From contig NZ_CP049864.1 of assembly GCF_011300685.1 (NCBI RefSeq), positions 1,914,885 through 1,978,884 on the forward strand: a stretch of DNA of 64,000 bases, read 5' to 3'. The first letter of the stretch is position 1; each line of letters begins with the position of its first letter. The translations under genes and the position numbers were made by a program. This DNA is from Lysobacter sp. HDW10. Its GTDB lineage: Bacteria; Pseudomonadota; Gammaproteobacteria; Xanthomonadales; Xanthomonadaceae. Below the pieces are notes generated by a model. It had not been told where the DNA came from. It saw nothing but the letters and a program-made list of their open reading frames with translations, and made no database searches. Positions 1-64,000 of the stretch are shown piece by piece.

Positions 1-1499
1 GTGTTGTGATGGTCAACGGCGAACCTGCAACGCTTGGCATGAGCGTCAAAGGGGGCGACAAAATTGAACTCGATGGCCGCAGCTTCGTTGCGACTGCATT
101 GACTGAACCCGCGCGTGTGCTGATTTACAATAAGCCCGAAGGCGAAGTGACCACGCGCGAAGACCCTGAAGGTCGCCCCACCATTTTCGAAGCCCTGCCG
201 GCCTTGAAAGGTGCGCGTTGGATTGCTATTGGCCGCTTGGACATCAATACCACCGGCTTGCTCTTGCTCACCACCGACGGTGAGTTGGCCAACTCGATGA
301 TGCATCCGTCGCACGAAGTCGATCGCGAATACGTGTGTCGTGTGCGTCCACCGGAAGGTGAAGAAGAGGTCTCTGACAAGTTGGTTGATCGCTTGCGCCG
401 CGGTGTTGCGCTTGAAGATGGCCCGGCCAAATTCGACGACATCGAACGCATTGGTGGTACGGATTCGCACGATTGGTTTCGCGTTCTGTTGAAGGAAGGT
501 CGCAATCGCGAAGTACGCCGTCTGTGGGAATCGCAAGGTTGCATGGTGTCGCGCTTGAAGCGCATTCGCTATGGCAAGATCCAATTGCCGCAACCCTTGT
601 TGCGCGGACAGTCGCAAGAATTGTCGGAAGCCCAAGTTGAAACCTTGCGTAAAGAGTTGGGCTTGGATGCGGGCGCGCCCTCGGCATTGACCCTGCAACC
701 GGTGATTGGCCAACGTCGCGCTTCGAAAACGGTGCATACATTTGAACGCAAGTCATCCGGTTATGTCGGCGGGCACAGTGCCGCTGACGAAGGCCGTGAA
801 CTGCGTCGCTTCGACAACATGCGCGAAGATCGCCGCGGCGGTCGTGGCAATGCGAAACCGCGTGGTGGTTTGACAGTCAGCGGTGATGCTGCAGCAAAAC
901 AAAGCCAAGGCCGCTTCAAGATCAAGGGCGGTGAGCGTCAACCAGGCCAACGGATGCGTCCCGGTGAAAACCGTGGCAGCAATCCGGCAGCCATGCGCAC
1001 TTGGTATGTCCCCGATGGCGTAGAAACCGGCCCGACCGGTCATCGAAACGCAGATGGCTTTAAGCCGAAGCGTCCCGCTGGCCCACGTCCGGGCGGTCCT
1101 CGCCCTGCCGGCGCGGGTGCAGGCGGTCCGCGTCGTGGTGGCCCAGGTGCTGCTGCGGGTCCGGCTCGCGGCGCGGGTGCAGGTGCACGCAGTCCGTATG
1201 GTGCACGTGGCGCCTCGGGTGATGCCGCACCTTCGCGTCCGAAGTACCCCTTTGGTCATCCGGGCAATGCGCCGAGCTTCCCGTCAGATCACGCCAACCC
1301 AGGCAGTTTCAATCCCTATGGTGACCGCCCACGCAGTGCCCGCCCAAGCGGCCCGCGTCCGGCCGGGGGTCGTCCAGGCGCCCCGAACGCAGGCAAGCCC
1401 GGTGGTCGACCAGGGCCGGGCCGCCCAGGTGGCGGACGCCCTGGCGGTGGACGCCCGGGTGGCGGCGGCAATCGTGGCCCGCGAGGCGGCGGCTTCTAA
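1..1499 (+). CDS. rluB: 23S rRNA pseudouridine(2605) synthase RluB, 5' partial, with long disordered tail
   Basis: This RluB/RsuA-family enzyme isomerises a uridine of 23S rRNA to pseudouridine. The gene is cut by the window edge: the reading frame is open to base 3 and the visible protein begins inside the S4 RNA-binding domain (VNGEPATLG), so the real start lies upstream. The catalytic motif GRLDINTTGLLLLT with its active-site Asp is present, followed by the usual NREVRRLW segment. The enzyme core ends near visible residue 225. The remaining 270 or so residues are low complexity, first Arg/Gly/Lys-rich and then dense in PRPGG, GAGAG and GRPGGG units. E. coli RluB also has a charged tail, but this one is much longer. 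RluB rather than RluE or RluF is chosen from the S4 domain and tail. Confidence 0.93.
   Translation, partial: VVMVNGEPATLGMSVKGGDKIELDGRSFVATALTEPARVLIYNKPEGEVTTREDPEGRPTIFEALPALKGARWIAIGRLDINTTGLLLLTTDGELANSMMHPSHEVDREYVCRVRPPEGEEEVSDKLVDRLRRGVALEDGPAKFDDIERIGGTDSHDWFRVLLKEGRNREVRRLWESQGCMVSRLKRIRYGKIQLPQPLLRGQSQELSEAQVETLRKELGLDAGAPSALTLQPVIGQRRASKTVHTFERKSSGYVGGHSAADEGRELRRFDNMREDRRGGRGNAKPRGGLTVSGDAAAKQSQGRFKIKGGERQPGQRMRPGENRGSNPAAMRTWYVPDGVETGPTGHRNADGFKPKRPAGPRPGGPRPAGAGAGGPRRGGPGAAAGPARGAGAGARSPYGARGASGDAAPSRPKYPFGHPGNAPSFPSDHANPGSFNPYGDRPRSARPSGPRPAGGRPGAPNAGKPGGRPGPGRPGGGRPGGGRPGGGGNRGPRGGGF
1066..1496 (+). repeat. Low-complexity Gly/Pro/Arg-coding repeat tract in the rluB tail
   Basis: The 3' third of rluB consists of imperfect short direct repeats that translate to GPRPGG-, GAGAG- and GGGRPGG-like units. 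The last 60 bases are nearly tandem copies of a GGCGGACGCCCT-type unit. The protein segment should be intrinsically disordered, strongly basic and similar to an RGG-type RNA-binding tail. Such tracts vary in length by slippage, so copy number probably differs between strains. Confidence 0.8.
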
Positions 1500-1511
1500 T
1501 CCTGCTTAGGG

Positions 1512-2738
1512 ATGACTCCGAATACGCAGCGGCGTTTGCGCCGCTTAAGCCGCCTCGCGCTATTTTTGCTCTTGAGCGTTCTGGCGCTCTTTGTATTTGC
1601 CTGGGTGCTTGTACGCGTCGACCCCGCCTTTGGCGCGAGACCGGCAGGCGCAAGACAGGCGCGCATAGAACGCAGCCCGCAATGGCATGTGGATCGCTTC
1701 CAGAATCCGAATCGGATGTGGAGCGACACCAATGCGCTGACCATCCTCGGCATGCTGAAAAAGGTCCCTTCGCAAGCACCAACCGCGGGCGTGCCCTATG
1801 TCCACGACACCGCACAGCGTCTCGCTATTGCACCGCGCAGTGGATTACGCATCACTTGGTTCGGACATTCTTGGTCGCTGGTGGAAATCGACGGCATCCG
1901 CGTCTTGATCGACCCGATTGCCAGTGTGCGTGCCTCGCCTTTCCAGTTCCTTGGACCTGAAAGGTGGTTTGCGCCGCCCATGCCACTGTCGCAATTGGCC
2001 AACGTGGATGTCGTGCTGGTGTCGCACGACCACTATGACCATCTCGATATGGCATCGATCAAAACACTCGCAAAAGGTCCAACACGTTTCGTCGTGCCCT
2101 TAGGCGTCGGTGCGCATCTCGAACGCTGGGGTGTAGACCCTGCGCGAATTACCGAACTCGATTGGTGGGAAGGCGCACAGGTCGACGCAGTGACCATTCA
2201 TTCGACGCCGGCAAGGCACGCATCCGGGCGCGTCAATCCACAACGCAATCGCACACTTTGGAGTGGTTACGCAATTGCGGGGCCGAAGCATCGTGTGTGG
2301 TATTCCGGCGACACGGGTTTGACGGATCAATTCAAGGAAGTCGGAAAACGCTACGGCCCGTTCGATGTCACGATGATTGAAAGTGGTCAATACGACGCAC
2401 GTTGGCCTGATTGGCACATTGGCCCGGAACAAGCGATCCAAGCGCATCTTTGGGCGCGCGGAAAGTACATGATGCCCGTGCACTGGGGGCTCTTTAAATT
2501 GGCACGCCATGGTTGGACCGAACCTGCGGAGCGCGTGCTCGCAGCAGGCCACTGCGCCAATGTCGCGGTCATAACACCGCAGCCTGGCATGCCCTTCGAA
2601 CCCGGTCTCGATACGTCTACGCGTTGGTGGCCCGATGCTGCTTGGGTCGGCGCGCGTGTGACACCCATCGTTGCTTCGCGCAATGGATCCAAGGCGGATC
2701 TGTATCCGCCACTTGCCTGTGCTCAGTCGACCGAGTAA
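1512..2738 (+). CDS. MBL-fold metallo-hydrolase, NAPE-PLD/RomA-like, membrane anchored
   Basis: A 408-residue metallo-beta-lactamase-fold hydrolase. Residues 15-36 form one hydrophobic segment after an Arg-rich N-terminus, so the catalytic domain is probably held outside the inner membrane. The metal site HDHYDHLD lies at residues 172-179, preceded by GHSWSLVEIDG and RVLIDPI, and followed by YSGDTG and PVHWGLFKL, the order seen in the N-acyl-phosphatidylethanolamine phospholipase D and RomA/UlaG-like group. The substrate cannot be told from sequence; a phospholipid or lipid-derived ester is a guess from the family. ATG follows rluB by 12 bases, so the two may be cotranscribed. The 3' end overlaps the convergent omega-amidase gene by 16 bases. 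Confidence 0.85.
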   Translation: MTPNTQRRLRRLSRLALFLLLSVLALFVFAWVLVRVDPAFGARPAGARQARIERSPQWHVDRFQNPNRMWSDTNALTILGMLKKVPSQAPTAGVPYVHDTAQRLAIAPRSGLRITWFGHSWSLVEIDGIRVLIDPIASVRASPFQFLGPERWFAPPMPLSQLANVDVVLVSHDHYDHLDMASIKTLAKGPTRFVVPLGVGAHLERWGVDPARITELDWWEGAQVDAVTIHSTPARHASGRVNPQRNRTLWSGYAIAGPKHRVWYSGDTGLTDQFKEVGKRYGPFDVTMIESGQYDARWPDWHIGPEQAIQAHLWARGKYMMPVHWGLFKLARHGWTEPAERVLAAGHCANVAVITPQPGMPFEPGLDTSTRWWPDAAWVGARVTPIVASRNGSKADLYPPLACAQSTE

Positions 2739-3523
2739 ACGTCCGCATCATTGAGTGCCGGAAACCGTGCGCGATGAAGGGCCAATTCTTTGCCATCCAA
2801 GACGGCGTCGATGACGCCTTCGTCGTCGCGCAAGCTCACAACTGCTTTCCCAAGATAGTCGATAACCGCACTGTCACCCGAGTAATGAAGGCCGTTACCG
2901 TCGTTACCGACGCGGTTCACACCCACGACATAACAGAGGTTCTCAATCGCGCGTGCACGCAGTAAGGTCTGCCATGGATAGTCTCTGACTGACGGCCAAT
3001 TCGCGACGTAGATGAGAAGATCGTAGAGCGGCTGGTTGTCTTCATCCAACCCGTTGCGAGAAAACACGGGGAAGCGCAAGTCATAGCACACCAAGGGGCA
3101 GATTCTCCAACCGCGCCACTCGACAATTAATCGGTCTCGGCCTGCCGCATACCGCTCGTGCTCATGCGCAAAGGTAAACAAATGTCGCTTGTCGTAGCTG
3201 CGAATCTCGCCATCGGGCGTCGCAAACAACATTCGATTGAATACCCGCCCATCCTCTGCAATCTGCACGCTGCCGCACAGCGCGGCGTCCAACTGTTTAG
3301 CCTGCGCTTGCATCCACGCGACGGTCTTGCCATGCATGTCCTCGGCGCCTTGCACGGCATCATTCGAGAACCCTGACGTAAACGTTTCGGGTAACACGAT
3401 CAAATCCGTCTTACCGCGCAGATGGCCGATCAACTGTTGATAGTGTTGGCGATTGCCTTCGGGATCGTGCCAACGTGTATCGCCTTGAACAAGGTGCACA
3501 CGCAAAGGGGACGTTTGACTCAT
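2723..3523 (-). CDS. yafV: Omega-amidase YafV-type (carbon-nitrogen hydrolase)
   Basis: A 266-residue nitrilase-superfamily amidase. The catalytic triad is visible: Glu in LPETFTSGF, Lys in SYDKRHLFTF and Cys in PLVCYDLRFP. YafV/Nit2-type enzymes hydrolyse 2-oxoglutaramate or 2-oxosuccinamate, the products of glutamine or asparagine transamination, to the dicarboxylic keto acid and ammonia. The gene ends three bases before the MsrAB fusion stop region begins upstream on the same strand, and a YbdL-like aminotransferase lies beyond it, which fits a transaminase plus omega-amidase pathway. Length and motifs are normal for the family. Assignment to the omega-amidase subgroup rather than another nitrilase is strong from the FTSGF and KRHLF contexts. 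Confidence 0.9.
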   Translation of the reverse strand: MSQTSPLRVHLVQGDTRWHDPEGNRQHYQQLIGHLRGKTDLIVLPETFTSGFSNDAVQGAEDMHGKTVAWMQAQAKQLDAALCGSVQIAEDGRVFNRMLFATPDGEIRSYDKRHLFTFAHEHERYAAGRDRLIVEWRGWRICPLVCYDLRFPVFSRNGLDEDNQPLYDLLIYVANWPSVRDYPWQTLLRARAIENLCYVVGVNRVGNDGNGLHYSGDSAVIDYLGKAVVSLRDDEGVIDAVLDGKELALHRARFPALNDADVYSVD

Positions 3524-3525
3524 TC

Positions 3526-4881
3526 TCAGTTCCGCGCAGTGGACTTATCTGGAATGAATTTCAACACATTCCCATTGATGCAGTAGCGTTTTCCGGTCGG
3601 CGGCGGTCCGTCATCGAACACATGGCCCAAATGAATGCCCGAACTGGCACTCTTGACCTCGGTGCGCACCATACCCTCACTCGTATCCTGCGACAGCACC
3701 AAAGCACCTGGCACAGGATTGAAGAAGCTCGGCCAACCCGTGCCGCTGTGGAATTTCGTATCGCTTCTAAACAACGCGGCGCCGGTAATCGGGTCGACAT
3801 AGGTGCCCGGTCGTGTCTCATCGAGCTCAGAACCCAAATTGGGCGGTTCGGTACCCTTTTCAAACGCAATCTTTTTTTGCGCATCTGAAAGGCTTTGATA
3901 ACCGAGCCATTGCCAGAATTTTTGCGGCCCGCCTGTATAGCCGGTATAGCGCGACACTTCCTTACCGTGTTTGAAATACACAATCGTGGGCGTCGCAAAC
4001 AACGGCTTGTTCAATGTCCACCCTTGTGGCGCATTCGTTCCCCAAGTTTGAACAAAGGGCACGTCCGACTTCCAACCCGCCAAGACCTCTTTGTCAAACG
4101 CCTTGCAAAACACGCAAGTCTCCGCTTCATAGATGACGAGTTGCCCATTGGCATCGAGTGACGCACCGGTGGGCACTGCGTAGCGCGGGTCACGCGACGC
4201 GTCTTCTCCAGCGAGCGCGAATTTGACGCCGGTTCCACCGAGACCGCAGTAGCCGTTCGGATTCTTTTTCAAGTAGTCCTGATGCACTTCTTCGGCGCGG
4301 TTGTAGTTGCGAAGCGGCAAGATCTCGGTCGTGATGTCACCGTAGCCTTCGCGCCTCAGTGCGACTTGATATGTCTCTTTGGTTTGCTCGGCCAATGCGC
4401 GTTGCGCGTCGTTCGTAAAATAGATCGCACTACGATAGTTGCTACCGAGATCGTTGCCTTGCCCACCGACTTGCGTTGGGTCATGGTTCTCCCAAAATGC
4501 AGCGAGAATCTGCGCCAAGTCGGTGCGCGTCGCGTCATACGTTACTTTGACGACTTCGGCATGATTGCGCGCTTTGGAACGCCCTGACCGCAAAGCCGCC
4601 TCTGTATCGAGCACATCTTGGTAACGCACTTTGGCCGCATCACCGCCTGCGTAACCCACTTCCACCTTGAGCACACCCGGCACTTCGCCCATGCGCTTCT
4701 CTGCGCCCCAGAAGCAACCCATACCCAAATAGATGGACTCGGTCTGTGCGGGATTGATCGCCGCCTGCGCATCCATGAGTGTGATGCGCGGCTTCTGCAG
4801 AAGGAAGAACGCCACGCAGGCCGTGATCAACACGGCCACGAGTGCCGCCCAGTACATCTCGGATTGAATAAGTCTTTTCAT
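3526..4881 (-). CDS. msrAB: MsrA-thioredoxin-MsrB fusion, peptide methionine sulfoxide reductase, membrane anchored
   Basis: A 451-residue protein with three domains. Residues 9-28 are a hydrophobic N-terminal anchor; ITAC at 19-22 also resembles a lipobox. MsrA spans about 48-222 with catalytic Cys56 in GCFWGAE and a resolving Cys212 in NGYCGLGG. A thioredoxin-like domain spans about 240-328 with Cys256-Val-Phe-Cys259 and a cis-proline at about 298. MsrB spans about 330-445 with catalytic Cys434 in RYCINGN. MsrB lacks both zinc CxxC pairs and has Thr381 in SGTGWPSF, so Cys434 is its only cysteine. The order MsrA-Trx-MsrB differs from Neisseria PilB (Trx-MsrA-MsrB). It probably repairs oxidised methionines outside the cytoplasm, which would require electron supply to the Trx domain. 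Confidence 0.92.
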   Translation of the reverse strand: MKRLIQSEMYWAALVAVLITACVAFFLLQKPRITLMDAQAAINPAQTESIYLGMGCFWGAEKRMGEVPGVLKVEVGYAGGDAAKVRYQDVLDTEAALRSGRSKARNHAEVVKVTYDATRTDLAQILAAFWENHDPTQVGGQGNDLGSNYRSAIYFTNDAQRALAEQTKETYQVALRREGYGDITTEILPLRNYNRAEEVHQDYLKKNPNGYCGLGGTGVKFALAGEDASRDPRYAVPTGASLDANGQLVIYEAETCVFCKAFDKEVLAGWKSDVPFVQTWGTNAPQGWTLNKPLFATPTIVYFKHGKEVSRYTGYTGGPQKFWQWLGYQSLSDAQKKIAFEKGTEPPNLGSELDETRPGTYVDPITGAALFRSDTKFHSGTGWPSFFNPVPGALVLSQDTSEGMVRTEVKSASSGIHLGHVFDDGPPPTGKRYCINGNVLKFIPDKSTARN

Positions 4882-4923
4882 TCGAGAAAGGTACGCCTTT
4901 GTACCTGAGCGTAGGTTGAGCGG

Positions 4924-6072
4924 TTACAGCGTTTTCAGCCGCGCCATTGCCTCAGCGACGGTTTCTGGATTCTTCGCAAAGCACAAGCGCAGCAAACGCT
5001 GACCTTTCGGCGGCGTTGCATAAAACGGCGACAAAGGAATGCCCGTAACGCCCTTCTCGATCGTCAACCATTCACTGAACGCCATGTCGTCCAGATCACT
5101 GATATCCGAGTAATCGACCAATTGGAAATAGCCACCCGGCACAGGCAAGGCTTTTAGTTTTGTTTCTGACAATTGCTGACGAAACGCATCACGCTTTTCT
5201 TGATAGAAGTCACCCAGGGATTGATAGTGCGCCGGATCTTTTTCAATCATTTCAGCGAACGCGATTTGCGCGGGATGAAACGTACAGAACGTGTTGTATT
5301 GATGGACTTTGCGGAACTCAAGCGTCAACGCCGGGGGCGCAACGCAATAGCCCACTTTCCAGCCGGTGCAATGATAGGTTTTGCCAAAGCTGGAAATGAC
5401 GAAAGTGCGATCTCGAAGCTCCGGATACAGCAAGGCTGATTCATGCCGGGCGCCATCAAAAACGATGTGTTCATACACCTCGTCGCTCAGCAAGTACAAA
5501 TTGTGCGAAACCACGATGTCCGCAACTTCACGCATGTCATCTGCAGTCAACATCGCACCGGACGGATTGTGCGGACTGTTGATCATCAACAGTCGCGTGT
5601 TTGGCGTGATCGCTTCACGCACACGTGTCCAGTCGGGTGCAAAGGTTTTCGCGTCGAGCGGCACGTGCACTGCGATCGCGCCAGCCATGTCGATGGCGGG
5701 TTCATAGCAGTCGTAGCACGGGTCCAGCACGATCACTTCTTCACCCGCCCGAACAACCGCAAGCACGGCATTCAAGATCGCCTCACTTGCGCCGCTGGTG
5801 ACCGTGATCTCCGTGTCAGGGTTCGGCCGGACGCCATAGCAGGCATCCGTTTTATGGGCGATTGCCAGACGCAAGGCCGGTGCGCCGGACATCATCGCGT
5901 ACTGGTTTTGGCCATCACGCATGGCGCGTGACAGCGCGTCCACGAGCAGCGGCGGCACATCGAAATCCGGGAATCCCTGCCCCAAATTGACGGCAGAATG
6001 CTTGGCCGCCAAGGTGGACATTGTTGTGAAGATCGTGGTGCCGACCTTAGGCAGCTTTGTAACCGGTTGCAT
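4924..6072 (-). CDS. ybdL: Methionine/glutamine-type keto-acid aminotransferase, YbdL-like
   Basis: A PLP-dependent fold type I aminotransferase of 382 residues. It contains LGQGFPDFD near the N-terminus, NSPHNPSGA, SDEVYEHIVF, and the PLP lysine in SSFGKTYHCTGWKVGYC, and follows E. coli YbdL (methionine/2-oxoacid aminotransferase) along its length. The frame is open to a TTG at 6114, but the ATG at 6072 gives the family N-terminus (KLPKVGTTIFT) and is preferred; no strong ribosome-binding site precedes either. With the nearby omega-amidase it could transaminate glutamine or methionine against 4-methylthio-2-oxobutyrate or similar keto acids. Divergent from the DUF3293 gene. Confidence 0.88.
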   Translation of the reverse strand: MQPVTKLPKVGTTIFTTMSTLAAKHSAVNLGQGFPDFDVPPLLVDALSRAMRDGQNQYAMMSGAPALRLAIAHKTDACYGVRPNPDTEITVTSGASEAILNAVLAVVRAGEEVIVLDPCYDCYEPAIDMAGAIAVHVPLDAKTFAPDWTRVREAITPNTRLLMINSPHNPSGAMLTADDMREVADIVVSHNLYLLSDEVYEHIVFDGARHESALLYPELRDRTFVISSFGKTYHCTGWKVGYCVAPPALTLEFRKVHQYNTFCTFHPAQIAFAEMIEKDPAHYQSLGDFYQEKRDAFRQQLSETKLKALPVPGGYFQLVDYSDISDLDDMAFSEWLTIEKGVTGIPLSPFYATPPKGQRLLRLCFAKNPETVAEAMARLKTL

Positions 6073-6155
6073 TCTTTCAATTCCGTGCCGTGAAGGTCCC
6101 AGTTTAGGCCACAAAGTTTGCTATCGTGACCTCCATGAGGCCTGCCAGCGCGATC

Positions 6156-6623
6156 ATGGAACAGCCGGATTCAACGATGACCGAAGCGCTTGTCAAAGCG
6201 TTCTTAGATACGGTGTACATTGCCGAATGCCGCAGCGGGCAAGTTGAAATCGCCATCGGGCATTTGGCTGCACGACTAGAAGCAGAAGTTCAGGGCAAGT
6301 GTTTTGCCTTCATTACCGCGTGGAATCCGATGGGGTGTCGTCGCGATGATGAAGAAAACAACGCGGCCAACCGTGAACTGGTCAGTTTGATTGACAGCCA
6401 TCGCGTCGAACGCATTCCGATGCACGCAGTGTCTCCTGACAACGCATGGTTTGAAGCCGGTTGGTTGCTGTCCGACGTTTCCCGCGTCACGCTCGATCAA
6501 TGGGCGCGGCGATTCGAACAGCTAGGCTCTCTGTGGTGGCAACGCGGCCACGCGGTGAAGATGCGCATCTATCATCCGAAAATGCCGAGTTGCAACAACG
6601 CGTTCATCGACTGGATAGAATGA
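6156..6623 (+). CDS. DUF3293 domain-containing protein
   Basis: A cytoplasmic protein of about 155 residues with the DUF3293 hallmark FAFITAWNPMG near the middle and a conserved Trp-rich end. No function is known for the family, and no catalytic motif stands out. The start is uncertain: GTG 6126, ATG 6135, ATG 6156 and ATG 6177 are all in frame, none with a strong ribosome-binding site. ATG 6156 leaves a usable divergent promoter space from the aminotransferase gene. The gene is followed by ccmA after 33 bases. Confidence 0.75.
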   Translation: MEQPDSTMTEALVKAFLDTVYIAECRSGQVEIAIGHLAARLEAEVQGKCFAFITAWNPMGCRRDDEENNAANRELVSLIDSHRVERIPMHAVSPDNAWFEAGWLLSDVSRVTLDQWARRFEQLGSLWWQRGHAVKMRIYHPKMPSCNNAFIDWIE

Positions 6624-6656
6624 CGTAACGCCTTCATTGGCTCTGTTGCCTGATTC

Positions 6657-7295
6657 GTGACCTCACCTGCTGCCCTGCCCCTTTTGCACGCCGTCGATCT
6701 CAAGTTCACGCGTGATGCAACGACCATCTTCGAGCGCCTCGACTTTCAAGTCGACCGTGCAGAAGCACTCTTGGTCCAAGGGGGCAACGGCACAGGCAAG
6801 ACCACCTTACTCAGAGTGTTGGCAGGCCTGTTGGTACCGGATGAGGGCGAAGTGTTGTTGGCGGGCAAAACGGTTCGTTCCGGCCGGGGTCATGCCGATA
6901 TCGCCTACTTAGGTCACCTCCCCGCATTAAAGGGCGATTTGACTGCAACCGAAAATCTCGAGCTGTCACGTGGTTTGCAAGGCCGCCATCCCGACCGTGA
7001 GATTGAAAACGCATTGTCTCGCGTCGGACTCGACGGCTTCGATGATCAATTGGCGCGTCATTTGTCCGCGGGTCAACGCAAGCGTTTGATGCTGGCACGG
7101 GTTTGGCTATCACCGGCCACACTTTGGCTACTGGATGAGCCATACGCCAATCTGGACTTGCAAGGGATCGCATTGGTTAACGACTTGATCGCCGAACACG
7201 TGTCGAACCATGGGGCCGTTTTGGTAACGACACACGGGGCCTATGCGGCGCCCCCCGTGCGTACGCGTGTATTGATGTTGGGGCGCGAGGCATGA
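6657..7295 (+). CDS. ccmA: Heme exporter ATP-binding protein CcmA
   Basis: A 212-residue ABC ATPase, the energy-supplying subunit of the CcmABCD complex that releases holo-CcmE during cytochrome c maturation. Walker [12 protein letters not shown], the signature LSAGQRKR and Walker [11 protein letters not shown] are all intact. It starts with GTG and overlaps ccmB by four bases (ATGA), as is usual for this operon. It acts on the cytoplasmic face of the inner membrane with CcmB and CcmC. Confidence 0.95.
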
Positions 7296-7963
7296 ACTTG
7301 CGCGCTATGAATGCCTTGCTTGTGCGCGATCTGCGTTTGCTGTGGCGCCGACGTGGCGACGCATTCCAACCGGTGCTGTTTGCACTGCTCATCGTTGTTC
7401 TGTTTGCGCTGGCTTCAGATGGCAAGCCGGAGCACCAAGCCAGAATTGCAGCTGCGGTGATTTGGGTCTCCGCGCTGCTGTCTGGCTTACTCGCCTTGGA
7501 CACCTTGTTCAGAGCAGACGCTGAAGACGGCGCATTGGAACAATGGGTGCTGTCGCCTACGCCGCTGCCGATGTTGGTTGCGACGCGCATTGGCAGCCAT
7601 TGGTTGACCACTGCACTGCCCGTTATCATCGCCGTGCCGTTTCTTGGCGAGCTGCTCCATCTGCCGCGAGAATCGCTGCGCCCGCTATTGATATCACTGC
7701 TTTTGGGCACGCCATTGCTGAGTTTGTTGGGCGCTGTTGTGGCGGCGCTCACCGTCGGTCTACGACGTGCCGGTATCCTGCTGTCATTGCTCGCGTTGCC
7801 GTTGTACGTTCCGGTTCTAGTGTTTGGTGCCGGGAGTGTTTCTGCGGCTGCGCAAGGGTTTGATCCGGTCGGTGCGTGGTTATGGCTTGCGGCGGGTTTA
7901 GTGGCGGGTGTCGTACTTGCACCGTGGGTTGCAGCGGCTGCAATCCGACTCGGTATTCGGTGA
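7292..7963 (+). CDS. ccmB: Heme exporter membrane protein CcmB
   Basis: A 223-residue integral membrane protein with about six hydrophobic segments. The N-terminus ([23 protein letters not shown]) and the [11 protein letters not shown] segment are typical of CcmB. It is the permease partner of CcmA in the ABC complex that, with CcmC and CcmD, frees heme-loaded CcmE. ATG overlaps the ccmA stop codon, indicating translational coupling. The gene ends 22 bases before the azurin gene. Confidence 0.94.
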
Positions 7964-7985
7964 ATTTTTTGGAAGCTTTGTGTCG

Positions 7986-8633
7986 ATGAAAAAACTAACT
8001 TTTCTTGCATTTACGATGGTGTCGGCGCTTGCAATGGCGAGCTGTGATAGCGGCCTCAAAGTCGTCGATGCGGGCGCGCATGCCGCCGAACCCGCAAAAG
8101 AAGACCCAAGCAACACAAGCGCAAACATCAGCATGCCGCCTGAAAATCCGCCGGACGATGTGGCACCTACGGCAGGTGAATCCGTGGCCGTCGATGCGCC
8201 GCCAATTCCTGCGGGACCTGCAGTCGACCCTTCGCGCTGCGATGCGACGATCAGCGCAGGTGACACGCTCGCGTTCGACAAGTCGACGATCGACATTCCG
8301 ACCGGATGCGAAACATTCACGCTGACTCTGCATCACACGGGGCAGTACCCGGTGACCGTCATGGGACACAACGTCGTGATTGCCAAGATGGCGGACATCG
8401 ACGCCGTCGCAAAGAACAGCTTAGGTGCGGGCCCCTACCGTCAGTACGTCGAACCGAGCGATAAGCGCGTCATCACGCGCAGCAAAGTGATCGGCGGCGG
8501 CAAATCGGTTGAACTGAAGATCGACGTTGCCAAATTGCGGGCTGCAGGTGGCGGCTTCGGCTATTTCTGTAGCTTCCCGGGCCATGCGGGCGGCATGCGA
8601 GGCCAAATCAATCTGGTGCAACCTGCGGCGTAA
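7986..8633 (+). CDS. azu: Azurin-type blue copper protein with lipoprotein-like leader
   Basis: A 215-residue cupredoxin. The leader ends in MASC (Cys20), a plausible lipobox, followed by a Pro/Ala-rich linker to about residue 82 and an azurin domain to the end. The copper ligands are visible as His128 in MGHNVV and Cys195, His200, Met204 in the Cys-x4-His-x3-Met pattern, and Cys85 and Cys108 can form the azurin disulfide. It should be a periplasmic electron carrier, perhaps tethered to a membrane. The frame is open upstream to 7908 inside ccmB, but ATG 7986 gives the signal sequence. Its placement inside a ccm operon is unusual and suggests coexpression with cytochrome c assembly or electron supply. 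Confidence 0.9.
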   Translation: MKKLTFLAFTMVSALAMASCDSGLKVVDAGAHAAEPAKEDPSNTSANISMPPENPPDDVAPTAGESVAVDAPPIPAGPAVDPSRCDATISAGDTLAFDKSTIDIPTGCETFTLTLHHTGQYPVTVMGHNVVIAKMADIDAVAKNSLGAGPYRQYVEPSDKRVITRSKVIGGGKSVELKIDVAKLRAAGGGFGYFCSFPGHAGGMRGQINLVQPAA

Positions 8634-8700
8634 GGGCTGGTAAAATGGTGCTTTCCATGCGTTGAAGGGCTTTTCTTCACGCAGGCTGATTCGGAATGAA

Positions 8701-9450
8701 ATGAATCCATTAGTCCTTTGGTTCCACAAACTCGGTTCACCCCCCTACTTCGACGTGTTTGCCAAGCGGTGGGCGCCTTGGTGCCACCTGCTGGGTTTCC
8801 TATTGATGGCAGTGGGCGTTTACCAAGGCCTGTTCGTGGTGCCTGCCGACTATCAGCAAAGCGATAGCGCACGGATTTTGTACATCCATGTACCGGCAGC
8901 TTGGATGAGCATCGGTGTGTATTTGGGTATGGCGGTCTATGCAGCCATTGCGCAAATTTGGCGTATCAAGTTGTGCGAAATTCTGGCCATGGCATGCGCG
9001 CCGATTGGCGCCGGTTACACCATCGTCACCTTGATCACAGGTTCCATTTGGGGCAAACCCATGTGGGGTACTTGGTGGACGTGGGACCCGAGACTCACGA
9101 CCGAACTCATCTTGCTCTTCATGTACTTCGGCGTGATGGGTTTGTACGCAGCGATTGAAGATCGTCGACAAGCCGCAAGAACGGCTGGCTTCTTAGCGAT
9201 GGTCGGTGTTGTGTTGCTGCCCATCATTCGCTATTCGGTGAACTGGTGGGACTCTCTGCACCAAGGTCAAACTGTGAGCGTGTTTGGCCAATCAAAACTC
9301 GACGCCAGTATGGCTGCGCCTTTGTGGTGGGTTGTTATTGGTATTCATGTGTGGTTTGTGGGTTCTTTGCTGTTGCGCGCACGCGCAGAAAACCTGGAGC
9401 GCGAATCCGGTAAAGCCTGGGTGGCGCAAACGATGGAGCCCAAGCCATGA
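8701..9450 (+). CDS. ccmC: Heme exporter/heme lyase membrane protein CcmC
   Basis: A 249-residue, six-helix inner-membrane protein of the heme-handling family. The periplasmic Trp-rich heme motif WGTWWTWDPRLT is intact, as are flanking His residues (YIHVPAAW, NWWDSLHQGQ). CcmC loads heme onto CcmE. The frame is open from 8662, but ATG 8701 gives the usual N-terminus (MNPLVLWFHKLGSPP). The stop overlaps ccmD (ATGA). Confidence 0.95.
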   Translation: MNPLVLWFHKLGSPPYFDVFAKRWAPWCHLLGFLLMAVGVYQGLFVVPADYQQSDSARILYIHVPAAWMSIGVYLGMAVYAAIAQIWRIKLCEILAMACAPIGAGYTIVTLITGSIWGKPMWGTWWTWDPRLTTELILLFMYFGVMGLYAAIEDRRQAARTAGFLAMVGVVLLPIIRYSVNWWDSLHQGQTVSVFGQSKLDASMAAPLWWVVIGIHVWFVGSLLLRARAENLERESGKAWVAQTMEPKP

Positions 9451-9608
9451 AGTACGCCGAATACGTCATTGCTGCATACGCCATCTTTTTTCTCTTTTTG
9501 GCTTGGGACTTTCTCGCGCCTTTGATTCGAATTCGTAAAGCGATTCGCGCCGCCAAGTTACGAAGCAAGCGCGAATCTTCCCGCCACACCTCTTCTGGAA
9601 CATCATGA
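9447..9608 (+). CDS. ccmD: Heme exporter small membrane protein CcmD
   Basis: A 53-residue protein reading [15 protein letters not shown] at the start, one transmembrane helix (about 6-27) and then a strongly basic tail, which is the standard CcmD plan. It stabilises the CcmABC-CcmE complex. It overlaps ccmC by four bases at its start and ccmE by four bases at its end, both as ATGA, placing it exactly where ccmD is expected. Confidence 0.9.
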
Positions 9609-10078
9609 ATCCTGTTCGACGTAAACGACTCGCGCTTGTGCTGCTTCTGGTTTTGGCAGCGGCGATTGTCGTGGCGCTCGGTGCGTTCGCACTACAACGT
9701 AACGTGTCTTACCTCTACACACCGAGCGAAGTGCTGAAAGGTGAAGCCGGCGAACACGCGCGTTTTCGCTTGGGCGGCATGGTCGCAGCGGGATCTTTCA
9801 AACGCCCGAGCGGTTCACTCGAAGCCCATTTTGACGTCGATGATGGCGACGCCCGATTGCCTGTGGTTTATACCGGCATTCTTCCGGATCTGTTCCGAGA
9901 AAAGCAGGCCGTTGTGGCGACAGGCAGCATGAAAGACGGCGTTTTCGTTGCTGAGGAAGTGTTGGCCAAGCACGACGAAACTTACATGCCGAAGGAAGTT
10001 GCCGACAAGATGGGTGCCGCGCATAAAAAGCACGACGTCAAGGACGCACCGAAACCTGCTGAAGGTAAATCGCCATGA
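9605..10078 (+). CDS. ccmE: Cytochrome c maturation heme chaperone CcmE
   Basis: A 157-residue periplasmic heme chaperone with an N-terminal membrane anchor (about 8-30) and an OB-fold domain. The covalent heme ligand His123 lies in KHDETYMP together with Tyr127, the His-x3-Tyr arrangement of proteobacterial CcmE. The Lys-rich C-terminus is disordered. It normally hands heme to CcmF, but no ccmF follows here: the next gene, overlapping by four bases, is ccmG. Confidence 0.95.
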
Positions 10079-10623
10079 ATTCAAAACGCTGGCTACCGTT
10101 TGCCATTTTCTTGGCGCTGGCTGCACTCTTGGCCGCTGGCGTTTGGATGAGCAAGCGCGCAGATCGCGACGCTTTGCCCTCGCCCTTGATTGGCAAGAAA
10201 GCCCCTGAGTTCGCTCTGAAGAACTTGTTCAATCCAGAGCAAGTGGTGACCCTGAAAGACCTCAAGGGTGCGCCCTTCGTTTTGAATGTGTGGGGCAGCT
10301 GGTGTGTCGCATGTCGTGAAGAACATCCCGCGTTGTCGGCGTTTGCCGAAACCAAGCGTGTGCGTGTGATCGGCTACAACTGGAAGGACGAGCCCGAAGA
10401 CGCCAAGCGTTGGCTCGAACAGTTGGGCAATCCCTTCTTCCTCGTGTTGTCAGATATGGAAGGCAAGACGGCAATTGATTTGGGCGTCTATGGCGCGCCT
10501 GAAACTTACCTCATCGACGCAAAAGGCTACGTGCGTTGGAAGCATGTGGGTCCGCTCAATGACACGCTGATTCACAATGAACTTCTCCCTGCGTTGGCGC
10601 GGGCCGAGCAAGACGCACGCTGA
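10075..10623 (+). CDS. ccmG: Thiol:disulfide interchange protein CcmG/DsbE
   Basis: A 182-residue membrane-anchored thioredoxin-like protein. Residues 6-24 are the anchor; the redox motif is Cys77-Val-Ala-Cys80 in [14 protein letters not shown], and the domain carries the [12 protein letters not shown] segment with cis-Pro typical of CcmG. It reduces apocytochrome c cysteines so that heme can be attached. Overlap with ccmE (ATGA) places it in the ccm operon. The next gene, metX-like, starts two bases after its stop, so ccmH and ccmF are not here. Confidence 0.92.
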
Positions 10624-10625
10624 AG

Positions 10626-11765
10626 ATGGCAGAATTCCCGCCTCCCGCAACGCAAACGTTTGAGTTGCCCTCACCGTTTGCGCTTCATCGCGGCGGCGAG
10701 TTGCATCAAGCGCGCATGGCCTATGAAACATGGGGCACGCTAAACGACGCGAAGTCCAACGCGGTTTTGATCCTGACCGGCCTATCGCCCAGCGCGCATG
10801 CCGCGTCATCGCCGGCAGATCCGTTGCCCGGCTGGTGGGAGCCCGTTATCGGACCAGGCAAGGCCATCGACACGGACCACTGGTTCGTCGTGTGCGTCAA
10901 TCATTTGGGCTCATGCAAAGGGTCGACAGGCGCTGCGTCGATTGATCCCGCGACGGGCGAACCCTATCGCCTGACTTTTCCTGATCTGTCCGTAGAAGAC
11001 ATGGGGAACGCTGCAGTTGCGCTCATGCAGGGCCTGGGTGTCACGCAACTTGCATGTTTGGTGGGTTGCTCAATGGGCGCGATGGCCGCCTTGGCTGTGC
11101 TTGTACAGCACCCTGACTACGCCCGCACGCACATCAATGCCTGTGGTGCTGCACGTGCATTGCCTTTCTCGATTGCGGTTCGTTCGTTACAACGCGAGGC
11201 GATTCGACTCGATCCGGATTGGCAGGCAGGCCAGTACACGGATGCCGACTACCCCGATACGGGGATGCGCTTGGCCAGAAAGCTTGGTGTCATCACATAT
11301 CGCTCTTCTTTGGAATGGAACGGGCGCTTTGGCCGCGTTCGCATGGATGAGATCGATACCAACACGCCCTTCTCCGCGGAGTTTGTGGTCGAGTCTTATT
11401 TGGACGCGCATGCGGATCGATTTGCACGGTATTTCGATCCCAATTGCTACCTCTATCTGGGTCGCGCTATGGATTGGTTCGACATCGGTGAGCATGCGCT
11501 CGACCCGCATCCTCAGGTGCATTGCGAAGAAAATATCGTGGCCGCGCTGTCACGCACGCATGTTCAGAAGGCATTGGTGCTTGGCGCGGTCACGGACATG
11601 CTGTTCCCGATTCCGCAGCAGGAAGAGATTGCGGCGGGCCTGATGGCGTCTGGTGCAGCTGTCGAGTTCCATGCCGTCCCGTCTGAACAAGGCCATGACG
11701 CATTTTTGGTGGATCACGAAAGATTTGGCGCCTTGATGGGTGCGTTTTTGAAAGAGATCATGTAA
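10626..11765 (+). CDS. metX: MetX-like acyltransferase, probably L-serine O-succinyltransferase type
   Basis: A 379-residue alpha/beta-hydrolase-fold acyltransferase of the homoserine acetyltransferase family. The nucleophile elbow is GCSMGA, the Asp is in GAVTDMLFP and the His in EQGHDAFL. The segments LTGLSPSAHA and SLG-like HLGSCKGSTG resemble the xanthomonad MetX-like group reported to make O-succinyl-L-serine for cysteine synthesis rather than O-acetylhomoserine, so a serine O-succinyltransferase role is more likely than classic MetX. Substrate choice remains inference. It starts two bases after ccmG and is probably cotranscribed with it. Confidence 0.85.
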   Translation: MAEFPPPATQTFELPSPFALHRGGELHQARMAYETWGTLNDAKSNAVLILTGLSPSAHAASSPADPLPGWWEPVIGPGKAIDTDHWFVVCVNHLGSCKGSTGAASIDPATGEPYRLTFPDLSVEDMGNAAVALMQGLGVTQLACLVGCSMGAMAALAVLVQHPDYARTHINACGAARALPFSIAVRSLQREAIRLDPDWQAGQYTDADYPDTGMRLARKLGVITYRSSLEWNGRFGRVRMDEIDTNTPFSAEFVVESYLDAHADRFARYFDPNCYLYLGRAMDWFDIGEHALDPHPQVHCEENIVAALSRTHVQKALVLGAVTDMLFPIPQQEEIAAGLMASGAAVEFHAVPSEQGHDAFLVDHERFGALMGAFLKEIM

Positions 11766-11774
11766 TATCTCCCT

Positions 11775-11789
11775 TCCCTGTTCGCAGGG
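11775..11789 (+). terminator. Short UUCG-loop hairpin after metX-like gene
   Basis: CCCTG-TTCG-CAGGG forms a five-pair stem with a UUCG loop just downstream of the stop codon and upstream of the tRNA gene. No run of T follows, so it could be a weak terminator, an RNA 3'-end stabiliser, or a processing mark for a transcript that continues into tRNA-Leu. Confidence 0.35.
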
Positions 11790-11799
11790 ACGTTTCGAT

Positions 11800-11885
11800 G
11801 CCGGTGTGGCGGAATGGTAGACGCGGTGGACTCAAAATCCACTGGCAGAGATGTCGTGTAGGTTCGAGTCCTATCGCCGGTACCA
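11800..11885 (+). tRNA. tRNA-Leu (anticodon CAA)
   Basis: An 86-base class II tRNA. The anticodon loop CTCAAAA lies at 11831-11837 with anticodon CAA at 11833-11835, flanked by the stem GTGGA/TCCAC. The long variable arm has a GGCA/TGTC stem, the T loop is TTCGAGT, and the CCA end is encoded. The acceptor stem GCCGGTG pairs with CGCCGGT, which makes the first pair G1-U72, a wobble, and gives a second G-U at position 6. It decodes UUG. Confidence 0.93.
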
Positions 11886-11916
11886 TCGAGACTTACCCCT
11901 TAAAAAAGGGTTGAAT

Positions 11917-11942
11917 AAAAGGCACCCATTGGGTGCCTTTTG
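11917..11942. terminator. Bidirectional rho-independent terminator between tRNA-Leu and hisC
   Basis: AAAAGGCACCC-ATT-GGGTGCCTTTT is a perfect 11-base inverted repeat with a three-base loop and A/T runs on both sides. It can end transcription from tRNA-Leu on the plus strand and from hisC on the minus strand. Confidence 0.9.
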
Positions 11943-11980
11943 TATGTGTGGCGCTACGTTCCGCCGTGGGTTTGTCTCGC

Positions 11981-13084
11981 TTATCGAACTGCGTCGATGG
12001 CAGCCAGGAGCGTCGCGTTTTGTTCTGCGGTACCAACGGTGATGCGCAGGCAGTCTGGCAATCCATAGCCACCCATAGGCCGCAATACGACATTGTGCGC
12101 ACGCAGTGCTTCATCGATGCGCGTTGCTGCTTCACCGAAGCGCACGAGCAGAAAGTTGGTCTGTGAAGGAAACACAAACAGGCCGCGTGCGCGCAGCAAT
12201 TCCGCGAGACGTTCGCGTTCAATCTTGTTTTGGCTGACGCTCCGTTCAAGGGCGTTCTGGTCTCTTAGAGAGGCTTCGGCGGCGGCGAGTCCCAAAAGAT
12301 TGACGTTGAAACTTTCACGAATGCGCTCAAGCCAACCGATCAATTCTGTTTGCGCGATGCCGTAGCCAATACGTAGGCCGGCAAGTCCATGTGCCTTGCT
12401 GAAAGTACGCATGACGATCAAGTTGGGATATTTCTGCACTAAAGGAATGGCGGATGCCCATTCGGGTGCATCGACAAATTCCGCATAGGCCTCATCAATC
12501 GCCACAACGGTGTCGGTGGGAATACGCGACAGAAACGATGCCAATGCATCGATGCCGAACCACGTGCCGGTCGGATTATTGGGATTGGCGAGGTAGACGA
12601 GATGCGTTTCGGCACGAATAGCAGCGGCGATCGCGTCGAGATCGTGACCACCGGCCATCTCGTTGTCGAAAGGCAGTGCATCGGCAGCCTCAAAGCGTGC
12701 ACCCACTGCGGCGGCGGCGATTGCGTACACAGCAAAACCGTATTGCGACGCCACCACATGCGTGTCCGGACCCGCAAACACTTGCGCAAGTTGCATCAAT
12801 AGTTCGTGTGAACCGTTGCCGAGCACAATCTGGTCGGCTGCGATGCTGTATTGCTCGGCGAGTGCGCGTTTAAGATCGCCCCCTCGCGGGTCTGGGTACA
12901 GTGCCAATTCGTCGATATGGCGAATGATGGCGTCGCGTGCACCCGGACTGGGGCCGTAGGGATTCTCGTTCGAGCAGAGTTCCACCAGTGTTTGATTGGC
13001 CGCATTTCGCAATGCGACGAGATCGTGGCCGGGGTCATAGGTCCGCAGAACCCGAATAGATGGCTGAACGCGATGCGCGAGCAT
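11981..13084 (-). CDS. hisC: Histidinol-phosphate/aromatic aminotransferase HisC
   Basis: A 367-residue PLP-dependent aminotransferase of the HisC family. It shows ELCSNENPYGPSP near the start, LANPNNPTGTW, IDEAYAEF and the PLP lysine in RTFSKAHGLAGLRIGYG. It lies 18 bases downstream of pheA, as in the pseudomonad/xanthomonad pheA-hisC arrangement, so in vivo it may use phenylpyruvate or prephenate-derived keto acids as well as, or instead of, imidazole acetol phosphate. A dedicated hisC may exist in a his operon elsewhere. Confidence 0.9.
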   Translation of the reverse strand: MLAHRVQPSIRVLRTYDPGHDLVALRNAANQTLVELCSNENPYGPSPGARDAIIRHIDELALYPDPRGGDLKRALAEQYSIAADQIVLGNGSHELLMQLAQVFAGPDTHVVASQYGFAVYAIAAAAVGARFEAADALPFDNEMAGGHDLDAIAAAIRAETHLVYLANPNNPTGTWFGIDALASFLSRIPTDTVVAIDEAYAEFVDAPEWASAIPLVQKYPNLIVMRTFSKAHGLAGLRIGYGIAQTELIGWLERIRESFNVNLLGLAAAEASLRDQNALERSVSQNKIERERLAELLRARGLFVFPSQTNFLLVRFGEAATRIDEALRAHNVVLRPMGGYGLPDCLRITVGTAEQNATLLAAIDAVR

Positions 13085-13102
13085 GTCAGTGGCGCACCGC
13101 TG

Positions 13103-14197
13103 TCAGAGCACCGCGACCGGGTATGAGCCCAGTACGCGTACTTCGCCCGCAGCGCTATTGATTTCAGCAAGCGCGTCCTTGAGCGGCGATTCATCGCGGT
13201 GCCCGCCTACGTCGATAAAGAAGGCGTACTCCCATAGTCGAGAATGCGCAGGCCTCGATTCAATTCGGTTCATGCTGATGCCGTGACGCGCCAGCGGTTC
13301 CAGAATGCCGTACAGCGCGCCCGGACGATCGTGGATAAACACAAGCAGTGAGGTGCGATCGTGCCCCGATGGCGGAAACAACGAACGCCCGATCACCAAG
13401 AACCGTGTGGTGTTGTCGTCGCGATCTTCGATCGGGCCCGCGATGGATTTGAGTCCGTACACATGCCCCGCGGACTCCCCGGCGATGGCTGCCGCATCGT
13501 CGGCATTGCGTGCGCGTCTTGCGGCTTCGGCATTGCTCGACACCGGAATGCGTTCGGCATTTGGCAGATTTTGACGCAGCCAACTACGGCACTGTGCGAG
13601 CGACATCGGATGCGAATACACGCGCTCGATGTCCTCCATGCGCCCGGTGCGCGAGAGTAGATGTTGATGCACGCGCACTTCGACTTCACCGCAGATCGTG
13701 AGTGGCGATGTCAGAAACATGTCTAGCGTGGATTGGATCGTGCCTTGCCCCGAGTTTTCGACGGGGACAACGCCGAAGTCGGCATGTTCTGCAGCGACTT
13801 CTTGAAATACTTCTTCGATACTCGCCAATGGCAGACCCCGTGAGGACTGACCGAAGTGTTTGTGCACGGCCTGCTGCGAGAACGTCCCTTCCGGGCCGAG
13901 ATACCCGACTTTCAACGGTTCTTGCTGCGCGAGACAGGCTGACATGATTTCGCGGAAAACACGTACGAGCACTTCGTCGCTGAGTGGCCCTTCATTGCGA
14001 TCGATCACCCGGCGCAGGACCTGCGCTTCGCGCTCAGGACGGTAGTAATCGACTGCCGCGGCGAGATCGCCTTTGGCCTGTCCCACTTGTCGGGCATAGC
14101 GCGCCCGCTCAAGGATGAGCTGCTCAATCGTGTTGTCGATACCGTCGATGCGCACTCGCAACGCGGCGAGGTCTGTGGGGGATGGTTGATCAGCCAT
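13103..14197 (-). CDS. pheA: Bifunctional chorismate mutase/prephenate dehydratase
   Basis: A 364-residue P-protein. An AroQ chorismate mutase domain (residues 1-90; LRVRIDGIDNTIEQLILERARYA split over the first helix) is followed by the prephenate dehydratase domain beginning at KVGYLGPEGTFSQQA and containing FGVVPVENSGQG and DNTTRFLVIG, and by an ACT domain beginning SLLVFIHDRPGALYGIL that binds phenylalanine for feedback inhibition. It converts chorismate to phenylpyruvate. It is first in the pheA-hisC pair on the minus strand. Confidence 0.96.
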   Translation of the reverse strand: MADQPSPTDLAALRVRIDGIDNTIEQLILERARYARQVGQAKGDLAAAVDYYRPEREAQVLRRVIDRNEGPLSDEVLVRVFREIMSACLAQQEPLKVGYLGPEGTFSQQAVHKHFGQSSRGLPLASIEEVFQEVAAEHADFGVVPVENSGQGTIQSTLDMFLTSPLTICGEVEVRVHQHLLSRTGRMEDIERVYSHPMSLAQCRSWLRQNLPNAERIPVSSNAEAARRARNADDAAAIAGESAGHVYGLKSIAGPIEDRDDNTTRFLVIGRSLFPPSGHDRTSLLVFIHDRPGALYGILEPLARHGISMNRIESRPAHSRLWEYAFFIDVGGHRDESPLKDALAEINSAAGEVRVLGSYPVAVL

Positions 14198-14298
14198 TGC
14201 TAAAACAGAATTCCTGTGCGAAGTGAATCAACGCACGCGCGCCGACAAGTCACCTCGATTTAATCACAGAAATCCACCCAATTTTTGCACCGCACCAT

Positions 14299-14351
14299 TT
14301 AACGGTACCTGTCACCGTTATTTCAAATTAACGGGGACGGGTACCGTTAAT
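14299..14351. repeat. REP-like inverted repeat overlapping the end of the thioinosine phosphorylase gene
   Basis: Two arms face each other: TAACGGTACCTGTCACCGTT at 14299-14318 and a near complement at about 14329-14350 containing GGGGACGGGTACCGTTAA. They match apart from two positions and would fold into a stem of about 20 pairs around an AT-rich loop. Elements with GGGGAC-GGTACCGTT cores are common in xanthomonad genomes near REP-associated transposases. The inner arm supplies the stop and last codons of the adjacent gene. This may also work as a transcription terminator. Identification as REP/RAYT type is from memory of the motif. Confidence 0.65.
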
Positions 14352-15098
14352 TAGGAGGGTGGTTAGGAGGGGGGAGACGTGGGCGGTGGCGGCGTGGACG
14401 TTGGCCAGGACGTCTTCCATGGTGATGATTTCGTCGGGGGTTGGGCCGCAGCCGGCGGCCCAGTTGGCGACGATGCCGAGGCATGCGTATTCCAAGCCCA
14501 GTTCGCGTGCGAGACCGGCTTCGGGCATGCCCGTCATGCCGACGAGGTCACAGCCATCGCGACGCATGCGTGCAATTTCTGCACGTGTCTCGAGGCGCGG
14601 GCCTTGCGTCGCGCCGTAGCAGCCGTGATCGACCAAAGGCACGCCCGCTTGCGCAGCGGCGGCGATCAATGCCTGCCGGAGGGTCGGTGTGTAGGGGTCG
14701 CCGAAGTCGACATGCAATACGTCGGTGCCCGGCTCCTCACTCAAGGTCGAGATACGGCCCCAGGTGTAGTCGATGAGTTGATCAGCGCACGCCAAAACGC
14801 GTGGGCCAAATGCATCGGTGATGCCACCCACCGTATTTAACGCAATGACCTGTTTCGCGCCCAACGCTTTTAGTGCGGTCAAATTCGCACGGTAGTTGAT
14901 CTTATGCGGGGGAATGGAATGCCCTTCCCCGTGTCGGGCAAGGAAGCCCACACGTTTGCCGGCCATGTCGCCCACGCGAATCGGTCCGGAGGGTTTGCCG
15001 TAAGGCGTGACCGGTTGATGCGCTTCTGCATTGCTGAGCTCGGCCAGCGCGTACACGCCGGTACCGCCAATGATTGCGATATCAAACAAGTCGTTCAT
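14328..15098 (-). CDS. mtnP: S-methyl-5'-thioinosine phosphorylase (MTAP/PNP family)
   Basis: A 256-residue trimeric purine phosphorylase-family protein. It contains GGTGVYAL near the start, LARHGEGHSIPPHKINYRAN (phosphate/ribose binding), the segment ending TQGPRLETRAEI and VGMTGMPEAGLARE. The gene order with hpt and nagZ matches the Pseudomonas locus where this family acts on S-methyl-5'-thioinosine, giving hypoxanthine and methylthioribose-1-phosphate. An MTA phosphorylase role cannot be excluded. The last eight or so residues (INGTRPR) are encoded by an inverted-repeat element and are not part of the fold. Confidence 0.88.
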   Translation of the reverse strand: MNDLFDIAIIGGTGVYALAELSNAEAHQPVTPYGKPSGPIRVGDMAGKRVGFLARHGEGHSIPPHKINYRANLTALKALGAKQVIALNTVGGITDAFGPRVLACADQLIDYTWGRISTLSEEPGTDVLHVDFGDPYTPTLRQALIAAAAQAGVPLVDHGCYGATQGPRLETRAEIARMRRDGCDLVGMTGMPEAGLARELGLEYACLGIVANWAAGCGPTPDEIITMEDVLANVHAATAHVSPLLTTLLINGTRPR

Positions 15099-15113
15099 GG
15101 CGACACTCCAAAC

Positions 15114-15677
15114 CTAAGTGCGAAGCGCGAAAATCGCGCGTAGATTGCGTCCTTGCTCGTGATAGTCCATGCCATAACCAAACACATAGGCGTCAGGCAC
15201 TTCCAGGCCGACAAAGTCTGCATCAATGCCCTCAACACACCGGTCATGCACTTTGATCGCCGCAACAGCAATCAACACATCTGCAGCGCCTTGGTCTTCA
15301 CACCAGCGCTTCACCGCCAACATCGTGTGCCCTTCGTCGAGAATATCGTCGACCAACAAGACACGACGATCTCTCAATGGCGTATTGGGTCGATGCAACC
15401 ACGCCAAGCGAGAACCCCCGGAGGTTTCACCGCGATAGCGGGTTGCATGCAGATAGTCGAATTCGACATCCAAGCCTTCGTCGCCCAAAGCCATTGCCAA
15501 ATCGGCGGCAAATGGCATGCCACCATTCATGACCGTGACAAACAAAGGGGCCTGCGCGTCATCGCGATATTCGTCTGCGATGTCGATGGCCATCGACTTC
15601 ACGGCGTCAGAAATCGATGCCGCGTCATGAATGACATCAGCACGCGCCAATGCGTCAGACAAACTTGGACGCGTCAT
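15114..15677 (-). CDS. hpt: Hypoxanthine(-guanine) phosphoribosyltransferase
   Basis: A 187-residue type I phosphoribosyltransferase. The PRPP-binding motif VLLVDDILDEGHTM is intact and followed by the FVGLEVPDAYVFGYGMDYHEQGRN end typical of HPRT when read in two parts. It salvages hypoxanthine to IMP in the cytoplasm. It lies two bases after nagZ and 15 bases before the thioinosine phosphorylase, whose product hypoxanthine is its substrate. The TTG two codons upstream is also in frame, but ATG 15677 is preferred. Confidence 0.92.
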   Translation of the reverse strand: MTRPSLSDALARADVIHDAASISDAVKSMAIDIADEYRDDAQAPLFVTVMNGGMPFAADLAMALGDEGLDVEFDYLHATRYRGETSGGSRLAWLHRPNTPLRDRRVLLVDDILDEGHTMLAVKRWCEDQGAADVLIAVAAIKVHDRCVEGIDADFVGLEVPDAYVFGYGMDYHEQGRNLRAIFALRT

Positions 15678-15679
15678 GC

Positions 15680-16687
15680 TCAAGCCACACCTCCGAGCGA
15701 TTGTTGAAGCGCAGATTGCGCCTCGCTATATCGCGTGTCTGCCAACAAACCTTCCCATGCATGCGATCCACGACCCAGCAAACCCGCGATCGCCATCGTA
15801 TTGAGTGCCCTACCCTCAACTGCAACCAAAGCTTCTTCGACCAGTTCGGGATGACACACAAGCACGGCATCGCATCCTGCATCCAGATGGGCTTCGACAC
15901 GCTTTTTAACGCCACCCACGCCATGCGCACCGGCCATGCCAATGTCGTCAGAAAATACAACGCCACGAAAACCCATGTCTTGTCGCAACACGTTTTGAAT
16001 CCAGTACGGCGAATAGCCCGCGGGCTCTGGCGCAACTTTGGGATATATCACGTGCGCCATCATCACAGCATCCGCGCCGGCATCGATGCCGACAGCAAAT
16101 GGCAACAGGTCACTACTTTGGATGTCTTCCAAACTCCGATCGTCCACCGCATGTTCGAAATGGGTGTCCTCAAGAATCGAGCCGTGACCGGGGAAATGTT
16201 TCAGCGTGGCAGCCATGCCTGCAGCATGCATCCCATCGATATAGGCACGCGTGAAGTCGGACACGACAATCGGATCTGCTGAGAAGGCGCGATTGCCAAT
16301 GGCGCGGTTGCCTTTCCCGAGATCAACGACCGGCGCAAAGCTGAGATCGATTTGCGACGCAAGAATCTCACTGGCCATCAACCATGCATGCTCTTTCGCC
16401 AGCGCAATAGCAGCAGCGCGGTCTTTGGCGTGCAATGTGCCGAAGCCTTCGAGCGGCGGCAGTGCGCTATACCCTTCTCGAAAACGTTGAACGCGGCCAC
16501 CCTCTTGATCCACACAAATCAATTGCGGACGTGGCGAAGCCTCACGAATCGCCAAAGCCAATTCGGCGACCTGCGCCTTTGAGGCAAAGTTACGCGTGAA
16601 TAAGATGACGCCCGCGCACGCGGGATGCTGAAGCCATTCGCGCTCGTGCGAAGTCAATTCTTTACCGGCAACACCAATGACGAGCAT
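15680..16687 (-). CDS. nagZ: Beta-N-acetylhexosaminidase NagZ (GH3)
   Basis: A 335-residue cytoplasmic glycoside hydrolase family 3 enzyme. The NagZ signature KHFPGHG is present with the following ED(T)H loop that carries the catalytic His/Asp pair, VDQEGGRVQR lies upstream and FSDDIGM downstream with the catalytic Asp. It removes N-acetylglucosamine from anhydromuropeptides during peptidoglycan recycling. Length is normal. It is followed by hpt at two bases, and it stands about 10 bases after the CYTH gene. Confidence 0.95.
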   Translation of the reverse strand: MLVIGVAGKELTSHEREWLQHPACAGVILFTRNFASKAQVAELALAIREASPRPQLICVDQEGGRVQRFREGYSALPPLEGFGTLHAKDRAAAIALAKEHAWLMASEILASQIDLSFAPVVDLGKGNRAIGNRAFSADPIVVSDFTRAYIDGMHAAGMAATLKHFPGHGSILEDTHFEHAVDDRSLEDIQSSDLLPFAVGIDAGADAVMMAHVIYPKVAPEPAGYSPYWIQNVLRQDMGFRGVVFSDDIGMAGAHGVGGVKKRVEAHLDAGCDAVLVCHPELVEEALVAVEGRALNTMAIAGLLGRGSHAWEGLLADTRYSEAQSALQQSLGGVA

Positions 16688-16697
16688 CTAAGACCCT

Positions 16698-17213
16698 TTA
16701 GCTTTCGTTGGATGCGTTCGGCCTGTCTTCCCATTCGGAATACGGGCGTTCTGCAAGCATCAGATTGTAGTAGCGCGCCTCGTCGGTGACTTCACGTCCG
16801 AGCCAGTCCGGCGTTTCGAATGTCGTATCCAAGCTCGGCAACTCGAGTTCGGCCACGATCAACCCCGCATTAACGCCCTCGAATTCGTCGATTTCCCAAC
16901 AAAGCGCACCTTGCGGAATATAGTGCCGCGTTTTCTGCACCAAATTGCCAACGCACAGCGCAAGTAAGGCTTCTGCGTCGGCAACCGGCAAGTCGTACTC
17001 GAATTCTTGACGTTGCGGCCCGGCCTCTCTCGACTTCATGTTCAGTTTGGCGATATCCCCTTCAAGGCGTAGCCGCACCGACACGTTTTGATGCCCTTGT
17101 GTAATGGAAGCTGCATCATTCAAGTAGCCCTGTGCCATGCGTTTGCTTTCTGTCACTTGTGCGCGCCAGGCATCTGACTTCAACAAAAACTTACGTTCGA
17201 TCTCGATGCCCAT
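16698..17213 (-). CDS. CYTH domain protein, inorganic triphosphatase-like
   Basis: A 171-residue protein made of one CYTH domain. The ExExK motif is read as IEIERKF at residues 3-9, and charged tunnel residues recur (VRLRLEG, KLNMKSREAG, EYDLPV, WEIDEFEG, IVAELELPS). Bacterial stand-alone proteins of this type usually hydrolyse inorganic triphosphate or nucleoside triphosphates with Mg2+ or Mn2+; class IV adenylate cyclase activity is less likely. The start overlaps the rlmD stop as TGATG, which rules against the longer upstream reading. Confidence 0.87.
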   Translation of the reverse strand: MGIEIERKFLLKSDAWRAQVTESKRMAQGYLNDAASITQGHQNVSVRLRLEGDIAKLNMKSREAGPQRQEFEYDLPVADAEALLALCVGNLVQKTRHYIPQGALCWEIDEFEGVNAGLIVAELELPSLDTTFETPDWLGREVTDEARYYNLMLAERPYSEWEDRPNASNES

Positions 17214-18550
17214 CAGCGGCCCTTCTCGAACACAGCAATGGATTCGACGTGCGCCGTGTGCGGGAACATATCCATCACACCTGCTTTGGTGAGCGTCCAG
17301 CCTGCTTCGTTCACCAACCAACCGGCATCGCGTGCCAATGAGCCCGGATGGCAGCTCACATACACAATCCGTTTGAGCCCATCGAGCGGCAACTGCTTCA
17401 GCACACTTTCTGCGCCGGCACGTGCGGGATCAAGCAATAGACGATCAAAGGTCTGCTTGATCCACGCCTGATTCTGCAAAGGTTCGGACAAGTCGGCCGC
17501 ATGGAACTGTACGTTTGAAAGGCCATTGCGCGTGGCGTTGTCGCGCGCCCGCTGAACGAGACCCGCATCCCCTTCAACGCCCACGACTACTTCGGCCACA
17601 CGCGCAAGCGGCAGCGTGAAGTTACCGAGGCCGCAGAACAAATCCAAGATGCGCTCACCTGCCTCAGGCGCCAAAAGGCCAAGTGCGTGCGCAATCATTT
17701 TTTCGTTCAAGCCGCGATTGACTTGAATGAAATCCAAGGGCTTGAACTCAAGCTCAACATCCCACGACTTCAATGCGTACACGAGCCTCGACGTGTCGGG
17801 CCAAAGCGGATGCACGCTGGCTACACCGCCGGGCTGCAAATAAATTGCAAAATTGTGCGCTTCACCAAAGCGCTTCAATTTCTCGATGTCGCCTTCGCTC
17901 AAGGCTTGCAAATGACGAAACACCAAGGCAATCGTGTCGTCGCCCGCGATGAACTCAACCTGCGGAATATCGCCACGCGCATCGAGTTGATCGATCATTT
18001 CCGCCAAGGCACCGACCTTCATTCCGATTTCCGGGATGACCGTATGACAGCTTTGAATGTCTGCAACGAAGCGTGGATCAAGTTCTCGAAAACCAACGAG
18101 GGTCTTGCCCTTCTTCAGCACATGTCGAACAGAAAAGCGGCCTTTGCGACGGTAGCCCCAGCTTGTATCCACAAGTGGCGCGAGCACTTCTTGCGGCGTC
18201 ACGTGACCAATGCGTTGCAAGTTGTCCAGAAGCTCTTGCTGCTTCAATCCGATCTGCTTGTCAGCATCAAGATGTTGCAACACGCAGCCACTGCACACGC
18301 CGAAATGCGGGCACTTCGGTGAAACGCGGTCAGGCGATGCGGACAGAATCTCCACAGCACGACCCTCGTCGTACTGCCGCGACCTGCCGGATTGTTCGAC
18401 CATCACGGTCTCGCCTGGTAAGGCGCCCGACACAAACATCGCCTTTCCCGCGTGCGCGCCATCTTCTCTGCGCGCAACCCCGCGGCCATCGTGGCTCATG
18501 CCAGTAATCCGGACTGGGAAAGGTGTTTTGTCTATTCGGTTTCGAGCCAC
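17213..18550 (-). CDS. rlmD: 23S rRNA (uracil-1939-C5)-methyltransferase RlmD
   Basis: A 445-residue SAM-dependent rRNA methyltransferase. An N-terminal TRAM domain (VRITGMSHDGRGVARR) is followed by the iron-sulfur cluster motif CPHFGVCSGC, the SAM-binding LDLFCGLGNFTLPLA and the catalytic cysteine in VYVSCHPGSLARDA. This is the RumA/RlmD plan, methylating 23S rRNA U1939. Start is GTG. The stop is coupled to the CYTH gene. Confidence 0.95.
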   Translation of the reverse strand: MARNRIDKTPFPVRITGMSHDGRGVARREDGAHAGKAMFVSGALPGETVMVEQSGRSRQYDEGRAVEILSASPDRVSPKCPHFGVCSGCVLQHLDADKQIGLKQQELLDNLQRIGHVTPQEVLAPLVDTSWGYRRKGRFSVRHVLKKGKTLVGFRELDPRFVADIQSCHTVIPEIGMKVGALAEMIDQLDARGDIPQVEFIAGDDTIALVFRHLQALSEGDIEKLKRFGEAHNFAIYLQPGGVASVHPLWPDTSRLVYALKSWDVELEFKPLDFIQVNRGLNEKMIAHALGLLAPEAGERILDLFCGLGNFTLPLARVAEVVVGVEGDAGLVQRARDNATRNGLSNVQFHAADLSEPLQNQAWIKQTFDRLLLDPARAGAESVLKQLPLDGLKRIVYVSCHPGSLARDAGWLVNEAGWTLTKAGVMDMFPHTAHVESIAVFEKGR

Positions 18551-18614
18551 GTTTCAAGCACTTTGAGTCAAAGCGCTATTGTCTCAGACCCACCTTTCCC
18601 GTGCCTAGTAAAGG

Positions 18615-19220
18615 CTATTTTTGTTTCCAGTCGCCGCCTGATTGGTACCACCAGCCGCTGCGTGCACTGTCGATCCATTGACGCGCGAAAACCTCCCGAA
18701 TTTGCGCCTCCCATTCGGGATGATCGTTGGCGACTGCCACTTCGCGATACAGCGCCTTGCGGTCGCGATTGTCATCGGCCACCGCAGCATTCACGGCAAC
18801 ACGGTCTTTTAGCGCAAGCTTGTCTGCGTTACGCACCACGACCATGCCATCGGCACTGAAACCGAGCGCCCCGGCATCGAAACCCGCGCGCAATGTGGCA
18901 TCAAAGCGCGACGACATCCGGCTTTGAATTGCTTGGATGGCAGGCGTTCGAATTGTGATGTCCGGCTTTGATTGCGCGTAGGCACTACCGATACCGATCA
19001 CAGACCACAGGTCGACGCGCCGCTGCATGTTGAGCATTGCGGACATACCGCCTGATTTCGGCGTCGCTTTCACCGCAGGTGCAGCGTCTGCACCGATGAC
19101 ACCCTCGACGAACTCTTTCGCAGCTTCTTTTGCTTCCGCCGCCGGGAAGTACACATTGATCGTGACGCATGCGGTCAAAACGATCGCAGGTGCGGTGGCC
19201 AAGAACCCTTTGTTTTTCAT
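18615..19220 (-). CDS. ydbL: DUF1318 YdbL-like lipoprotein
   Basis: A 201-residue protein. The leader ends in the lipobox LTAC with Cys18, followed by VTINVYFP and a helical stretch. Residues 84-201 form the YdbL/DUF1318 region (ITIRTPAIQAIQSRM through the Trp-rich end). A signal-peptidase-like AYAQ sits just before that region. The ATG at 19220 has a good ribosome-binding site (GGAGAGG), unlike the longer frame to 19259. In E. coli the order is ydbH-ynbE-ydbL, with YnbE a small lipoprotein; no separate ynbE is found here, and the N-terminal part may fill that place. Role: chaperone or partner of the YdbH phospholipid-transport bridge. Confidence 0.8.
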   Translation of the reverse strand: MKNKGFLATAPAIVLTACVTINVYFPAAEAKEAAKEFVEGVIGADAAPAVKATPKSGGMSAMLNMQRRVDLWSVIGIGSAYAQSKPDITIRTPAIQAIQSRMSSRFDATLRAGFDAGALGFSADGMVVVRNADKLALKDRVAVNAAVADDNRDRKALYREVAVANDHPEWEAQIREVFARQWIDSARSGWWYQSGGDWKQK

Positions 19221-19233
19221 GTGCCCCTCTCCT

Positions 19234-21267
19234 TCAGTGTTCAAAAACAGGTTTGACATCGCCTTCGGCGACTGCCTTCAGACGTTCAACCAGTACAGGC
19301 CAATCTACGCGTCGGTTGTGACCCACAACGGTGAGCCGTGGAATGCCGGCACCTTGCAAGATAGTAAAACTGTTGGAACCTGAACCTGATCTGGCATCGC
19401 CTTCAAGGCCCGACATCAAACACACGCTGTTCACCAACCGACATTGAATCCCAATGCGGCTGTAACCGAAGTCTTTGAACAGCGCGAGCGCCTTTGCTTG
19501 CAATCCACTGGTGGCGGCCGTGCCACCGACACTCGAAATATTTTGTACAGCGCGTTGACTGATACGTTGCTTCACGCCAGGCACTTTCACCGTATATAAA
19601 GCCGAATCAAAGCGCACCGGCGACCAAGCGATCAAGCGCAAGTCATGAATTTGTCCGCTGAGTTTGCCGCTGATGCTGCCGAAGCCCAAGACTTCAGTCA
19701 GTCGCAGCAAATCCAATTTATCCAAATCCAAGTCGGTCACCAATGTCGGCGCGGTGCCGAAAGGACGTTCGATGGACAATGCAGAGAATGCGACTGAGCC
19801 TTCAAACACGTCCAAGTTCAATCCGCCATCCAGCGTCAGGATGTCGTTTTCGTAGACAGCGTTTGGAATCGTGCCGTTCAAGCGACCTCGGAATGCAGGC
19901 AACCCAATCGCTTGCGAAAACGCGCCAAAGTCCACATTTTCAACGCCCAATGAAAACTGCAAACCAAAACTACGCGTGGCTTGCGGCGGCCGAATCAGCA
20001 GTGTGTCGAATCGCAAACGGCCATCAAACACGGGAATAGCAGCCGGCGCACGCAGCGACAATTCACCGTTGCGACTGATAAACGGCAGATCGCCGGCGCC
20101 GAATTGCAGCCCGTACAGCGATGCGTGTTGCCAACGCAAACGGCTTTCTACGGGATCACTTTGCGAAATGGCAATTTGACCCTGCAAACCGGCCACGTCC
20201 AAGCGCTCGCCGGGCTGCCGAATGTTGAGGTCATTCAACTTGATCGCGTAGCTGATAGCTTCGGCACCGTGATTCCAAACACGACCATTCAACCCGCCCG
20301 TCAACTCAACATCTGTGAAGCCCAAAGGCGCCAGCCACCCCGACAAATAGCGATCACGCAAAGCACGCGCATCCGCACTTTGGAACTGCACATCGAGATT
20401 CTCAGCGCCCTTGGCTGTCCAGTCCAAATGACCCGTGGCACTGAGCGTCGCGCCATCCGCCCAGGCGAACTGAGGAATATGCCAACCCGCAGGATTAGAC
20501 CTTGCAGAAATGTTGAAACGACCCGGCGTGTTTTGAATCGAGAGAAACGTGGTACCGACGAGCATGTCGCCCAAGGCCGTTCCCGACAGCGACACCAACG
20601 AAGTGTTATTTCGACGCTCGAAGTTCAGCCTGCCATCAATACTGACGTTCTCGGCGATCAAGCCACCGTCTCGCGTGTGGAGCTTTGCATGCGTAAGTGC
20701 CAGTGGCCCTTGAACCGTTAGACCGCCACTTGCAGGCGAACGTATCGATAGCTTGCCGTTCAAGGCACCTGTATCGATCTGACCGTCTTCCCAGCTTTGC
20801 CGAATAAACGCACGCGCCCATTCAACGGGCAGCGATGCCAATTCAACTTCTGTCAACTCAGGTGTCTTCGATCGGCGTTGCAAGCGAATTGCGCTTTCAC
20901 CTTGCTTGAGTTCAAGATCCAAACCGACGGGCTGAAAATCCACTGAGAAATTCGCAGCTGCGTGCCCTGGCATCGAGATGGGGCCAGCACAGCGCCAAGT
21001 GCGCCATGCCTCACGGGAAAGCGTGCAGCGCCAATGCACGGCCTTGTAATCCGCCGCCACAGACGGCGCACGCAGGCGATCCACGCGCATGTCCAATTGC
21101 CCCTGCGGCAGGTTCGGATCCCAGCGGACGCGCATATCGACGCCATCGAGCTTCACAACCGAGGTGTGAATTCGCTGCACTTTGACGTGCGCCGAGCGCG
21201 CATAAATCGGATTTGCAGAAAAACCCGACAGAGCGCCACACAGCAGGGTGGCTAAAATGCGTTGCAT
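19234..21267 (-). CDS. ydbH: YdbH-like AsmA-family intermembrane phospholipid transport protein
   Basis: A 677-residue protein with a cleavable-looking N-terminal signal (MQRILATLLCGALSGFSANP) and a long beta-rich body, in keeping with YdbH-like members of the AsmA superfamily that bridge inner and outer membranes and carry phospholipids. The C-terminal part (FGSISGKLSGQIHDLRL; VQNISSVGG; ALFKDFGYSRIGI) is the conserved dicarboxylate/YdbH end. It is shorter than E. coli YdbH (about 880 residues). YdbL follows after 13 bases. It is divergent from the receiver-Hpt gene, with start codons only 15 bases apart. Confidence 0.82.
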   Translation of the reverse strand: MQRILATLLCGALSGFSANPIYARSAHVKVQRIHTSVVKLDGVDMRVRWDPNLPQGQLDMRVDRLRAPSVAADYKAVHWRCTLSREAWRTWRCAGPISMPGHAAANFSVDFQPVGLDLELKQGESAIRLQRRSKTPELTEVELASLPVEWARAFIRQSWEDGQIDTGALNGKLSIRSPASGGLTVQGPLALTHAKLHTRDGGLIAENVSIDGRLNFERRNNTSLVSLSGTALGDMLVGTTFLSIQNTPGRFNISARSNPAGWHIPQFAWADGATLSATGHLDWTAKGAENLDVQFQSADARALRDRYLSGWLAPLGFTDVELTGGLNGRVWNHGAEAISYAIKLNDLNIRQPGERLDVAGLQGQIAISQSDPVESRLRWQHASLYGLQFGAGDLPFISRNGELSLRAPAAIPVFDGRLRFDTLLIRPPQATRSFGLQFSLGVENVDFGAFSQAIGLPAFRGRLNGTIPNAVYENDILTLDGGLNLDVFEGSVAFSALSIERPFGTAPTLVTDLDLDKLDLLRLTEVLGFGSISGKLSGQIHDLRLIAWSPVRFDSALYTVKVPGVKQRISQRAVQNISSVGGTAATSGLQAKALALFKDFGYSRIGIQCRLVNSVCLMSGLEGDARSGSGSNSFTILQGAGIPRLTVVGHNRRVDWPVLVERLKAVAEGDVKPVFEH

Positions 21268-21282
21268 CAGGAGAGAGTACTT

Positions 21283-22011
21283 ATGTCGACGGAATCCGGG
21301 ATGAAGCCACGCTTTCTATTGGTGGAAGACGACCCGCCTACGCGAATCTACTTGCGAGAGATCGCAACGATGCTACCTGCGAAGGTCGACGTCGCCTCGA
21401 CCTGTGCCCAAGCGGCTCGGATGGCACGCAAGCGCAGCTATGACTTGTGGTTGTTTGATGCCAACTTGCCTGACGGCAGTGGTGCCGGGTTGTATCAGCA
21501 ATTGCTGGCCGATCCCGAGGTCGGCAAACGCGCCCCGGTTGCAATCGCGCACACCGCAGAAATCGACATGGACTATCTCGACAAACTGTGTGCGTGTGGA
21601 TTCAAAGAAGTCGTGCGCAAGCCCATCACCCCTGCCGGTTGGTTGGGGGCACTCCGTCGTGGTTTGGGCCTGCAAGCCGCATCCATTGAAGACCTTGAAG
21701 AATGGGATGACGACCACGCCATACGCGCATTGGGCGACTTCTCCAACGTCGACAAGTTGAGAACACTGTTTGTCAGCGAGCTGCCAGAGATGCAATCGAA
21801 GGCGCGTGTGGCGGTACAAGAAGGCGACGACACCGCACTGCGTGATGTCTTGCATCGACTCAAAGCCAGTTGTTCTTTGGTCGGCGCGAAACGACTGCTG
21901 GAATCCGTGCGCACGCTTTCAGCAGACCGCTCCTGCCCCAAAGCCTTTGCCGCCATGGACGAAGCCTTTGAGGTGACCTTGGCCACCTTCAGGACGACTG
22001 GATCTGCCTAA
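21283..22011 (+). CDS. Response-regulator receiver plus Hpt phosphotransfer protein
   Basis: A 242-residue cytoplasmic phosphorelay protein. The receiver domain (8-130) has Asp16-Asp17, the phospho-acceptor Asp59 in LFDANLPDGSG and Lys113 in VRKPI. A C-terminal Hpt domain (about 145-240) has the phosphorylatable His191 in VLHRLKASCSLVGAKRL. There is no DNA-binding output and no kinase. ATG 21283 is preceded by GGAGAGAG and is preferred over the TTG at 21262. It may accept phosphate from an unlinked hybrid kinase and pass it on. It overlaps recO at the 3' end by 23 bases, convergent. Confidence 0.88.
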   Translation: MSTESGMKPRFLLVEDDPPTRIYLREIATMLPAKVDVASTCAQAARMARKRSYDLWLFDANLPDGSGAGLYQQLLADPEVGKRAPVAIAHTAEIDMDYLDKLCACGFKEVVRKPITPAGWLGALRRGLGLQAASIEDLEEWDDDHAIRALGDFSNVDKLRTLFVSELPEMQSKARVAVQEGDDTALRDVLHRLKASCSLVGAKRLLESVRTLSADRSCPKAFAAMDEAFEVTLATFRTTGSA

Positions 22012-22717
22012 GCTCTGCCAGCATGTCCCAAGACTTGAGTCCCTTTCCGCCCAATTGATGCAAGATCAGTGCGCGCATCAAGCGGCGAATCGCATTGGAC
22101 GTGTGCGTGTCCGGTTGCGCATCTGACGCGAGTGCAACCAGCGCTTCACCTGAAATCACCAAGCCGTCGTCCGCCGAATATTTGTCCGCGGCACGCGGTA
22201 CAAAGCCACGCTCGAAGTCGAAGCGATAGTGCATCGTGTTCTCGATAAACGCGCCGAGGGCATCATGTGCCCAATCCGGGGCAAGCCCTAGCGCATCTAA
22301 CAGGTCGCGTTCGAAGCGGCGGAGCGTCCAGGCAATCGGCGCACCGGCAGAGAGCAATGCGCGTGTGCGTCCGAAACTTACAAAGAGCTCAGGTTGCGCG
22401 TCGAACCTCGGTGCAAGACGCAGCGTCAATTCGTTTTGATAGAACGCGGCCAATAAGCGTTCGCCCGCCAAACTGATGCCACTATCGAGCGCCTCCGCTT
22501 GAATCAATCGCGCCAGCTCACCGCGTTGCTCTGCATCGAAACGAATGTACTGGCCCGGCGCCAGAGCCGCTTTCAGTGCGTGTTTCTTCGGACCGCGTAC
22601 GCCGCGCGCTAACAGGCCTAGCCGACCATGGTGCGGCGTCAAGACTTCCACCAGCACACTCGTCTCGCGATAAGCCCGCGCATGAAGCACGTAGGCGGGC
22701 TCTCCGCTATAGCGCAC
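21989..22717 (-). CDS. recO: DNA repair protein RecO
   Basis: A 242-residue RecO with an N-terminal OB fold (AYVLHARAYRETSVLVEVLTP, split) and a helical C-terminal half. RecO with RecR loads RecA onto SSB-coated DNA in gap repair. GTG start two bases downstream of era, as in the conserved rnc-era-recO order. No zinc Cys cluster is seen, which is common in gammaproteobacteria. Confidence 0.92.
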   Translation of the reverse strand: MRYSGEPAYVLHARAYRETSVLVEVLTPHHGRLGLLARGVRGPKKHALKAALAPGQYIRFDAEQRGELARLIQAEALDSGISLAGERLLAAFYQNELTLRLAPRFDAQPELFVSFGRTRALLSAGAPIAWTLRRFERDLLDALGLAPDWAHDALGAFIENTMHYRFDFERGFVPRAADKYSADDGLVISGEALVALASDAQPDTHTSNAIRRLMRALILHQLGGKGLKSWDMLAELRQIQSS

Positions 22718-22719
22718 GC

Positions 22720-23616
22720 TCAGTCCTGATAACCCAGTGCGCGCAATGCGGCTTCGTCATCTGACCAGCCCGCACGCACGCGAACAAAGGTCTGCAGGAA
22801 GACCTTGCGATCAAACGTACGCTCCATCTGGATCCGCGCCTTGGTGCCGATTTCGCGAATGCGTTGACCGCCCTGCCCGATCACGATGGCCTTCTGACTG
22901 TCGCGTTCCACAAGAATCACCGCACCGATGCGAAACATCGCGCCGTCTTCTTCAAACTGCTCGATTTCCACGGCCGTTGCGTACGGCAACTCCGCGCCCA
23001 GTTGCCGCATCAATTGTTCGCGCACAAATTCCGCTGCCATGAAACGCATGCTGCGATCTGTGATGTCGTCTTCGCTGTAGAGCGCGTCTTGCTCAGGCAC
23101 GAGGCTGATCAAGGTTTCCACGAGCGCATCCAAGCCTTTTCGCTTCAACGCCGAAATCGGATGCACGCTGTGGAAACTGCGGCCTTCCGAGGCTTCAGCC
23201 AAGAAAGGCAAAATATCGGCCTTGTCGCGCGCACGATCCGTCTTATTCACGATCAAAACGACCGGCACACCGGCACTTTTCAGCGCGTCGTATGCCAAGG
23301 TGTCTTCGCTGTCCCACTTGCCCGATTCGACCACCAGAACCGCTGCATCCACGCCTTCCAATGCACCGCGCGCTGCACGATTCAGCACGCGGCTCATTGC
23401 TTTGTTTTGCGCGGCATGCAAACCCGGGGTATCCACCAAGACAAGTTGACCGGTTTCGAAGCTGGCAATGCCCAGCATGCGATGGCGTGTTGTTTGCGGT
23501 CGATCAGAGGTGATTGAAACTTTCGTTCCCACCAGCGCATTGATCAAAGTGGATTTGCCCACGTTCGGGCGGCCAATCACGGCGACATGGCCGGCACGGT
23601 AGCTGTTGGATTTCAT
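22720..23616 (-). CDS. era: Ribosome-assembly GTPase Era
   Basis: A 298-residue GTPase. G1 is [11 protein letters not shown]3 is DTPGLH, G4 is NKTD, and the C-terminal KH domain carries [15 protein letters not shown]. Era binds the 3' end of 16S rRNA and helps mature the 30S subunit. Between rnc and recO as expected. Confidence 0.97.
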
Positions 23617-23650
23617 CCGCCCATTGTCGCCGAAGCGCGAAGCTTGCGCT

Positions 23651-24322
23651 TCAACTCTTGATCAATTGGCTCAGCACGCGTTCCGCAGCGCGCGTTTCGG
23701 CTTGGCGCCTGGATTTCCCGCTGTCTTCTCCGAAAAGGCCGTCATCCAGCTGGCAGCGCACGAAAAAGGTACGTGCGTGCTCTTCACCCGTTTCGGACAT
23801 CAGGGTATAGACAGGCAGGCTGCGCTGGCGCGCCTGCAACCATTCTTGCAGCAGCGTCTTGGCGTCTTTGCCAATGTCGCCTTTCGGATCCAAGGCGGCG
23901 ATTCGCGGATCGAACCAAGGCAATACCACCTGCTTGCACGTCTCGATGCCGGCATCGAGATAAATCGCGCCGATGATGGCCTCTAGGGCGTCCGACAGAA
24001 TCGACTCACGCCTGAATCCGCCGCTGCGAATTTCACCCGGCCCCATCAGCAAGCGATCGCCCAATGACAAGGTGCGCGCGATGGCCGCCAACGACGACTC
24101 ACGTACTAGATCAGCTCGCATCCGGGTGAGCGCGCCTTCGTCTGCAGCAGGCCACTTCTTGAACAGCGCCTCGGCCACTAGGAAATTCACAATCGAATCG
24201 CCTAGAAATTCCAGGCGTTCGTTGTGCTCAGCACCCGCACTTCGATGCTTCAATGCACGCGTCAGCAAATTCGCGTCTTTGAACGTATGTCCGATCAAAT
24301 CAATTTGCTGCATACGGTGCAT
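23651..24322 (-). CDS. rnc: Ribonuclease III
   Basis: A 223-residue RNase III. The signature [14 protein letters not shown] with the catalytic Glu/Asp residues is followed by a second catalytic stretch [15 protein letters not shown] and a C-terminal dsRNA-binding domain from about residue 152 ([11 protein letters not shown]). It processes rRNA precursors and structured mRNAs. ATG start; ends 34 bases before era. Confidence 0.96.
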
Positions 24323-24336
24323 CTCGAACTGTTAGA

Positions 24337-24696
24337 TCAGTTCGAGGGTTCCTTGATTTCGAAGTTCGTCACCAGGTCAATGTTTGCGACCAACGGGATA
24401 CGGCGTTCGTAGCTGTATTCCATCGCGCGCTCGCCATTTTCTGGGCGCAGCTGGATATCTTTGGGGTTGACCGCTTCGATGTCATTGACCTCAAAGCGCT
24501 TCTTAAGGGCTTCGCGAATGCTCGAAGCGTCGGAGCCGACACTGCTGTCTTGCGCCACTGACTTCATCGATTGCTTGACCTTCCCGTATTCGAGATAGGC
24601 GGGCAAAAGCTTCATCACCATCCAGGCGATGAACCCAAACACCATCAGAAAAACCAGAAAACCGGTCAATGACAGACCTTGTTGTGAACGACGCAT
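24337..24696 (-). CDS. DUF4845 domain-containing membrane protein
   Basis: A 119-residue protein with a pseudopilin-like N-terminus: a basic start (RRSQQGLSLTGFLVFLMVFGF) leading into one transmembrane helix, then a soluble domain ending in YERRIPLVANIDLV. This family lies between lepB and rnc in many gammaproteobacteria, as here; its function is unknown, perhaps linked to LepB. Confidence 0.88.
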   Translation of the reverse strand: MRRSQQGLSLTGFLVFLMVFGFIAWMVMKLLPAYLEYGKVKQSMKSVAQDSSVGSDASSIREALKKRFEVNDIEAVNPKDIQLRPENGERAMEYSYERRIPLVANIDLVTNFEIKEPSN

Positions 24697-24736
24697 TGCA
24701 GCTCCCCTCTACGAAATTGGTTGGTGCGACCTCGTA

Positions 24737-25534
24737 TTAAGGTACACGGGTTCCGATACGTTTGAAATTGCTGAAGTTCATCCAGACGAACATGGCGCGC
24801 CCACGGAGGTTCGCCTCCGGCAGCATGCCCCAGAAGCGGCCATCCAGACTGTTGTCCCGGTTGTCACCCATCACGAAGTAATGGCCCTCGGGCACGATGA
24901 CGTCTTGATCACCCATGGCGCCATTCAGCAATGAATCGCGCGAAATCAGGATCGGGTGCGGTGCGTGGCCCGGCAAGGCTTCAATGCGCAATTCCGAAGG
25001 AATCATCATGCCGCTTTGATCGGCCTCGAGCACTTGCTTCGTTGTGTAGCTCACGGGCTCGCCATTCACTTGCAGAATGCCCATGTGATAGTTGATCTTG
25101 TCGCCCGGCAGACCAATGACGCGCTTGACGTAATCGACACCCTTTTCCGGATCGGTTTCATCGCGACCCGGAAACTTGAAGACCACAACATCGCCCCGCT
25201 TCGGTTCGCCGAGGGCCAACACCTTCGTGTTGGTGATCGGCAGGCGCAAGCCGTACGAGAATTTGTTGACCAAGATGAAATCGCCAATCTGCAGCGACGG
25301 AATCATCGAGCCCGAAGGAATGCGGAACGGTTCTGCGACGAAGGTCCGTAGCAACAGGACGAGCGCCAAGACCGGAAAGAAGCTGCGCGCAGTTTCAACC
25401 ACCCACGGCTCTTTCTCGTCAGCCAGCAGATCGCTGCGTGTGCTGCGGCGCTTACGCCATACAAACTTGTCGAGCGCCCAGACGATCCCGGTAGCCAGAG
25501 TCAGTACAACCAAAATGGTTTCAAACCAGCGCAT
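24737..25534 (-). CDS. lepB: Signal peptidase I
   Basis: A 265-residue inner-membrane peptidase. Two N-terminal transmembrane segments are followed by the catalytic Ser in IPSGSMIPSL and the catalytic Lys in VDYVKRVIGLPGD; the GDNRDNSLDGRFWG box closes the fold. It removes leader peptides from exported proteins. It lies 18 bases downstream of lepA. Confidence 0.96.
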   Translation of the reverse strand: MRWFETILVVLTLATGIVWALDKFVWRKRRSTRSDLLADEKEPWVVETARSFFPVLALVLLLRTFVAEPFRIPSGSMIPSLQIGDFILVNKFSYGLRLPITNTKVLALGEPKRGDVVVFKFPGRDETDPEKGVDYVKRVIGLPGDKINYHMGILQVNGEPVSYTTKQVLEADQSGMMIPSELRIEALPGHAPHPILISRDSLLNGAMGDQDVIVPEGHYFVMGDNRDNSLDGRFWGMLPEANLRGRAMFVWMNFSNFKRIGTRVP

Positions 25535-25552
25535 GCGATTCTTCCGTAGAGA

Positions 25553-27370
25553 TTATTTGTTGTCGACCTGCAGAACCGCCAAGAAGGCCTCTTGCGGAAT
25601 TTCCACACGACCGACTTGCTTCATGCGTTTCTTGCCTTCTTTTTGCTTTTCCAACAGCTTCTTCTTACGCGAGGCGTCACCACCGTAGCACTTCGCCAAC
25701 ACGTTCTTACGCAACGCCTTCACTGTCGTGCGTGCAATCACTTGCGACCCGATGGCGGCTTGAATCGCAACGTCGAACATTTGACGCGGGATCAAATCCT
25801 TCATCTTCTCTGTGAGTTCGCGACCACGGCGATCTGCATATTGCCTGTGCACGATGATCGATAACGCGTCGACCTTGTCGCCGTTGATCAATGTATCCAC
25901 GCGCACGAAAGGACCCGCTTCAAAGCGCACGAAGTGATACTCGAGCGACGCATAACCGCGGCTGACAGATTTCAGTTTGTCGAAGAAGTCCAACACCACT
26001 TCTGCCATCGGCAATTCATAGGCGATTTGAACTTGTCCACCCATGTAATTCATGCCGATCTGCGAACCGCGCTTCTCTTCGCACAATTTGATCACCGCAC
26101 CGACGTAATCCGGCGGCGTCAAGATATTGGCGCGGATAATCGGCTCGCGAATTTCATCGACGGTGTTCACCGGAGGTAGCTTCGCCGGATTGTCCAGCGG
26201 CATGACAGTGCCATCGGTCTTGAGGACTTCATACACAACCGTCGGCGCCGTGGAAATCAGATTCAGGTCGTACTCGCGCTCCAAGCGCTCTTGCACGATT
26301 TCCATGTGCAGCATACCGAGGAAGCCGCAGCGGAAACCGAAGCCCATTGCCTCTGAGGACTCAGGTTCAAAGCGGAGTGCGGCGTCGTTCAAACGCAGCT
26401 TATCAAGAGCCTCGCGAAGGTCCGGGTAGTCTTCCGAGTCAACTGGAAACAGGCCCGCGAAAACGCGCGGTTGCATTTCCTGAAAGCCGGGCAAGGGTTC
26501 GGACGCAGGATCACCCACCAGCGTGAGCGTGTCACCCACCGGTGCGCCATGCACGTCTTTGATCGAAGCCGTCACCCAGCCCACTTCGCCTGCAGAAAGC
26601 TTCTTCAAGACTTTCCGCTTCGGGGTGAACACACCCACGTTGTCCACTTGGTGCGTGCGACCGGTGCTCATGACCAGCAACTTATCGCCGGGCTTGATTT
26701 CGCCTTGCATCACGCGGACCAGTGACACCACACCGAGGTAATTGTCGAACCAAGAGTCGATGATGAGGGCTTGAAGTTTGTCGGTATTGCGCGGCACAGG
26801 CGGCGGAATACGCTTAACAATGGCTTCCAAAACGTCTTTGACGTTCAAGCCTGTTTTCGCAGAGATCGACACGGCGTCTTCGGCATCGATACCAATGACG
26901 GCTTCAATTTCTTTTTTGACGCGATCGATATCAGCCGTCGGCAAATCGATCTTGTTCAACACCGGCACGACTTCCAAGCCTTGTTCAACGGCCGTGTAGC
27001 AATTGGCGACCGATTGCGCTTCAACGCCTTGCGCGGCGTCGACGACCAAGAGTGCGCCTTCGCAGGCAGCCAGCGAACGGCTCACTTCGTAGCTGAAGTC
27101 AACGTGGCCAGGCGTATCGATGAAGTTCAGTTGATAGATCTGGCCGTCGTCTGCGGTGTACGGCAATGACACCGACTGCGCCTTGATGGTGATACCGCGC
27201 TCGCGCTCAATCGGATTGGAGTCGAGCACCTGCGCTTCCATTTCGCGTGCTTCTAGGCCGCCACACAATTGGATGATGCGGTCGGCCAACGTGGACTTGC
27301 CATGGTCCACGTGGGCGATGATGGAAAAATTGCGGATATTCCGCATTGCAGCTGGGACTTCAGACGACAT
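25553..27370 (-). CDS. lepA: Elongation factor 4 (LepA), back-translocating GTPase
   Basis: A 605-residue translational GTPase. G1 is HVDHGKST, the switch contains [11 protein letters not shown]3 is DTPGHVDF and G4 is NKIDLP. The LepA-specific C-terminal domain ends with [17 protein letters not shown]. It acts on stalled or mistranslocated ribosomes. The start may instead be the internal ATG at 27346 (MRNIRNFS), the more usual N-terminus; neither start has a clear ribosome-binding site. Confidence 0.97.
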
Positions 27371-27452
27371 GAGGGTGCGCGAGTGGCCGGATGGCTTTTC
27401 AAGACAATAAGCCGGACATTATCGCACGGGCATTCCGTCCCAACCCGCTCAA

Positions 27453-28922
27453 TTACTGCGTCACCTCGGGCTGGATCGTCACAAATGCAGGGCTGCCGTT
27501 GCGTGACACGCGCAACATGATCGGGCCATCCACACCCGCGGCCGCGACCGCGGCTTTGAGCGCCTGTGGCGTCCCCACGGGGGTTCGACCGACCGCCAGC
27601 ACGATGTCACCGCGTCGCATGCCCGCTTCTGTTGCGGGGCCACGTACGGACAGCACGCCAACGCCCTCGCCCGCTTTCAGGCCGAGTTGCTTGCGATCGT
27701 CCGCATCCAAAGCCGCGAGTTCGAGCCCGAGCTTGGATTCTTTCGGTGCCGCCTCACGCTGATTGGGGGCGGCCTTTCCGCCAAAACGCGTCTCGGTCGT
27801 CGTCACTTCCGTCAACGCGCCAAGCTTCACCGGCACCTTGATGTCTTTGCCATTGCGCCAAATCGCGAGCTGCACTTCGGTACCGGGCTGTTTAGCGCCT
27901 ACGATCGGCGCAAGATCGCTGGCGCTGTTCAAGGTGGTGCCGTCGATACCGCGTACGACGTCCATGGATTGAACGCCGGCTTTCGCAGCGGCCCCACCGA
28001 CTTCGACGTCGGACACCAAGGCACCGCGCGTGTCGGGCAGGCCGAGCGCACGTGCGCTCTCAGGGCTCACTTCTTGTAATCGCAGGCCAAGTTTGCCGCG
28101 CTGCACTTTGCCCGTCGCCTTCAATTGTTTGACGGCGGCCATCGCGGTATCAATCGGAATCGCAAAGCTCACACCTTGATAGCCACCCGAATTCGAAAAT
28201 ATCTGCGAATTGATACCGATGACCTGCCCTTGCGCGTTCATCAAGGGTCCGCCCGAGTTACCGCGGTTAATTGCAACGTCGGTTTGAATGAAGGGCACGT
28301 AGCTTTGACCCGTACCACGATCGGTACGACCCACGGCGCTCACGATGCCCGCAGTCACGGAATGATCAAGTCCGAAGGGCGAGCCCATCGCGAATGCCCA
28401 TTGGCCAGGCTTCACTTGGCTCGAATCGCCGAGCGGGATGGTGGGCAGTCCGCTTGCATCGACCTTCAGCAGCGCGACATCGGATTGCGGATCACTCCCG
28501 ACCACACGTGCATTGAGCACGCGTCCGTCAGAAAATTTGACGCGTACCTGCGATGCACCTTCGACCACATGATGGTTCGTCAATACATCGCCATTCGACG
28601 AAATAACGAATCCGGTACCAATCGATGTGCCACCGCGTTGTTGGGGCATGCCCGGAAACGGCATCATGCCGGGACCGAAAAACCGGCGAAACTCTTCCGG
28701 CAAATTGTCCATGCCTTGTGCAACAGGTTTGGCCTTGATCGTGGCTTCGATGTTCACCACGGCTGGTCCAACTTGCTCGACCAAGCGCGTGAAGTCTGGC
28801 AGGCCCGACACCAAATTCTGTGTCGACTGCTGCTGCGCGCGTGCCTGCTCAATCAAGAAAGGCGACGCACCGAACACGGCCAATGAAACAGCCAAAACCA
28901 ACCCATGCTTGCGAATGGACAT
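27453..28922 (-). CDS. mucD: Periplasmic Do/MucD-type serine protease
   Basis: A 489-residue HtrA-family protease. A signal sequence ends near ARAQQQ, the catalytic triad is His in LTNHHVVEGA, Asp in QSDVALLKVD and Ser in NRGNSGGPLMN, and two PDZ domains follow (about 290-370 and 400-480). It degrades misfolded envelope proteins. It is third in the rpoE-rseA-mucD operon, as in Pseudomonas and Xanthomonas. ATG 28922 has a GGAG eight bases upstream and is preferred over the TTG next to it. Confidence 0.94.
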   Translation of the reverse strand: MSIRKHGLVLAVSLAVFGASPFLIEQARAQQQSTQNLVSGLPDFTRLVEQVGPAVVNIEATIKAKPVAQGMDNLPEEFRRFFGPGMMPFPGMPQQRGGTSIGTGFVISSNGDVLTNHHVVEGASQVRVKFSDGRVLNARVVGSDPQSDVALLKVDASGLPTIPLGDSSQVKPGQWAFAMGSPFGLDHSVTAGIVSAVGRTDRGTGQSYVPFIQTDVAINRGNSGGPLMNAQGQVIGINSQIFSNSGGYQGVSFAIPIDTAMAAVKQLKATGKVQRGKLGLRLQEVSPESARALGLPDTRGALVSDVEVGGAAAKAGVQSMDVVRGIDGTTLNSASDLAPIVGAKQPGTEVQLAIWRNGKDIKVPVKLGALTEVTTTETRFGGKAAPNQREAAPKESKLGLELAALDADDRKQLGLKAGEGVGVLSVRGPATEAGMRRGDIVLAVGRTPVGTPQALKAAVAAAGVDGPIMLRVSRNGSPAFVTIQPEVTQ

Positions 28923-28975
28923 CAAAATTTCTCCTGCAAATCGTGATCAGCGCAACGCGATTTATTGCGAGCGCA

Positions 28976-29869
28976 TCAGGGGTGTTGTGTATCGGAACCC
29001 GACGTCTGTTGGAACCTGGACGCACCGCCCGAACTGAAACTTGCGTTAAAGGCACCGCTATCGATGCCCGGAATGACAGAACGCGGCCAGCCCGGATGCG
29101 CAGCGGGATCTACGCCCAAAACGCCTTGCTCTGACTCGCCACGCAACACGCGTTCCACATCTTCAGAACGGTTGATTGCTTTGGGCACCGCTGCAATCGC
29201 CGCGCCTTGTCGCGCTGTGTTGCGCAGACGCGTCGTCGAAGTGGCTATCGCGGCCTTATCTGCTGCCACTTTTGCAGCAGCGGCGTTCGCGTTCGCAATC
29301 AATGCATCAGCGTCTTCAGGTACGCGCCACGGTTTGACACGCGTTGCATTTGCAACCGCGAGTGTCGGCGTGTTCGACGATTGCACCGGCGTTGAGGTTG
29401 CCACTTGCGTGTTCGAATCCACCGGCACGTCAACGCGCGACGGCAGTGACACCGCAGGCGCTTCAGTCACGACATCCGTTGGTGGTGCAGCATCGCTTGC
29501 CACGACAGCATCGGGCGCGCTATTCAAACTGGGTCGAACTGCCAAAGCAACAATGCCCAATGCGGCCGCCACTGCTAATCCACTAAACACACGTTTGTTG
29601 CGCGCAAAGAAGGCAGGCGCAACTGTCGAACGCGATTGTGCCGCAGCCTCTGTGGCAATTTGCTCACGAATCGATGCACGCAAATCCGTTTGGATCGCGG
29701 GCTTCGAAGCGGCGCGCAACACATCACCGGCGAATTGCCAACGACCCAGTTGCGCGGCCAGTTCCGGATCATGTTCTAAACGACGCGCCAAGAATTTGTC
29801 GGCATCTGCACTGCTTTCTCCATCAAGCAGTGCAGACAAGGCTTCACGTGGATCGATCGAGGATTGCAT
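28976..29869 (-). CDS. rseA: Anti-sigma-E factor RseA
   Basis: A 297-residue membrane protein. The N-terminal anti-sigma domain (LSALLDGESS through GDVLRA, about 8-55) would hold RpoE at the membrane, a single helix spans about 95-114 (VFSGLAVAAALGIVALAV), and the rest is a Pro/Ala/Thr-rich periplasmic region with no clear second domain. It overlaps rpoE by one base (TAATG). It should be degraded stepwise on envelope stress to release RpoE. Confidence 0.88.
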   Translation of the reverse strand: MQSSIDPREALSALLDGESSADADKFLARRLEHDPELAAQLGRWQFAGDVLRAASKPAIQTDLRASIREQIATEAAAQSRSTVAPAFFARNKRVFSGLAVAAALGIVALAVRPSLNSAPDAVVASDAAPPTDVVTEAPAVSLPSRVDVPVDSNTQVATSTPVQSSNTPTLAVANATRVKPWRVPEDADALIANANAAAAKVAADKAAIATSTTRLRNTARQGAAIAAVPKAINRSEDVERVLRGESEQGVLGVDPAAHPGWPRSVIPGIDSGAFNASFSSGGASRFQQTSGSDTQHP

Positions 29870-30486
29870 TATTCAGCTCCCTTCCCTGTAGCGGCCCACG
29901 GTGCCAGCGCAGTATTCATGGCATCGCGTGCGCGAAAAATTCGAGAGCGCACCGTGCCCACCGGGCAGTGCATGCGCAATGCGATTTCGTCATAGCTCAA
30001 GCCTTCGACTTCGCGCAAAGTGATGGCTTCGCGCAACTCTGCTGGGAGCGACTCAATCGCAGTCAGTACGGCTTGCTGCATTTCTGACTGGATTGCTCTG
30101 CGTTCCGGCGTGTCTTGGTCGCGTAACTGGTACGCCGACTCGAATCGCTCAGCGTCACTGAACTCGACACCTTCGAGGGGAACGCGTCGGTTGTGGAACG
30201 CCAGATGGTTTTTTGCGGTATTCACGGCGATTCGATAGAGCCAAGTTGAAAATTGGGCATCGCCACGGAATCCAGGCAGCGCACGAAACGCGCGCATAAA
30301 CGCGTCCTGTGCGACATCCTGACACTCACTCCAGTCACGAATGAATCGTCCTATCAGCGATACGACCCGTGACTGATGCTTGAGCACCAGGGCGTCAAAT
30401 GCTTGCATGTCGCCCGCCTGTACGCGTTTGACCAGCAGCGCATCGTCCGCCTGAACCGCCGAAGCGGGTTGTTCCAAATCAGGCAT
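29869..30486 (-). CDS. rpoE: RNA polymerase sigma factor RpoE (ECF)
   Basis: A 205-residue ECF sigma factor. Region 2 (FDALVLKHQSRVVSLIGRF; DVAQDAFMRAFRALPGF) and region 4 (LPAELREAITLREVEGLSYDEIA in overlapping parts; CPVGTVRSRIFRAR) are intact. It controls envelope-stress genes. ATG preceded by GGAGA; a matching sigma-E promoter lies about 45 bases upstream, so it is probably autoregulated. Confidence 0.96.
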   Translation of the reverse strand: MPDLEQPASAVQADDALLVKRVQAGDMQAFDALVLKHQSRVVSLIGRFIRDWSECQDVAQDAFMRAFRALPGFRGDAQFSTWLYRIAVNTAKNHLAFHNRRVPLEGVEFSDAERFESAYQLRDQDTPERRAIQSEMQQAVLTAIESLPAELREAITLREVEGLSYDEIALRMHCPVGTVRSRIFRARDAMNTALAPWAATGKGAE

Positions 30487-30526
30487 CGAAGCCGATCTCC
30501 TGTCTCAGCCTCTGATGTCCGAGGCT

Positions 30527-30554
30527 TGTGACCCGCAAGTTTTATGAAAGTTCC
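30527..30554 (-). promoter_or_regulatory. Sigma-E type promoter of rpoE
   Basis: Reading the minus strand toward rpoE, GGAACTT (complement of 30548-30554) is followed after 15 bases by GTCACA (complement of 30527-30532). The known sigma-E consensus is GGAACTT, 15-16 bases, GTCTAA, so the -35 box is exact and the -10 box has the invariant GTC start. The distance to the rpoE ATG is about 40 bases. Confidence 0.82.
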
Positions 30555-30568
30555 CAGTGATCAACATA

Positions 30569-30591
30569 CGAATACGAAAATGCTGTATTCG
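30569..30591. promoter_or_regulatory. Inverted repeat, possible operator of the beta-oxidation gene
   Basis: CGAATAC and GTATTCG form a perfect seven-base inverted repeat with a nine-base spacer, placed 55 bases before the start of the fad gene and upstream of the rpoE promoter. Size and spacing fit a dimeric repressor site, but no regulator is encoded here and it does not match the PsrA or FadR boxes I know. Confidence 0.4.
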
Positions 30592-30645
30592 ACATCACCA
30601 TCGCCCAGTTAAGATGATAAACAGCTGAATCCAAGGTTTCACACT

Positions 30646-32712
30646 ATGTCTAATAACACCCGCTTTGATGGCCTGAAACTGTCACATTGGAAGACCGAAA
30701 TTCGTCCCGACGATGTCGTGATTGTGCGGTTTGATCGTGCCGATGCGTCGGTCAATGCCTTTTCCCAAGCAAGCTTGGTTGAGCTCGACACCTTGATCGA
30801 GCGACTGCGAATCGACCCGCCCAAGGGTGTGGTATTTGCATCAGGCAAGTCCAACGGCTTCATCGCAGGTGCCGATATTAGCGAGTTCCAGTCATTTGAC
30901 GCACTAGGAACGGTCGACACGGCCATTCGTCGCGGTCAGACCACGTTCCAAAAGATCTCTGTGCTGCCTTTTCCGACGGTCGCTGCGATTCATGGTTTCT
31001 GCATGGGCGGCGGCACCGAACTCGCGCTCGCCTGTGACGCGCGTATTGCGTCCAATGCCAGTTCAACGCGCATTGGCTTGCCAGAAGTGTTGTTGGGCAT
31101 CTTCCCGGGCTGGGGTGGCAGCGTTCGCCTCCCGAGATTGATTGGTGCACCCGCCGCGTTTGACTTGATGCTCACAGGCCGTAGCGTGACCGGCAAAGCG
31201 GCACTCGCAATGGGCCTCGTTGACAAGGTCGTGGACGTCGCTGTTCTAGAAGACACCGCCGTTGAATACACAAAGCGTCAAATACAGCGTCCTGCGAAGC
31301 AACGCTTCATCGCATGGGCCACCAACCTCTGGCTAGTCCGCCAAGCCTTGGCGCCCGTGCTCGAAAAACAAGTGGCGCGCAAAGCACCTAAAGCGCACTA
31401 TCCCGCGCCTTATGCCTTGATCAATAGCTGGCGCACACCCATGGGTGGCGGTATTCCGAAAGCGCTGAATTCAGAACGCAAAGGCGTGGTCAAACTTTCT
31501 GCGACCCCTACTGCACGTAATTTGATTCGCGTCTATTTCTTGCAAGAACGCATGAAATCATTGGGCAACGGCGAGTCTGGCATTAGCCATGTGCATGTCG
31601 TCGGTGCCGGCGTGATGGGTGGCGACATCGCTTCGCTCGCCGCGTACAAAGGCTTCAATGTGAGTTTGCAGGACCGCGAACAGCGCTTTATTGACGCGGC
31701 GCTCGGCAGAGCTGCGACGTTCTTCGAAAAGAAAGTGAAAGACTCGGCAAAGCGCACCGATGTGATCCAACGCTTGAAAGGTGATCTCAATGGCGACGCA
31801 ATTGCTTCCGCTGATCTCATCATTGAGGCCATCATTGAAAATCCTGAAGCGAAACGCGCGCTCTACGAAACGGTCGAGCCCAAACTGAAAAGCACTGCAC
31901 TTTTGACCAGCAACACCTCGTCCATTCCCTTGGTGGAACTGCGCGAGCATATCGATCGTCCCGCCCAGTTCGCGGGTTTGCATTACTTCAATCCGGTCGC
32001 ACAAATGCCTTTGGTCGAAATCGTGCAGCACGATCAGATGGCGCCTGAAACGCAAGCCAGGCTCGCTGCGTTCTGTCGCAAGCTCGACAAGTTCCCAGTG
32101 CCCGTCGCAGGTACGCCCGGCTTCTTGGTTAACCGCGTGCTATTCCCTTACATGCTCGAAGCCATGCGTGCCTACTCGGAAGGCATCCCGGGTCCGGTGA
32201 TCGACAAGGCGGCGAAAAAGTTCGGCATGCCGATGGGACCTATCGAACTTATCGATACGGTTGGCCTCGACGTTGCCGCAGGTGTCGGCGCCGAACTCGC
32301 CCCCTTCTTGCACTTGGATATCCCAGAGCAGTTCTCTACGCCGCCAGAACAAGGCAAGCGTGGCAAGAAAGATGGCCAAGGCATCTACACGTGGAAAGAC
32401 GGCAAGCCTGTGCGCCCGGAAGTCCCGAAGGATTACAAGGCGCCCGATGATTTGGAGGATCGCTTGATTCTGCCGTTCGTCAACGAAGCGGTGGCTTGTC
32501 TGCACGATGGCGTGGTGTCCGATGCGGATTTGCTCGACGCCGGCATCATCTTCGGCACTGGCTTCGCGCCGTTCAGAGGCGGCCCCATCAACTATGTGCG
32601 CGAAACAGGCGTTGACGTCTTGTTGGCAAAGTTGAAGTCGCTTGAAAGCAGCCACGGTGCACGCTTTGCACCGCGCCCGGGTTGGGACAATCCGATCTTG
32701 CGCACACCGTAA
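30646..32712 (+). CDS. fadJ: Bifunctional enoyl-CoA hydratase/3-hydroxyacyl-CoA dehydrogenase (FadB/FadJ type)
   Basis: A 688-residue multifunctional beta-oxidation protein. The enoyl-CoA hydratase domain (about 1-190) has the oxyanion segment GFIAGADISEF and catalytic Glu in GGGTELALACD and in GLPEVLLGIFPGWGG. The dehydrogenase half begins near 320 with the dinucleotide motif HVVGAGVMGGDIA and contains SNTSSIPLVEL and GLHYFNPVAQMPLVE with the catalytic His; C-terminal dehydrogenase domains follow (GFLVNRVLFPYMLEA). It converts trans-2-enoyl-CoA to 3-ketoacyl-CoA. No thiolase gene is adjacent, so FadA lies elsewhere. FadJ versus FadB cannot be settled by eye. Confidence 0.9.
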   Translation: MSNNTRFDGLKLSHWKTEIRPDDVVIVRFDRADASVNAFSQASLVELDTLIERLRIDPPKGVVFASGKSNGFIAGADISEFQSFDALGTVDTAIRRGQTTFQKISVLPFPTVAAIHGFCMGGGTELALACDARIASNASSTRIGLPEVLLGIFPGWGGSVRLPRLIGAPAAFDLMLTGRSVTGKAALAMGLVDKVVDVAVLEDTAVEYTKRQIQRPAKQRFIAWATNLWLVRQALAPVLEKQVARKAPKAHYPAPYALINSWRTPMGGGIPKALNSERKGVVKLSATPTARNLIRVYFLQERMKSLGNGESGISHVHVVGAGVMGGDIASLAAYKGFNVSLQDREQRFIDAALGRAATFFEKKVKDSAKRTDVIQRLKGDLNGDAIASADLIIEAIIENPEAKRALYETVEPKLKSTALLTSNTSSIPLVELREHIDRPAQFAGLHYFNPVAQMPLVEIVQHDQMAPETQARLAAFCRKLDKFPVPVAGTPGFLVNRVLFPYMLEAMRAYSEGIPGPVIDKAAKKFGMPMGPIELIDTVGLDVAAGVGAELAPFLHLDIPEQFSTPPEQGKRGKKDGQGIYTWKDGKPVRPEVPKDYKAPDDLEDRLILPFVNEAVACLHDGVVSDADLLDAGIIFGTGFAPFRGGPINYVRETGVDVLLAKLKSLESSHGARFAPRPGWDNPILRTP

Positions 32713-32728
32713 GTTGCGCGCTTAAGGC

Positions 32729-33088
32729 TTACAGGGTTGCGGTCGGCGATTCGGATTCCCGACCCGCAAGCAAGTTCTCGATTTGGCCGCGCAAGGTCGC
32801 GGCCTCATTGGTGTCGTCAAACTGCAATCCGATTCCTTCGACACGGCTCTCTTGCGCGCGCGCAGGTGTGTACCAGCACACATGACAGGCAACCGCATGT
32901 CGCTCGGTCGAGCTCGGCAACGTCACCACCAAGAACACCGGATCGCCCAAGGAATAACGCTTGGTGGTCTTAAGAAACAGGCCGCCGTGCTTCACGAAAG
33001 GCATATAGGCGGCATACACCTCATCAATCGTGGTCAGCGCCAATGTTTGGATGGCCTGGCGTGCGCCACCGGCTCCGGGCAGATTCAT
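32729..33088 (-). CDS. pilZ: PilZ domain protein, type IV pilus assembly
   Basis: A 119-residue PilZ protein (YAAYMPFVKHGGLFLKTTKRY; PVFLVVTLP; GIGLQF). The N-terminal RxxxR c-di-GMP-binding motif of canonical PilZ domains is missing, as in the Pseudomonas and Xanthomonas PilZ proteins that work through PilB and FimX in type IV pilus biogenesis. The ATG at 33088 overlaps the holB stop (ATGA) and has AGGAG upstream. Position after holB is the classic xanthomonad arrangement. Confidence 0.92.
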   Translation of the reverse strand: MNLPGAGGARQAIQTLALTTIDEVYAAYMPFVKHGGLFLKTTKRYSLGDPVFLVVTLPSSTERHAVACHVCWYTPARAQESRVEGIGLQFDDTNEAATLRGQIENLLAGRESESPTATL

Positions 33089-34047
33089 GCGTGTCGCTCC
33101 TTGTTCAATGGCACCATCCTCCTGCACCAATCTACCAATAATTCGGTCAGTATGAGATTGGGTCGAATCGGTGTACGCAATAATGCACGTGATCGGTTCG
33201 CCGCGTCGAACCAAGCGGCCAAAGCGCGTGACTCGTTCGATGGCGGGAGTGCAGCTGCGCGGTCAACCGCTAACTCGGCGGCGAATCGCAAACACAGTGC
33301 CGGATCTTCGAGCATCCACGCCTCTGCAACTTCGGACGGCAAGGTCCTGGACTGCGCCAGTGCATCGAGGTCTTTTTGAATGCGTGCACGCAAGGCCATA
33401 CCCCCGTTCTGCAACCAATCCAACGCCAGCACGGGATGACCCTTGGCTGCTTTGAGCGCAGTTTCCGCGTCGACGTCAGATGTGCCAGATGTGCTGAGCC
33501 AGGCAAGGGCATCCGCATGCGATGGCATCGGCATTTCAACTTTTTGGCATCGGCTGCGAATAGTTTGCGGCAAGTGCCCCGGATTGGACGAAAGTAGCCA
33601 CAAGAAGCGATCCGGCATCGGCTCTTCCAAGGTTTTCAAAAGCGCGTTTGCACCGGCACGATTGATCAGATCGGCGGGATCCACAATCACGATTTGTGCG
33701 CCCCCCATTTGTGGCGTGAGCGCAAGCGAAGCACTGACTGCGCGTAACTGGTCGATCACAATCTCGGTGCGAAGCTTCGTGTTCTCCTTGTTCATTTCCA
33801 AGGCGACGATGCGTAAATCCGGGTGTGTGCCCGCCAGTCGCAATCTGCACGTACGGCATTCACCGCATGCGTTACCCGCGCTGCGATTGCTGCACAAGAT
33901 ATAGGCTGCGAGCGCGTCAGCGACGCGTCGTTTACCGATGTCCACGGCACCGGTCAACAGTGTGGCGTGTCCCAACTGACCGCGATCAAATGCGCCCCTG
34001 AGTGATTCATAGGCGTCGCGCTGCCAGCTAGTCAGTACGTCGGTCAT
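33085..34047 (-). CDS. holB: DNA polymerase III subunit delta'
   Basis: A 320-residue clamp-loader subunit. The P-loop is degenerate ([17 protein letters not shown]), as expected for delta', and the zinc module reads [18 protein letters not shown]. The SRC motif is present as [10 protein letters not shown]. It is part of the gamma/tau complex that loads the beta clamp. It is coupled to tmk (four-base overlap) and pilZ. Confidence 0.93.
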
Positions 34048-34691
34048 GCGTGGTCTTTCATGTACGCGCGCAAATGACGCACCGCTTCGTCTGCCACGTC
34101 GCCAGGCGATTGTGTTGCGTCGATCACTCTGAATCGCTGTGGGTCGGCCTCGGCGCGTGTGCGATACGCCGCACGCACATGCTCGAAGAAAATATCTTTC
34201 TCGCGTTCGATGCGATCAGGCGCGCCGCGACCACTGGCGCGTGCGCGTCCAACATCGACCGGCACGTCGAGCAACAACGTCAATCCCGGCACGATGCCAA
34301 CGAAGCGTCGTTCAAGCTGCGCAATGATGTCCGTATCAATACCGCGTGCCGCGCCCTGATAGGCATAACTTGCATCCGTAAAGCGATCGCTCAACACCCA
34401 AGCGCCGGCCGCCAAAGCAGGTGCAATGACGCGTTGCACATGTTGGGCACGCGAGGCGAACATCAACAAGAGTTCTGTGTCCGCGGTGGGTCCATCTTCC
34501 GTTCGGTTCAACAGCAATTGCCGAATGTCTTCTGCCAGCGGCGAACCACCTGGCTCGCGTGTGCACACGACGGACACACCCGTTTCATTCAGGACGGACG
34601 CCAAGGCGGCCAACACGGTGGATTTACCTGCGCCTTCCCCACCCTCGAGGCTGATCAAATGCGACGCAGACGTCAAACCAACATCATTCAT
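34044..34691 (-). CDS. tmk: Thymidylate kinase
   Basis: A 215-residue dTMP kinase. P-loop [42 protein letters not shown] with the DR(Y/F) motif and [13 protein letters not shown] are in the expected order. It makes dTDP for DNA synthesis. It overlaps mltG upstream and holB downstream by four bases each. Confidence 0.96.
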
Positions 34692-35839
34692 TGTGTTTTT
34701 GTCGGACCTGATTTCGCGGCAGGTGCGGTCGTCGGTGCGGCATCGACCTGCGGATTCGAAGTCGCTGTACCCGTCATCGGTCCTTTGGCGTTTCCAGCGC
34801 GATAGCGCGCGAGGTATTCACGCACATTGGCCTGATGCTCGCCATACGTCGATGCAAACAAACTCCGACCGCTGCCATCGCCAGCAGCGACGAAGAAGAT
34901 GGCTTCGCCGGCGGCAGGACGCGTGACGGCGGCCAATGCGTCTTTGCCCGGCATGGCAATCGGCGTGGGCGGTAAACCTTGGCGGGTGTAAGTGTTATAG
35001 GGCGTGTCTTTCTGCAAATCGGCTTTGCGGATATTGCCCTTGTAGCCAGCACCCATGCCATAGATGACGGTTGGATCCGTCTCAAGACGCATGCCCTTTT
35101 GCAATCGACGCACAAACACGCCTGCGATCATCGGGCGCTCTGCGGCCAAACCTGTTTCCTTTTCTACGATGGAGGCCAAGATCAAGGCATCGTCGCGTGT
35201 TTTGAAGGGCAGATTCTCGATGCGAGATTTCCACGCCTCATTGAGCGCCACGTCCATCGCCTTGTACGCCTGTTTCAAGACGGCCAAATCGGTATCACCG
35301 GTGTTGTAACGGTAGGTCTCGGGCAAGAAACGGCCTTCTGCAAATTGGCCTTCATGGCCCAAGGCTTTCATCAGCGCCGCATCATCCATGTCTTGAATGG
35401 TTTTCACCAATGGCTCGGCCTTGGCCAGCGCCGCACGCAAGTCGCGGATATTCCAACCTTCAATGATGGTGAAACGGTAGCTCACCACTTTGCCATCGCG
35501 AATATCGATCAAGAGTTGCGAAGGCGACATGCCGGGCTTCAAAGCGTACTCACCGGCCTGCAGTTTGCCGGCTGCGCCGACTTGCCTCGCCAAGACTTGC
35601 CATTCGATATCGAAGCCTGTGGTAATGCCCAGTGCTCTGAGACTCCGCAGCAATTGCGGCATGCCGTTACCGCGTTCAACCACCACGCGTTGCGCCGTCG
35701 CCGGACCTGTCATCGGTGCACGCGCAAAGCTCGCGTAATGTTGCCAAACCATGGCAATGGCAACGAGCGCCACCAACACGGTGACAAACAAAAGGCCCTT
35801 GATTCCCTTGCCGCGCGTTACCGGTGCTTTCGTTGCCAT
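34688..35839 (-). CDS. mltG: Endolytic murein transglycosylase MltG
   Basis: A 383-residue inner-membrane lytic transglycosylase. One N-terminal transmembrane helix (about 14-31) leads into the YceG/MltG domain with the catalytic Glu in [17 protein letters not shown] and the region [20 protein letters not shown]. It cuts nascent glycan strands and sets their length. The C-terminal 40 residues are a Thr/Ala/Pro-rich extension. Confidence 0.94.
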
Positions 35840-35875
35840 GCTTGAATCATCTTGAAGTTGGCTTTAAGGATACCG

Positions 35876-37267
35876 TCAACCATGACCGAGTGCCTTCAAC
35901 ATCCCGCGCGCCTTGGCGCGGGTTTCATCCAGCTCTTTTTCGGGTACAGAATCCATGACGATGCCCGCACCTGTCCTGAATCGCAACGTACGGGCCTGCA
36001 GATCGAGCTCAGCGCTTCGGATCAAAATATTCAGGTCCATATCGCCGTCGCGATTGATCCATCCAACGCTGCCGGTGTAGGCACCCCGCCCTTCGCCTTC
36101 AAGTTCCGCGATGATCTGCATGCAGCGCACTTTCGGGCAGCCCGTAATCGTGCCTCCCGGAAAGACCGCACGAATCACATCAATGGGCGATGCTTCGGGG
36201 CGCTTTTTGCCGCGCACATTGCTGACGATATGGTGCACATGCGCAAATGATTCGACGACCATGAGTTCGTTGACTTCAACCGTGCCACCGCAACTGACGC
36301 GACCTAAATCGTTGCGAATCAAGTCCACCAACATGACGTGCTCTGCACGCTCTTTCGGATGACCGACCAGCTCGCGCACACGCGCGGCATCCGGATCTTC
36401 GGCTGTTCGCGGACGTGTGCCAGCAATCGGTCTTGCTTCAACAACATCGCCGTGCACGCTGACCAATCGCTCCGGTGATGCGCTGACAACCGCCCATTGC
36501 GGACGCGCAAAAATAGCGGAGAACGGCGAAGGATTATTACGGCGCAAGGCCGCATGCAGTGATGCGGCTTCGACGGGTTGGTCGAACGCGACATCCCAGG
36601 CGCGCGAAAGATTGACTTGAAACACATCGCCCGCGCGCAAGTAGTCCAACACGCGACGAACGCCTTCAAGGAATGCAGACGCATCTGCTTCTCGAATCGT
36701 GGACGAAGGGAGAATTGGCTCCGCAGTGTCTTCGACTGCGGCGCGCGCTACATCGGCGTGCATCAGGTCGAGTAAGTCCGCGCACCCAGGTTCCGCAATC
36801 AACCAAGTCGTGTTCGTTTGGTGATCAAAGGCAATCGCAGCACGCGTGCGCAAAGCACACGCCCGCACGCCCTTTGAATGGGACAGCGGCATCTTGACCA
36901 CCGATTCAATCTCTTGCGTGAGCTCATAGCCGAGGTACACGCACCAGCCGCCTCTGAAGGGCGGCAATGCATCATCGTATTGAAGTCGCGGCGACTGCTC
37001 AGCGTGAAACGCATCTTCGAACGCTTCAAGGAAGCCGCCCGTCAATGCCGCGCCGTTCAACTGCTGCGTCTGACCTGCATGCGAGGTTTCGATGCCCTCA
37101 CCTTCACACAGAAACAAATAATCCCAACGCGCATTCGTTCGTGCCGTGTGGTCCAGCGCATTGGCAGACGATTCCATCAACACCGGATAGCGTTGCGGCT
37201 GCAATGAATGCAGCCGCAAGAGATCGATGTGTCCAGTCAACCGCCGTGTGAGCGGCACCTCAGACAT
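35876..37267 (-). CDS. pabB: Aminodeoxychorismate synthase component I
   Basis: A 463-residue chorismate-using enzyme of the anthranilate synthase I family. The catalytic region holds VFQVNLSRAW, RPIAGTRPRT, DLIRNDLGRV, FPGGTITGCPK and GWINRDGDMDLNILIRS. With PabA it forms 4-amino-4-deoxychorismate for folate. It lies downstream of fabF with a two-base gap and before mltG, an order shared with other gammaproteobacteria (pabC is not present here). Confidence 0.93.
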   Translation of the reverse strand: MSEVPLTRRLTGHIDLLRLHSLQPQRYPVLMESSANALDHTARTNARWDYLFLCEGEGIETSHAGQTQQLNGAALTGGFLEAFEDAFHAEQSPRLQYDDALPPFRGGWCVYLGYELTQEIESVVKMPLSHSKGVRACALRTRAAIAFDHQTNTTWLIAEPGCADLLDLMHADVARAAVEDTAEPILPSSTIREADASAFLEGVRRVLDYLRAGDVFQVNLSRAWDVAFDQPVEAASLHAALRRNNPSPFSAIFARPQWAVVSASPERLVSVHGDVVEARPIAGTRPRTAEDPDAARVRELVGHPKERAEHVMLVDLIRNDLGRVSCGGTVEVNELMVVESFAHVHHIVSNVRGKKRPEASPIDVIRAVFPGGTITGCPKVRCMQIIAELEGEGRGAYTGSVGWINRDGDMDLNILIRSAELDLQARTLRFRTGAGIVMDSVPEKELDETRAKARGMLKALGHG

Positions 37268-37269
37268 GC

Positions 37270-38508
37270 TTAGATTCGCTTCAACACCAAGGTGCCATTG
37301 GTTCCACCGAAGCCGAACGAGTTCGACATCGCAATCTCAACCTGTTTATTGCGCGCAGTGTGCGGGACGAAATCCAGATCGCAACCTTCAGACGGCGTGT
37401 CCAGATTGATCGTCGGCGGAATCACACCTGTGTAAAGCGCCATGGCTGAGTAGATCGCTTCCACACCACCCGCAGCACCCAAGAGGTGGCCCGTCATCGA
37501 TTTGGTCGACGACACCATCACCGACTTCGCAGAATCGCCCATGGCCGTTTTAATGGCCAAGGTTTCACCTAGGTCACCTGCAGGCGTCGACGTGCCGTGT
37601 GCATTGATATAGCCGATATCTGATGCATTGATGCCAGCATCCTTCATCGCGGCCACCATGCAGCGCGCCGGGCCGTCACCGTTTTCACTCGGTGCGGTCA
37701 TGTGATACGCATCGCCGCTCATACCAAAGCCCGTGATTTCGCAATAAATGCGCGCACCACGTGCCTTTGCACGTTCGTACTCTTCGATGACGACAATTCC
37801 TGCACCATCACCAATCACAAACCCGTCGCGGCCTTCATCCCATGGGCGGGACGCGCGTGTCGGATCATCATTTCGCGTTGAGAGTGCTTTCATGGCGCAG
37901 AAGCCTGCAACTGCCGTCGGTGTGATGGCGTACTCAGCACCACCGCAGATCATTGCGTCGGCATCGCCGTACTGAATCATGCGCGCAGCCAAACCGATGT
38001 TATGTGTCGCGGTCGTACACGCCGTCACGGCAGCAATGTTCGGACCCTTGGCACCGGTGAGAATTGAAACCTGACCCGAGACCATATTGATAATCGTGCT
38101 GGGCACGTAGAACGGCGAAACTTTTCGCGGTCCGCCTGCAGCGTACTTCAACGTGGTTTCTTCGATACCGTGCAATCCGCCGATGCCTGCGCCAATCGCC
38201 ACACCGATGCGTTCTGCCGCTTCACCTTCAATCACCAAGCCGGCATCTTCAATCGCCATGAGTGATGCGGCCACGCCGTAATGCACGAAAGGATCCATCT
38301 TTTTGACGTCTTTCGCGGGGACCCACACTGAGGGATCGAATCCTTTGACTTCGCCTGCAATGCGCGTTGCGAATTGTGATGCATCAAAGTGGGTAATTTC
38401 GGCGATGCCCGAACGGCCATTGCTGATGGCATCCCAGTTGGTCTTCAAGTCGAGGCCCACGGGCGAGAGAATCCCCATGCCAGTCACAACGACGCGACGC
38501 TTTGCCAT
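37270..38508 (-). CDS. fabF: 3-oxoacyl-ACP synthase II (FabF)
   Basis: A 412-residue condensing enzyme. The catalytic Cys is in [14 protein letters not shown], the two His residues are in [11 protein letters not shown] and [12 protein letters not shown], and the C-terminus [15 protein letters not shown] closes the fold. It elongates acyl-ACP chains, including the palmitoleate-to-vaccenate step. It follows acpP after 105 bases that contain a hairpin. Confidence 0.97.
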
Positions 38509-38571
38509 AAATCCTGCCTTCTTCCAATCTTAGTTTCTGTTTTGCGACCAAAAAGGTCCAGATACGCGTGA

Positions 38572-38588
38572 GGCCGCACAAAGCGGCC
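38572..38588 (-). terminator. Hairpin between acpP and fabF, attenuator-like
   Basis: GGCCGC-ACAAA-GCGGCC forms a perfect six-pair GC stem 26 bases after the acpP stop codon. There is no T run on the minus strand, so it is better read as a partial terminator or RNA-end stabiliser that leaves more acpP than fabF transcript. Confidence 0.45.
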
Positions 38589-38613
38589 CCAAGCGGTCAA
38601 TCAATTACGACAC

Positions 38614-38853
38614 TTAGGCCTTGACGTGCGCCTTAACGTAATCAACCGCCTGTTGAACCGTCGTGATCTTTTCAGCTTCTTCGTCCGGAATCTCGCATTC
38701 GAATTCTTCTTCGAGTGCCATGACGAGTTCGACCGTGTCCAACGAGTCAGCGCCCAAGTCGTCGACGAACGAGGAATTGGTGTTGACGTCTTCGGCCTTC
38801 ACGCCAAGTTGTTCGACAACGATCTTCTTGACGCGCTCTTCAATGTTGCTCAT
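38614..38853 (-). CDS. acpP: Acyl carrier protein
   Basis: A 79-residue acidic carrier protein with the phosphopantetheine attachment serine in [19 protein letters not shown]. It carries growing acyl chains for fatty-acid synthesis. Good ribosome-binding site upstream (CTCGGAGTA). Confidence 0.98.
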
Positions 38854-38942
38854 GTGTTGCTACTCCGAGGAGAAATAAATGTGAGAAAGACAAAGTGTAG
38901 TGCAAAACCACCAAACGACGCGATTCGCAGGCGAATGGTTAT

Positions 38943-38961
38943 GGGGCCGTTCTATGGCCCC
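38943..38961 (-). terminator. Hairpin between fabG and acpP
   Basis: GGGGCC-GTTCTAT-GGCCCC forms a six-pair GC stem nine bases after the fabG stop; a second small inverted repeat GCCCT-CA-GGGC abuts it. No T run follows on the minus strand. It may part the fabD-fabG and acpP transcripts. Confidence 0.45.
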
Positions 38962-38969
38962 GCCTGCCC

Positions 38970-39716
38970 TCAGGGCATGTACATCCCGCCATTCACGTGC
39001 AGGGTTTCGCCGGTGATGTAGGTGGCGTCCGGACCGGCCAAAAAGGCTACTGCGCGTGCAATATCTGCCGGTGCGCCCAAGCGGCCCAGGGCGATTTGCT
39101 CGGCCATGGCGGCCTTGGCATCCTCGGGCAAGTCGCGGGTCATGTCGGTTTCAATGAAACCGGGGGCCACGACGTTCACCGTGATGCCGCGCGACCCGAT
39201 TTCTTTGGCCAAAGATTTACTGAACGCAATGATGCCGGCCTTAGCCGCGGCGTAGTTTGCTTGCCCTGCGTTACCCGTGACACCGATGACCGAAGCGATA
39301 TTGATGATGCGCCCTTTACGCGCCTTCATCATGCTGCGCATCACGGCCTTACTGCTACGAAACACGGAAGACAGATTGGTATCCAAGACCGCTTGCCAAT
39401 CGTCATCCTTCATGCGCATTAACAAGTTGTCACGGGTGATGCCCGCGTTGTTCACCAAAATGCCGATGCCACCGAATTCAGATTGCAGTGCGTCGATCAA
39501 AGCCTCGACAGCACCTGGCTCAGTGACATTCAACACCCTGCCTTCACCACCTACGGCCTTCATGCGCTCGCTGATCGCGGCTGCACCGGATTCACTGGTG
39601 GCGGTACCAATAACCTTCGCGCCACGCGCGGCCAATTCGTCGGCGATCGCAGCACCAATGCCGCGGGTTGCGCCGGTGACCAATGCAATTTCGCCTTCCA
39701 AGGGTTTCATAGTCAT
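38970..39716 (-). CDS. fabG: 3-oxoacyl-ACP reductase FabG
   Basis: A 248-residue short-chain dehydrogenase. The NADPH motif TGATRGIG, NNAGITRDNL, the catalytic Ser in IINIASVIG, YxxxK as YAAAK and GFIETDMT are all present. It reduces 3-oxoacyl-ACP. The ATG at 39716 overlaps the fabD stop (ATGA); ATG 39710 is a second possibility. Confidence 0.97.
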   Translation of the reverse strand: MTMKPLEGEIALVTGATRGIGAAIADELAARGAKVIGTATSESGAAAISERMKAVGGEGRVLNVTEPGAVEALIDALQSEFGGIGILVNNAGITRDNLLMRMKDDDWQAVLDTNLSSVFRSSKAVMRSMMKARKGRIINIASVIGVTGNAGQANYAAAKAGIIAFSKSLAKEIGSRGITVNVVAPGFIETDMTRDLPEDAKAAMAEQIALGRLGAPADIARAVAFLAGPDATYITGETLHVNGGMYMP

Positions 39717-40657
39717 GCGTTCCAAGCCTCGATGGCGGAGTTCAATTCTTCTGGTGTACCGACGGCACGTGCGTCAGCTTCTTTGTGGATGCGTTTGATC
39801 AGGCCAGACAATACTTTGCCGGGGCCACATTCAACAAAACGGCTTGTACCGTTTCCGACCAAGGCTTCGACGCATTGCGTCCATTGCACGGGCATGTAGA
39901 GCTGGCGCACCAATGCGTCCTGAATGGCTTCGACTGAATCACTGATGCTTGCATCTACATTTCGAACAACCGGCGTACTCGGCATCTGCCAAGACAATCC
40001 ACGCAAGGTCTCTGACAAACGGTTGGCTGCTTCGCGCATCAACGGGGTATGCGAAGGCACGCTCACGGGGAGCTTCACCGTCTTGCGAACGCCGTTGGCG
40101 TTCAACCACGCGATGGCGCGATCTACGGCATCAGCATCACCCCCAATCACGATCTGACCGGGTGAGTTGAAGTTTGCCGGCACCACAACTTGTGTGCCTG
40201 ACGATTGTTTGCACGCCTCTTCGATCACGCTGTCTTCGGCGCCGAGCACGGCCGCCATCGCACCCGTGCCCTCCGGCGCGGCTTCTTGCATCAGCTGGCC
40301 GCGAATGCGAACAAGGTGCGCTCCGTCTTTCAAAGAGAGCGCGCCCGCAGCAACTAATGCCGTGTACTCACCCAAGCTATGGCCGGAGAAATAGGCAGGT
40401 GCAGCGCCGCCTTGCGCCTGCCATACGCGCCACACAGCGATACCCGCAGCGAGCAAGGCCGGCTGTGTGTATTCCGTGCGATTCAACTGTTGCTCTGGGC
40501 CTTGTTGGGACAGTGCCCATAGATCTACGCCAGCACCTTCAGAGGCTTCTTCAAAGCTCTGCTTGATCGAGGGAAACACATCCGACAATCCGGCCAACAT
40601 GCCGACGGATTGGGCGCCCTGCCCTGGGAATACAACTGCAATGCCTGCTTGCGACAT
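39713..40657 (-). CDS. fabD: Malonyl-CoA:ACP transacylase FabD
   Basis: A 314-residue acyltransferase. FPGQGAQSVGM opens the protein, the nucleophile serine is in GHSLGEYTAL, the active-site Arg follows in VRIRGQLM, and the His is in VSVPSHTPLM. It transfers malonyl groups from CoA to ACP. Normal length. Confidence 0.97.
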   Translation of the reverse strand: MSQAGIAVVFPGQGAQSVGMLAGLSDVFPSIKQSFEEASEGAGVDLWALSQQGPEQQLNRTEYTQPALLAAGIAVWRVWQAQGGAAPAYFSGHSLGEYTALVAAGALSLKDGAHLVRIRGQLMQEAAPEGTGAMAAVLGAEDSVIEEACKQSSGTQVVVPANFNSPGQIVIGGDADAVDRAIAWLNANGVRKTVKLPVSVPSHTPLMREAANRLSETLRGLSWQMPSTPVVRNVDASISDSVEAIQDALVRQLYMPVQWTQCVEALVGNGTSRFVECGPGKVLSGLIKRIHKEADARAVGTPEELNSAIEAWNA

Positions 40658-40678
40658 TCAAGACTTCCAATATGCGAA

Positions 40679-40698
40679 ACGCCCATGATAATGGGCGT
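40679..40698 (-). terminator. Hairpin between fabH and fabD
   Basis: ACGCCCAT-GATA-ATGGGCGT is a perfect eight-base inverted repeat in the 86-base gap between fabH and fabD; on the minus strand it is followed by TTTCGC. It may be a weak terminator or a processing site. Confidence 0.5.
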
Positions 40699-40743
40699 CT
40701 GTAGGCATCGTCTGTACGAAACGGTATGCGGTCAACCGCGGGA

Positions 40744-41754
40744 TCAATAGCGAAGTAGCACGGAGCCCCAAGTGAAACCGCCCCCAAATGCTTCCAAGAG
40801 CACCAGTTGTCCGCGTTGAACCTTGCCGGATTGAACCGCTTCGTCCAATGCCAGCGGCACAGAACCAGACGAGGTGTTGCCGTGGCGATCCACGGTCACG
40901 ATCACGCGATCCATGGGCATATCCAAGCGCTTTGCAGTTGCTTCGATAATGCGCAGGTTGGCCTGATGCGGAATCAGCCAGTCGATCTCATGGCGATCCA
41001 AGCCGTTGGCTTCGAGTGCTTCCTCAACAACGGCATCCAAAGCCTTGACGGCGTGCTTGAACACTTCGTTGCCGGTCATCAACACGCGGACACCCGCATT
41101 CTCTTCTTCTGGCTTGAAGCCTTCAGAAACACCCACCGGATTCCAGAGCAATTCTTTCTTGCTACCGTCGGCGTGCAAATGGGTGCTTAAGATGCCGGTT
41201 TCGTGATCGGCCTTGAGAACTACTGCGCCAGCACCGTCGCCAAACAAAACGCAGGTACCGCGATCGGACCAATCAATCATGCGGGTGAGCGTTTCCGCAC
41301 CCACGACCAAGGCCGTCTTGGCCGAACCACTTCGAATGAAGTTGTCGGCGACGGTCAACGCGTAAATGAAGCCCGAACATGCGGCGTTCACGTCGAACGC
41401 GGGGCAACCAGCGATCCCGAGTTCGGCCTGCAGCAAGCAAGCCGATGACGGGAAAATCAAGTTGGGCGTCGTCGTACCGAGAATGATCAGATCAATCTCG
41501 TCCGGGGTGACGCCCGCATTTTCCATCGCGCGCAATGCAGCCGTCTTAGACAGGCTGACCGTCGTTTCGCCCTCACCCGCTACGTGGCGTTGGCGAATCC
41601 CGGTACGTGTTGCAATCCATTCGTCGCTGGTATCGACCGTCTTCGACAACTCGTCGTTCGTGACGACGCGCTCGGGAAGACAGCTGCCGGTACCGGCAAT
41701 ACGCGAGTAGATGCGATCAGTATTCACAGTCGTTGACGACGGAATCTGAATCAA
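40744..41754 (-). CDS. fabH: 3-oxoacyl-ACP synthase III FabH
   Basis: A condensing enzyme of up to 336 residues. The catalytic Cys lies in [12 protein letters not shown], His in [11 protein letters not shown] and Asn in [12 protein letters not shown]. It starts fatty-acid synthesis from acyl-CoA and malonyl-ACP. The start is unusual: the longest frame begins with TTG at 41754, whose bases overlap the rpmF stop (TTGA); the alternative is GTG at 41730, which better matches the family N-terminus ([10 protein letters not shown]). No good ribosome-binding site precedes either. Confidence 0.93.
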
Positions 41755-41945
41755 TCTTCGCTAACGATCTTGGTCTTGACTTGAATGACCTTCTTGCCAC
41801 GGTAGTAACCGTCTGCGGTCACGTGGTGACGCAAGTGGGTTTCACCACTGGTCGGATCGGTGGAAAGCTGCTTCGCCGACAACGAATCGTGTGCGCGACG
41901 CATGCCACGCTTGGACGGGGAAACGCGGGACTTTTGAACTGCCAT
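41751..41945 (-). CDS. rpmF: Ribosomal protein bL32
   Basis: A 64-residue bL32 ([19 protein letters not shown] at the start). It has no cysteines and so is the zinc-free form. It sits between yceD and fabH, as in most proteobacteria. Confidence 0.97.
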
Positions 41946-42003
41946 GGGTACAACTCCTGATTAATCGAAATGTCGATTCACATCGACACCATTACTACTT
42001 GAA

Positions 42004-42510
42004 TCAAATCTCTTTCTTTAATGCCTTCAGCGCTGCGAAAGGATTCGTGGCTTCGACCACTTCAGCTTCCGGCAACCAATCCGCCGACATTTCATCAGTG
42101 CCCGGCATGACCGGCACCGCGGGTACGGCAAGAATCAATTCGTCCTCGAGCAGGGCCAGCGGATCTAATGCATCGTGTTCCACCAGTTGGGCTTCATAGC
42201 CCGGTGGCAATGCATCTTCTTCCGCCTCGTCGCGAATCAGCGCTACACGCTGCTCCACTTGGACCGGCAAGAGGAAACGTTGCAAGGTGCGCTGGCATTC
42301 CAGCGGCAACTCTGCAGTCATCGAAATGGCTGCATGCGGCACTCGCAACGTATCCGTATCGAATGCCAACGTGTAACGAACCTCTCCTTCGGTGTCGGTC
42401 AAGAGACTCGATAAACGGGTCAACTTAGATAACGGCACCGCGCCCTCGAATACCCGACGCTGGTTCACCATGCGCCACGGGTCCAGTTGATCAGGTAGAT
42501 TCGGGGACAT
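42004..42510 (-). CDS. yceD: YceD family protein (DUF177)
   Basis: A 168-residue acidic protein of the YceD/DUF177 family (RVFEGAVPLSKLTRL; LPLECQRTLQRFLLPV; EDELILAVPAVP). The family is linked to 23S rRNA accumulation and ribosome assembly, and usually precedes rpmF as here. ATG 42510 is chosen over the alternative start three codons upstream because it gives the usual family N-terminus. Confidence 0.9.
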   Translation of the reverse strand: MSPNLPDQLDPWRMVNQRRVFEGAVPLSKLTRLSSLLTDTEGEVRYTLAFDTDTLRVPHAAISMTAELPLECQRTLQRFLLPVQVEQRVALIRDEAEEDALPPGYEAQLVEHDALDPLALLEDELILAVPAVPVMPGTDEMSADWLPEAEVVEATNPFAALKALKKEI

Positions 42511-42628
42511 AAGCCGCAAAATGTTAGGGGTTCAAGCGGGTTCTGTCAAATGCAAACCCTTGGAATCTCAACGGATTGCAAGTGATCGGGCAAAGCTCGA
42601 CACTGTCATTTGACGCTTGGGGGACATC

Positions 42629-42973
42629 GTGCAGAAATTTTTCTGGCTGCTACTTGCAATTATCGCGCTTTTTGCTGTCTCACTGGCGCTGAGAAACCGG
42701 CGCGATCGACGCCGCCAAGCGACCTTGCGGTCGACCTTGGATGCCGCCGATGCCTTGGAAAGTGAGATTCGCGCGGCACGTTCGGCGCTCAAGGCCGCTG
42801 ATTTGGGCACGGCAAGCGCCGAAGAGGCCTTGGATTCCGCCATGCGTGACCTTCTGAAGCAGCGGCTTTGGTTGCAGTCTCATGCGGCCACGGCAAACAC
42901 CGAAGCCCTCGATCGTGTGCTTCAGGGGCTGCAGACAGCCACCCGGCAAATGCAGCAATTCTCAGCGCGCTGA
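42629..42973 (+). CDS. Small membrane-anchored coiled-coil protein of unknown function
   Basis: A 114-residue protein with one N-terminal transmembrane helix (about 3-20, FFWLLLAIIALFAVSLAL) and an Arg-rich stop-transfer segment, then a mostly helical Ala/Leu/Arg-rich body likely to be coiled coil. I do not recognise a family. The GTG at 42629 has GGGGGA five to six bases upstream, better than the TTG at 42617. It overlaps the TPR-glycosyltransferase 3' end by 12 bases, convergent. Confidence 0.6.
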   Translation: MQKFFWLLLAIIALFAVSLALRNRRDRRRQATLRSTLDAADALESEIRAARSALKAADLGTASAEEALDSAMRDLLKQRLWLQSHAATANTEALDRVLQGLQTATRQMQQFSAR

Positions 42974-45037
42974 GCGACGTGTGAGCACCGCGTCGCGCAT
43001 TTCAGTGATCACGGAAGACCAATCCCCCAAACTCGGCTGACGGAACACGCGCGTTTGCGGATACCAAGCGCTTGCGTCGCCTTCCAAACCCCAACGCCAA
43101 TCCGGCACATGCTTTACGGCGACCCACGTTGGACGGCCCATCGCACCTGCGAGGTGGGCAATTGCGGAATCGACCGTAATCACCAAATCCAAACGCTGAA
43201 TCAACGCAGCCGTATCTACGAAGGCGTGTTCGGCGTCACGTGATGCATCGGGGACAATCAGTCGCATGTCTTCGGCCACGGCATCAATTTGCTCGACGCC
43301 CGGCCCTTGCTGAAGCGACACAAGGCGAACGCCCGGCACCTCAGACAGCGGCAGGAAATCGGCCAACTGCACGAAGCGAGATTGATCCATCCAACGTTTG
43401 GTGCTGCCCTGCCAGAAAATGCCGATATTGCGTGTGCTGAGCGGCAGAATGCGCTGCCACACTTCCAATCGTTCTTTCTCTGCACGCAAGTACGGCACGC
43501 CATCCGGAATCGTGTCTGCATGGGTCTCCATCACCATGGGCAGCATCCAGAGTTCAGCTTGGAAGTCGAATGATCTGCCTTCTGGAATGTGCTCCAAATA
43601 GCGGACGTTGTAATTGCTGGACTGCAAAACTCGGAACACACGCGCAGACCCGAGGAACGACACCTCTGCGCCCATCGAGATGAGCTGAGGCACGTAGCGC
43701 CAGAACTGGAACAAGTCGCCAAAGCCATTCGGCTCAGAAAGCAAGATCGACTTGCCTTTCAGCGACTGACCTTCCCAGCGCGGAATGGCGTGTAGCGCAC
43801 CTTCCTTGGGTCGATACATGCCTAGACTTTTTTGATAGTCGGCCCAGCCTTGCTGAAAATCGCCTTGAAGGAGTTTCAAATTTGCGCGGCGCTTAAATGC
43901 TTCTGGAAAATGTGGTGCGTGCTTGATGGCTTCGTTGAATGCATTCTCCGCACGATCCCACTTCTGCAAATTCTGCATCGCAAATCCGCGATTGCTATGC
44001 GCTTCAGCATAATTCCAACGCAATTCAATCGCACGATCCAATCGCTCGACAGCCCGCTCGTAGTGGCCACGATCAATCAACACGCTACCGATGTTGTTCC
44101 AAAACTCTGGCACGTCCGGCGCAAGTTGGATCGCCGCACGCAAGTCCTGTTGCGCCTCGACAAATTGCCCCAAATCGCCGTGAATGATGCCGCGAACATT
44201 GAGCGCCATGGCACTGTCAGGTGCCCGTTCCACCCCTTCATTGGCGTCTTCGAGCGCGGGCGCATAATTCGCCATGCTTCGCTTTGCCATTGCACGACGT
44301 GACCACGCTATGGCAAAGCTCGGGTCCATGTCGATGGCTTTGCTGTGCTGTGCGATGGCGTCCTCGGGGCGCCCGATCGCCATGTATGACATGCCAAGGT
44401 TGTCATACATCGGCGCAAAATCAGGTTTTAGCGCGATGGCGCGCTGGTAACTTTCAATGGCGTCTTCAAATCGTCCGATTTGAAAAGCAACATTACCGCG
44501 ACTGCTCCAGGCCAAAACATTCTTTGGATTCTTGTTGAGTAAATGATCCAGGGTCTTCAACGCTTCATTCATTCGCCCCGTCTGAACCTGCACGGCACTT
44601 AATGCCAGCATCGCGTCGTGCAAGCCCTCATTGAGTTCAATTGCGATCTGATAGCTTCGTTGCGCACGATCAAAATCGCCCAAGGCCAAAGCCGCATCGC
44701 CCAGGCCTTGATAGGCCACCGCAAACTTGGGTGACAACTGCAGCGCTTGTTCATAGCTCTTCAAAGCGCGCACGTGCCGCTTGCAGCCCATCAGGGCATC
44801 GCCGCGCTTCAAAAAGGTTGCGGGATTATTCGCATCGATCGCAATGGCGCGATTAAATGCCTCCACGGCTTGCTCAAAGCCGCCAAGTGCCAGCAAAGCC
44901 AGTCCGTAAACATGCAAATTCATCGCGACGCTTGGCTCTGCATCGACCAACTGCCGCCCCAATTGCACAGCCGCCTCAACCTCGCGTCGATTGATCAACG
45001 CGATGACTTCATCCACATAACTCTCTAAACGCTTCAT
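42962..45037 (-). CDS. Tetratricopeptide-repeat protein with glycosyltransferase-like C-terminus
   Basis: A 691-residue protein. About ten TPR units occupy residues 1-410 (repeating A-x-x-x-L-G and A-I-x-x-x-P spacing, for example PEDAIAQHSKAIDMDPSFA). The C-terminal 260 residues resemble the GT9/GT41-like GT-B fold found with TPRs in bacteria: SEPNGFGDLFQFWRY, GIFWQGST, SLQQGPG and LVITVDSAIAHLAGAMGRPTWV, a nucleotide-sugar-type signature. It may glycosylate proteins or surface polymers; no flagellin or pilin is adjacent. No signal peptide, so cytoplasmic. Confidence 0.82.
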   Translation of the reverse strand: MKRLESYVDEVIALINRREVEAAVQLGRQLVDAEPSVAMNLHVYGLALLALGGFEQAVEAFNRAIAIDANNPATFLKRGDALMGCKRHVRALKSYEQALQLSPKFAVAYQGLGDAALALGDFDRAQRSYQIAIELNEGLHDAMLALSAVQVQTGRMNEALKTLDHLLNKNPKNVLAWSSRGNVAFQIGRFEDAIESYQRAIALKPDFAPMYDNLGMSYMAIGRPEDAIAQHSKAIDMDPSFAIAWSRRAMAKRSMANYAPALEDANEGVERAPDSAMALNVRGIIHGDLGQFVEAQQDLRAAIQLAPDVPEFWNNIGSVLIDRGHYERAVERLDRAIELRWNYAEAHSNRGFAMQNLQKWDRAENAFNEAIKHAPHFPEAFKRRANLKLLQGDFQQGWADYQKSLGMYRPKEGALHAIPRWEGQSLKGKSILLSEPNGFGDLFQFWRYVPQLISMGAEVSFLGSARVFRVLQSSNYNVRYLEHIPEGRSFDFQAELWMLPMVMETHADTIPDGVPYLRAEKERLEVWQRILPLSTRNIGIFWQGSTKRWMDQSRFVQLADFLPLSEVPGVRLVSLQQGPGVEQIDAVAEDMRLIVPDASRDAEHAFVDTAALIQRLDLVITVDSAIAHLAGAMGRPTWVAVKHVPDWRWGLEGDASAWYPQTRVFRQPSLGDWSSVITEMRDAVLTRRSAR

Positions 45038-45070
45038 GTAACGGCCTGGCTGGAAACCGTTCCATTGTAG

Positions 45071-46966
45071 TCAACTATCCAAAGCTTCCCATCTTGCATA
45101 CGCGGCTTCGAGTTCGGATTGCGCACTGGCTAACAGTTCTTGATCCTTTGTGACCTGCTCGCGCTCGCGTTGGAAAAAACTCGGCGCATTCATGGCCTCG
45201 GTCATTTCTGCAATGTCCGCTTCGAGTTTTTCGATACGTAACGGCAAGGCTTCGAGCTCACGCGCCTCGTTGAAACTCAGCTTCCGCTTCGGCTTGGCGA
45301 CCTCATCTTTTGCCAGCGTGCTGGCAGCCGCTGGCTGTGCCTGCGCCGCTTGCACGCGAGCGGCCGATGCAGCTGTGTCACTTGCACGTTGAACTTCCCA
45401 ATCACTGTAGCCACCCACGTATTCGTTCACGCGCCCCTCGCCTTCCATCACGATGGTTGAGGTGACGACGTTGTCGAGAAAGTCGCGATCGTGGCTGACA
45501 ACGATCAGTGTGCCGGGATAGTCCATGAGCAGCGACTCCAGCAACTCCAAAGTTTCGGCGTCCAAATCATTGGTGGGTTCGTCCATCACCAATACGTTGG
45601 AAGGCTGCGCAAACAACTTCGCCAAGAGGAGTCGATTGCGCTCACCACCCGACAACTTGGAGATGGGCGAACGCGCGCGATCCGGCGTAAACAAGAAGTC
45701 TTGCAAGTAGCCGATTGCATGCTTGTGCTTGCCGTTGATTTCAACGCTCTCGCGTCCTTCGGCGACGTTCTCAACCGCCGACCAGTCTTCGCGAAGTTTG
45801 GCGCGGTGCTGATCGAAATACGCCAATTGAAGCTGCGTGCCTTGGATGACCTCACCGCGAACCGGCTGCAATTCGCCGAGAAGCAGTTTCAACAAAGTCG
45901 ACTTACCGCTGCCATTTGCACCGATCAATCCGATGCGATCACCACGCATGATGACCGTTGAAAATTCGTTGATTAGCACGCGATCGCCGAAGCCGAAATG
46001 TAAGTTTTTCGCTTCAATGACTTTCTTGCCGGAGGCTTGTGCGTTTGACGTTTCCAACTTGACGTTGCCCTGCACGTCGCGGCGCTTTGCACGCTCATCG
46101 CGCAGTGCTTTCAATCGACGCACACGACCTTCGTCGCGGGTGCGGCGCGCCTTGATGCCTTGACGAATCCAAACTTCCTCTTGCGCCAAAAGCTTGTCGA
46201 AGCGTGCATTTGCCTGCGCCTCCGCATTGGCGCGCTCTTCGCGTCGACGCACATAGTTGGCCCAATCGCCCGGCCAACTGGTGAGCTGACCCCGATCCAA
46301 TTCGAGAATGCGCGTGGCAAGTGACCGCAAGAAGCGTCGGTCGTGGGTGATAAAGACCAATGCGCCCTGCCAAGACTTCAAGAAGCCTTCCAGCCAATCG
46401 ATGGATTCAATATCCAAGTGGTTGGTCGGTTCGTCGAGCAGCAATACATCCGGTTGCGAAACGAGGGCTTGCGCCAAGAGCACGCGACGCTTCAAACCAC
46501 CCGACAGCGCATTGAACTGAACGTCGCCGTCCAACTCCAACTTTTGCAGCACTTCGGTGACGCGCTGATCCAAAGCCCAGCCATTCGCGTCTTCAATCTT
46601 CGTCTGGATCGCGGCAAACGCTTCCATGTCGAAGTCTTCAGCGTGGCTCAGGTGATGAAACTCCGCCAACCATTCGCCCAGTTGGCCCAAACCTTGCGTG
46701 ACCACAGTCCACACATCGCCATCGGTCCCGTGCGGCACTTCTTGCACCATGTGCGCAATGCGAACGCCTTGCCCCGCGCGAATCTCGCCTTCATCCGCAC
46801 GTTGCTCGCCCGACAGCAGCTTCATGAGGGTCGATTTCCCAGCCCCGTTGCGTCCGATCAACGCAATGCGTTCACCGGATTGGATTTGGAAATTGACGTG
46901 ATCCAACAGATGCAAGTCGCCAATACTGACGACGATGTCTTGGACCGTAACGAGGTCGGTGGCCAT
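45071..46966 (-). CDS. uup: ABC-F ATPase Uup
   Basis: A 631-residue protein with two ABC ATPase halves: Walker A GRNGAGKSTL and GANGSGKSTL, signatures LSGGLKRR and LSGGERNR, and Walker B LLLDEPTNHLD and LVMDEPTNDLD. A C-terminal coiled coil (about 565-631) is typical of Uup. ABC-F proteins act on ribosomes; Uup also affects transposon excision. ATG 46966 is preferred over the start three codons upstream. Confidence 0.92.
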   Translation of the reverse strand: MATDLVTVQDIVVSIGDLHLLDHVNFQIQSGERIALIGRNGAGKSTLMKLLSGEQRADEGEIRAGQGVRIAHMVQEVPHGTDGDVWTVVTQGLGQLGEWLAEFHHLSHAEDFDMEAFAAIQTKIEDANGWALDQRVTEVLQKLELDGDVQFNALSGGLKRRVLLAQALVSQPDVLLLDEPTNHLDIESIDWLEGFLKSWQGALVFITHDRRFLRSLATRILELDRGQLTSWPGDWANYVRRREERANAEAQANARFDKLLAQEEVWIRQGIKARRTRDEGRVRRLKALRDERAKRRDVQGNVKLETSNAQASGKKVIEAKNLHFGFGDRVLINEFSTVIMRGDRIGLIGANGSGKSTLLKLLLGELQPVRGEVIQGTQLQLAYFDQHRAKLREDWSAVENVAEGRESVEINGKHKHAIGYLQDFLFTPDRARSPISKLSGGERNRLLLAKLFAQPSNVLVMDEPTNDLDAETLELLESLLMDYPGTLIVVSHDRDFLDNVVTSTIVMEGEGRVNEYVGGYSDWEVQRASDTAASAARVQAAQAQPAAASTLAKDEVAKPKRKLSFNEARELEALPLRIEKLEADIAEMTEAMNAPSFFQREREQVTKDQELLASAQSELEAAYARWEALDS

Positions 46967-47008
46967 GCAATACACGCTTGAAAACAGACGTGCATTGTAG
47001 TGACCCCC

Positions 47009-47914
47009 TTAACGCAAAGCGAATTCCAATGCTGCGACAGCGGCTGCGGCTTGTGCGTCATTGCATTGAGCGGGCGTTGCGCGCGGGCTGTCCGGATAGA
47101 CTTCGGTGGTCGTGGTGTAGCGCGCATCGGTGACACCAGCGCACAGTCCCAGCGCCTTGAAGTCGTACAAAATCACGCCTTCGGCCACCACTTCGGACCC
47201 AATGATCGTGCCATCCGGATCGGCAGGCGCGATGTGCGTCACCTTTCTGACTGCATCAATCACGGCCGTTTGAAAGGCCAATTGCGGATTGGGCGTATCG
47301 CCGACCGTATAAAAGCCATCTGGAATGGTGCCTGGTTCAAACGGCTTACCATCGCGCGCCGCCAGCGCCGGACGGAATTCCGTTTCGTCTGTATCCGTCG
47401 TCTCATGCAAATCGATATGCACGGCACAAACGCCTGGCAGATCAGCCACCATGGCCATCAGGGCGGCAGATTCGGGTGCTGGACTGTTGCGAACGAAGTT
47501 GCGATTGGGATCAAGCGCTAAAGGATTCCATCGCTGAACGCGCTCATAGGCCCAAGGGCTCACGCAAGGGGCGATCACCAGATTGAGTCGGCCTTCAAAG
47601 GCGGTGGCATGGCGGTCTGCAAACTGAAGCGCGCCTTTGACGCCGCTCGTTTCGTATCCGTGCACGCCTCCGGTGATCAAAGCAAATGGCAGGTCTTCAC
47701 GCCAAGCGCTTGATTTCAGTACGAAAAGCGGAAACGCCCCATCGCTCTCATAATTCAGCGTGCCGTACTGGGTCACTTCGAAGCGATCACGCAAGCGTTC
47801 GATGTCAGGCACCACGTCCTGAAAGTAGCTGCGCTGCTTGGTGCGGCTCTGACGCCAAGCCAGCCGCTCGTCGTCGCCCCAAGGCTGTCCCGGATGACCT
47901 ATCGCACTGTTCAC
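47009..47914 (-). CDS. M14-family zinc carboxypeptidase-like protein
   Basis: A 301-residue protein of the M14/succinylglutamate desuccinylase-like group. The zinc ligands lie in GGVHGYETSG (His-x-x-Glu) and in VHIDLHETTDTDE (His), and the catalytic Glu in TTTEVYPDSPR. No signal peptide is seen, so it is probably cytoplasmic. The substrate is unknown. GTG start; divergent from a diguanylate cyclase gene. Confidence 0.83.
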   Translation of the reverse strand: MNSAIGHPGQPWGDDERLAWRQSRTKQRSYFQDVVPDIERLRDRFEVTQYGTLNYESDGAFPLFVLKSSAWREDLPFALITGGVHGYETSGVKGALQFADRHATAFEGRLNLVIAPCVSPWAYERVQRWNPLALDPNRNFVRNSPAPESAALMAMVADLPGVCAVHIDLHETTDTDETEFRPALAARDGKPFEPGTIPDGFYTVGDTPNPQLAFQTAVIDAVRKVTHIAPADPDGTIIGSEVVAEGVILYDFKALGLCAGVTDARYTTTTEVYPDSPRATPAQCNDAQAAAAVAALEFALR

Positions 47915-48053
47915 ACGCTTTGATCCGACTTAAGTTGTAAGCAGTTTAATCAATGCGTGTGATCTTATCGGCACTTTCTTGAAGTATTGGGTGACGAATA
48001 CAGATCAAACGTGCGATTCTAAAACTCGTCTCACGCGCGACAGGGGGGTCACG

Positions 48054-49787
48054 ATGAGTCGTCATCACTTGCCGCGCTTCATCCTTAAATTCAGCCTTGG
48101 TCTGATCTTCGCGGCCGTATTTGCAGCGGCAACCGCGACCGCACAATCGCGTGTGGAAGTTCAGCAAGACGCACGTGCGTATGCACGCATCGGCAAGTCT
48201 GCCCAGATATTGCATGAGACACGCGGCAAACCTTTGACGTTGAAGGAAGCCGAATCCGCTTACGCGAAAGGCTTGTTCTCGGCTTCAAAAGACGACGTAC
48301 CGAACTTCGGTCACCTGGCACCGCCGACTTGGATCCACTTGTCGATCCACAATGCCGAAACCGCCGCGCCCTATCGCATCTATGTCGCGCAAGGCTGGAC
48401 GGGTCGACTCGAAGCTTGGCTACGGCGACCTGATGGAAGCGTCCAAACTTGGCACGCGGGTCTTCGCGAATTGCCTGCCAAGGATCTCCGCCCTGGCGTG
48501 GGCTTCGGATTTGATACCGAACTTCAGACGGGCACGAGCGAGTTGTTTATTCGCGTGAATAGCAATGCATCAGCTGCGCTGGACATGCGCGTCGTGCCAA
48601 TGCCGCTGACCGCCGCGATGGAATCACGCGCTGAAGCTTGGAATGGCAGTGTGCACGGCTTTCTGCTCGCATTGATCTTGACCTATGCCCTACTTTGGGC
48701 CGCGCTTAAAGACAAGGCACAAGGCCGTTACGTGCTGTACGTCACAATGTATCTGTTCATGCACGTGGGCTATTCGGGCGTCGGTTCACTGTGGTTGTGG
48801 CCGAATGATTCGCATGTGGCAAGGGCGATGATTTTGTCCGGCATGGCCCTGTTTGCCAGCAGCGGCCTGTGGTTCTCGCGAGAGTTTCTGGATTCGCGCA
48901 GCTGGGCACCGAAGCTGGACTTCAAGCTCAAGTGGATGACGCGTATCGTCCTCACGTTTATGGGCACGGTGATCGCATTCGATTTCGATCGAATTGCATT
49001 GCTGCTTTCTTTTCCGTTCCTGATGTTATTCACACTGTTGGAAGTGTGCCTTGGCATTCTTGCTGTGCGGAAAAAGCGCGACCTCGCGGGCATTTTCCTC
49101 ATTGCGTCCTCTTGTAGGTTGACCGGGCTTGTCATCACCAGCCAAGCGGTTGTCGGCCGCATCCCCTTCAACGACTACACGTTCCGAGCCGTTGAAATTG
49201 GTGTTCTGATTGAGGCGACACTTTGGGCGATGGCCTTGGGCTTGCGTTTGCGTCGCGACCGAATCGACCACGTCACGGCCATGCGCTTGGCGCAAAGCGA
49301 TCCGCTCACGGGCTTGTTCAACCGTCGCGGCTTTCTAAATGTTGCCAAGCCCAAAATTGAACATTGTCAGAAAATGGGATTGCCTGTGGCTTTGATCATG
49401 GCCGATCTGGACCACTTCAAAACCGTCAATGACATTCATGGCCACGAGGCCGGCGACGCCGTGCTGATCGAAGCCGCGCAACGATTCAAGGGTGCTGCGC
49501 GATCTGCAGACGTTGTGTGTCGATGGGGCGGTGAAGAATTCTTGATTCTGATGTGCGGGATGAGCCGAGAGAATGCGATCGACTTCGCAGAGCGGCTGCG
49601 CGCGGTGCTTGCGGAAAAACCGATCGTACTTCCCGATAAACAGTTAGCGAATCTGACCACCAGTGTGGGCGTTGTTGTTGATTCGGAATCTCAGCATGCG
49701 CTGGAAGATTTGTTGCACTACGTCGACGCTGCGCTCTACTCGGCTAAGGAAGCCGGTAGGGATTGCGTCATCAAGTCGACGCTTTAA
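48054..49787 (+). CDS. Diguanylate cyclase with 7TMR-DISM sensor
   Basis: A 577-residue sensor. A signal sequence (about 8-31) is followed by a periplasmic 7TMR-DISM extracellular-2 type domain (about 35-185), seven transmembrane helices (about 195-385) and a C-terminal GGDEF domain. The active site is GGEEF (in CRWGGEEFL), preceded by RSAD five residues upstream, an RxxD inhibitory site for product feedback. It makes c-di-GMP. The ATG at 48054 has AGGGGGG upstream; the longer reading to 47979 lacks a signal sequence. Confidence 0.9.
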   Translation: MSRHHLPRFILKFSLGLIFAAVFAAATATAQSRVEVQQDARAYARIGKSAQILHETRGKPLTLKEAESAYAKGLFSASKDDVPNFGHLAPPTWIHLSIHNAETAAPYRIYVAQGWTGRLEAWLRRPDGSVQTWHAGLRELPAKDLRPGVGFGFDTELQTGTSELFIRVNSNASAALDMRVVPMPLTAAMESRAEAWNGSVHGFLLALILTYALLWAALKDKAQGRYVLYVTMYLFMHVGYSGVGSLWLWPNDSHVARAMILSGMALFASSGLWFSREFLDSRSWAPKLDFKLKWMTRIVLTFMGTVIAFDFDRIALLLSFPFLMLFTLLEVCLGILAVRKKRDLAGIFLIASSCRLTGLVITSQAVVGRIPFNDYTFRAVEIGVLIEATLWAMALGLRLRRDRIDHVTAMRLAQSDPLTGLFNRRGFLNVAKPKIEHCQKMGLPVALIMADLDHFKTVNDIHGHEAGDAVLIEAAQRFKGAARSADVVCRWGGEEFLILMCGMSRENAIDFAERLRAVLAEKPIVLPDKQLANLTTSVGVVVDSESQHALEDLLHYVDAALYSAKEAGRDCVIKSTL

Positions 49788-49813
49788 ACCAATACAAATT
49801 CAAGCTGCAGGGT

Positions 49814-50287
49814 CTAACCGCGGATCGCTGCCTCGATCTTGGCCACGTCAATTTTCTTCATCTGCATCATGGCATCGAAGGCGCGCTTCGCGACGTCGCC
49901 ACCCTGCACCATGGCATCGGTCAAGACGCGCGGGGTGATTTGCCAGCTCAGACCCCATTTGTCACGACACCATCCGCATTGGCTTTCTTCGCCGCCATTG
50001 CCGACGATGGCATTCCAATAGCGATCCGTTTCCGCCTGATCGGTCGTCGAGATCTGAAAGGAAAATGCTTCGCTGTGCTTGAAGGCATCGCCGCCGTTGA
50101 TGCCGATGCACGGGATGCCCGCAACGACAAAATCCACGGTTAATGCGTTGCCTTTCTCTCCACCCGGGTAGTCGGAAGGCGCGTAATGGACACGACCCAT
50201 TTCACTGTTTGGAAAAAGGTCCGTGTAGAAGCGGGCCGCCGCCTCGGCGTCGTCTTTGTACCAAAGACACACCGTATTCTTGTTCAT
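49814..50287 (-). CDS. VOC family protein (PhnB-like)
   Basis: A 157-residue vicinal-oxygen-chelate fold protein of the PhnB/3-demethylubiquinone methyltransferase-like group (CLWYKDDAEAAARFYTDLFP; CIGINGGDAFKHSEAFSFQI; CGWCRDKWGLSWQITP). Family members mostly have no assigned reaction. The start is coupled to the preceding diguanylate cyclase stop (TGATG). Confidence 0.87.
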   Translation of the reverse strand: MNKNTVCLWYKDDAEAAARFYTDLFPNSEMGRVHYAPSDYPGGEKGNALTVDFVVAGIPCIGINGGDAFKHSEAFSFQISTTDQAETDRYWNAIVGNGGEESQCGWCRDKWGLSWQITPRVLTDAMVQGGDVAKRAFDAMMQMKKIDVAKIEAAIRG

Positions 50288-51273
50288 CAGATGTTCTCCA
50301 TCTCATTCAAGACAATTTTGTTACGGCCTGCCGTCTTGGCGCTATAGAGCAGGCGGTCAACCGCGTGCACAAAGCCGGTTGATGTTTGATTCTCAAACAC
50401 GCTCGCTGTACCCACGCCAAAGCTCGCTGTGACGTATTCACTTACATCCGAGCCGCCATGCGCGATCTGCAGTTTTGCGATCTCGCGCACGCAGGCCTGT
50501 GCAAGCTCATGCGCCGTGGCTTGGTCCGTATCCGGCATCAGGATGATGAACTCCTCGCCACCAAAACGCGCGACAACATCACTCGATCGACGCATGACAT
50601 TGAGCAATGCACCTGCGACTTTCTTCAAACACTCGTCACCCGCCAAATGACCGTGGATATCGTTGTAGGCCTTGAAGTAATCGATATCCAGCACGATGAG
50701 CGACATCGGCAAACGAGAGTCGCCAGATTCTTTCCACTCTGTTTCGAGCCGTTTGTCGAACATCCGACGATTGGCAATGCCCGTGAGTCCGTCCGTGAAC
50801 GAAAGCAAGGCCAACTCTTCATTGAGGCGGTGCAGTTCGTGTTCGGTGGCTTTTCGCTCGCTGATGTCGAACATAAAGCCGACCAGGCTTTGCACTTCAC
50901 CCTTCGAATTTCGCACCACGTGTACGACGTCTCGAATCCAGACGAAATCGCCATCAGGCTTGAGTGCGCGATAGTCTGCTTCGTGGTCCACACCCGCCTG
51001 CGATTGGGAGACGCAGTAGTTCACAACGAACTCGCGATCCTCCGGATGCATGCGATTGACCCAGTCGTCGACGGTCTTCCAAGTATTAGGTGCCCAGCCA
51101 AGCAAAGGTTCAATTTGTGGACCGATGTACTCAAAAGTCATCGTGGCCCAGTCAATCTTCCAAGGAATGGCCTTGGTCGACTCGAGCAATGTTCGGTAAA
51201 GACCACCCTCTTCAGCACCTTCTTGACCCCCCTGTTCCACACGCGACGAATCGCTCATGTTTCCGCTCATCAT
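50287..51273 (-). CDS. PAS-GGDEF diguanylate cyclase
   Basis: A 328-residue cytoplasmic protein. A PAS domain (about 25-145, with PWKIDWATMTFEYIGPQIEP and the PAC end) leads into a GGDEF domain with GGEEF (in ARFGGEEFI) and RSSD as the RxxD inhibitory site. It lacks membrane helices. ATG at 51273 follows AGGGAC at seven bases. Together with the upstream 7TMR-DISM cyclase this gives two c-di-GMP enzymes within 3.3 kb. Confidence 0.92.
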   Translation of the reverse strand: MMSGNMSDSSRVEQGGQEGAEEGGLYRTLLESTKAIPWKIDWATMTFEYIGPQIEPLLGWAPNTWKTVDDWVNRMHPEDREFVVNYCVSQSQAGVDHEADYRALKPDGDFVWIRDVVHVVRNSKGEVQSLVGFMFDISERKATEHELHRLNEELALLSFTDGLTGIANRRMFDKRLETEWKESGDSRLPMSLIVLDIDYFKAYNDIHGHLAGDECLKKVAGALLNVMRRSSDVVARFGGEEFIILMPDTDQATAHELAQACVREIAKLQIAHGGSDVSEYVTASFGVGTASVFENQTSTGFVHAVDRLLYSAKTAGRNKIVLNEMENI

Positions 51274-51337
51274 AAATGTCCCTAGATCCCAGTCCTATCG
51301 TACTACTTGGCGCGCGCAATCAGACATAATTGCGTGG

Positions 51338-51952
51338 ATGAGAACCTTTGTTTTACGGGCGCGCGCCGCACCGACCGAGAGTCAAAAACTGATCGCCGCC
51401 GTTGGGCAAGATGCGCATACCGAAGTGCTGGCGCACTCCTTGATGAATGCGATCTTTGTGGCGCAATCGCATCGACCGGATGTCGTGGTCTATTTGGTCT
51501 TGGAAAGCACCAAGGACTATTCGCGGACCATCCGTTTTTCGGTCAATGACATGCACGAGCTAACCGGTTTTAACGAAGCCGCCCTGCTCGCCAAGGTGGC
51601 CAAAGCACTTGATGTCTCACAAGGCATGGGCAAAGAAGAAACACGACCGGTTGAGTCGGGCGTTGAAGTGCGAACACTGAGCTTTGAACGACTGGTCCAG
51701 GTGCTTTCCGAAGATCACCAATTGTTTGTCTTGGATCCCAAGGGCAAGTCCATTCGCGATCAGCCGTTCGAAGGCAACCCCTGCTTTCTGCTGACGGATC
51801 ACATTCCTATGCCCAAGAAGACCTTCAATAGCCTGGAGCGCATGGGCACGCAGCGCATTTCCCTAGGCAAGAAAATGCTGTTTGCGTCGCAATGTATTGT
51901 GCTGATCCACTACGAGCTCGACGCTGCCCAACCGCCGGGTTTTTATGCGTGA
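51338..51952 (+). CDS. trmY: TrmY-like tRNA pseudouridine methyltransferase (SPOUT)
   Basis: A 204-residue SPOUT-class protein (MRTFVLRARAAPTE; VVVYLVLEST; FLLTDHIPMPKKTF; ISLGKKMLFASQCIVLIHYELD). It matches the COG1901/TrmY family, which N1-methylates pseudouridine 54 in archaeal tRNA. A few gammaproteobacteria carry homologues of unclear function, and bacterial tRNAs normally have ribothymidine at 54. ATG 51338 gives the family N-terminus; the frame is open further upstream. Confidence 0.83.
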   Translation: MRTFVLRARAAPTESQKLIAAVGQDAHTEVLAHSLMNAIFVAQSHRPDVVVYLVLESTKDYSRTIRFSVNDMHELTGFNEAALLAKVAKALDVSQGMGKEETRPVESGVEVRTLSFERLVQVLSEDHQLFVLDPKGKSIRDQPFEGNPCFLLTDHIPMPKKTFNSLERMGTQRISLGKKMLFASQCIVLIHYELDAAQPPGFYA

Positions 51953-52026
51953 ATGGGTTTGTTGATTTTCACCTGATTTGAAGGTCGAACGGTTGATTCT
52001 GGTGAGCCCTGAACTGGAGTTCCCGA

Positions 52027-52392
52027 ATGGCCTATATCGACGGTTTTGTATTGGCGGTTCCGACTGCCAACAAGGAGAAATTTATCGCCCACTGCGAAAA
52101 GGGCGACTCGGTCTTCATTGAGTACGGCGCAACGCGCGTCGTGGAATGCTGGGGTGACGACGTGTCGCGCGGCAAAGTCACCGATTTTTACGGCGCCGTC
52201 AAAGCAACCGATGACGAAACCGTTGTCTTCTCATGGATCGAATGGCCTGACAAAGCCACGCGCGATGCCGGCATGAAGAAGATGATGGAATCCAACGATC
52301 CGCGGATGGACCCCAAGACCAATCCCATGCCATTTGACGGGATGCGTTTGATCTATGCGGGCTTCGAACCCATCTTCGAATTGAAGGCGTAA
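52027..52392 (+). CDS. DUF1428 family protein (YbaA-like)
   Basis: A 121-residue single-domain dimeric alpha/beta-barrel-type protein (AYIDGFVLAVPTANKEKF; VVFSWIEWPDKATRDAGMKKMM; MPFDGMRLIYAGFEP). DUF1428 proteins have no known function. It is followed by a bidirectional hairpin. Confidence 0.9.
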   Translation: MAYIDGFVLAVPTANKEKFIAHCEKGDSVFIEYGATRVVECWGDDVSRGKVTDFYGAVKATDDETVVFSWIEWPDKATRDAGMKKMMESNDPRMDPKTNPMPFDGMRLIYAGFEPIFELKA

Positions 52393-52403
52393 TTGGTGTA
52401 CTG

Positions 52404-52430
52404 AATGCCTGCCCGGAGGCGGTAGGCATT
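52404..52430. terminator. Bidirectional hairpin between DUF1428 gene and Mrr-type nuclease gene
   Basis: AATGCCTGCC-CGGAGGC-GGTAGGCATT is a ten-pair stem with one G-T wobble and a seven-base loop placed between the convergent stop codons. A short T run (ATTT) follows on the plus strand. Confidence 0.65.
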
Positions 52431-53285
52431 TCAGACCTCTGGAATTGCCCGGAGGTAGGCCTCACGCGCCTTACGCTCAGCCGCCGTTTCTTTGGGTCCG
52501 ACTGCAGAGACCTCTTCTACCCGCGGCTGGCTCGGCGCACCCCACGTTTCGTATTTCGGTTGACTGACTTCGGCTTGAACGCTGGGCAAAGGCTGCACGG
52601 GTTTTGATGCCTGTACGTGAACCACACTCGGCCGCGCAGCTTGAGCGGCTTGGGCTTTGTGCGCAGCTGCTTCCGCACGAGCGACACTCTGCTGCGAAAA
52701 TTTGTGCATTTCGTTATTGAAATTGCCAATCGCAGTTCGGATCACCCACAGCATCACCAGGAAGCTGATAGCCACAAGCAGCAAGCGAATGCCCAAGGGG
52801 ACGTCTTCTTTCTTTTTCGGCATACGGAAACCAGAGACAAAACTCAATTTGGCCGGCGCCACCTCTGTTTTCTCGATGTCGACAAGCGGGCCCACCATGT
52901 CGCGAAGCGCCCGACCATCCACAAGCTCAATCTGACCTGCTTTGTTTGCAGCTAGTTTGGCTGCGTGGGTGAATTCACCACTGGTCAGCAAAATTGCGCG
53001 TGTCGCTTGCTGTGTTGTCATCACACCGAGCAATTGATGAACTTCGTTGTGCGGCACCTGCCGCGTGTTCCAGTGCTTCACTTGGACGACGACGTATTCA
53101 TCACCTTTCCGAAGCTTTAGATCGATACCGCCGTCGTAGCGCTGCCCTGATGCGCCGCCTGTACCGACGTGCTCGACTTGGTAGCCCTGATTCTTGTAGT
53201 AAACGGCCAGAATGGATTCGAGCTGATCCCAGCGCACACGTGTCAACGCGTCGTCACTGGGTTTTCTAATGCGTTTGAGTCCCAT
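52431..53285 (-). CDS. Membrane-anchored Mrr-type restriction endonuclease
   Basis: A 284-residue protein. The N-terminal Mrr_cat domain (about 10-140) has the PD-(D/E)XK motif in the Mrr form, Asp55 in GGIDLKL and Gln68-Val-Lys70 in VVVQVKHW. One transmembrane helix follows at about 163-183 (LGIRLLLVAISFLVMLWVI), then a Gln/Ala-rich coiled segment and a Pro-rich tail. The nuclease thus faces the cytoplasm. Mrr-like enzymes cut methylated DNA or respond to stress. No methylase is present. ATG 53285 has GGGGGA upstream. Confidence 0.82.
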   Translation of the reverse strand: MGLKRIRKPSDDALTRVRWDQLESILAVYYKNQGYQVEHVGTGGASGQRYDGGIDLKLRKGDEYVVVQVKHWNTRQVPHNEVHQLLGVMTTQQATRAILLTSGEFTHAAKLAANKAGQIELVDGRALRDMVGPLVDIEKTEVAPAKLSFVSGFRMPKKKEDVPLGIRLLLVAISFLVMLWVIRTAIGNFNNEMHKFSQQSVARAEAAAHKAQAAQAARPSVVHVQASKPVQPLPSVQAEVSQPKYETWGAPSQPRVEEVSAVGPKETAAERKAREAYLRAIPEV

Positions 53286-53950
53286 GATTCCCCCCGAAAT
53301 CAATGCTTAGCGTAAAGACTGAAACGTGCACGCTGCCGGGGGAATTAAACGCAGCGCACAGTTAGTTTCAGGAAACGCCGTTTGAAGGCGTTTCGCAATC
53401 ATAGCGTGAGAATTCGGCCATAAAACAACATTTTCTGCCGTACTTACTGCATTTGCTATGAAGTGCTTAGCTAAATGGGGAGAAACTTCGAATATGTATG
53501 GCTTTGAACTTCCCGCATCAACGAGTTTGTCGCGTTCCGATATCCGGCAAAGGGCGGCCAAAAAGCACCAATGTTTAGAGATGCATGAGGAATATTAGAT
53601 GCAGCCTTTTGCTTCCCCTCAATTGGCCTTTAGCGAGTTGGCAGCGTGCATATGCGCCAATTTACTGTCTTTGAACTCTTTTTTCTGAACTGTGGTACGG
53701 GAGCTGTCAGAAAATTCTCCGTTGGCAATGACGATATTTAACCGGATCCCGAGCTGGCCCGACAACAGCAGAACCCTGAACCCCCTCAAATGGCATTGTG
53801 CGGTGTCTCGGACTTTTAACATAGCCAAAGCCTTGCCATCAGAAATTTTTTCCGACGCATTTCGCACTTTTCCAGTTCAGGAACGTGAACCCGATCCCGT
53901 TTCTACGGATTGCTACTATCTATTACATTCCTATCCATTGCGGTGCAGAC
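53286..53950. other. 665-base stretch without a convincing gene
   Basis: I see no gene with recognisable protein features here. Two short frames (minus 53619-53867 and plus 53692-53961) are present but lack good ribosome-binding sites and family-like motifs. The stretch is more AT-rich than the core genome. A hairpin GAAACGCC-GTTTGAA-GGCGTTTC lies at 53372-53394. It separates the Mrr-type gene from the DUF262 gene and may hold promoters for both, or decayed coding sequence. Confidence 0.6.
53372..53394. repeat. Small inverted repeat in the island leader
   Basis: GAAACGCC and GGCGTTTC are a perfect eight-base inverted repeat around a seven-base loop, about 85 bases upstream of the Mrr-type gene on its 5' side. 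Could be an operator or a terminator stem; no T run of note follows. Confidence 0.45.
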
Positions 53951-55006
53951 ATGAAACTTGACGAAAGCAAACCGTCAATCGCGAATCTTCGAGACATGAT
54001 TGCCCGAGGAGACTTGGTGGCGAACCACCAGTATCAGCGCTCTCCTGGACTATGGCCGAATTCCGCCCGAAGTTACTTTGTCGACACAATTTTGGAGGGT
54101 TATCCATTCCCCAAGATCTACCTCCATGAGTTTCTTGATAGAAAGTCCAAGCGAGTTCGAACCGAAATTGTCGACGGTCAGCAGAGAATTACGACAATTC
54201 ACGACTTCTTATCTGACAAGTTCGCGCTGGGCAGCAATTCGCCTAAGCACGCGGGTTTGCGCTTCTCTGATCTCGATGAGGATGCACAAGAGAAATTTCT
54301 CTTCTACACAGTATCCGTTGACGTGATCCGAGATGCTGGACGTACTGAAATACTCCAGATGTTTCGTCGAATGAATGCGTTCACGCTTCCTCTTAATGCA
54401 GCAGAAAAGAGGCATTCAGAATTCTTCGGCGAATTCAAAGATATGGTCAATCGAGTATTGGACAGCTTCACACTCTTGACTGAATGGGACATCTTCACGA
54501 CTCGACAGCTCGTCAGAATGGCTGACGCCGCTTTCATCGCGGATCTCGCGCTTGCGATGGAACAAGGCGTAGTAAGCACCAGCGACGCAAAGCTACATTC
54601 CATTTACAAGAAGCATGATTCAGAGGCGTCTTTCCCTCAGTCCGTTAAGACAGAACAAGTCTTGCTGGAGATATTCGGTGTGATCGCGCGAGACTTATCG
54701 CGCATTCGTGGATCGTATATGACAAAGCCCTTTGCCCTACATGCGCTTTGGTGCGCAATTTACCACAACAAATACGGGCTTCCTGGATTTGATGCATCGT
54801 CGGGTATTCCCCCGATTGGCGCAGCCCTGGGCTGTGAACCAGAAAGAGCGACTGCAAATTTGCTCGAGCTTTCAGCTGCGCACGAAAGCAAAGATATGAG
54901 CCGGTTTCCAGAGTATGTTGATGCAATGAGCGCAGGATCCAATCGTGAGCGACAAAGACATGAACGCATAGCAATCATCTGTCGCGCACTTCGCAACCAA
55001 CTGTAG
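53951..55006 (+). CDS. DUF262 (ParB/Srx-fold) protein, defence-associated
   Basis: A 351-residue protein with an N-terminal DUF262 domain. The hallmark DGQQR lies at residues 75-79 in EIVDGQQRITTIHDFL, preceded by YQRSPGLWPNSARSYFVDTILEGYP as in related proteins (read in parts). DUF262 domains are related to ParB/sulfiredoxin folds and in GmrSD- and BrxU-type enzymes bind or hydrolyse nucleotides and contribute to DNA cutting. Here the protein is short and has no DUF1524 HNH tail. The HEPN gene follows after 14 bases. Codon use is more AT-rich than neighbours. ATG 53951 is chosen; GTG 53885 is in frame. Confidence 0.83.
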   Translation: MKLDESKPSIANLRDMIARGDLVANHQYQRSPGLWPNSARSYFVDTILEGYPFPKIYLHEFLDRKSKRVRTEIVDGQQRITTIHDFLSDKFALGSNSPKHAGLRFSDLDEDAQEKFLFYTVSVDVIRDAGRTEILQMFRRMNAFTLPLNAAEKRHSEFFGEFKDMVNRVLDSFTLLTEWDIFTTRQLVRMADAAFIADLALAMEQGVVSTSDAKLHSIYKKHDSEASFPQSVKTEQVLLEIFGVIARDLSRIRGSYMTKPFALHALWCAIYHNKYGLPGFDASSGIPPIGAALGCEPERATANLLELSAAHESKDMSRFPEYVDAMSAGSNRERQRHERIAIICRALRNQL

Positions 55007-55020
55007 GCCGGACGATCTGC

Positions 55021-55665
55021 GTGAACTTGATGCCCCTGCAATTTATGTTGCATGAGCAGCTTTCGCGTTGCGAACGCGCCTTCCGTGAAGCGCTTACGTA
55101 CGACTCTTTGACGGGCAGAATCCAGCGCAGGCACCTAATGGAGGGAGCGCTTTCCGATGCATGGCAGGCCTATTGCTCGTTTGCACGGAATGTTGCGATC
55201 CATTCCAGTCTCGGCTGCACAACCGCCAATGGCACAGTACATGCGGCCTCAGTAAACCCAAGTACTTGGCAGCGGTCTTCCTATATAGCCATTCGGGCAG
55301 CAAAAGGCCACAGCATAAATTTGGCACAAACAAACACTGAATTGTGGAAAGAACCAACTTGGGGCGACCCAGGCAAATCCGTCAGCATTATCACGGCATT
55401 GAATCCGGGAAATGCGAGAACGCTGATTAGCCACTTTGCTGGAGGCCTCTTGGGGCCAAAACATTGTCAGATTGTAAGAAATGCGTGCGCCCACAGAAAT
55501 CATCAAACAAAAGCGGACGTAGAGGCTTTGGCGACGCACTACTTAGCTTCAAAAATTACCTTTCCAAGCGAAGCAATGCTTTGGCGGGATCCACATACTT
55601 CGGACTTTGCGTTTATTTGTTGGCTCGACGATTTACGTACCATCTCAGAAGGCGCAATCAAATAG
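55021..55665 (+). CDS. HEPN-domain candidate ribonuclease/partner of DUF262 protein
   Basis: A 214-residue, mostly helical protein. It carries the HEPN motif R-x4-H as Arg153-Asn-Ala-Cys-Ala-His158 in IVRNACAHRNHQ, with supporting helices upstream. It is cotranscribed with the DUF262 gene (14-base gap), an arrangement known for MAE_28990-type HEPN proteins. HEPN proteins in defence loci are often RNases. I cannot name the family with certainty. GTG 55021 or ATG 55030 may be the start. Confidence 0.7.
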   Translation: MNLMPLQFMLHEQLSRCERAFREALTYDSLTGRIQRRHLMEGALSDAWQAYCSFARNVAIHSSLGCTTANGTVHAASVNPSTWQRSSYIAIRAAKGHSINLAQTNTELWKEPTWGDPGKSVSIITALNPGNARTLISHFAGGLLGPKHCQIVRNACAHRNHQTKADVEALATHYLASKITFPSEAMLWRDPHTSDFAFICWLDDLRTISEGAIK

Positions 55666-55819
55666 GGCTTGGCGAATAGAACGTAGCCTTCGGCAGCGGC
55701 AAAGAATAATGCTTGACTGCTCTCGTTTCTCGCGACAAAGACATCAACCAGCACTTCACGCCAACGTTCGAGAAGGATCGAGTATGGAATAGGTCCGTCT
55801 TTCCGACGTCGGCTTCAAA

Positions 55820-55849
55820 CAAATTATTCATACGTTTGTAAATAATTTG
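55820..55849. repeat. AT-rich inverted repeat at the convergence point
   Basis: CAAATTATT and AATAATTTG form a perfect nine-base inverted repeat around a 12-base loop, lying where the DUF262-HEPN and ATPase-HNH gene pairs meet. It overlaps the HNH stop codon. It may be a bidirectional terminator or a trace of recombination. Confidence 0.6.
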
Positions 55850-56708
55850 CCGGAAACAACAGACTCTTGCGCACTTCTAGAATTCCTCCCTCACAGAACC
55901 AAGCTGACTCAGACAGAGCCTCAAACAGTGCAGCTTGCCACGAATTATTGAAAACGAGCCTACGTTTCTTTGCTTGTAAAACGAGATGCGATTGGATCTC
56001 TAACGGCTTCGAGAGTAGCCGAGCATCATCCATGTCGATGTAGATATTCACAAGTTCTGATCCGGCGTGAGCAGCGTATAGATCCGACAAGCGATATGCC
56101 TTGAAATGTGATGACACAATACTGTTTTTTACGCTTGACCAAGTTGGGATACCACGCACATAAAACAAAATCCCAGGAGGGCTATCCGGCACAACTTCTG
56201 CGACCAACCATTTCTGATCATCAACGTCATCAAAGTATGGGTGGAGCGTCTGCTCCCCTGCATCATTCGGTCGCTTCTGGCTCGAATCTACATTGCAGTC
56301 TTTGCACGCAGGTACAAGATTAATGGGAGTGACCGCAAACGAAGGATGGCGCCCCTTAGGGAGGTAGTGGTCAAGAGTTGAAACGACGCGTTGATTGCAG
56401 AGAGGGCAAATGTTTCCAGGAGCTTTACGAAGCAGCTCGTAGATGTCGCGAGTCGGCCCGCCAACTCGCACGAAAGTTTGTGAATAGAGCTTAGAGAGTT
56501 CGTCGCCAGTAACGTCTCCAACCGCGCTGGATTCTTCGAATAAATATAGCTCAGATTTTTCAGCGCGCTCATCATAAAGCTTCTCAGCTTGGGACAAGTA
56601 AGAGTTGATAGCCTCAAATCTCTTCCGCCTACCATGGTTTCCGATGCTAGATACACATTTATCGAAGACGTCTTTTAGCTTCGCGGAAGGCGCAGGAATC
56701 TTCTTCAC
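55824..56708 (-). CDS. HNH endonuclease, partner of the adjacent ATPase (PtuB-like)
   Basis: A 294-residue protein. Residues 1-95 are helical; the HNH module has Cys101-Pro-Leu-Cys104, DHYLPK at 113-118 with the catalytic His114, and NLVPACKDCN at 130-139 (Asn130; zinc Cys135 and Cys138). A C-terminal half of about 155 residues follows with no recognised motif. Start is GTG overlapping the ATPase stop by four bases (GTGA), so the two proteins are made together. An ATPase-HNH pair is the Septu (PtuA-PtuB) plan. Confidence 0.82.
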   Translation of the reverse strand: MKKIPAPSAKLKDVFDKCVSSIGNHGRRKRFEAINSYLSQAEKLYDERAEKSELYLFEESSAVGDVTGDELSKLYSQTFVRVGGPTRDIYELLRKAPGNICPLCNQRVVSTLDHYLPKGRHPSFAVTPINLVPACKDCNVDSSQKRPNDAGEQTLHPYFDDVDDQKWLVAEVVPDSPPGILFYVRGIPTWSSVKNSIVSSHFKAYRLSDLYAAHAGSELVNIYIDMDDARLLSKPLEIQSHLVLQAKKRRLVFNNSWQAALFEALSESAWFCEGGILEVRKSLLFPANYLQTYE

Positions 56709-58258
56709 TGCACAATTTCCTTTCGCAGCATCATGCCGCGCGCAATTGCCGAACCTTCAGCGCCAAGCTGTCCGCTAAAGGTGCTCATTAGCTCTTCGAA
56801 GTTTGAACTATTTCTTGAAGCCTCAAGCAAGAGACGATGAAACCCTGAGTGTGTCACCTCCAAGCTAAAGATTTCACGACTAAGGCGCCCTACGTTCTCT
56901 CCAAAGGTCTCAAGAGAAGGCCGGTAAGTTTCTGAAGTTCTGCCGCGCCTCTCCAACACCCAAACACAGGAAGCTGGAACCTCTTGCAGGACCACAGGAG
57001 AGTGTGTAGCAACAATTGCCACGCCGTTTCGCGACGTCAACAACTCTGAAACGCTCCTGATGTATGCAGAAAGCAAGGGTGGATGAAGATGCCCTTCAGG
57101 TTCGTCCAATAGAACCAAAGTCCGCTCGTCGACTAACTCCACTAGCTTGGTAATTGATAATAGAACAATCTTGTGACCGGAACTGAGTCGTTTCGCGAAA
57201 TAGTATTTTGCTTTCTCAGCCCAAGAACCTTCATCTAGATTCAGCAAACTGAGCGGATCCGCGTCAGAGAATACGGGGTCGTTGTACAACTGCCCCACGG
57301 CTTTTGTCCATCGGTCTCGCCTTGGACCACGACGGCAAGACGAGAAACTCGAACTAAAATCGTCCGCGAGCTGCTCAGGATTTCGAGTAATTCGACTTCC
57401 TGTATCGCCATCAATGGAATGCAAACCTACAGAATGAGCTGCAATCCTAGTCTTGGGCTCAGGAAGAACGAAGTCATCAAATGCGCTAAATGACAAAGAC
57501 ACCAAACCGGCAAAGCCTGGGTCTCCGTCGTTCGATACTTCTTGTTCTCGAAAAGTAAGTGTTCCAACTGGGCCGCCATCTATATCTTGATTGTATCCAA
57601 GGAGACTGTGCGCTAGTCCCTGCATGAATCTCGTTTTTCCTACTCCATTTCGGCCAATGATCACGTGCACATTGGTGGGAGGGGCTGATTGCGGGGTGAC
57701 GACAAATGTGGGAGCCACAGCAGGCGCCAAAATGTTTCCAGATGCGGGGAACTCGTACTTGAAACTATAGGGCGTCAGCGTTGCGTCCCCTTTCACCAAA
57801 CGATTGAAACGAGTTCGTACAGTCGTCGCCGAAACAAATCTGAGGAGCGATTCATAAACCACCTCTTCGCCTTCAACTTTGGCAAATAAGGCCGGATCGA
57901 AGGCGATATCGCGCAGCCCTAACAAGATTGCATTTTTTTCTTCAGATGAAAGGTTTGCGAGTGTTTCGTAGTAGTTCTCACTCTGGCCTAAAGAGAAGTA
58001 TTCCTCGGAGAGTGATGTGAACTGAGAGGGCAGGTGCGGGGCCCTTACACCGAGCTGAACCACATCGCCTGGCTTGAGGCCATAACTTCCAATCTTTACA
58101 TTACCTAATTCGTGCAGAGTACCTTTGCGGTCAAAAACAAATAGCTGGAATTGAGTCCTGAATTTCCTCCAGTCATCCCAACGATCAATTTTTAGATAGC
58201 TTCGAGATGTACCCGCTGAGGGGAGCGATTCGTTCCATTCAATGACTTGAAACTCCAT
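56705..58258 (-). CDS. AAA/ABC-type ATPase of an ATPase-HNH defence pair (PtuA-like)
   Basis: A 517-residue ATPase. Residues 1-195 are a separate N-terminal region without recognisable motif. Walker A is GRNGVGKT at 202-209, the ABC-like signature is RLSSGHK around 357-363, Walker B is LVLLDEPEGH at 381-390 and the H-loop is ATHSPVV at 417-423. This is the AAA_21/SMC-like ATPase seen in OLD, RecF-like and Septu PtuA proteins. It has no TOPRIM domain, so it is not an OLD nuclease. With the coupled HNH gene it forms a two-gene module. Confidence 0.83.
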   Translation of the reverse strand: MEFQVIEWNESLPSAGTSRSYLKIDRWDDWRKFRTQFQLFVFDRKGTLHELGNVKIGSYGLKPGDVVQLGVRAPHLPSQFTSLSEEYFSLGQSENYYETLANLSSEEKNAILLGLRDIAFDPALFAKVEGEEVVYESLLRFVSATTVRTRFNRLVKGDATLTPYSFKYEFPASGNILAPAVAPTFVVTPQSAPPTNVHVIIGRNGVGKTRFMQGLAHSLLGYNQDIDGGPVGTLTFREQEVSNDGDPGFAGLVSLSFSAFDDFVLPEPKTRIAAHSVGLHSIDGDTGSRITRNPEQLADDFSSSFSSCRRGPRRDRWTKAVGQLYNDPVFSDADPLSLLNLDEGSWAEKAKYYFAKRLSSGHKIVLLSITKLVELVDERTLVLLDEPEGHLHPPLLSAYIRSVSELLTSRNGVAIVATHSPVVLQEVPASCVWVLERRGRTSETYRPSLETFGENVGRLSREIFSLEVTHSGFHRLLLEASRNSSNFEELMSTFSGQLGAEGSAIARGMMLRKEIVQ

Positions 58259-58486
58259 GCCACGCCCCTGATCTCTCTAAATGAATAAATTCTTTGCTCG
58301 AAAGTGCCGCCAGCTTCTAATGTCGAATGGAAAGTGTTCCCAAATCAACAGGCTTCAGGCGTTAAATTGCCGACACAAGGAAACCCGATGAAGTTGAGTT
58401 TTCAGCTGGCTCTTTCGAATTCCATTTCCAAACTTAAGCAAACCGCACAAAAGCTCTTGCAAATAGTTCGAACCACAAGCGGTGCG
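58259..58486. other. Intergenic region between ATPase and icmF genes
   Basis: 228 bases upstream of the ATPase gene and downstream of icmF. It should hold the promoter of the ATPase-HNH pair. A short plus-strand frame begins at ATG 58388 but runs antisense into icmF and is not considered real. No direct repeat, tRNA or clear attachment site is seen. Confidence 0.5.
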
Positions 58487-61400
58487 CTACATATTCCGAC
58501 GATATTCCCCACCCACGTCATACAACGCATGCGAAATCTGCCCCAACGAATGCGTCTTCACCGCCTCCATCAAAGCCTCAAACACATTCTTCCGATCCCG
58601 CGCCGTTTGCTGCAGATAACCCAGGCCGTGCCCATCATGTGTTTCACCGGCGTCACTACCGTCTTCGATGACATGCGCATGGTCGGTCTCGCCCACCGGT
58701 GCCAAGCCATTTCGTGAGGCCTGCCACAGTGCAACGTTGCTGATCTGCTGACCCTTCTCTTCCGGCGTCGAACGAATCAATTCAATCTCAGTCGCAATCT
58801 CGCCCGCGTGCTCCTTCGGCAAGAACATGTTCACGCCCACCAGCGGCAGACTGCCGTCGTGCTTCTTGTGCTCGTAGTACAGCGATTCTTCTTGGATCTT
58901 GCCGCGTTGGTACATGGTGTCCATCGCGCCGAGCACGCCACCGCGTTCGCTGATGGCTTCGAACTCTTTGTAGACAGCCTCTTCGACGATGTCGGTCAGA
59001 TAGTCGACAGCAAAGCTGCCCTGCCAAGGGTTCTCGTTGAAGTTCAGCCCAAGCTCTTTGTTAATGATCATTTGAATCGCCACGGCGCGACGCACGGACT
59101 CTTCGGTCGGCGTGGTGATGGCTTCGTCATACGCATTGGTGTGCAGGCTGTTGCAGTTGTCGAACAGGGCATACAACGCTTGCAGCGTGGTGCGGATGTC
59201 GTTGAACTGAATTTCCTGCGCGTGCAATGAGCGGCCACTCGTCTGCACGTGGTACTTCATCATCTGGCTACGCGCGCTGGCGCCGTAACGCTCACGCATG
59301 GCACGCGCCCAGATACGGCGAGCCACACGGCCAATCACGGTGTATTCCGGATCCATACCGTTGCTGAAGAAGAAGCTCAGGTTGGGTGCGAAATCGTCAA
59401 TCTTCATACCGCGCGCCAAGTAGTACTCGACGATGGTGAAGCCGTTCGACAACGTGAAGGCCAATTGCGAAATGGGGTTCGCGCCGGCTTCGGCAATGTG
59501 ATAACCCGAGATGCTGACCGAGTAGAAATTACGCACGCCGTGGTCAACAAAGTACTGCTGGATGTCGCCCATCATGCGCAGCGCGAATTCTGTGCTGAAG
59601 ATGCAGGTGTTTTGCGCCTGGTCTTCCTTCAAGATGTCGGCTTGCACGGTGCCGCGCACCAACTTCAGTGTCTCTGCCTTGATTCGGGCATAGGTGTCGG
59701 CGTCGACCACTTGATTGCCGGTAACGCCGAGCAAGCCAAGACCGAGGCCATCATTGGTCGGCGGCAGTTCGCCGGAGTAAGTCGGACGATCGCGTCCTTC
59801 GAACAGTTTCGCAATGGTCTTTTCTGCTTCGGCCCAACGTGCGTCGTCGGCCTTCAAGTACTTCTCAACCTGTTGATCAATCGCGGTGTTCATGAACATC
59901 GCCAAGATCATCGGCGCCGGGCCATTGATGGTCATCGACACACTGGTGGTCGGCGCACACAGATCGAAACCGGAGTACAGCTTCTTCATGTCGTCCAAGG
60001 TCGGGATATTGACGCCCGAGTTACCGATCTTGCCGAAGATGTCCGGGCGCGGCGCGGGGTCTTCACCGTAAAGCGTCACGCTGTCGAATGCCGTCGACAA
60101 ACGTGCAGCGGGTTGGCCAACGCTCAAATAATGGAAGCGACGGTTGGTGCGTTCTGGTGTGCCCTCACCCGCGAACATGCGGATGGGGTCTTCGCCCGTT
60201 CGGCGGTACGGATATACGCCACCGGTATAGGGGTAAGCGCCGGGCAAGTTTTCTTTTTGCAAGAAGGTGAGCAGCTCGCCCCAGCTTTTGTAGGTCGGCG
60301 CTGCGATTTTCGGGACGCGTTGATGTGAAAGCGACTCGCGGTAATTTTCTACACGAATAGTTTTGTCACGAACTTGGTATTCGTTGACATCTTCGGTGAT
60401 GGATTTCAGGCGCTCCGGCCATTCGCGGAGAAGCTTCAACGCCTCGGCGTCCAAAGATTGCAACGCATCGTTATAGCGCTGACGGAGGGTCAGTAGGCTC
60501 CTGTCCGCTTGGCTTGCGTCCTGCTGAAGGGACGCGTGTGGGTACAACGACAGTTGGGCAGGCAGGTCTTTATCTTCCAGCTCGCTCAGTGCTTGCCAAA
60601 GGCTCTGCACTCGGTCAGCGGTTTCTGCTTGCGTTTCGATGCGACGGTTGATGGCGCGGCCTTGCTCGGCGATCTCGGCAAGATAACGGATGCGTGCGCC
60701 GGGAATGAGGACGGTGGCACGCGGTTCTTTGACATCGGTGTTGATGTCCGGATTCCACTTGGCTTCAGGCAACGACAACTTTTCGCGCAGCAGGCGCGTG
60801 AGATTGCTAAACATCCAAGACACGCCAGGGTCATTGAATTGCGAGGCGATCGTAGGGTACACCGGCACTTGTTCGTCGGGCAGTTGGAACTGCACGCGGT
60901 TGCGCTTCCACTGTTTACGAATATCGCGGAGGGCATCTTCTGCGCCGCGCTTGTCGTACTTGTTCAACACAATCAAATCGGCGAAATCGAGCATGTCGAT
61001 TTTTTCGAGTTGCGACGCGGCGCCGTAGTCGCTCGTCATCACATACATCGAGAAATCAACCAAGTCGACAATCTCTGAATCGCTCTGGCCAATACCGGCG
61101 GTTTCAACAATCACCAAGTCATAGCCCAAGGACTTGATGAAAGAGATTGAATCGTTCAACACAATATTGGTTGCGGCATGTTGGCGACGGGTCGCCATCG
61201 AACGCATGAACACGCGTTTCGAACGCAAGGAGTTCATACGAATACGGTCACCCAACAAGGCACCGCCGGTACGTCGACGCGTGGGGTCGACCGAGATCAC
61301 CGCAATACGCATGTCCGGGAAGCTGGCGAGGAACCGGTTCAATAATTCATCGGTCACTGAGGACTTGCCTGCACCGCCGGTGCCCGTGATACCAATCACC

Positions 61401-62002
61401 GGAGTCTTACCACCCGCCAATTGCCATTCTTTACGCATATGGGCCAGATCGCCCTCGCCCACCAAGCCGTCTTCAATCGCCGACAACATGCGGCCGATTT
61501 CAATTTCATTGTCGAAGTGCACTTTGTGCGGCGTGTCTACCGGAAGCCGGCCATTCTCAGCGCGCTTCACGACGTCTTCGATCATGGACACCAAGCCCAT
61601 GTGCATGCCGTCATTCGGGTGGTAGATGCGCTCGACGCCATAGCTTTCAAGCTCGCGAATTTCTTCAGGCGTAATGGTGCCGCCACCACCACCAAACACA
61701 CGAATATGCGGTGCGCCGCGCTCGCGCAGCATGTCCACCATGTACTTGAAGTACTCGACGTGACCACCTTGATAGGACGACAAGGCAATGCCGTCAGCGT
61801 CTTCTTGCAATGCGGCGCGCACAACGTCTTCCACAGAACGGTTATGGCCCAAATGCACGACTTCGGCGCCTTGGCCCTGGATCAAACGGCGCATGATATT
61901 GATGGCTGCGTCGTGGCCGTCGAACAAGCTGGCGGCGGTGACAAAGCGGAGCGGCGACTTTTCAGTGCTACCCGCTGGAACGGTTTCGGCGGATGCGTTC
62001 AT
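58487..62002 (-). CDS. icmF: Fused isobutyryl-CoA mutase IcmF
   Basis: A 1171-residue B12-dependent fusion enzyme. An N-terminal cobalamin-binding domain (20-150) has the DGHD motif at 28-31 and GGGGG at 104-108. A MeaB-like G-protein chaperone domain follows with the P-loop GTGGAGKSS at 207-215 and NKYDKRG. The C-terminal mutase barrel contains [36 protein letters not shown] and NPWQGSF. IcmF interconverts isobutyryl-CoA and butyryl-CoA (also pivalyl/isovaleryl-CoA) and keeps its cofactor active through GTP hydrolysis. The ATG at 62002 has GGGA six bases upstream; ATGs at 62014 and 62023 are in frame. Confidence 0.95.
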
Positions 62003-62084
62003 CTGTATTCCCATCAAAATCATTAACCTTCAATTGTAGCCCCGTCACTTATAGAGACGGTCGATTCAGCGTATTCAGCCAGCA

Positions 62085-62102
62085 CCATGCTTCGACGCAT
62101 GG
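62085..62102. repeat. Inverted repeat upstream of leucine dehydrogenase
   Basis: CCATGC-TTCGAC-GCATGG is a perfect six-base inverted repeat in the 241-base gap between the divergent icmF and ldh genes. It could be an operator or the foot of a small hairpin in the leader; nothing else in the gap is clearly regulatory. Confidence 0.35.
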
Positions 62103-62243
62103 AGAAAAATGCTCTCAGTCGCCATTTGGACTAAAATATTGCGGCTCGTTGTCGGCCTGATCCCGGCCGGGCAAACCCCTTAATCACCTTCGCAAAGCGC
62201 CCTCAGTCGAATCCTTCGCCTGACTTCGCGCTGGAGCTTACAA

Positions 62244-63344
62244 ATGATTTTTGAAACCCTCGATACCACGGGCCACGAACAGGTCGTTTTCTGCCACAAC
62301 AAGGACGCGGGCTTGAAAGCCATCATCGCGATCCACAACACGGTCTTGGGACCGGCGTTGGGCGGTACGCGCATGTGGCCCTACCGTAGCGAGGACGAAG
62401 CATTGAACGACGTGCTGCGTTTGTCGCGCGGCATGACCTATAAGAACGCAGTCGCCGGCCTGAACTTGGGCGGTGGTAAAGCCGTCATCATCGGCAATCC
62501 GGCCACGGATAAGTCGGAAGCTTTGTTCCGCGCTTTCGGCCAATGCGTTGAATCTTTGGGTGGTCGTTACATCACCGCTGAAGACGTCGGTATCGACGTG
62601 AACGACATGGAATATGTCTACCGCGAAACCGAATACGTGACCGGCGTGCACCAAGTGCACGGTGGTTCGGGTGACCCGTCGCCGTTCACCGCCTACGGCA
62701 CGTTGCAAGGTTTGATGGCAACGCTGTCGAAGAAGTTCGGTGACGAAGAAGTTGGCAAGTACGCGTTCGCAGTGCAAGGCCTCGGCCACGTCGGCATGGA
62801 ATATGTGAAGTTGTTGAACGAACGCGGCGCCAAAGTGTTCGTCACTGACATCAACAAAGAACTCGTAGACAAGGCTGTGAGCGAATACGGTGCGGAAGCC
62901 GTGGGTCTCGACGAGATTTACGACGTCCCGGTAGACGTGTACTCGCCGTGCGCCTTGGGCGGCACGATCAACGAAAACACCTTGCCGCGCTTGAAGGCGA
63001 AGGTGATCTGTGGTGCCGCAAACAACCAATTGGTGAACAACGCGATTGGTGACGAAGTGTCCAAGCGCGGCATCTTGTATGCGCCTGACTATGCAGTCAA
63101 CGCCGGTGGCGTGATGAACGTGTCGCTCGAAATTGACGGCTATAACCGCGAACGCGCCATGCGCATGATGCGTACGATCTATCACAACCTGTCGCGCATC
63201 TATGAAATCTCGGAACGCGACAACATTCCGACCTACCAAGCCGCTGACCGTTTGGCCGAAGAGCGCATCGCCGCCATGGGCAAACTGAAGTTGCCGATGG
63301 GTCGTGGTGCGGCCCGCTTCAAGGGCCGTATTCGCGGCAATTGA
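62244..63344 (+). CDS. ldh: Leucine (branched-chain amino acid) dehydrogenase
   Basis: A 366-residue Glu/Leu/Phe/Val dehydrogenase. The catalytic region has GPALGGTRMWPY, the substrate-binding Lys in MTYKNAVAGLNLGGGKAVI and the NAD domain motif GLGHVGMEYVKLL. It oxidatively deaminates leucine, valine and isoleucine to keto acids using NAD+. It is of the amino-acid dehydrogenase type found in Xanthomonadales rather than GdhA. GGAG seven bases before ATG. Confidence 0.92.
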   Translation: MIFETLDTTGHEQVVFCHNKDAGLKAIIAIHNTVLGPALGGTRMWPYRSEDEALNDVLRLSRGMTYKNAVAGLNLGGGKAVIIGNPATDKSEALFRAFGQCVESLGGRYITAEDVGIDVNDMEYVYRETEYVTGVHQVHGGSGDPSPFTAYGTLQGLMATLSKKFGDEEVGKYAFAVQGLGHVGMEYVKLLNERGAKVFVTDINKELVDKAVSEYGAEAVGLDEIYDVPVDVYSPCALGGTINENTLPRLKAKVICGAANNQLVNNAIGDEVSKRGILYAPDYAVNAGGVMNVSLEIDGYNRERAMRMMRTIYHNLSRIYEISERDNIPTYQAADRLAEERIAAMGKLKLPMGRGAARFKGRIRGN

Positions 63345-63364
63345 TTGCTCGCGGTAAAGTCTCT

Positions 63365-63396
63365 GACAAGCCCTCTGTAAAGAGGGCTTGTCGTTT
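63365..63396 (+). terminator. Hairpin terminator after leucine dehydrogenase
   Basis: GACAAGCCCTCT-GTAA-AGAGGGCTTGTC is a perfect 12-base inverted repeat with a four-base loop, followed by GTTT. The T run is short, so termination may be partial and the next gene may still be cotranscribed. Confidence 0.75.
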
Positions 63397-63440
63397 CAGG
63401 CCGGCGTTTTAATCCGACACATTGTTTCAAGGAGTAAGAG

Positions 63441-64000
63441 ATGCGTGTTCCAAGTCTTGGCGAAGAGCTCGATGCGCTACGCGATGCCGTTCGCCGTTTC
63501 GCAGAAAGCGAGATTGCACCGCGTGCTGCCGCTATAGATGAGGAAAACGTCTTTCCACAGGACCTGTGGTCGAAGCTCGGCGACATGGGCTTGCTGGGCA
63601 TCACGGTGCCTGCCGAGTTTGGCGGTAGCGAAATGGGTTACCTCGCGCACATGGTGGCGATGGAAGAGATTTCGCGCGCCTCAGGCTCGGTCGGTCTCTC
63701 TTATGGCGCGCACTCGAATTTGTGCGTCAACAACTTGTATGCGAACGGCAACCAAGCCCAGCGCGAAAAATATTTGCCTAAGTTGTGCAGTGGCGAATGG
63801 AAGGGTGCGCTGGCCATGAGCGAACCCGGCGCGGGTTCTGACGTTGTGGGTTCAATGAGCTGCCGCGCAGAATTGAAAGGCGACGTGTGGGTCGCTAACG
63901 GCAACAAGATGTGGATCACCAATGGCCCGGAGGCTGATGTCTTGGTGGTTTACATGCGCACCGCCCCCAAAGACGCCGGTAGCCGCGGTATGACCGCCTT
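63441..64000 (+). CDS. ivd: Acyl-CoA dehydrogenase, isovaleryl-CoA dehydrogenase type, 3' partial
   Basis: The frame stays open to the end of the window and covers the first 186 residues. It begins [17 protein letters not shown], and has [39 protein letters not shown] and [19 protein letters not shown], the acyl-CoA dehydrogenase N-terminal and middle domains including FAD-binding Ser/Thr positions. The [12 protein letters not shown] segment is typical of isovaleryl-CoA dehydrogenases (leucine catabolism). ATG is preceded by AAGGAG at eight bases. It lies after leucine dehydrogenase and next to a branched-chain mutase. Confidence 0.85.

Follow-up and report, generated by a model that had tools for sequence, protein, structure and literature searches.

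A Septu-like ATPase-HNH gene pair of Lysobacter related to phage lambda ea59-ea31 and distinguished by a conserved N-terminal domain

Introduction

Is the ATPase-HNH gene pair found in the genome of Lysobacter sp. HDW10 an ordinary Septu system, or does the additional N-terminal region of its ATPase place it in a family of its own? The pair lies in the window analyzed here, a stretch of 64,000 nucleotides (assembly GCF_011300685.1, contig NZ_CP049864.1, forward-strand positions 1,914,885 to 1,978,884), to which all coordinates below refer. A first-pass annotation made from the letters alone had described a Septu-like module with an extra N-terminal region that might be a variant or a distinct family. 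Here we follow up this proposal using sequence models, predicted structures, and the genomic and phage relatives of the pair.

Results

Gene layout and catalytic motifs

Both open reading frames of the proposed module were confirmed on the reverse strand between positions 55824 and 58258. The first encodes the ATPase (517 aa, ATG start, 56705..58258), a member of the PDC-M01A/Ea59 family, and the second the HNH nuclease (294 aa, GTG start, 55824..56708), of the PDC-M01B/Ea31 family; both are intact, and the stop of the former overlaps the start of the latter by 4 bp (GTGA). The motifs fall where they had been assigned. The ATPase, on the reverse strand throughout, harbors a Walker A motif (GRNGVGKT, residues 202-209, 57632..57655), an ABC signature (RLSSGHK, residues 357-363, 57170..57190) and a Walker B motif (VLLDEPEGHL, residues 381-390, 57089..57118), and across an alignment of 58 sequences residues K208, S359, G361, D385, E386 and H419 are invariant. 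The HNH core (56292..56408, reverse strand) comprises C101-x2-C104, D113-H114, N130 and C135-x2-C138, with the motif NLVPACKDCN at residues 130-139, and its seven residues are retained in 61 of 61 sequences, including lambda Ea31. Since the catalytic residues are invariant across both alignments, the motifs are not a product of chance.

The association of the two genes is equally constant. An HNH homologue lies, at a median gap of -4 bp, on the same strand immediately downstream of all 55 distinct, complete family ATPases counted; these came from viral contigs as well as from genomes and prophages. Four ATPases had no HNH partner: the genes of three run to the last base of their contig, and the remaining one is distant and does not belong to the family. 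Sequence and structure prediction show that the first gene encodes an ATPase of the ABC/SMC-like type whose nucleotide site is complete, and that its translation is coupled to that of an HNH nuclease of the zinc-finger type. A promoter and terminator scan gave nothing beyond chance expectation.

Family membership

Comparison with the PADLOC library assigned both proteins over their full length. The ATPase aligned with the PDC-M01A model PDLC04235 (residues 1-513 to positions 1-505 of 510, 614 bits, E = 4e-185) and the HNH protein with the PDC-M01B model PDLC04264 (residues 1-277 to positions 1-279 of 282, 311 bits, E = 2e-93), and judged by these sequence matches the pair is a member of PDC-M01. 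The ATPase also matched, end to end, the PADLOC model labelled both PtuA1 and PtuA (PDLC00282, residues 1-514, 540 bits), the only full-length match among the PtuA models in the PADLOC matches listed, the remainder covering part of the ATPase domain. The single PtuB model tried individually, PDLC00325, matched the HNH protein weakly and within the HNH core (E = 8.9e-5, 57 of 213 positions). Pfam classified the ATPase as AAA_21/AAA_15 and gave a sub-threshold HNH match, the NCBIfam search returned no match above its cut-offs for either protein, and PHROGs contains both (phrog_8066 and phrog_10378). Among proteins of solved structure, sequence similarity to PtuA covers the ATPase core and that to PtuB the HNH core.

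The two labels overlap in the literature, a survey of the Bacillus cereus group having recorded 41 cases in which the same proteins were called both Septu and PDC-M01 (PMC11811056); our literature search found no published description of a mechanism for PDC-M01, an unpublished PADLOC candidate system. Alignment to PtuA/PtuB over the whole chain, extra parts included, which the first-pass annotation had named as the mark of ordinary Septu, gives a divided result: it is obtained with PDLC00282 and is not obtained with solved PtuA, which is without the N-terminal domain. The pair is not canonical Septu, because the architecture of solved PtuA is not matched and the PADLOC PtuA label is broader. 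Its family is a separate clade related to Septu, so the suggestion of a distinct family was right about the clade, which had nevertheless already been catalogued as PDC-M01.

Predicted structures

AlphaFold2 models were obtained with mean pLDDT values of 95 for the HNH protein and 90 for the ATPase. Residues ~148-517 of the ATPase model align to the PtuA proteins of Septu and retron I-A systems over ~230-310 residues with Z scores of ~17 (up to 17.6), against 14 and below for unrelated ABC/SMC heads. The HNH model aligns to Septu PtuB (8eea_G) with a Z score of 9.0 and an rmsd of 5.8 Å over 194 residues, spanning model residues 1-268, and to retron PtuB with Z scores of up to 10.4, compared with 5.4 and below for other HNH proteins. 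The annotation as a Septu-like module with an extra N-terminal region was right.

The C-terminal half of the HNH protein (residues 140-294, 55827..56291, reverse strand), previously left unassigned, is helical in the model and resembles PtuB to about residue 268, the PtuB chains aligning through residues 263-271. As modelled, the protein has the PtuB fold over its length to about residue 268, and this half is not unusual. The rmsd of ~6 Å to PtuB means either that the sub-domains would be arranged differently or that the models are approximate, and since the rmsd values are high (4-6 Å) the quaternary assembly may differ from that of Septu.

The extra N-terminal domain of the ATPase

The ATPase begins with an extra domain (residues 1-160, 57779..58258, reverse strand) that is beta-rich and then helical in the AlphaFold2 model. 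In the structural alignment, residue 1 of Septu PtuA (8ee4_D, 8eea_C) corresponds to model residue 163, which would leave about 160 extra residues. The Walker lysine of Septu EcB88 PtuA is K43, placing some 40 residues ahead of Walker A (PMC13096335). The extra N-terminus first put at 195 residues is real and conserved, but its length is closer to 160, because PtuA itself has about 40 residues before Walker A.

Conservation of the domain is pronounced. Among 58 sequences, R140 is invariant, W27, D29 and Y97 are kept in 57, D117 in 55 and S89 in 54; the latter S and Y97 belong to the motif FSLGQSENYY (residues 88-97, 57968..57997, reverse strand), whose family form is FS(L/I/V)Gx4YY. Every family branch collected retains the domain, and a profile of it, run on 398 genomes of the phylum, picked out the seven already identified with the full ATPase model. 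Searches for relatives elsewhere gave little: a Pfam scan of 20 family members yielded for this domain only chance matches to single members, a PDB profile search returned short and weak matches, protein A helices among them, that we judged to be chance, the matches of the structural search with the whole ATPase model were mostly to the ATPase fold, and a search of predicted viral structures found generic ABC ATPases and no informative match to the domain.

One exception in the PADLOC library is PDC-S34 (PDLC05000), whose C-terminal ~100 positions (~313-415) match the N-terminal domain, with E values of 2e-12 and 3e-9 for two family members. The first 265 positions of this model match genome proteins that we read from their sequence as HAD-like phosphatases; no fusion of the domain to a HAD phosphatase occurred in the 398 genomes of the phylum. 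Architecture also varies within the family. In one relative (L024/L031, G516:C9:119568-121075) the ATPase is split into an N-domain ORF (132 aa) and an ATPase ORF (380 aa) that overlap by 4 bp near the domain boundary, which could represent a two-subunit form or a frameshift, and a further 110-180 residues precede the domain in L062 and L064 (ORFs of 652 and 657 aa) and in PADLOC PDLC04240.

Phage lambda and other mobile relatives

A tblastn search of phage records led to lambda and other lambdoid phages. Lambda Ea59 aligned with the ATPase over residues 1-514 (37% identity) and Ea31 with the HNH protein over residues 1-274 (26% identity). In lambda, ea31, annotated as an HNH endonuclease, directly follows ea59 with a 4-bp overlap, and the two proteins match the same PDC-M01 models in PADLOC over their full length with the catalytic residues kept. 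Both genes are non-essential and the role of ea59 is unknown (PMC10695390); in a two-hybrid map of lambda, Ea59 has a single listed interaction, and Ea31 is not mentioned by name in the text. A literature search found no paper naming both ea59 and Septu. A 1994 paper by Zhou et al., as far as its title tells (cited in PMC2653506), reports phage resistance from an 'ea59-like' gene of Streptomyces, and Streptomyces plasmids carry a family ATPase with a second gene behind it.

The family is also present on other plasmids, on viral contigs and in an E. coli prophage at icd, beside an integrase. Among 5,426 E. coli genomes, the icd-prophage variant was found in 90 and most or all of the lambda variant in 68. 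On an Acinetobacter plasmid the pair adjoins a restriction endonuclease, a methyltransferase and a Vsr gene. In the DE3 prophages of BL21(DE3) and its relatives no more than the initial 870 bases of the pair remain, so ea59-ea31 is truncated in DE3 expression strains.

Genomic setting and distribution

The pair lies behind icmF in an insert (53300..58486) recognizable from the composition profile, with a GC content of ~48-50% against 55-56% on either side. A homologue of M01A was found in none of the 16 other genomes of the genus and is patchy beyond it: at the level of the family 15 of 297 genomes have one, and at that of the phylum 7 of 398. In some congeners the slot behind icmF holds SIR2, SIR2 with HerA, a PADLOC dGTPase, a D12 DNA methyltransferase together with a ParB-like gene, or a RES toxin (congener loci L111, L113, L119, L120 and L108); an HSP90-like ATPase also occurs there, and in several congeners ordinary genes follow icmF. 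The position looks like a defense hotspot.

The same insert contains a converging pair on the forward strand (53885-55665), composed of a DUF262/GmrSD_N protein, which matches the PADLOC models NsnA (E = 2e-30) and PD-T4-2_A (E = 3e-11), and a protein of 214 aa that matches nothing in the libraries but contains an R-x4-H motif (RNACAH) of the kind seen in HEPN RNases. These two genes are possibly an independent defense module. Considered as a third component of the ATPase-HNH system they were rejected: the other collected loci, many of which include little flanking sequence, hold no homologues except the pair's own copies. At 52431-53303, on the reverse strand, lies a protein with an Mrr_cat-type restriction endonuclease domain and an apparent transmembrane segment; 3 of the 16 congeners have divergent homologues of it, there several kb or more from icmF.

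Discussion

Taking this evidence together, we consider it quite probable that the pair was acquired horizontally and defends against phages in the manner of Septu, as an ATP-gated HNH nuclease with the N-terminal domain as its sensor or regulator. The ATPase would dimerize on ATP and assemble with the HNH protein, keeping it inactive, and upon infection nucleotide turnover or release would free the HNH protein to cut nucleic acid. The target may be phage DNA or, following the precedent of retron-Eco7 and Septu EcB88, a host tRNA; cleavage would halt the production of phage, and the cell itself would probably be sacrificed. The N-terminal domain, the best candidate for sensing, would detect a signal of infection or set specificity, a role that may be filled by the RT-msDNA part in retrons, while Septu has no such domain. 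Lambda would most likely carry ea59-ea31 so that the lysogen excludes other phages. Points against this reading are the confinement of sequence similarity with solved PtuA and PtuB to the two cores, the high structural rmsd and, for lambda, the two-hybrid map with its single Ea59 interaction and no mention of Ea31. Studies of the better-known systems provide the framework: defense by Septu EcB88 requires the Walker A/B and HNH residues (PMC13096335), tRNA-Tyr is depleted by retron-Eco7 PtuAB and cleaved by Septu EcB88 (PMC11555353, PMC13096335), and for PtuAB of E. coli ATCC 25922 an action on nicked DNA has been reported (PMC11555353, PMC13096335).

The pair could instead simply be Septu, with an inconsequential longer N-terminus on PtuA and the known trigger and target. 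The 540-bit full-length match to PDLC00282, the overlapping Septu and PDC-M01 calls (PMC11811056) and the predicted PtuA and PtuB folds speak in its favor, but the other listed PtuA models cover part of the ATPase, the PtuB match is weak and confined to the HNH core, and the N-terminal domain with its invariant Arg is conserved across the family. Because of this conservation the domain is unlikely to be ornamental, and plain Septu seems to us an unlikely account. An SbcCD/RecN-type module of DNA repair or recombination, serving the replication of mobile elements and not defense, would likewise combine an ABC/SMC-like ATPase with a nuclease, and it agrees with carriage by temperate phages and with a non-essential lambda ea59 of unknown role (PMC10695390). 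The patchy presence (15/297 and 7/398 genomes), the frequent occupation of the insertion slot by defense genes, the antiphage PtuA/PtuB as nearest structural matches and, as its title indicates, the report of an ea59-like phage-resistance gene (cited in PMC2653506) argue otherwise and make a repair function quite improbable.

The overlap of the two genes and their frequency on plasmids and prophages could also suggest a toxin-antitoxin-like pair that stabilizes mobile elements, the ATPase restraining an HNH toxin and phage defense being a side effect, and retron-Eco7 PtuAB without msDNA/RT does stop growth (PMC11555353). Neither PtuA alone nor PtuB alone of that retron is toxic, however (PMC11555353), so the ATPase and HNH protein are better regarded as one effector than as toxin and antitoxin, and we find this explanation very improbable.

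Beyond the Septu-like antiphage module that we prefer, it is a real possibility, on the doubtful side, that Ea59-Ea31/PDC-M01 constitutes a sister class of Septu with a mechanism of its own, with the N-terminal domain as infection sensor and the lambda copy as a working superinfection exclusion system. If so, the domain would be a sensor that can be carried from one system to another, given its pairing with a HAD-like phosphatase domain in PDC-S34.

As an annotation the result is unremarkable, adding a further member to a candidate defense family that was already catalogued. Its value is in the connection: lambda ea59 and ea31, to which the papers found assign no function, are tied to the Septu/PtuAB machinery and, through the title cited in PMC2653506, to a little-noticed phage-resistance report of 1994, and the question of their function becomes a simple laboratory experiment in E. 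coli. The lambda homology, together with the low-GC insert behind icmF and the defense-type genes found there in relatives, extends the first-pass annotation. The identification in lambda, which is the most useful lead, and the family-defining N-terminal domain, a likely phage sensor, are the parts worth following.

Comparison with known systems

With PDC-M01 the pair shares gene order, coupling and the end-to-end match of both proteins, and no difference was found. Lambda ea59-ea31 differs in being prophage-borne, next to attP. Septu of E. coli (8eea, 8ee4) has in common with it the two-gene plan of ATPase then HNH and, according to the predicted models, the PtuA and PtuB folds; H114 and N130 stand 16 residues apart, as do H75 and N91, two residues mutated in PtuB of Septu EcB88. 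Septu differs in that solved PtuA has no counterpart of ATPase residues 1-160 and that sequence similarity is confined to the cores. The PtuAB effectors of retron I-A (Ec78/Eco7, Ec83) also align, to residues 148-517 of the ATPase and to most of the HNH chain, and residue 46 of retron Ec78 PtuA corresponds to model residue 148, only about 50 residues preceding the shared fold in retron PtuA. Membership in retron I-A was rejected: the neighbors of the pair are icmF and the DUF262/HEPN-like genes, with no reverse transcriptase among the adjacent genes.
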